From a virus, in IMG/VR virus record IMGVR_UViG_3300007516_000197, positions 1-20,477 of that record: DNA of 20,477 bases. One strand, given 5' to 3'. Below, piece after piece: positions 1-20,477 of the stretch. A program made the position numbers and the translations under genes. The notes under the pieces are model-generated. The model saw nothing but the letters and a program-made list of their open reading frames with translations. It was not told the DNA's origin and made no database searches. The stretch's first letter is position 1. Every line of letters starts with the position of its first letter.

Positions 1-48
1 ATAAATTGCTATACGGCAATAAATTGCTATACGGCAATAAATTGCTAT
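1..48. repeat. 18-nt tandem repeat, 2.7 copies
   Basis: Two exact copies of the 18-nt unit ATAAATTGCTATACGGCA (1-18, 19-36) are followed by its first 12 bases (37-48). Each unit joined to the next contains the inverted repeat ATTGC/GCAAT around a TATACG loop, so each copy can form a small hairpin. The array lies just before the portal gene and touches the window edge, so the true copy number is unknown. It may be a structured leader, the tail of an upstream terminator, or an assembly-edge effect. Confidence 0.85.
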
Positions 49-70
49 TTTTGTATCCAGATCTTACTAT

Positions 71-102
71 TATTGATATTTGTGATCAATAAAATGTAGG
101 AG
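71..102 (+). promoter_or_regulatory. Hairpin and ribosome site ahead of portal gene
   Basis: A perfect 7-bp inverted repeat TATTGAT / ATCAATA (71-77, 85-91, 7-nt loop) sits directly before the ribosome-binding sequence AGGAG at 98-102, seven bases upstream of the portal ATG at 110. The hairpin could modulate initiation. No confident promoter was seen in the first 109 bases. Confidence 0.5.
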
Positions 103-109
103 TGTATCT

Positions 110-2143
110 ATGATATTTCCGCAGCTGGGGCCCCAGTATTATACGGAGGACCATCAGGCTATTCTTTCTCGCATGGAAGCCTTTTATGCTGAAGCAATAA
201 CTATAAATCAATCTTTTTGGGGTGAAGCTGATACCGATACTAGATTTGAGGTAGGAGATCAAACTTTATGGACAGACCTGTATGGCAACCTCCCAGCTAA
301 TCGTCGTCGTCAGTTCAGTTTTAACCGTATACGGCGTGTTGTTAACATGATTTCTGGTCATCAAAGACGAAACCGTAAATCTACTATTGTGACTGGGGTT
401 GAAAACTCAGATAGCGAGACTGCAGATCAATTCTCTAAGGTATTAATGTGGGTTAATAATCAAGAGTCGGTTCTTGAAACAATATCTGAATCGTTTCATG
501 GTGCTTTAGTTACAGGAATGAATTTACTTCAAGTGTGGTTAGATTTTAGAAATGATCCAGTATCGGGTAATATTCGTGTCGACAATTGTTCTTATAATAG
601 TTTCCTTATCGACCCTTATTTTCGTAAGTCAGATTTATCTGATTGCAATGCTCTCTGGAAAAGATCGTTCTTAACAAAAAGAGAGTGTATATCGTTACTG
701 CCTGGAAGTACTGATGAGATTTTAGGGCTAAACAGCAATGATTCAGGAACTGGTCGTGATGGTAAGTTTCAGTTTATGCCAGAAAGTTATAATTACGGTT
801 ATAAAAACCTACTAACATATGATGAATTCTATTACCGTGATTATAGAACTCAAAAGATGTTGGTTGATTCTGAAACGGGAGAGACTCAGGAATGGAAAAG
901 TGAGAATAAGGAAGGTCTTGATGACTTTCTAGATATGTATCCAATGATAACTATGATTGATCAAGAGGTTCCTACCGTAAGGCTAGCAATCGTGGTTCAA
1001 GGAAAGGTAATGTATGATGGCACTAATCCACTTGGTATTGATAGGTATCCTTTTGTTCCTGTGCTTGCATATTATAACCCACAGATGCCGTATTTCCCGT
1101 ACAGAATTCAGGGAGTGGTTCGTGGTCTTCGTGATGCTCAGTATTTGTACAATCGTCGGCGTGTTATTGAGCTTGATATTTTAGAGTCTCAAATAAACTC
1201 TGGATGGATATATAAAGAGAATGCACTTGTTAATCCTAAAGATGTATTCTTATCGGGACAAGGTAGAGGTCTTGCGCTTAAAGATGAAGCAAATATGAGT
1301 GACGTTCAGCAGATTCAGGCTCCTCAGGTTCCACCATCAATGATACAACTATCAGAGCTGCTTGCTAAAGAAGTGTCAGAAATATCTGGCGTTAATGAAG
1401 AACTGTTGGGGAGTGCTGTTGATGACAAGGCTGGTATTTTGTCCATGTTGCGCCAAGGTGCTGGACTTACGACTTTGCAGGTACTTTTTGATCAGCTTGA
1501 TAGGTCTCAAAAGCTTCTCGGCAATATTATGATCGATATCATTCAGGCTAACTTTACACCAGGTAAAATCAAAAAGATTCTAGGAACTGAAGAGCCAACT
1601 GATCAGTTCTATAATAAAGCCTTTGGTAAATATAATGCAGTAGTAGAAGAAGGGCTGAACACTTCAACTCAGAAACAAATGCAATTTGCTCAGATGCTAC
1701 AACTTCGTGAAGTTGGTGTTCCTATATCAACTAATGATCTTTTAGAAGCAGCAACGCTTGTTGGTAAAAAGAAGATCATTGAGAATGCGATGGCTCAAGA
1801 ACAGCAATCATCTCAAATACAACAACAAAGAACTCAAGTTGAAATGCAAGAGATTCAATCTCGTATTAAATTGGCTGAATCTCGTTCGGAAGCGGACCTT
1901 GGGCTTGCAAGAGAAAGGACTTCAAGGGTTGATGAAAATGTTTCTTTAAGTATAGAGCGTCTTCATCAGGCAAACAGAGATGATGAGGCAGCTATGCTTG
2001 ATAGAGTAAGAGCGCTAAAGCTATTAGAAGAAATGGATTTAAGTCATATTGAGAAATTAATTAAAATGTCTAACTTGCTTAAACAATCAGAAACTCAAAT
2101 TTCTGAATCGGGAGTCGGCGAGGTTGTATCTCGAGGATTTTAA
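110..2143 (+). CDS. Phage portal protein (P22-like)
   Basis: This 677-residue protein is read as the portal, the ring at the capsid vertex through which DNA is packaged and ejected and to which the tail attaches. It has the arrangement of P22-type podovirus portals. An N-terminal segment with an RRVVNMISGHQRRNR stretch (about residues 79-93) is followed by a long mixed alpha/beta body. From about residue 560 there is a Gln/Glu-rich, predominantly helical coiled-coil tail, usual in long podoviral portals. The ATG at 110 has AGGAG seven bases upstream. The gene is first in a rightward series of head genes; the terminase expected upstream is outside the window. The end is followed by a short out-of-frame reading frame that repeats its last helix. 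The call rests on recalled family resemblance and position, not a search. Confidence 0.85.
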   Translation: MIFPQLGPQYYTEDHQAILSRMEAFYAEAITINQSFWGEADTDTRFEVGDQTLWTDLYGNLPANRRRQFSFNRIRRVVNMISGHQRRNRKSTIVTGVENSDSETADQFSKVLMWVNNQESVLETISESFHGALVTGMNLLQVWLDFRNDPVSGNIRVDNCSYNSFLIDPYFRKSDLSDCNALWKRSFLTKRECISLLPGSTDEILGLNSNDSGTGRDGKFQFMPESYNYGYKNLLTYDEFYYRDYRTQKMLVDSETGETQEWKSENKEGLDDFLDMYPMITMIDQEVPTVRLAIVVQGKVMYDGTNPLGIDRYPFVPVLAYYNPQMPYFPYRIQGVVRGLRDAQYLYNRRRVIELDILESQINSGWIYKENALVNPKDVFLSGQGRGLALKDEANMSDVQQIQAPQVPPSMIQLSELLAKEVSEISGVNEELLGSAVDDKAGILSMLRQGAGLTTLQVLFDQLDRSQKLLGNIMIDIIQANFTPGKIKKILGTEEPTDQFYNKAFGKYNAVVEEGLNTSTQKQMQFAQMLQLREVGVPISTNDLLEAATLVGKKKIIENAMAQEQQSSQIQQQRTQVEMQEIQSRIKLAESRSEADLGLARERTSRVDENVSLSIERLHQANRDDEAAMLDRVRALKLLEEMDLSHIEKLIKMSNLLKQSETQISESGVGEVVSRGF

Positions 2144-2258
2144 TGGAAACCTGTTGCTAAATTCTTTAGAACATTTAAAACAAATAGAAGGGATTGATAC
2201 TCATCATCTTAAAAGATTAATCACTTTACAGAATGTAATGAAATCTCAAGAGGAATAA
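2124..2258 (+). CDS. Possible 44-residue protein overlapping portal 3' end
   Basis: A reading frame in the +1 phase relative to the portal begins at a possible TTG start (2124), with GGAG at 2111-2114, and ends at TAA 2256-2258. No ATG is available, so the start is uncertain. Its C-terminal part, IDTHHLKRLITLQNVMKSQ, resembles the portal's last helix, MDLSHIEKLIKMSNLLKQS. This looks like a duplicated helix that has fallen out of frame, or one reached by frameshifting. It could be a real small gene, a frameshifted portal extension, or a decayed duplication. Function unknown. Confidence 0.35.
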   Translation: MYLEDFNGNLLLNSLEHLKQIEGIDTHHLKRLITLQNVMKSQEE

Positions 2259-2353
2259 GTATCAACCCCGAGTATTCAGCTATCATAAAAGATAGAGGTA
2301 ATATTTTAACCTTGCCCCTAAGAAGGCAGTATCTTATGAAAGGGCCATATATT

Positions 2354-2572
2354 ATGGCAAAAAATGGTAAATACAGTTCAGCAAGTAAGCCGGTAGGTTA
2401 TAGCAGATATGACAAACCGGATCCACGACGTTTGGGAGAGCGCATAGATTTTTTAATGGCACCAGAAGGTTATACTTCGACGGCAAATCTATCGACCAAA
2501 GTAGTCTATAAAGAGTTTGATCAGGTTGGTTATAAACCTGATTATGCTCTGGATAGTACGCGTCGGGATTAG
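2354..2572 (+). CDS. Small conserved phage protein, 72 aa
   Basis: The predicted 72-residue product is polar and lacks membrane segments; no domain is recognised. I chose the ATG at 2354 over the in-frame TTG at 2312 and ATG at 2336. It has AAAGG about ten bases upstream, and the next gene starts with nearly the same signal (AAAGG, then TATTATGGCAAAAA). It lies between portal and scaffold with the other small head-region genes. Function is not known. Confidence 0.7.
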   Translation: MAKNGKYSSASKPVGYSRYDKPDPRRLGERIDFLMAPEGYTSTANLSTKVVYKEFDQVGYKPDYALDSTRRD

Positions 2573-2611
2573 TTCAGATTTATTATAAATTTTAGATTAG
2601 AAAGGCCTATT

Positions 2612-2845
2612 ATGGCAAAAAGATATCACGCATCAGAAAGAAAAGAAGAACGTAAAGATTCAGGAATGTTATCTGAAGATCATTCAGCTCCTGCAAATAT
2701 GCCGCAAGATGTAAAATATCATGCATGGCCAAAAGCTGGTAGCTACGCTGATTACGATATTAATGATTCCATTAGCGGCGTTAATCGTCAGATGGATGAA
2801 GATGGAGCAGGAATGAAACGTCATAAAGGTGGTAATAAGTGGTAG
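2612..2845 (+). CDS. Small conserved phage protein, 77 aa
   Basis: This 77-residue, highly charged protein begins MAKRYHASERKEERKDSGM and ends in a Lys/Gly-rich tail. I recall similar small proteins beside portal and scaffold genes in podoviruses with N4-gp56-type capsids, but no function is established to my knowledge. The start has AAAGG (2600-2604) upstream. The tail gene-to-gene spacing (12 nt to the next ATG) suggests it is cotranscribed with its neighbours. Confidence 0.75.
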   Translation: MAKRYHASERKEERKDSGMLSEDHSAPANMPQDVKYHAWPKAGSYADYDINDSISGVNRQMDEDGAGMKRHKGGNKW

Positions 2846-2857
2846 TTGGAGGTTATT

Positions 2858-3007
2858 ATGCCAGCATCTCCAAGAGCTAAAAACAAAGCTTCTAAGATAG
2901 CCCTTGCTATTTTAGGGAACCCTTCTAACTTGAAGGATAAGCGATCTGCTCGTGAACGTGAGATTGATCGAAAATTGCTATTTGATTATACTTCTCGTGT
3001 AAGATAA
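2858..3007 (+). CDS. Small basic phage protein, 49 aa
   Basis: A 49-residue frame opens at ATG 2858 with TTGGAGG directly upstream (2847-2853) and ends at TAA 3005-3007. The protein is very basic (Arg/Lys-rich, starting MPASPRAKNKASKIALAIL), which could suit nucleic-acid or capsid binding, but this is inference only. It is the last gene before the terminator at 3020-3038, so it probably closes the portal transcription unit. Confidence 0.7.
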   Translation: MPASPRAKNKASKIALAILGNPSNLKDKRSAREREIDRKLLFDYTSRVR

Positions 3008-3019
3008 TAATTATCGTCG

Positions 3020-3045
3020 GGGGCTCTTTTTGGGCCCCTTATTAT
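3020..3045 (+). terminator. Intrinsic terminator after small head genes
   Basis: GGGGCTC (3020-3026) pairs with GGGCCCC (3032-3038), including one U.G pair, around a TTTTT loop. A T-rich run (TTATTATAT) follows. It stands between the 49-residue gene and the secreted-protein gene at 3058, whose ribosome site GGAG begins only about ten bases beyond it, so some read-through is likely. Confidence 0.75.
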
Positions 3046-3057
3046 ATTGGAGAAACT

Positions 3058-3411
3058 ATGAAGAATTTACTCATTTCTTTGTTATTTTTTTGTAGTGGTA
3101 GTCTAGTTTTTTCATCTAATAGTACCGAAGGAAGACGATTAATATCTGGCGATAGCTATAGTATCCGTGAGTACTTCATGAATGAAATGATGCGCCTTAA
3201 AAAAGCATCTGATCTAGGTGATGATAGTAGCACTTGCGCTTATGAGTATTTATGGTCTCTTGTTCAGCAATCTCGACGTCCAGAGCTTACGAGCTTAGCA
3301 AAAGAAAGATTAATTTCTAATGGGTTATGTGATGATAATGGTAATCTATTAATATATGTTGTTATTGCAATAGAGGCTAAAGTGGAAGATGAATCGGAAC
3401 TGATTCATTAA
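3058..3411 (+). CDS. Secreted accessory protein of unknown function
   Basis: The 117-residue product begins with a classical signal peptide: MKNLLIS followed by the hydrophobic stretch LLFFCSGSLVF, with likely cleavage near residues 19-21. The mature part is polar and predicted mostly helical, with repeated Ala/Leu spacing that faintly recalls TPR/Sel1-type helical repeats (inference, weak). GGAG at 3049-3052 precedes the ATG. It sits between two hairpin terminators (3020 and 3487), so it forms a self-contained cassette inserted among head genes. A signal peptide is unexpected for a virion component, so it may act on the host envelope or outside the cell. I do not recognise the family. Confidence 0.75.
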   Translation: MKNLLISLLFFCSGSLVFSSNSTEGRRLISGDSYSIREYFMNEMMRLKKASDLGDDSSTCAYEYLWSLVQQSRRPELTSLAKERLISNGLCDDNGNLLIYVVIAIEAKVEDESELIH

Positions 3412-3418
3412 TTAATTT

Positions 3419-3549
3419 TAAGGACCAATAAGTAAGGTCTCCTTCCAGATTCACACTGGTTAAGCCTTATCTTATTTGATATACGACTTACGCCTAATAA
3501 CGCTATTAGGCTGCTTACTAATAACCCTATTAGGCGTAAGCCGTTTTTA
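3419..3549 (+). terminator. Nested palindromes forming a terminator-like structure
   Basis: This non-coding gap is packed with inverted repeats. AAGGACC pairs with GGTC(T)CCTT within 3420-3443. CTTACGCCTAATA (3487-3499) pairs perfectly over 13 bp with TATTAGGCGTAAG (3528-3540), followed by ccgTTTTTA, giving a good intrinsic terminator. The same region can instead form two tandem hairpins, each CTAATA-NNNN-TATTAG, 24 nt apart (3494-3509 and 3518-3533). The alternative folds exclude one another, as in attenuators. Confidence 0.7.
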
Positions 3550-3612
3550 TTGATTTTTTCATCGAATATTAGCACACTGTCTATAAATTCAAATATGCCA
3601 AGAGGGATCGAT

Positions 3613-4152
3613 ATGGATAAGCAGACTATTGGCTCTATTGCTCCAAAGTTATTTAATTCAGATCATGGTTCAATAAATCCTCAAGAGATACAAAGAGCTC
3701 AAGAGAAAGAATATTTAGATAATCTTATTTGGTGTGTTAATCATGCACGCAAAGAGGTAGATTGTTCTACAATTGACGGACACGATCTGTGTAAAGATAG
3801 AACTCCATTTGATAAAGATTTTTATATTGCTGCGCTGCTTAAGAAAGAAAAGCTACTTGAAAACGTTCTTCGCAATTACTTTGTTCCCACTCTCAGTTGT
3901 CCTACACCTCATTATGATCAGACTGTTTATAAATACTCCCATAATAAAAGTGATGTTGAGTTTTTATGGGTAGTTCCAGATCAGGAAACGTGTGAGATAT
4001 TTAGAGAGAATGCAAATATCATAGTGCCTGCAGAACGTGGACTACTTGAATATGTTTTAAAGTATTATGACGGCACTTTATTTCAATTAGCAAAGAAGCT
4101 GAATGGTGAAACTAAGTTTGCTGGTAGCATGTTAGAGTCAGAGATTAAATAA
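3613..4152 (+). CDS. Conserved phage protein upstream of scaffold, 179 aa
   Basis: The predicted protein (MDKQTIGSIAPKLFNSD start) is soluble. It contains several Cys residues in its middle third and a C-terminal segment reading DVEFLWVVPDQETC, then LLEYVLKYYDGTLFQLAKKL. That C-terminal pattern I associate with uncharacterised phage proteins near capsid genes. I placed the start at ATG 3613, which has AGAGGG at 3601-3606. The frame stays open upstream to a TTG at 3550 and an ATG at 3595, but neither has a ribosome site and the first abuts the terminator. It ends 19 bases before the scaffold gene, so the two are probably cotranscribed. Function unknown. Confidence 0.65.
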   Translation: MDKQTIGSIAPKLFNSDHGSINPQEIQRAQEKEYLDNLIWCVNHARKEVDCSTIDGHDLCKDRTPFDKDFYIAALLKKEKLLENVLRNYFVPTLSCPTPHYDQTVYKYSHNKSDVEFLWVVPDQETCEIFRENANIIVPAERGLLEYVLKYYDGTLFQLAKKLNGETKFAGSMLESEIK

Positions 4153-4171
4153 TCTAGAAAAGGAATAATGA

Positions 4172-5101
4172 ATGGCGTCAAAACCAGGTAATTCGTACAG
4201 CAAATTAGAAAAAGGCGTAGATTACATCGCAATGCCACCAGTTGGATTTAATTTAGGCGATGATAATAATCCAAGCACGGTTCCTGCTAAAGAAGAGCCG
4301 AAATCATTTGGTGGGTTAGCAGCGCTTCCTGAAGAAGAGTCAACTCAATATGAAGCGCAGGAAGAAGATCAAGATCATGAGAAATCTTCAAATCAAGTAG
4401 AGTCTGATGATTCAGAAGATGTTGAAGAAGTTGAAGAGAAAGCTCAACCTGTAAAGAAAACAAAGGAAGATAACCTTCGTTTAATGCGTGAAAGATCTGA
4501 GCGTGCTGAGCGTGAGCGCGATATGATGATGAATCGTATGATAGAAATGGAAGCTCGACAAAAACAATATCAACCTATAAAACAGCAGGAACCAGTTGAA
4601 GAAGTTGAAGAAGATTTTGATTTTAATATCAATGAAGACGATCTTGTTGATGGAAAAACTGTTAAAAAGGTTGCTAATCGTATTAAGCAGTTGGAAGAAA
4701 GGCTTAAAAAGCAGTCTTACGAGTCTAGGGAAGTTGCAATCGAAACAAAGATAAAGTCAGATTTCCCTGATTTTGATAAAGTTGTCTCTGTTGATAACGT
4801 TCAAAAACTTAATGAAGAGTATCCTGAAGTTGCTACAATGTTACGTGATACTCCTGATCTTTATAATAAAGCAGCATCGGCGTATAGAATTATGAAAAAA
4901 TTTGGAATACATAAAGAGTTGTATGGCTCGGATAAAGCTAAAGCTATAGCTAACTCCCAAAAACCAAGACCACTTGCATCAGTTTCTCCTCAGCAAGGCG
5001 ATAGCCCTTTAAGTAAAGCTAATGCGTTTGCTAATGGCATGACTAAAGAGTTGCAACAACAACTACGTAAAGAAATGGATGCCGCTAGAAAATCTATTTA
5101 A
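4172..5101 (+). CDS. Scaffold-like head assembly protein
   Basis: A 309-residue, strongly acidic and helical protein. Residues about 45-90 are Glu/Asp-rich and disordered in character. Residues about 95-135 are an Arg/Glu/Met coiled coil (NLRLMRERSERAERERDMM). A second acidic stretch leads into another helical region, and the end is basic (QLRKEMDAARKS). This composition and the place between portal and major capsid fit a capsid scaffolding protein, which organises coat subunits during procapsid assembly and then leaves. AAAAGGA (4158-4164) precedes the ATG at 4172. An overlapping ATG at 4168 opens only seven codons. The call rests on composition and synteny; no specific family is recognised. 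Confidence 0.75.
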   Translation: MASKPGNSYSKLEKGVDYIAMPPVGFNLGDDNNPSTVPAKEEPKSFGGLAALPEEESTQYEAQEEDQDHEKSSNQVESDDSEDVEEVEEKAQPVKKTKEDNLRLMRERSERAERERDMMMNRMIEMEARQKQYQPIKQQEPVEEVEEDFDFNINEDDLVDGKTVKKVANRIKQLEERLKKQSYESREVAIETKIKSDFPDFDKVVSVDNVQKLNEEYPEVATMLRDTPDLYNKAASAYRIMKKFGIHKELYGSDKAKAIANSQKPRPLASVSPQQGDSPLSKANAFANGMTKELQQQLRKEMDAARKSI

Positions 5102-5135
5102 TTTTAATGAAACATTTGTTTCTGTTAGGATAGTT

Positions 5136-5666
5136 ATGCTTATTTTTATTTTAATTATGATTCACGTTGTAATTACCGCATCTCAAAGTGATATTGATAA
5201 TGCATCTCCATTTCCTTATGGACATAGAGATTCGTCGACTGAAACTATTTTGAGTGAAGAATCTGAGCTTTGTGATATTGCATTAGCTCGTTATGCAAGT
5301 CCTCATGGAGATTTGCGTAAATTTGTTAAACCTCATTTGATGAGCTTTGTTGTTTTGTCTCCTGATCATCCTCTTGAATATGATAGGTCTAATTTAGAGC
5401 TTTTTAGAAGATTTAAGTCGAATGACAATATTCCTGGTGGAGATTTGCCATCTGTAAATGAAGATTCTCAAATTCATTCTATGGTTATAAAAGCAATCTT
5501 GGATGCTTTTGAGGAAAAAGAGAAGGCTGCTATTGAGCGAGAAGCTTGTATTAGGGAGAAGTATGAAGGTAGAAGTGTTGCGGCAATTGCTGCAATTACG
5601 GCTGCAATATCAACAACTGTAACTACCGTATGTGCTACTTTGATTACGCTGCATGTTAGATCATAA
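5136..5666 (+). CDS. Secreted or membrane-anchored accessory protein
   Basis: The 176-residue product starts with a hydrophobic leader (MLIFILIMIHVVITA). A polar domain of about 130 residues follows, and the protein ends with a hydrophobic helix at about 148-172 (AAIAAITAAISTTVTTVCAT) followed by HVRS. The likely topology is export with a C-terminal membrane anchor. A short Glu/Lys-rich helix (EEKEKAAIEREA) precedes the anchor. I chose ATG 5136, with AGGA at 5127-5130. An in-frame ATG at 5079 would overlap the scaffold gene and would bury the leader inside the protein. A bidirectional terminator follows immediately. No family recognised. With the genes at 3058 and 5762 it forms a set of envelope-directed proteins unusual in a head module. 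Confidence 0.7.
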   Translation: MLIFILIMIHVVITASQSDIDNASPFPYGHRDSSTETILSEESELCDIALARYASPHGDLRKFVKPHLMSFVVLSPDHPLEYDRSNLELFRRFKSNDNIPGGDLPSVNEDSQIHSMVIKAILDAFEEKEKAAIEREACIREKYEGRSVAAIAAITAAISTTVTTVCATLITLHVRS

Positions 5667-5679
5667 ATTGTAGGAAAAC

Positions 5680-5726
5680 AATAAACGAGTCTTGATAATT
5701 TAGAAGTTAATCAAGACTCGTTTATT
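5680..5726. terminator. Bidirectional terminator, 17-bp stem
   Basis: AATAAACGAGTCTTGAT (5680-5696) pairs perfectly with ATCAAGACTCGTTTATT (5710-5726) around a 13-nt loop. It lies between the convergent genes ending at 5666 (+) and 5762 (-). Both flanks are A/T-rich in the right sense, so it can stop transcription from either side. Confidence 0.85.
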
Positions 5727-5761
5727 TAGGTCGGGTAATGCAATCTTATTTTTTATTAATA

Positions 5762-6220
5762 TTACTCATTTCTTGAGTATGGTGCTGGTCCTGATATTTG
5801 GTGTTTTATTTCAAATAGTTTTATTCTATCGCTGGTTTCCATTTGTTTTTCAACTTTGCTCAATTTTTGTTGATGCATAAGATTGAGTTTGTAAACACAT
5901 GCTGCTGCAATAATTACACCTGTGGCAATACTCAATGATCTATTTGATTTTATAGATTCTAATGCTTTCTTTCTTGGGTTTTCAGTCACTTCTTTCAGCT
6001 TATCTGAAAGTGCGAGAGCTGTTGAATCTCTTGCTTCTGATACAGATCCAAATAGATATGTTGCAGCTACCCCGGCAGCTATAACTGGAGTTGCGAGAAT
6101 TGCTGTCGCTGCTCTATATATTTTATCAACCCGTATTTTTGGAATACCTGGAATTGTATGCAAACTATAAGACATAGAAGGAAATATAGACAGTAAAGTG
6201 AATAGTAATTTTATTTTCAT
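5762..6220 (-). CDS. Membrane/secreted accessory protein, leftward
   Basis: The 152-residue protein has a signal peptide (MKIKLLFTLLSIFPSMSYS, cleavage after about residue 19). An Ala-rich hydrophobic segment lies at about 37-58 (ATAILATPVIAAGVAATYLF) and a second at about 94-111 (LSIATGVIIAAACVYKL), before a charged helical tail. The start ATG (6218-6220) has AAGGG about seven bases upstream on its strand. It is transcribed against the surrounding head genes and ends at the bidirectional terminator. A frame on the other strand (5922-6170) covers the same bases but lacks a ribosome site. Function unknown; reversed orientation and own control fit an independently acquired accessory gene. Confidence 0.65.
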   Translation of the reverse strand: MKIKLLFTLLSIFPSMSYSLHTIPGIPKIRVDKIYRAATAILATPVIAAGVAATYLFGSVSEARDSTALALSDKLKEVTENPRKKALESIKSNRSLSIATGVIIAAACVYKLNLMHQQKLSKVEKQMETSDRIKLFEIKHQISGPAPYSRNE

Positions 6221-6229
6221 ATTTAACCC

Positions 6230-6259
6230 TTGAAACTTAGTATATTTGTAACCTATAAT
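6230..6259 (+). promoter_or_regulatory. Sigma70-like promoter for the endolysin gene
   Basis: TTGAAA (6230-6235) and a perfect TATAAT (6254-6259) are separated by 18 bases. The promoter lies between divergent genes (6220 on the minus strand, 6361 on the plus strand) and would give a leader of about 95 nt for the endolysin gene. Confidence 0.6.
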
Positions 6260-6360
6260 ACAACTATATCAGTGAGGTATTTTGCTGCAAAAGGGTAGCT
6301 ATGTTTTTTTTAATATAGGCTCTGTACCGTATTATTTTAAGTTATCTAGAGGAGTTTTAT

Positions 6361-6699
6361 ATGAAATTGCAAGTTAAGCAGGCTATCTTTGCTAAGAATG
6401 TTGGATTACTTTTAGATCGAATATTTCAGTCTCCGTTTACGTGTACTCTTGGTGATGCTTATCGATCTGCAGAGCAGGCTGAAATTAACGCCAAAAAGGG
6501 TATTGGAATAAAGAATAGTTTGCACTGTAAGAGGCTTGCTATAGATTTAAATTTGTTTAATAATGATGGTGAATATTTAACTTCTGGTCCTGATTATCAA
6601 TGTTTTGGTGAGTACTGGAAAAGTCTCCATCCTTTGAATAGATGGGGTGGGGATTTTAAATTAAAAGACTTTGGTCATTTTGAAATGCAAGATTTATAA
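6361..6699 (+). CDS. M15-type peptidase endolysin
   Basis: A 112-residue protein matching phage M15-family peptidases (VanY / L-alanyl-D-glutamate peptidase type), zinc enzymes that cut the peptide cross-links of peptidoglycan during lysis. The family blocks appear in order: GDAYRSAEQA (31-40), then a Ser-x-His block with RLAIDLNLF giving His55 and Asp62 as zinc ligands, then EYWKSL, then NRWGGDF (93-99), and KDFGHFE with His106 as third ligand and Asp103 nearby. Length is normal for the single-domain form. No signal peptide or wall-binding domain is present. AGGAG lies eight bases upstream, and the promoter at 6230 and hairpin at 6725 make it a short unit with its own control. It is followed by a small membrane protein. 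Confidence 0.88.
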   Translation: MKLQVKQAIFAKNVGLLLDRIFQSPFTCTLGDAYRSAEQAEINAKKGIGIKNSLHCKRLAIDLNLFNNDGEYLTSGPDYQCFGEYWKSLHPLNRWGGDFKLKDFGHFEMQDL

Positions 6700-6724
6700 A
6701 TGTTCTTGTTCATATAATTCTTTT

Positions 6725-6765
6725 AAGTGGTCATGCTTATCTCTAGGTATGACCACTTATTTATA
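6725..6765 (+). terminator. Hairpin terminator after endolysin
   Basis: AAGTGGTCAT (6725-6734) pairs perfectly with ATGACCACTT (6749-6758) around a 14-nt loop, followed by ATTTAT. It separates the endolysin gene from the small membrane-protein gene at 6783. Confidence 0.75.
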
Positions 6766-6782
6766 AGCTTATTGGAGGTATT

Positions 6783-7025
6783 ATGCCAATTGTATTTTTT
6801 CTAAAGCTACTATTACTTGTCGCAGCTATTGGATCTGTTTTTGTAGGTAAAAAAATATTACATCTTAAAGATGATAATCTTGTCGAAGAAGTAGTGGAGG
6901 AAGTTATAAAAAATAAATCTGGTATAGATATTGATTTTACTCCAAATAGTCCTGAAACTGGTGAGTCATTTTTAAAGGTTAAAAAGATATCGCAAACAGT
7001 TGTGGATAATATAGATAAGATTTGA
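6783..7025 (+). CDS. Small membrane protein, 80 aa
   Basis: The 80-residue product has one N-terminal hydrophobic helix (IVFFLKLLLLVAAIGSVFVG, about residues 3-22). A Lys-rich turn, an acidic helix (NLVEEVVEEVIKN) and a polar tail follow. TTGGAGG at 6772-6778 precedes the ATG. It lies just after the endolysin, so a lysis role (holin- or spanin-like) is possible. One helix with a long acidic tail is not diagnostic, and similar small membrane proteins occur upstream of capsid genes without known function. Confidence 0.6.
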   Translation: MPIVFFLKLLLLVAAIGSVFVGKKILHLKDDNLVEEVVEEVIKNKSGIDIDFTPNSPETGESFLKVKKISQTVVDNIDKI

Positions 7026-7036
7026 AACTTTATTTC

Positions 7037-7066
7037 TTGCTTTCCGTTTAGTTCTTTATATATAAT
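7037..7066 (+). promoter_or_regulatory. Sigma70-like promoter for the capsid gene
   Basis: TTGCTT (7037-7042) and a perfect TATAAT (7061-7066) are 18 bases apart. This would start a leader of about 125 nt for the major capsid gene and make it a separately boosted unit, which fits the large amounts of coat protein a phage needs. Confidence 0.6.
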
Positions 7067-7103
7067 TGATTTAGCGTATCGAGAAGTCGCTACCCTCAAA
7101 TCT

Positions 7104-7153
7104 TTCGACGTAACTGGAATTCGTCATCCCAATTCGACGTAAAAGCTTCGTCA
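7104..7153 (+). repeat. Tandem repeats in the capsid mRNA leader
   Basis: The leader holds two copies of a bipartite unit: TTCGACGTAA ... TTCGTCA at 7104-7126 and again at 7133-7153, the second with a shorter middle. In each copy GACG can pair with CGTC, giving two successive small hairpins. Such repeats might stabilise the message or bind a regulator; no known riboswitch is recognised. Confidence 0.6.
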
Positions 7154-7199
7154 GCTATAAGACAAAATATTATCTGAGTATGATTAGTAAGGAATAGAT

Positions 7200-9574
7200 A
7201 TGTCTATTACAACTACTAGTTCATTGCCGGCACCGGTACAACAATCATTTAGTTATAAATTATTGAGTGTCCCAGTTCCTAATATGATTCATAAAATACC
7301 TGCGATGTTGAAGCAAATGCCTCGCAATGGTGGTACAACTTTACGTATGCGTAGATATAATCCTCTTGCGGTTGCAATGGTACCACTTGGAAATTCAGGT
7401 ATTACTCCTCCAGCGCAAAATTTAACAGCAATTGATATTGATGTTAAATTAAGTTTCTACGGTTTTAACTAGGTGCCGTAGTCTGGTTCTGTCATTTAGA
7501 CCTACGTAATCCTTAATGAACAGGTTACGTTACAGAATCAGGATCCCGTTAAGTGAAAGCGGGATTAAAACCTGCCCTAATTGACTTGGAAGCCTAAGGC
7601 GAAAGCTATGGTGACAAGGGCCAAGGACTAGTAAAGCTATTAGTCCAGGCTGAACGACTTAACGGGCGGGGACTCTTACTTACAAGAGTCATGCGAAAGT
7701 CTGAACAATATTCGAAAGATATTGAGGCGAATCCGAAGAGGTTTGCCCGCCACGTAAGTGGTCATAAAAGTAACAGAATGTTTAAATGAATGTGCAGCCA
7801 GATTAGGAGTTTCACTCCGTCAAACAGAAGATCAGTTAACTCGTGACATGTTGGCTTCAACAGCTGCGTTCATTAACTGTACTGCTGGTGTTAACGGTAG
7901 AATTGTTGCCGTTGTAAAATCTCTTTTAATTGACTTGAAGTCCGAAGTGGCATTATTGCTAACCGGTAACAAGGCGCAAGCAAGCGTAAGCTGTGCAGCG
8001 TGAACGACTAAACAAAGAGACTCGTCATAGAATTATGATGAGATGCGATAGTACTGATCTCATGGGATAACCATGAGAGGTGACAGAAATGGTCATCCGC
8101 TTTAATGCTTAGAATTGCCTTTAAGGTTTAACAGATGAATAGTTTTTACAATGTCTTCTCTTTTATTGATGACTTCGGCATAGGAAGATCTAAATTCTTC
8201 AGTATGTCGAGCTCCACCATTTTTGAGAGTTGTATTGTAAAATTCAATGAGTTTTTCAAGAACAGGCTTTTTATGTTTGATGAATGGATGAATTTTATGC
8301 AATATCTTAGAAAGAGCATTTCCGGAGAGTCTCCAGCACAGTTGGTTTCTTCTCCCGTATCCTTTGCTGATTCTATTGATAAAGTTTATATGTCCTCCGA
8401 ATCTTTCAAGAAGCCATTTGAAAACTGGCGCTTTTGTATTATTGAGTTGCAGCATTATCTTGTAAGTATAATTAGGGTTATTTTTAGGTTTGTATTTGCT
8501 AATTCCAAGACAACATTCAGCATCTATAAATCCAGCAAGGTATGCATAATCTTCTTCAGATGGATTAATAGTGCTTTTGGATGGAGTAAAAATATCTTTA
8601 TGATGTTTCGAAACCAAATTACAACTATCTTTTTTAAGCCTAATATCCAAAAACAATCGTTCTTTTTCTTTGATATCTTGAACATTTGCAAATTGTTGAA
8701 ATATAGAAAGCTCTTCTTTCTTTTCGACAATATATATCTTTATCAGATCACAAAGATTAAGAGCATTTTGTTTTCTTATCGTAAGATAATGAAGTGGTTT
8801 ATGGTCCAGGATTGCTTTCTGAGAAAATATAGACCCTCCAAATTGATCCTTAAATACTTTAAGAACCTCAATGTTTACAGAAGAAATATTTATAGAGACA
8901 TTATATTTTGGTGTTATTTTGTTTTTTGTGTTAGACTTACCAATGAAGAAACACCCGTCTCCATCGATATATCCAGCTGCGTATGCGGCGTCAAATTTAT
9001 TCATTATGTTAAAATTATATGTTCTTATAGCGCTAAAGTCAATAAAGTAACAGATTCGGACAATCCTACAGAATTAACACGTTCTGATGTTGATGATGTT
9101 GTGCGTGCTCTTTTAGGAGCTAACGCGTATACCATCCTTGATAACATTGAAGGTGAAGATAAATTTGGTACAGCGCCTGTTCGTGATGCGTATTTTGCGC
9201 TTACACATACAGATATGACCAAAGATTTGGATGCTGTTGATGGATTCATTCAGAAGAATCAATATCCTTCACCTATGAATGCGTTGCGTTCTGAGTGGGG
9301 TGCTATTGGTAACCTTCGTTTCCTAGTTTCATCTATTGGTTCTATTACAAAAAATGCTTCAAATCTGAACTCTGATGTGTATAACATCTTCTGTGTAGGT
9401 ATGGAAGCTTATGCTTGTATTGAGCAAGATGGATATTCAGCTCAATTTATCTATAGACCACCGGTTTATGATGGACCATTAGCCCTTAATGCGTCAGTCG
9501 GTTACAAGTTTTCAGAAGCGCCTCGCATTCTCAATGACCTTTGGGTATTGAATTTGCGTTCAACTTTAAGTTAA
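7200..9574 (+). CDS. Major capsid protein (N4-gp56 family), split by three introns
   Basis: The gene is in four exons: 7200-7463, 7500-7549, 7781-7898 and 9059-9574 (264 + 50 + 118 + 516 nt), rejoining to 315 codons plus stop. The product is the coat protein that builds the capsid shell. Exon 1 begins MSITTTSSLPAPVQQSFSYK and ends SFYG. The 50-nt exon 2 encodes TYVILNEQVTLQNQDP. Exon 3 encodes LNECAARLGVSLRQTEDQ through TAGVNG. Exon 4 runs from DNPTELTRSDVDD to the end. Junctions were fixed by family resemblance and independently by group I pairing: each 5' exon ends in U paired with G, and each intron ends in G. AAGGA precedes ATG 7200. Unspliced, translation stops at TAG 7470, giving a 90-residue fragment. 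The coat call is strong; removal of the first 36-nt interruption is inferred. Confidence 0.9.
7464..7499 (+). other. 36-nt coreless group I-like intron in capsid gene
   Basis: This insertion separates GGT (7461-7463) from ACC (7500) in the capsid frame and contains TAG three times in frame (7470, 7479, 7497). Exon bases CTACGGT (7457-7463) pair with GCCGTAG (7475-7481) as a 7-bp P1 whose last pair is U7463.G7475, the hallmark of a group I 5' splice site. The five bases just upstream, TAGGT (7470-7474), pair with the first bases of exon 2, ACCTA (7500-7504), as P10, and the insertion ends in G7499. Only 18 nt remain after P1, so no P3-P8 core can fit. A second small hairpin (7485-7490 with 7498-7502) spans the 3' junction. 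It could be trans-spliced, a deletion relic, or an assembly artefact. Confidence 0.7.
7550..7780 (+). ncRNA. Group I intron, 231 nt, no ORF
   Basis: Exon bases ATCCCGT (7543-7549) pair with GCGGGAT (7559-7565) as P1, with U7549.G7559 at the splice site. The 3' exon TTT (7781-7783) pairs with AAA (7556-7558) as a short P10, and the intron ends in G7780. An R-like element CTGAACGACTTAAC (about 7650-7663) and S-like ATGCGAAAGTCTGA (7691-7704) supply P7 through GACT/AGTC. GGACTA/TAGTCC (7625-7645) forms a P6-type stem. It has no reading frame. Its 3' end AAAGTAACAG and the segment TAATTGACTTG recur in the next intron, so the two are related. Splicing restores the capsid frame as GT|T Val, then LNECAAR. 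Confidence 0.88.
8102..9004 (-). CDS. LAGLIDADG homing endonuclease, antisense within intron
   Basis: A 300-residue, two-motif (monomeric) LAGLIDADG enzyme. Motif 1 is AAGYIDGDG at residues 9-17, with Asp16 as likely metal-binding acid. Motif 2 is LAGFIDAEC at 156-164, with Glu163. The linker of about 140 residues and the overall length are normal for the monomeric class, and both acids are retained, so it is probably active. These enzymes cut intronless alleles so that repair copies the intron in. It is encoded antisense to the capsid gene, so translating it cannot interfere with intron folding in the capsid transcript. No Shine-Dalgarno sequence precedes ATG 9004, but a strong promoter lies so close that the message should be nearly leaderless. 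The family is common in organelles and archaea and, as far as I know, infrequent in phages. Confidence 0.92.
   Translation of the reverse strand: MNKFDAAYAAGYIDGDGCFFIGKSNTKNKITPKYNVSINISSVNIEVLKVFKDQFGGSIFSQKAILDHKPLHYLTIRKQNALNLCDLIKIYIVEKKEELSIFQQFANVQDIKEKERLFLDIRLKKDSCNLVSKHHKDIFTPSKSTINPSEEDYAYLAGFIDAECCLGISKYKPKNNPNYTYKIMLQLNNTKAPVFKWLLERFGGHINFINRISKGYGRRNQLCWRLSGNALSKILHKIHPFIKHKKPVLEKLIEFYNTTLKNGGARHTEEFRSSYAEVINKREDIVKTIHLLNLKGNSKH
9014..9042 (-). promoter_or_regulatory. Near-consensus antisense promoter for the endonuclease gene
   Basis: Read on the minus strand, TTGACT (9042-9037) and TATAAT (9019-9014) are separated by exactly 17 bases, one mismatch from the sigma70 consensus. 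Transcription should start near 9007, three or four bases before the endonuclease ATG at 9004. The promoter lies inside the 3' end of intron 3, so the element carries its own expression signal. Confidence 0.75.
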
Positions 9575-9587
9575 GAAGGGATAATCG

Positions 9588-10580
9588 ATGGATAATACTA
9601 TTATTCAACAAGGTAGATTTACTTCTACCGGAGCTTCTGTAAGAGTTCCTATTCGATCTGATGTAGATTGGATGGCTGTTTATAACGTAACTCAAGCTGC
9701 TGCGTCTCAAACAACTGCTATTGGTGTTAAGTATTACTGGCAACGAGGTTTCCCGGCTGGTGCTAAATGGTCAACATTAAAATCAAATTCTGCTAACGCT
9801 GCTAATTTAGAAGCGTATGCAACAACTCTTGGTTTTACATTGTTTGATACATCTCTTCAAACAGTTGGCTCTTTAAATGCAACTATTACTGCAATATCAG
9901 GCGCTGCTATACCTGTTGTTTCAAACTCTGGAACAAACGGTATAGCTGTTGGTGATGTTGTTAGAATTACAAATGCTGTTGGTGGAGCTCAGCTTGGTGG
10001 AATCGATTTCACTGTTGGTTATAATACACTAACATCTGGAACATTCAGCCTTGATTATATGCCTCAAATAGTTGCTTCTACAACTGGAGACTGGAGAAAG
10101 ATTAACTTTCAGCCACTATTTTATCCTCGTCGTAGAGTTATTACAAATATTACAACAGCTTCTCAAGCTGTTGTAACTTTATCAGTAGTTCATCAATATA
10201 TTGTTGGACAATCTATTCGTATGGTAGTTCCAGATGTATTTGGAATGACAGAGATGGATGGTATTTTAGCTAATATTGTTGCAGTTGATGAAACGCCAAC
10301 TACTGGAAACACAATTACTATAGATGTTGATTCATCAGCATTTACAACATTTGCATTCCCGTTAACAGCTATTTCTCCATTTACTCCTGCTGAAACAGTT
10401 CCAGTTGGTGAAGATACTTCGAGCGCTCTTGCTCTTGGTGCTGATATCCTAGCTGATGCTACTGTCAACAGAGGATCAATTGGAATGATGCTACAGGGTG
10501 GTTCAAGCTGTCCTGCTGGTGCTGATAACGATGTAATCTACTGGGTTGCTGGTAAATCTTTTGGTGTTGATAATCTCTAA
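9588..10580 (+). CDS. Capsid decoration-like structural protein with repeated beta domain
   Basis: A 330-residue, Thr/Ala/Val/Gly-rich, beta-type protein immediately after the capsid gene, with GAAGGG upstream of ATG 9588. The N-terminal part (about 1-95) includes VKYYWQRGFPAGAKW. Residues about 97-170 and 180-270 each look like an FCCH-type beta domain (the module named for ubiquitin-activating E1 enzymes and found in phage structural proteins). The second has the pattern HQYIVGQSIRMVVP, FGM, then TITIDVD. The second domain is clearly similar to the 121-residue protein at 11156. Position and fold class suggest a head decoration or fibre protein on the capsid. Family knowledge is from memory; the exact virion role is inferred. 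Confidence 0.7.
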   Translation: MDNTIIQQGRFTSTGASVRVPIRSDVDWMAVYNVTQAAASQTTAIGVKYYWQRGFPAGAKWSTLKSNSANAANLEAYATTLGFTLFDTSLQTVGSLNATITAISGAAIPVVSNSGTNGIAVGDVVRITNAVGGAQLGGIDFTVGYNTLTSGTFSLDYMPQIVASTTGDWRKINFQPLFYPRRRVITNITTASQAVVTLSVVHQYIVGQSIRMVVPDVFGMTEMDGILANIVAVDETPTTGNTITIDVDSSAFTTFAFPLTAISPFTPAETVPVGEDTSSALALGADILADATVNRGSIGMMLQGGSSCPAGADNDVIYWVAGKSFGVDNL

Positions 10581-10602
10581 CACTTTAAGGCGGTCTTTAA
10601 TT

Positions 10603-10671
10603 TGTAATAATATAATTTATTACATATAGAATTACATGGATGTAGGGCGTAGTTTTTCTACATCCATGTAA
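10603..10671. terminator. Two hairpins after the decoration gene
   Basis: TGTAATAA/TTATTACA (10603-10610, 10617-10624) forms an 8-bp hairpin. TTACATGGATGTAG (10632-10645) pairs perfectly over 14 bp with CTACATCCATGTAA (10658-10671). The second is not followed by a T-run on the plus strand (AAAATTG follows), so plus-strand termination is uncertain. RNA processing or stability is an alternative role. Confidence 0.6.
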
Positions 10672-10719
10672 AAATTGAATCAGATTCCGGGATTACATCC
10701 CAAAACATGAAAGGAACTT

Positions 10720-11136
10720 ATGGCTACAGAAGCAAATGTAAAACGTTCAACTAAAGAGAATCCTTTAGCGACACCTGAGTTCAAAATTCAATTAAAAGAA
10801 CTTAGAGATAAAGAACGTGAGATGGTTAAAGGGATCTTTAGATTTCATGAAGTTCCTAATGGAAGAATGGATTTTATGTTTAAGAAATATAAACAAGATC
10901 CAATTGAAAAATTTAGTATGATTGACGGTCAAGTTTATACGGTACCTCTTGGGGTTGCTCGACACTTAAATACTAATGTTAAGTATCCTATCTATACTCA
11001 TTCAAGAATTGACGAGCAAGGCAATACTGAACTTGTTGTAAAAGAGCATATACGTCGATGTAGTTTTCAGAGTTTAGAATTTATGGATCTTCAGGATCAA
11101 TCGACTACCGCGAAAAGCAATACAATACGTGGTTAG
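10720..11136 (+). CDS. Conserved phage structural-module protein, 138 aa
   Basis: A soluble protein of 138 residues. It has a charged helical N-terminus (LKELRDKEREMVKGIFRF), then a compact region with VPNGRMDFMFKKYKQD, YTVPLGVARHLN and a C-terminal RRCSFQSLEFMD. AAAGGA precedes ATG 10720. I recall similar uncharacterised proteins after the coat and decoration genes in N4-gp56-type podoviruses, but no function is known to me. It is followed 20 bases later by the next head gene, so they are probably cotranscribed. Confidence 0.7.
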   Translation: MATEANVKRSTKENPLATPEFKIQLKELRDKEREMVKGIFRFHEVPNGRMDFMFKKYKQDPIEKFSMIDGQVYTVPLGVARHLNTNVKYPIYTHSRIDEQGNTELVVKEHIRRCSFQSLEFMDLQDQSTTAKSNTIRG

Positions 11137-11155
11137 ATAAATAATAGGATAAGTT

Positions 11156-11521
11156 ATGGCTATTCTTGCTCAACAGTTTCCCGTTTTTCAGAAAGCAATG
11201 CGTATTATTGCTAGTATTACTAATGCGTATCCAGCTGCTGTTACTACGACATTTGATCATCAATATATTACAGGAATGATTGTTCGATTAAATGTTCCTA
11301 CTGGGTTTGGAATGCTTCAAGCTAATCAATTGTATGGACCTATTATCGTAACGGGCGATACTACCTTTACAATTGATATTGATACCACTTACTTTGATGC
11401 GTTTTCTGCTCCTGTGACGTACCCTTTAAGTTATCAATATGCCCAAGTAACACCAATTGGAGAGGTATCTTCTATGTTGACCGCTGCTACTCAAAACGTG
11501 TTACCTTATATCGCTTCATAA
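11156..11521 (+). CDS. Small beta-domain structural protein (FCCH-like)
   Basis: The 121-residue protein consists almost entirely of one FCCH-like domain. It has MRIIASITNAYPAAV, then DHQYITGMIVRLNVP (34-48), GFGMLQANQLYGPI and TTFTIDIDT, ending TPIGEVSSML. It aligns by eye along its whole length with residues about 180-281 of the 330-residue protein at 9588, including the His-Gln-Tyr-Ile motif, Gly-Met, the TIDID-type strand and the VG/IGE end. The two probably arose by duplication. TAGGAT lies upstream of ATG 11156. A minor head or connector-region component is likely, but the location in the virion is not shown. Confidence 0.65.
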   Translation: MAILAQQFPVFQKAMRIIASITNAYPAAVTTTFDHQYITGMIVRLNVPTGFGMLQANQLYGPIIVTGDTTFTIDIDTTYFDAFSAPVTYPLSYQYAQVTPIGEVSSMLTAATQNVLPYIAS

Positions 11522-11606
11522 GGTAATTTATGTCTCCTGCTACTTAAATTTATAAAACTTATTATTATGAGGTTTAAATTCATGGCTTTAAATATGGGAG
11601 TATTAA

Positions 11607-12689
11607 ATGCCTACTTTTGTACCTGATAACACTTATTCAACTTTAAGTCGCATTCAGATTAAAGTCAGACGACTCACACGTAGCCTTTCTGAGAATCAAC
11701 TTTCAACGTCTGAGTTAAATAATTATATTAATACTGCAGTTCTTTATGACTTCCCAGAGCATCTAAAACTTTTCAATCTGAAAACAACGTTTACTTTTTT
11801 TACTGATCCTTATGTCGATGTGTACGAAACGAGTACTAATACGGCGAGTCCTTTATATAACTTCAGTAATAAATACAGCAGTGTTAATCCACCCGTTTAT
11901 ATTGCGGGATATCAAGCACTTTTCAGTGAGTCTCGTGACCAGTTCTTTGGTATATATCCGATGCTTAATAGTATCGCTTCTATTGGTGTAACTGGTAATG
12001 GAATACTAAACTCGTTTTCTGGAGTTATTAATTCACAGCAAGCGATTTCAACAGGTATTAGTGGGCAAACTATATGTTTGTTGAAAAATAACGTCTTATT
12101 TGATTCTTTAGCTACTGATTTAAGTGGTCTTAAAATGATAGATTATCCTATTAGTAGTTCGCTTGGTAACTTGTATATTCCTGGTGGTGCACCTACTTCA
12201 ACAACAGTTCAAGATACTGTTAACTATATTAATTATATTACGGGTCAATTCGTTGTAACATTTCCATCTGCTCCAGGATCTGGTCAGCCAATTAACAGCC
12301 AGACTGTTCCACAGCAGCCAGCATTGCCTCAGGCGATACTTTTCTATGATGGGAAGTTTACAGTACGTCCAGTTCCAGACCAGCCGTACCGTGTAAATAT
12401 GGAAGTGTTTATGAGGCCTGATGAACTCCTTGCAAACAATGATGAGCCAAAGCTTGCAGAATGGTGGCAATATATATCGTATCTCGCCGCAAAGAAAATA
12501 TTTGAAGATCGTATGGATATGGAAAGTGTACGGCAGATACTTCCTGAACTTAAACAACAAGAAATATTAGTATTACGTAGAACTATAGTTCAGCAAACAT
12601 CTCAAAGGGTATCAACTGTATATACTGAACAGACTGGATCTGCGGGTGCTTATGGACCTGGTGCGTTTAGTGGCGGCGGACAATCTTAA
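11607..12689 (+). CDS. Head-tail adaptor / connector protein
   Basis: The 360-residue protein opens with a helical block, IQIKVRRLTRSL then STSELNNYINTAVLYDFPEH (about 17-51). This is the pattern of adaptor proteins that dock under the portal in short-tailed phages (P22 gp4-like / tail-tube A-like). The middle is beta-rich. The C-terminal part has a helical region with WWQYISYLAAKKIFEDRMDM (about 287-306) and ends in a Gly/Ser-rich tail. GGGAG precedes ATG 11607. A 14-codon frame starting at ATG 11582, with its own GAGG, overlaps this start in another phase and might couple translation. The assignment is from pattern and gene order, so the exact adaptor class is open. Confidence 0.7.
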   Translation: MPTFVPDNTYSTLSRIQIKVRRLTRSLSENQLSTSELNNYINTAVLYDFPEHLKLFNLKTTFTFFTDPYVDVYETSTNTASPLYNFSNKYSSVNPPVYIAGYQALFSESRDQFFGIYPMLNSIASIGVTGNGILNSFSGVINSQQAISTGISGQTICLLKNNVLFDSLATDLSGLKMIDYPISSSLGNLYIPGGAPTSTTVQDTVNYINYITGQFVVTFPSAPGSGQPINSQTVPQQPALPQAILFYDGKFTVRPVPDQPYRVNMEVFMRPDELLANNDEPKLAEWWQYISYLAAKKIFEDRMDMESVRQILPELKQQEILVLRRTIVQQTSQRVSTVYTEQTGSAGAYGPGAFSGGGQS

Positions 12690-12714
12690 ACTTATAAATA
12701 ATATAGGATAAATT

Positions 12715-13287
12715 ATGGCATATAATGCAAATATTCCAGCTGCAGGCGATTTAATATCGCAGTCTCAGTCACAAATACTTGCTAACTTTCAAGCACTTTC
12801 TTCTGTTGGTAATGGATACCTTGATATGACGGTGAAAGTAGCAGCTCCAACTTTAGGTTCTGGTGACACGGGTCTTTATAACCTCAATAATGCAACGACT
12901 TTAACTAATGAGACGTATTTATCTCTTAATAGAACCGCTCCTGCTGATGCTCCAGCTTTTGCTCCCATGTCAGCTTCAGTGCTAAGCAATACGGTGATGG
13001 CAAATAGTAGTAATGGTTGGACTTATCTTCCAAGTGGAATACTTATTAAATGGGGATCCGTTGCAGCAACAACCGCTACAGTTTCAATCACTCCTACAGT
13101 TAGCTCTGGTGGCCCTAATTTTAATTATATTTTCCGAGTAATGCTTACTCCGTTTGATAGTTCAACTAATACAAACTTTACCTGCGGACAAAGAACTTCG
13201 TTCACTGCTGTAAGTGGAGATTTTACTGCATATTGCGCTAATCCATCTGCGACAACTGTTATAAGTTATTTGATTATAGGGGTATAA
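12715..13287 (+). CDS. Tail-tip or fibre-like protein, 190 aa
   Basis: A 190-residue beta-rich protein. The N-terminal part (about 1-60) is Gln/Ser-rich with a helix, SQSQSQILANFQALSS. The C-terminal half has the signature GWTYLPSGILIKWGS (about 102-116), followed by alternating strands and ending SYLIIGV. That Gly-Leu-x-x-Trp-Gly pattern resembles the C-terminal domain of gp53-like tail-fibre proteins, usually a receptor-facing or trimerising module. TAGGAT precedes ATG 12715. Its stop is one base before the next gene's ATG, so it is tightly coupled to the tail hub gene. The function is inferred from this motif and position. Confidence 0.6.
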   Translation: MAYNANIPAAGDLISQSQSQILANFQALSSVGNGYLDMTVKVAAPTLGSGDTGLYNLNNATTLTNETYLSLNRTAPADAPAFAPMSASVLSNTVMANSSNGWTYLPSGILIKWGSVAATTATVSITPTVSSGGPNFNYIFRVMLTPFDSSTNTNFTCGQRTSFTAVSGDFTAYCANPSATTVISYLIIGV

Positions 13288-13288
13288 T

Positions 13289-15601
13289 ATGGCATCTGCT
13301 ATAGATAGGTTTCTGATAGCACCTATTGAAGGTGGACTTCAGACAAGTCTAAAGCCATGGCTAATTCCTGATAGTGCATTTCAGGTTCTTAGAAATGCTT
13401 ATGTATTTCGTGGTCGCGTTATAAAGCGCTTTGGTGCACGATTGATGGAAGGAACCTCTGCTTCAATTCCTGGCTACGAACAATTAGTTTCAAGGCTTGG
13501 CATTATTGTTGGTACGACTCATGCTATGACGGGTAATTTTTCTGGTACGGTTCCTGGAGCGATATTTGAAGTAGGGCAAATGTTTTCTATTGGATCTCAG
13601 GTTTATACTGTTCATCAATCAGGCAATCCTGGTACTATGATTAACACTGGTACTGGAACTGCAACATATGATACGACTACGGGAGCAGTTGTAATTACAG
13701 CGGCTGCAACTTCGTCTTCAGTTTATTTTTATCCAGCTCAGCCAGTTATGGGAATCATCAATTATGAACAAGATGGACTTTTTTATGATTCCGTAATTGC
13801 TTTTGATACTCAGTTTGCATATAAATTTACTTCTAGTGGATGGTCAAGACTCGGGACAGCTGTTTGGACTGGGGATAATTCTCAATTCTTTTGGGGTTAT
13901 AATTGGCGTGGTTCTACCAGCGATCTAACATATTTGTATGTAACGAATTATAACTATTCAACTACACTTACTGGATCAGATTTTATGAAGTATTGGGATG
14001 GTTCTTCATGGAATGACTTCAAACCTATATTTAATAGCGGTGCAGCTACTAATACTATACCTACATCACGCATTATTGTTCCATTTAAAGATCGTCTTGT
14101 TCTTCTTAATGTAGTAGAAAATACTGGAGCTTCTCCTGGAACTAATAAGGTCTATGTGAATAGATGCCGTTATTCTTGGAATGGCGATCCTACTAATGTC
14201 GCTGCTTTTTATGAAGATGTTCCTGGCGGTGGTGGATTTATTGATGCTCCTACAAAGGAAGAGATTATCACTGCTCAATTCCTAAAGGATCGACTTATTG
14301 TTTATTTCCAAGAAAGCACATGGGAGCTCGTTTATACTGGTAACCAGATATTGCCGTTTGTATGGCAACAGATCAATACAGAGCTTGGCGCAGAGTCTAC
14401 TTTTTCTCAGATCCCATTTGATAAAGCTGTATTGGGTATTGGTAACGTTGGGGTGCACGCTTGTAACGGTTCAAACGTTGAACGTATTGATGATAATATA
14501 CCAGAAACTGTATTTCAAATTCATAATCTAGACGGTGGACCTCAGCGAGTATATGGAATTAGGGATTATTTTTCAGAAACAGTTTACTGGGCTTATCCGC
14601 AACAGACTCAAGGTTCTTCTGACCCATTTCCTAACCAAATATTAGTTTATAACTATAAGACTGGTTCTTGGGCCATTAATGATGACTCTGTAACAGCATT
14701 TGGTTACTATCAGTCTGAAACGTCTGCTTCGGGAACATGGCAAGAAACGAACTTAACATGGCAAAACTCATCATTTCCATGGGTAAATGCACCGATTCAG
14801 GCTCTATTTAGAAGTATTATCGCTGGAAATCAAGAGGGATTTGTATTTATCGTTGAAAGTGGTTCTGAAGCAGGTTCTTCTTCAACTAATTGCCAATCTT
14901 TACAGATTACTAATATTGAAAATATAGCTAATGTTGGTATTTTTACCGTCATTAATCATAATCTTAAAGATGGTGATTATGTTTTGATAGAAGGATGTCA
15001 AGGATCAACAAACCTTAATGGGTTTATTGCTAAGGTTAATCCTTATGATTTAACTACAGGAAATTATACTCCCAATAATTTCTCTGCTATTTGCTTTAAT
15101 ACTTTGCCAGTACCTGGTTATTTCTTTGATGCTATTCCGGTTGGCACTTATTCTGGTGGCGGAACATTAACAAGAGTTACTCCTCCAAGTATTGCTACAA
15201 AGCAATATAACTTTTATGTTCAAGAAGGTAGAAATGCCTATGTGTCCAAGGTTGATTTTCTTGTGACAAGAACTGAGCTTGATGATAATAATTATGGAGG
15301 CCAGTTTACGGTAGATTTTGCAACTTCATCATCTGATGAATCACTGGTATTTTCAGGAACTTTAAATGGATCTATTGTTGGTACGAGCATTGTAGAAACA
15401 ACTCCTTATGCATTGGTACCTCAAGAGAGTAATCAGGCCCGATTATGGCATCCAGTTTATCTTTTGGCAGATGGTGAATGTATACAGTTGAGTATATATC
15501 AGTCTGATGAGCAGGCTATGAATCCAACTATTTCTAGCTCTGAATTTGAGATTCATGCCCTTATTTTTTATAGCCAAAGGGCTTCTTCTCGATTGCAATA
15601 A
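13289..15601 (+). CDS. Tail hub / nozzle protein
   Basis: The 770-residue protein has an N-terminal block, IEGGLQTSLKPWLIPDSAFQ followed by LRNAYVFRGRVIKRFGARL. This is characteristic of phage tail hub or nozzle proteins (P22 gp10-like or T7 gp12-like), which extend the tail below the adaptor and retain packaged DNA. The body is Tyr/Trp/Gly-rich and looks like repeated beta blades (for example YYQSETSASG, SWAINDDSVTAFGYY). An FCCH-like insertion occupies about residues 536-632 (NHNLKDGDYVLIEG, STNLNGFIAKV, then SGGGTLTRV). AGGGG precedes ATG 13289. It is the last rightward gene before the terminator at 15606. Confidence 0.78.
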   Translation: MASAIDRFLIAPIEGGLQTSLKPWLIPDSAFQVLRNAYVFRGRVIKRFGARLMEGTSASIPGYEQLVSRLGIIVGTTHAMTGNFSGTVPGAIFEVGQMFSIGSQVYTVHQSGNPGTMINTGTGTATYDTTTGAVVITAAATSSSVYFYPAQPVMGIINYEQDGLFYDSVIAFDTQFAYKFTSSGWSRLGTAVWTGDNSQFFWGYNWRGSTSDLTYLYVTNYNYSTTLTGSDFMKYWDGSSWNDFKPIFNSGAATNTIPTSRIIVPFKDRLVLLNVVENTGASPGTNKVYVNRCRYSWNGDPTNVAAFYEDVPGGGGFIDAPTKEEIITAQFLKDRLIVYFQESTWELVYTGNQILPFVWQQINTELGAESTFSQIPFDKAVLGIGNVGVHACNGSNVERIDDNIPETVFQIHNLDGGPQRVYGIRDYFSETVYWAYPQQTQGSSDPFPNQILVYNYKTGSWAINDDSVTAFGYYQSETSASGTWQETNLTWQNSSFPWVNAPIQALFRSIIAGNQEGFVFIVESGSEAGSSSTNCQSLQITNIENIANVGIFTVINHNLKDGDYVLIEGCQGSTNLNGFIAKVNPYDLTTGNYTPNNFSAICFNTLPVPGYFFDAIPVGTYSGGGTLTRVTPPSIATKQYNFYVQEGRNAYVSKVDFLVTRTELDDNNYGGQFTVDFATSSSDESLVFSGTLNGSIVGTSIVETTPYALVPQESNQARLWHPVYLLADGECIQLSIYQSDEQAMNPTISSSEFEIHALIFYSQRASSRLQ

Positions 15602-15605
15602 TATT

Positions 15606-15648
15606 AATATCCATAGCTATCGAAAATTAATAGATAGCTATGGATATT
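15606..15648. terminator. Bidirectional terminator, 16-bp stem
   Basis: AATATCCATAGCTATC (15606-15621) pairs perfectly with GATAGCTATGGATATT (15633-15648) around an 11-nt loop. It lies between the convergent tail hub gene (+) and the gene at 15677 (-), with T-rich sequence on the plus side, and can serve both strands. Confidence 0.85.
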
Positions 15649-15676
15649 TCTTCATTATGTCTTTGTTGGTACTTTG

Positions 15677-16246
15677 TTAGGATTTTATAAATTCTAAAAC
15701 TATGTAGCAAATAGTATATAAGCTATAGTCTATAGCTGTTGTTATGGTTACATTCGTAGTATCAACCTTGAGTTTAATGTTTTCATTAAGTGTTGGGCTT
15801 GAGAATGGAATTGGTATGAACGATGTTGTTGGTTTAGTTGCTGCACCATATATTCTCGTAAATGAGTATCCAGGGTATGATCCTGCTGCTGCAATAATAT
15901 CTATATTATGTGCTACGCTTTTAGTTCCAGCATTAGGCATTGCTCCAAAGTCAACTACAAGTCTAAATACTTGACGCATAGTTGGTGACTGAGAAGTGGT
16001 TGAGTCGAGTGCTGGATTTGGATAATATATCTGACCATTTAAGAACTCTTCTTGTACATAATATCCAGCATCTCTGGTATTGAGAGATATCGATATATTG
16101 TTTATGTTTTGATAAAGCCTAACGAGTAATTCTTTAAGTTTTGGGTCAATATCAAGCTGTTGAAGTTGCTGGACGTCCCATATATTTGTGCTTGTGACGA
16201 ATGATCCAAAGTTCGACTGAGGGTTTATTGATGGATTTGTTGCCAT
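15677..16246 (-). CDS. Phage structural protein on the opposite strand
   Basis: A 189-residue protein with a helical N-terminal half (VQQLQQLDIDPKLKELLVRL, then YQNINNISISLNTRDAGYYV). The C-terminal half is beta-rich, with FGAMPNAGTKSVAHNIDI and ending CYIVLEFIKS. The SVAHNI-type segment and the YYVQEEFLNGQIYYP block resemble conserved tail-fibre-associated proteins of podoviruses (from memory). GGGA lies about eight bases before the ATG on its strand. It is inverted relative to all other virion genes and is isolated by a bidirectional terminator and a divergent intergenic region. It may be a separately regulated, or recently inverted or acquired, virion gene. Function unproven. Confidence 0.65.
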   Translation of the reverse strand: MATNPSINPQSNFGSFVTSTNIWDVQQLQQLDIDPKLKELLVRLYQNINNISISLNTRDAGYYVQEEFLNGQIYYPNPALDSTTSQSPTMRQVFRLVVDFGAMPNAGTKSVAHNIDIIAAAGSYPGYSFTRIYGAATKPTTSFIPIPFSSPTLNENIKLKVDTTNVTITTAIDYSLYTICYIVLEFIKS

Positions 16247-16356
16247 ATGTACTATCCCATTTTGATGAGTTGTTATTTTAATTACTACCCATAGTATATA
16301 TCTGTTATTGTTTGAAGATTATTTTTTGAAATTTAATTTATTTGTGAGGAGAATTT
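16247..16356. promoter_or_regulatory. Divergent intergenic region with possible promoters
   Basis: This AT-rich gap separates a leftward and a rightward structural gene and so must hold start signals for both. On the plus strand, TTGTTA and TATATA 19 bases apart (within 16270-16301) are a weak candidate. No convincing minus-strand -35 was found. GAGGAG just before ATG 16357 is the ribosome site of the rightward gene. Confidence 0.35.
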
Positions 16357-17328
16357 ATGCCGTTTCCTATTTTAGCTATACTTAGTGGGATATCTGCAGC
16401 CGTAGGGGCTGGTTCTGGTGCTTATGGTTTAGGAAAAGCTATTAAAGATAATCGCGCTGCAAAAAAAGCTCGAGTAGCAAAAAAATTAGCTGCAAATAAA
16501 GCTCAATCCAAGAATAAATCAGCATTAAGTAATACTGGTGGTGCTTCTGCTGGATTTACTCCTTCACAGGCTCCTAGTAGTTTTTGGGGTGGAAGTCCTG
16601 CTGGTATTGAGACGTATAATCAGTATACTCCGCAACAGCAACAAGCTTTTTCTCAGGTTCTTCAGCAAGCTCTCAGTGGTCTAGGTCAGAATAAATTTGA
16701 TTTTGCACCAATTGAGCAGCAAGCTCGTGAGGGATTTGCTCAAAAAACTATCCCTGGAATCGCTGAAAGATTTACACAGGCTGGTGCGCAAAGATCAAGT
16801 GCGTTCCCGCAACTTTTAAGCCAAGCTGGAAGAGGACTTGAAACTGATTTAGCTGCAATGAAACAAGACTATGGTCTTCAGCAGCAATCAGCTCTTCATA
16901 ATCTTTTAGGTATTGGTCTACAGCCTCAGTTTGAAAGCCTTTATAATCAAGGGAGCCAAGGAGCTGGTAGAGGATTGTTGGAAAATCTTTTAGGTTCTTT
17001 ATTGTCAGGTGAAAACATTTCCGGAGGATTTGGAGCATTAAGAGATTTGATAAATAATAGAAAAGGCAGACAGAAGCAGCCCGGAGCTTCTTCTGGTGAT
17101 GCCGGAGCTTCTTCTGGTGATGGCGGTCAATATTCTGCTCCGTTTATGCCAACACTCCTATCTCCAACAACCCGTTTAGGTTCTACAAGTTCCATATATA
17201 ATCCATCAAACATTGTTCCTGGTACTTCAATGCCTAGTAACATTGTTCCTGGAATTGGAGTTCAGGCGACAATGCCAGGAATGCCTACGAGCAGTATTGG
17301 TGCAATGCGAGGTCTTTACGGGATATAA
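16357..17328 (+). CDS. Internal virion / DNA-ejection-type protein, 323 aa
   Basis: The 323-residue protein begins with a hydrophobic, small-residue-rich helix (ILAILSGISAAVGAGSGAYG, about 5-24). A Lys/Ala-rich basic helix follows, then a Gln-rich region. A conserved-looking block contains FAPIEQQAREGFAQKTIPGI and RFTQAGAQRSSAFPQLLSQ (about 115-157). The tail is low-complexity, with PGASSGDAGASSGD and two NIVPG repeats. A membrane-active N-terminus with Gln/Ala-rich helices fits ejection proteins that leave the virion and form a conduit through the host envelope (P22 gp7-like). The family call is from composition, the central block and position after the tail genes. GAGGAG precedes ATG 16357. 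Confidence 0.65.
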   Translation: MPFPILAILSGISAAVGAGSGAYGLGKAIKDNRAAKKARVAKKLAANKAQSKNKSALSNTGGASAGFTPSQAPSSFWGGSPAGIETYNQYTPQQQQAFSQVLQQALSGLGQNKFDFAPIEQQAREGFAQKTIPGIAERFTQAGAQRSSAFPQLLSQAGRGLETDLAAMKQDYGLQQQSALHNLLGIGLQPQFESLYNQGSQGAGRGLLENLLGSLLSGENISGGFGALRDLINNRKGRQKQPGASSGDAGASSGDGGQYSAPFMPTLLSPTTRLGSTSSIYNPSNIVPGTSMPSNIVPGIGVQATMPGMPTSSIGAMRGLYGI

Positions 17329-17329
17329 C

Positions 17330-17359
17330 TTAACTATGATTAGCTATGATTAACTATGA
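17330..17359 (+). repeat. 10-nt tandem repeat, three copies
   Basis: TTAACTATGA, TTAGCTATGA and TTAACTATGA follow one another at 17330-17359, just before the ribosome site AAGGAT of the next gene. One copy differs by a single base. It may be a replication slippage product or a binding site; no function is evident. Confidence 0.75.
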
Positions 17360-17371
17360 TAAGGATATAAT

Positions 17372-18586
17372 ATGGCGATTCAAATACTGCCTAGACAACA
17401 ATCTTTTGGTGAAAACATCGGAAGGACCATTGGAACTGGCCTTGGCCAAGGCCTTGGTATGCTTGCCCAGCATAAGTTGCATGATATTTTGCAGGAAAAA
17501 GAAACTAAGAAACAGACTCAATTCTGGAAATCGTTCAATATACCAGAGCACGTAGCTCATCAATTAGCTATGGCTCCAAAAGAATATCAAAGAGATATTT
17601 TTGAGAGACTTCAAGGTATTGTAGGAGATCAGCAACAGCAACAACAGCAAGATCAACAACAGATGGGATATTCAACACCATCATCTTATTCTCAGCCTCA
17701 GCAACAAGCACAGCCTCAACAGCAGATGATGCAATCACAACAAGATCAACAAGCTCAACCTCAGCAATTAGGCGCATATGGTCAATCAGGTCTTACTTTT
17801 GCAGGAATTCCTCTTGGTCTTAGTAAGGCTCAAAAAGAAGATCTTAGAAAAGAAAAAGAGCATAACTTTAAGGAAACTAAGGAAGAGCGTCTAAGATTGA
17901 TTGAATCTGAGAAGGTTGCAGTTAAAAAACTTAAAGACTATGACGAATTTCAAAAACTAAATGAAAAAGGCGATCTAACTTCTAGTGCATCAGTTGCTTT
18001 CATGAAAGAAGCAGGATTTGATATACCTAGTTTAATGACTCCTGATGCTGAACAATGGGAAAAATTAAATGGTAATCAAGTATTGAAGATTGGTAATTCA
18101 TTTAAAGGTTCTATTACAAACCAAGAAATTGTACAATTCATGAAAACTATCCCTACCTTGCTTCAGTCGCCTGAAGGAAGAAAGAGACTTATTGCTATGC
18201 AAAAATTAGAAGCTAGGGCAGATATTTCTTATGCTGAAACAGCTCGAGAAATAATGGCTAAAAATAGAGGCATTCCTCCTTTAGATCTTTCTGAGCAAAT
18301 TGCTATGAAAGTTGGACCTAAGTTAGATAGAATAGCAGTTCAATATAGAAAAGAATTAGCTAAGCCTATTCCTGCGGGATCTAACAAGGCGATAATAGCG
18401 CTTGGCCATGTAGCAGGAAAAGCTATTGGTAATCTTGGTAAAGGATTAGCTGGAGCAGGAGCTGGAGCTTTTACAGGAGGAAGATTGGCTGGTGTCCCTG
18501 GAGCGATAGCAGGTGGAGCATTAGGTGGTCTTGCTGGGCTTTCTGGTGTTACCGGTAAAGGTATATCTAGTAGTCTTGGTTTTTAA
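17372..18586 (+). CDS. Internal virion / DNA-ejection-type protein, 404 aa
   Basis: A 404-residue protein in four parts. An N-terminal Gly-rich helix (about 13-32) includes IGRTIGTGLGQGLGMLAQ. A Gln-dominated low-complexity region covers about residues 86-135. A charged helical body follows (about 150-335), with KAQKEDLRKEKEHNF and similar stretches. The C-terminal segment is a hydrophobic glycine zipper (about 340-404), with GLAGAGAGAFTGGRLAGVPG. Glycine-zipper ends insert in membranes, and Gln-rich helical ejection proteins follow tail genes in P22-like phages, so a role in carrying DNA across the host envelope is likely. AAGGAT precedes ATG 17372. It is the last rightward gene before a terminator. 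Confidence 0.65.
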   Translation: MAIQILPRQQSFGENIGRTIGTGLGQGLGMLAQHKLHDILQEKETKKQTQFWKSFNIPEHVAHQLAMAPKEYQRDIFERLQGIVGDQQQQQQQDQQQMGYSTPSSYSQPQQQAQPQQQMMQSQQDQQAQPQQLGAYGQSGLTFAGIPLGLSKAQKEDLRKEKEHNFKETKEERLRLIESEKVAVKKLKDYDEFQKLNEKGDLTSSASVAFMKEAGFDIPSLMTPDAEQWEKLNGNQVLKIGNSFKGSITNQEIVQFMKTIPTLLQSPEGRKRLIAMQKLEARADISYAETAREIMAKNRGIPPLDLSEQIAMKVGPKLDRIAVQYRKELAKPIPAGSNKAIIALGHVAGKAIGNLGKGLAGAGAGAFTGGRLAGVPGAIAGGALGGLAGLSGVTGKGISSSLGF

Positions 18587-18594
18587 CTGGACGA

Positions 18595-18630
18595 TAAAGG
18601 CTGTATTGATTTGCAGCCTTTAATTCTTTA
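18595..18630. terminator. Terminator between convergent units
   Basis: TAAAGGCTG (18595-18603) pairs perfectly with CAGCCTTTA (18614-18622) around a 10-nt loop and is followed by ATTCTTT. It stands after the 404-residue gene and overlaps the stop codon of the leftward 42-residue gene (18620-18622), so it probably ends transcription from both sides. Confidence 0.75.
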
Positions 18631-18748
18631 CCGACACAATCAATAATGCAACGATAGGTATTGTAAAAAGAAGTACCATGAATAACATGAAATGAGTAAC
18701 ATCTTTGCAGTTCATGCAAACTGGTAAAGTTCTTGTACAGTTTTCCAT
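18620..18748 (-). CDS. 42-residue single-helix membrane protein
   Basis: On the minus strand, ATG at 18748 opens 42 codons: MENCTRTLPVCMNCKDVTHF followed by a hydrophobic helix, LFMVLLFTIPIVALLIVSV (about 22-40), and a short basic end. Three Cys residues (4, 11, 14) precede the helix, the last two as a CxxC pair. AAAGGA (within the end of the upstream gene) serves as ribosome site. The upstream gene's TAA ends two bases before this ATG, so the two are translationally coupled. It could be a small phage membrane regulator or lysis-related peptide. No family recognised. Confidence 0.6.
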   Translation of the reverse strand: MENCTRTLPVCMNCKDVTHFMLFMVLLFTIPIVALLIVSVKN

Positions 18749-18750
18749 TA

Positions 18751-19038
18751 TTATTCCTTTTCTAGTTTCCAAACTATTACTGATGGATTTCTATGTTGTT
18801 CTAGATTTAAACCAACAAGTTCAGGAATTAAGGAATAATCTATATTTCCCTTACGCTCTAAATAGCTAAATAAAAATCCATTTGCTCTTGATGGAGTATT
18901 GTTTGAAGAGATTTTAAGTTTATTTAAAAAATCTTGCTCAAGCTTTTCGTAATACATTCTTTTTTTACGAGCTTCCCATAAGTTATGGGCTATTGTCGCC
19001 CATTCTTGCGTTTGATGTGTAAATTGTAATGATTCCAT
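18751..19038 (-). CDS. Protein resembling C-terminal part of YqaJ-type exonuclease
   Basis: The 95-residue product begins with a helical part (QEWATIAHNLWEARKKRMYY, then EKLEQDFLNKLKIS). It ends with GFLFSYLERKGNIDYSLIPE and LNLEQHRNPSVIVWKLEKE. The pattern 'kGsvDY..iPel.g.dLe.yR.pS...k' is what I recall from the C-terminal segment of phage YqaJ-family recombination exonucleases. The catalytic core with its acidic residues is absent, so it cannot be a nuclease by itself. It may be a detached accessory domain working with an exonuclease encoded elsewhere, or a remnant. AGGGGGA lies directly before the ATG. A promoter and palindrome lie upstream at 19079-19116. Confidence 0.6.
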   Translation of the reverse strand: MESLQFTHQTQEWATIAHNLWEARKKRMYYEKLEQDFLNKLKISSNNTPSRANGFLFSYLERKGNIDYSLIPELVGLNLEQHRNPSVIVWKLEKE

Positions 19039-19078
19039 AAGTCCCCCTACAGGATTATTAGATTCTTAACTTATTAAT

Positions 19079-19116
19079 AGTATAACACATATATATACAA
19101 TTGCAAGTATATATAT
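19079..19116 (-). promoter_or_regulatory. Promoter overlapped by a perfect palindrome (possible operator)
   Basis: On the minus strand, TTGCAA (19106-19101) and TATACT (19084-19079) form a promoter with a 16-base spacer for the 95- and 42-residue genes. The -35 box lies inside the spacer of a perfect 10-bp inverted repeat: ATATATATAC (19089-19098) and GTATATATAT (19107-19116). A DNA-binding protein sitting there would block the promoter. The ribbon-helix-helix gene next door is the obvious candidate (inference). Confidence 0.6.
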
Positions 19117-19126
19117 ACATATTGAT

Positions 19127-19288
19127 TCACTTAGTTTTGTCTTCGAATTCGATCATGTTGTATAATATGCTGATTACATAATCTCGCATAGTTAGCCCTC
19201 TATTTGCTGCATATTCTTTCAGTTTGTATTTAATTTTCTCTGATATTTCAATATTGAGTCGTACGATTCGGTCTGGTTTCTTATTCAT
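19127..19288 (-). CDS. Ribbon-helix-helix DNA-binding protein, 53 aa
   Basis: A 53-residue minus-strand frame starts at ATG 19288, with GAGGA upstream on its strand, and ends at TGA 19127-19129. The sequence has a basic start, a short beta-strand segment RIVRLNIEIS (7-16), a helix IKYKLKEYAANRG and a second helix LTMRDYVISILYNMIEF. This is the layout of CopG/Arc-type ribbon-helix-helix repressors, which dimerise and insert the strand pair into the major groove, often at palindromes. It lies just upstream of the palindromic promoter at 19079-19116 and may regulate that cluster. Confidence 0.72.
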   Translation of the reverse strand: MNKKPDRIVRLNIEISEKIKYKLKEYAANRGLTMRDYVISILYNMIEFEDKTK

Positions 19289-19311
19289 AGTTCCTCGTTT
19301 ATTTTATTATC

Positions 19312-19340
19312 ATTGTATCATTTCAATAGCTTTCTTTAAA
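19312..19340 (-). promoter_or_regulatory. Possible promoter for the ribbon-helix-helix gene
   Basis: On the minus strand, TTTAAA (19340-19335) and TACAAT (19317-19312) are 17 bases apart, 24 bases before the ATG at 19288. The -35 is a poor match, so this is only a candidate. Confidence 0.35.
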
Positions 19341-19404
19341 GTAACCATGCTTTAATGGGGGCATAGATTTTTTGATATTATTTTTTCAGATATAAGGATG
19401 TTGT

Positions 19405-20477
19405 ATGGGTGTAAATAATAATTTTCGTGTTACGGCTTACGGGGAAAAGAATCCAAGTCAAAGTTTATCTAAGATTCCTTTAGTTGCTCGAAGGGATCCG
19501 AATAGTGCAGATTCTAGTCCTATTGGTCAAATTTGGATTAATAAGCTTACTGATGCTTACTGGATACTTACTTCGGTAACTTCAGGTTCTGCTAACTGGA
19601 CTCCTCAGTCTACGGGCTCTTCTACGCAAGCTTCTCTTACTATCACCGGTGGTGCTGGTGATGTATTAGTAGTTGATTCTGGTGGTGATACTGATTTGGG
19701 CGGTACTCTTGATGTTGCTGGTGTTACTACATTTGCATCTGATGTAGTAGTTAATGGTGACCTTGTAGCTAATGGTGATTTTGATATTATATCAGCTTCA
19801 GCTATATCATTTACTTCAACAGCAAACGCTGCTCCATCTATTTTGTTTGAAACTAATGGTGGAACAGCTGAAACGCTTGAGATCTACTCTAATCAAGGTA
19901 CATCTCTTGAATCTATAGATATTCATTCAGATGTTGGTGGTATTGCACTTAATGCTGCAAATAAAGCTGATGTAAAAGCTATTAATTTGATTGCTGTTGC
20001 TGGTGGTATTACTTTTGATGCTGTTCTTACTTCAGCATGGAACGTGGTTGGTACTTCTGCGGATATTCAATTAAACTCTACTGGTGGCTCTATTAATCTT
20101 ACTGCAACTGAAGCTACATCTGGTGCTATCACTATTTCAGCTTCTGACGTTGCGGGTACTCTTATTTTAGAAGGTGCTGGCGGGCTTACTGCTCAAACAA
20201 CGAATGCAACTATGTCCGTTCAAACAGGAACTGGTGCTTTAAACGTAAATACTGCTGCTGCTGCTAACGTTACTACTATTGGTAATGGTACTGGCGCAAG
20301 CCAAGTAGTTGTTTCTGCTGGTACAGCTGGTGTTACAATTGGTGCAAATTCTATTGCCCACACAGTTGATATAGGTAATAATACTGGCGCTACATCTGTT
20401 GTAATTAATGGTGGTACTGCTGCGGCTGGTTCAGTTTTAATAGGAACAACTGCAAATGATGTACCTGTAACTATTGG
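19405..20477 (+). CDS. Tail fibre / adhesin-like protein (3' end beyond window)
   Basis: The frame opens at ATG 19405, with AAGGA at 19394-19398, and stays open to the window end (357 codons so far). The N-terminal part (about 1-75) includes IPLVARRDPNSADSSPIGQI and WINKLTDAYWILTSVTSGSA, an attachment-type segment I associate with phage and metagenome fibre proteins. After about residue 80 it becomes a long Gly/Thr/Ala/Val-rich repetitive beta structure. Phrases such as TIGNGTGAS, TIGANSIAH and DIGNNTGAT recur towards the end, suggesting a stacked beta-helix or triple-beta shaft. A receptor-binding fibre is the likely role; the C-terminal tip that would show specificity is missing. Confidence 0.7.
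   Translation, partial: MGVNNNFRVTAYGEKNPSQSLSKIPLVARRDPNSADSSPIGQIWINKLTDAYWILTSVTSGSANWTPQSTGSSTQASLTITGGAGDVLVVDSGGDTDLGGTLDVAGVTTFASDVVVNGDLVANGDFDIISASAISFTSTANAAPSILFETNGGTAETLEIYSNQGTSLESIDIHSDVGGIALNAANKADVKAINLIAVAGGITFDAVLTSAWNVVGTSADIQLNSTGGSINLTATEATSGAITISASDVAGTLILEGAGGLTAQTTNATMSVQTGTGALNVNTAAAANVTTIGNGTGASQVVVSAGTAGVTIGANSIAHTVDIGNNTGATSVVINGGTAAAGSVLIGTTANDVPVTI

What the first reader, a model, noticed from the sequence alone, without database searches (positions are those of the whole stretch)
7457..7504. A 36-nt 'intron' with exact group I splice signatures but no catalytic core
Seen: the capsid frame is broken between GGT (7463) and ACC (7500) by 36 nt carrying three in-frame TAG codons. 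The boundaries set by protein homology coincide with a 7-bp P1 (7457-7463 with 7475-7481) ending in U.G, a 5-bp P10 (7470-7474 with 7500-7504) and a terminal G. Known: group I introns need a P3-P8 core, normally well over 150 nt, yet P1-type helices can be docked and cleaved in trans by a separate core. Inference: this is a guide-only intron served in trans by intron 2 or 3, or by one elsewhere in the genome. If so, the phage would have a split, shared ribozyme system in its most essential structural gene. The dull alternatives are an assembly collapse or a defective prophage.
Basis: partly seen in the sequence, partly recalled or inferred. Interest (0 to 1): 0.92.

Follow-up and report, generated by a model that had tools for sequence, protein, structure and literature searches.

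The report
Coreless mini-intron borrowing its neighbour's ribozyme
A 36-base insert that breaks a phage coat-protein gene is one of a widespread set of tiny introns that carry splice-site guides but no catalytic RNA of their own, and that appear to be tied by base pairing to a complete self-splicing intron next door which probably cuts out both.

Summary
The 36-nt insert (7464-7499) has a U.G-ended P1, a P10 and a terminal G. It recurs as at least 74 distinct 28-57 nt inserts at the same capsid site in phage contigs from many metagenomes. Structure-only searching also found it at other sites in capsid and portal genes. P10 is Watson-Crick in 74/74, using all four pair types at a synonymous site; P1 also covaries. 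None has room for a catalytic core.

The insert's tail (7483-7492) pairs with the 50-nt micro-exon immediately upstream of intron 2's P1 strand. Across relatives whose next intron lies 26, 48-50 or 86 nt away, the tail's best target ends 6-9 nt (mode 8) before that intron's 5' splice site in 67/70, against 3.4% for shuffled tails. Every mini with enough flank has a full group I intron downstream; a full-length intron at the same site has none.

Best reading: a coreless intron tethered to, and excised by, the core of the neighbouring intron (here intron 2), so one ribozyme serves two introns. Splicing itself is inferred; no RNA data were available. Closest precedents are degenerate fungal rDNA introns and engineered spliceozymes.

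The parts
7200..7463 (+). major head protein gene, exon 1 (ends SFYG, GGT)
   Evidence: PHROG 1357 major head protein E=1.3e-7; uninterrupted homologues
7464..7499 (+). 36-nt coreless mini-intron
   Evidence: same site in >=74 distinct relatives
7457..7463 (+). P1, 5' exon strand CTACGGT; U7463 pairs with G7475 at the splice site
   Evidence: P1 covariation TAC/GTA and TAT/ATA
7470..7481 (+). internal guide TAGGT-GCCGTAG: 7475-7481 forms P1, 7470-7474 forms P10 with 7500-7504
   Evidence: P10 third position Watson-Crick in 74/74, four pair types
7483..7492 (+). tail (tether) CTGGTTCTGT, pairs with 7532-7541
   Evidence: target adjacent to neighbour's P1 in 67/70 relatives versus 3.4% of shuffled tails; duplex dG -12.8 kcal/mol in L002, the same sequence
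7499..7499 (+). terminal G (omega G)
   Evidence: my extraction pattern required a final G, but the inserts found without it (L003, L006, L019, L038, L057, L074, L075) all end in G as well
7500..7549 (+). 50-nt micro-exon TYVILNEQVTLQNQDP + GT; its first 5 nt form P10
   Evidence: contiguous in intron-less homologues
7532..7541 (+). tether target ACAGAATCAG, directly abutting intron 2's P1 strand
7542..7549 (+). intron 2 P1, exon strand GATCCCGT (with guide 7559-7566 GCGGGATT)
7550..7780 (+). intron 2, 231-nt full group I intron without ORF; proposed catalyst for itself and the mini-intron
   Evidence: family fold with P3, P4, P5, P6, P8, P9 and 28 pairs with two-sided changes; Rfam RF00028 hit in relative L087, E=0.002, below gathering, took its P1 from the mini and its core from the neighbour
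7781..7898 (+). major head protein exon between introns 2 and 3
7899..9058 (+). intron 3, full group I intron with antisense homing-endonuclease gene
8102..9004 (-). homing-endonuclease ORF inside intron 3
   Evidence: PHROG 5046 E=1.3e-34
9059..9574 (+). major head protein, last exon with stop
   Evidence: PHROG 1357 E=1.1e-13

Best explanation
The insert is a coreless group I-type intron: a splice substrate with its own guide but no ribozyme. Its guide folds back on exon 1 (P1) and reaches over to the next exon (P10), as in a normal group I intron. Its tail pairs with the micro-exon so that the mini-intron is anchored exactly where intron 2's own P1 begins (shown by sequence and covariation). 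Inferred steps: intron 2's catalytic core first docks the mini's P1 in place of its own; guanosine cuts after GGT7463; G7499 then occupies the G site and exon 1 attacks at ACC7500, releasing 36 nt. The same core then docks its own P1 and splices itself out. One ribozyme thus removes two introns from one transcript. The mini-intron most likely descends from a full intron at this site that lost its core once a neighbouring intron could do the work. Keeping it would make loss of intron 2 lethal and would keep the site occupied against homing (both inference).
For: (1) P1/P10/terminal-G architecture at one site in >=74 distinct inserts, with P10 Watson-Crick in 74/74 and all four pair types at a synonymous codon position. 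(2) P1 compensation TATGGT/GTGCCATA in L223, L230, L231, L232. (3) Tail target ends 6-9 nt upstream of the partner intron's 5' splice site in 67/70, across three distance classes (+26, +48/50, +86); shuffled tails 72/2100; tails placed on exons of other 97-class phages only 14%. (4) Every mini with enough flank has a full intron downstream. In the set chosen without reference to minis it is 8/8 versus 14/69 for loci without a mini, Fisher p=1.5e-5. (5) The full-length intron at the same site with the same guide (L184) has no neighbour. (6) L191's tail reaches across an intervening intron to the exon beside the second intron. (7) A detector built only on structure finds new sites with unrelated guides in portal and capsid genes: 59 hits in 265 introns versus 7 in 1325 shuffled runs. 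(8) Intron-less homologues span the junctions.
Against: No RNA evidence of splicing. Group I cores normally receive P1 covalently through J1/2-P2; docking a second P1 from the same transcript is plausible but not shown naturally. Sequences are related, so counts are not independent events, and the pattern scans fixed the GCCGTA/GCCATA guide, so most P1 conservation at the main site is by selection of hits. About half of 105-class introns sampled lack a mini, so the partner does not need it.
Confidence: 0.8

Rival explanations
1. Coreless intron removed in trans by any group I core in the cell (intron 3, another gene's intron, or an excised intron); the tail only helps fold the 3' splice site.
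For: P1, P10 and terminal G alone define a group I substrate; engineered trans-excision ribozymes act this way (PMC4094466).
Against: The tail target tracks the position of the neighbouring intron in three distance classes with about 8-nt spacing, and minis do not occur without a neighbour.
Confidence: 0.09
2. A tiny self-splicing intron like the 63-75 nt Phialophora rDNA introns, using the exons to build an active site.
For: Phialophora small introns also show P1, P10 and a mid-intron/3'-exon helix and are reported to splice in vitro (PMC3160393).
Against: 28-nt minis have only about 14-16 nt after the guide, 9-10 of them paired to the exon, leaving no room for P7. The association with a full neighbour would be unexplained. 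The Phialophora introns needed about 300 nt of flank and end in U.
Confidence: 0.05
3. Not spliced: read through as amber codons, bypassed by the ribosome, or a way to make a truncated capsid product.
For: In this phage the insert is 36 nt (a multiple of 3) and its only stops are TAG.
Against: Lengths modulo 3 are 18/26/30 and relatives carry TAA or frameshifts. The gly-tRNA at GGT has no matching landing codon before ACC (TAG, TTG, ATG, ACG). No suppressor tRNA was found in the window. Covariation fits P1 and P10 exactly.
Confidence: 0.04
4. Assembly collapse of a full intron, or a decayed gene.
For: A full intron exists at this site in L184.
Against: Identical insert in an independent assembly; >=74 distinct inserts with compensatory changes; spliced frames open and conserved; no match for the intron family in bacterial genome contigs.
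Confidence: 0.01

Closest known systems
Group I introns (autocatalytic, P1-P10)
   Same: U.G-ended P1 from an internal guide, P10 stacked on it, terminal G; neighbour introns are ordinary members; a full-length member sits at the same site in L184
   Different: 28-57 nt, no P3-P9 core, no G-binding site; needs another intron's core (inferred)
Small degenerate group I introns of Phialophora, Porpidia and Arthonia rDNA (PMC3160393)
   Same: tiny, keep P1 and P10, pair mid-intron with the 3' exon
   Different: 63-78 nt, rRNA genes of fungi, a P7 is proposed, terminal U, reported to splice without a partner intron
Spliceozymes and trans-excision ribozymes (engineered, PMC4094466)
   Same: one group I core removes a short foreign intron using P1 and P10-like contacts
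   Different: engineered; the guide lies on the ribozyme, not in the removed intron; acts in trans
Group III introns of Euglena chloroplasts (from general knowledge, not checked here)
   Same: introns stripped of catalytic domains and thought to depend on others
   Different: derived from group II introns; different chemistry
Tandem group I introns with exon skipping, Twort orf142 and engineered pairs (PMC10136302)
   Same: two group I elements round a short exon interact
   Different: both have cores and the short exon is lost; here the micro-exon must be kept

Membership tests
Autocatalytic group I intron | P1 ending in U.G at the 5' splice site | tested here: met
   7457-7463/7475-7481; compensatory P1 forms in relatives
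Autocatalytic group I intron | P10 between guide and 3' exon | tested here: met
   74/74 Watson-Crick at the variable position, four pair types
Autocatalytic group I intron | terminal G | tested here: met
   G7499; also in seven inserts found without a pattern requiring it
Autocatalytic group I intron | P3-P8 catalytic core with P7 guanosine site | tested here: not met
   36 nt (28-57 in relatives), none with room for a core; no Rfam match at the insert
Autocatalytic group I intron | guanosine-initiated two-step splicing | not testable with these tools
   needs RNA
Autocatalytic group I intron (intron 2, the proposed partner) | P3, P4-P6, P8, P9 core with R/S (P7) elements | tested here: met
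   consensus fold, 28 pairs with two-sided changes; GACTA and TAGTC segments conserved; L087 Rfam RF00028 E=0.002, below gathering
Phialophora-type degenerate group I intron | P7 retained | tested here: not met
   no room after the guide in 28-36 nt forms
Phialophora-type degenerate group I intron | mid-intron pairing with 3' exon | tested here: met
   tail helix, 67/70
Phialophora-type degenerate group I intron | terminal U | tested here: not met
   terminal G
Translational bypass (T4 gene 60 type) | matching take-off and landing codons | tested here: not met
   GGT versus TAG/TTG/ATG/ACG before ACN

The most novel reading that the evidence does not exclude
A natural class of ribozyme-less introns in phage structural genes (capsid and portal) that are tethered to, and spliced by, the catalytic core of a neighbouring group I intron: one ribozyme serving two introns in sequence, a minimal natural counterpart of the spliceosome's separation of substrate intron from catalyst.
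Probability: 0.78. Interest if true: 0.96.

Novelty: categorically new. Interest (0 to 1): 0.93.

Why it matters
Self-splicing introns are taken to carry their own catalyst. A widespread set of introns reduced to guides plus a tether, served by a neighbour's core, would show in nature the step from self-splicing to splicing by a shared RNA catalyst, which is the step proposed for the origin of the spliceosome. It also predicts hidden exon interruptions of about 30 nt that annotation software reads as broken genes, gives the shortest natural group I-type substrates, and suggests how mobile introns become impossible to lose. It can be tested in a tube with one transcript.

Tried and rejected
Amber readthrough or recoding: rejected, because lengths are of all classes modulo 3, relatives use TAA or shift frame, and the window has no tRNA. 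Ribosome bypass: rejected, no matching landing codon. Rfam on the window gave no intron hit even at E=1, so the family was defined from its own sequences. The mir-95 match is an inverted repeat between genes, not relevant. The P1-loop search without a 3' constraint returned many chance hits outside the capsid gene, discarded by translation. The first regex assignment of the neighbour's splice site misfiled two 117-class loci as 97-class; corrected by translation. The window's own copy (L002) scored as a miss because a chance match of the same score lay further downstream; its best target is the expected one. L185 and L133 are the other misses. The three 97-class loci without a mini turned out to carry a different intron a few nt further on. 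One detector hit (L375, lowest score) does not give a sensible spliced frame and is counted as false. The L406 and L437 site is weaker, since no intron-less homologue spans it. The genome-contig scan for the intron family found nothing. MCP searches of isolated phages found only distant (<30% identity) relatives, so no cultured carrier is known here.

Full report
WHAT IS THERE. The window is a 20.5-kb IMG/VR virus record with portal, capsid and other structural genes. The major head protein gene (PHROG 1357) is split into four exons: 7200-7463, 7500-7549, 7781-7898 and 9059-9574. Joined, they give 315 aa, the same length as the uninterrupted relative L004. Introns 2 (7550-7780) and 3 (7899-9058) are group I-like; the first interruption, 7464-7499, is only 36 nt.

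IT RECURS. Of 80 relatives fetched by the C-terminal capsid exon, seven others carry a 30-40 nt insert (and L002 the same 36 nt) at exactly GGT|ACN, with a guide N'GT-GCCGTA and a final G. Pattern scans gave 100 loci and 74 distinct sequences, 28-57 nt long. Lengths modulo 3 are 18/26/30, so they are not translated. An independent assembly of the same phage, 99.77% identical, has the same 36 nt, so assembly collapse is excluded.

IT IS A GROUP I SPLICE DOMAIN. The guide base opposite the third position of the Thr codon ACN is complementary in 74 of 74, with four pair types: GC 49, AT 11, CG 7, TA 7. The scans did not fix that guide base. P1 covaries too: TAT/ATA replaces TAC/GTA in four capsid loci. 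A direct count on 26 sequences gives 94.3% paired cells, eight pairs changed on both sides, and a covariation score of 0.253 versus 0.091 shuffled (0/500) and 0.03-0.07 when slid. There is no room for P3-P9.

THE TETHER. After the guide, each mini has a tail complementary to the micro-exon. The next full intron starts 26 nt (97-class), 48-50 nt (105-class, including this window) or 86 nt (117-class) after the mini. In all classes the tail's best target ends 6-9 nt, mostly 8, before that intron's 5' splice site, which is where its P1 strand begins: 67 of 70, against 72 of 2100 for shuffled tails. Tails tried on exons of other phages of the same 97-class hit only 14%. Mean duplex energy is -11.1 versus -4.3 kcal/mol shuffled. 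In the window, CTGGTTCTGT 7483-7492 pairs with ACAGAATCAG 7532-7541, and GATCCCGT 7542-7549 is intron 2's P1. In L191, where an extra intron sits in between, the tail skips it and targets the exon beside the following intron.

DEPENDENCE ON A NEIGHBOUR. Every mini with enough downstream sequence has a full intron downstream. In the set not selected for minis: 8/8 versus 14/69, p=1.5e-5. 97-class introns were seen 34 times with and never without a mini, although most of those loci were collected by a mini pattern. In contrast L184 has a full-length, endonuclease-bearing intron at the same site with the same guide, and no neighbour. That is the likely ancestral form. The neighbours share a conserved fold with P3, P4, P5, P6, P8 and P9 helices, and 28 pairs carry two-sided changes.

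GENERALITY. A detector using only structure (P1, P10, G, tail ending beside a full intron's P1) was run on introns of this family in all loci held. It gave 59 hits in 265 introns against 7 in 1325 shuffled runs; at score >=38, 57 against 1. Hits include sites with unrelated guides: portal EQS|RWNQSNIDTLFYAG (L325, L371, L400), portal FQP|IEQSRWNQ (L401), capsid DVD|CRVRVY (L251, L351), DW|YGTY (L266), FFG|TGC (L405), and a weaker one at DQEG|VLAW (L406, L437). Uninterrupted homologues span the junctions other than the last; the portal assignment is PHROG 156.

MECHANISM. Shown: architecture, covariation, tether geometry, association. Inferred: that the neighbour's core docks the mini's P1, splices it, then splices itself. 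The tail's 5' end leads by 2-3 nt from the mini's P1 to the junction where the neighbour's P1 meets the core. That would place the mini's P1 where the neighbour's own P1 normally enters, a reasonable swap position. Evolutionary role (inference): a collapsed intron made tolerable by a neighbour, which then makes loss of the neighbour lethal and keeps the site closed to homing.

KNOWN THINGS. Fungal rDNA introns of 63-78 nt keep P1 and P10 and a mid-intron/3'-exon helix, but have a proposed P7, end in U and are reported to splice without a partner, though only with about 300 nt of flank (PMC3160393). Engineered spliceozymes remove short introns in trans (PMC4094466). I found no report of natural coreless introns paired with a neighbour's P1; the library holds open-licence papers only.

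LIMITS. No RNA data; related sequences are not independent; the P1 sequence at the main site was partly fixed by the search patterns.

Noticed in passing
L155, L158, L173, L176, L183, L189, L191, L213 (53-57 nt minis): Longer minis carry a hairpin (such as CTGC-TTAA-GCAG) in the P1 loop and an extra, apparently covarying helix (GGAGG/CCTCC, GCCAC/GTGGC, GCTAG/CTAGC) joining the P1 loop to the bases just before the 3' splice site; L184's full intron has a similar P1-loop hairpin.
   Followed up: partly
L108, L112, L215 and other 97-class introns: Their long P1 loop holds a stretch such as CTTGGTTTTGTAA complementary to the 3' exon TTACAAAACCAAG, the same exon segment that 105-class mini tails target.
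   Followed up: partly
window 5680-5726: Near-perfect 20-bp inverted repeat between convergent genes (weak chance match to mir-95), probably a two-way terminator.
   Followed up: no
window 8102-9004 (-): Homing-endonuclease gene in intron 3 lies antisense to the capsid gene.
   Followed up: no
L041:2754-2880: Capsid frame broken by about 4 extra bases after SLR (TTACGCAAACTGAAG), with no intron; may be a sequencing error. L375 seems to show a similar break at the same place.
   Followed up: no
L269, L273, L288: A different group I-like intron with another core (TTACTGGGAAAACC) sits a few nt beyond the 97 site (CACGCTT|).
   Followed up: no
PV062637 / OR395405 81310-81483: Desulfovibrio phages carry DNA 68% identical to the core of intron 2; unannotated, perhaps a related intron in an isolated phage.
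   Followed up: no
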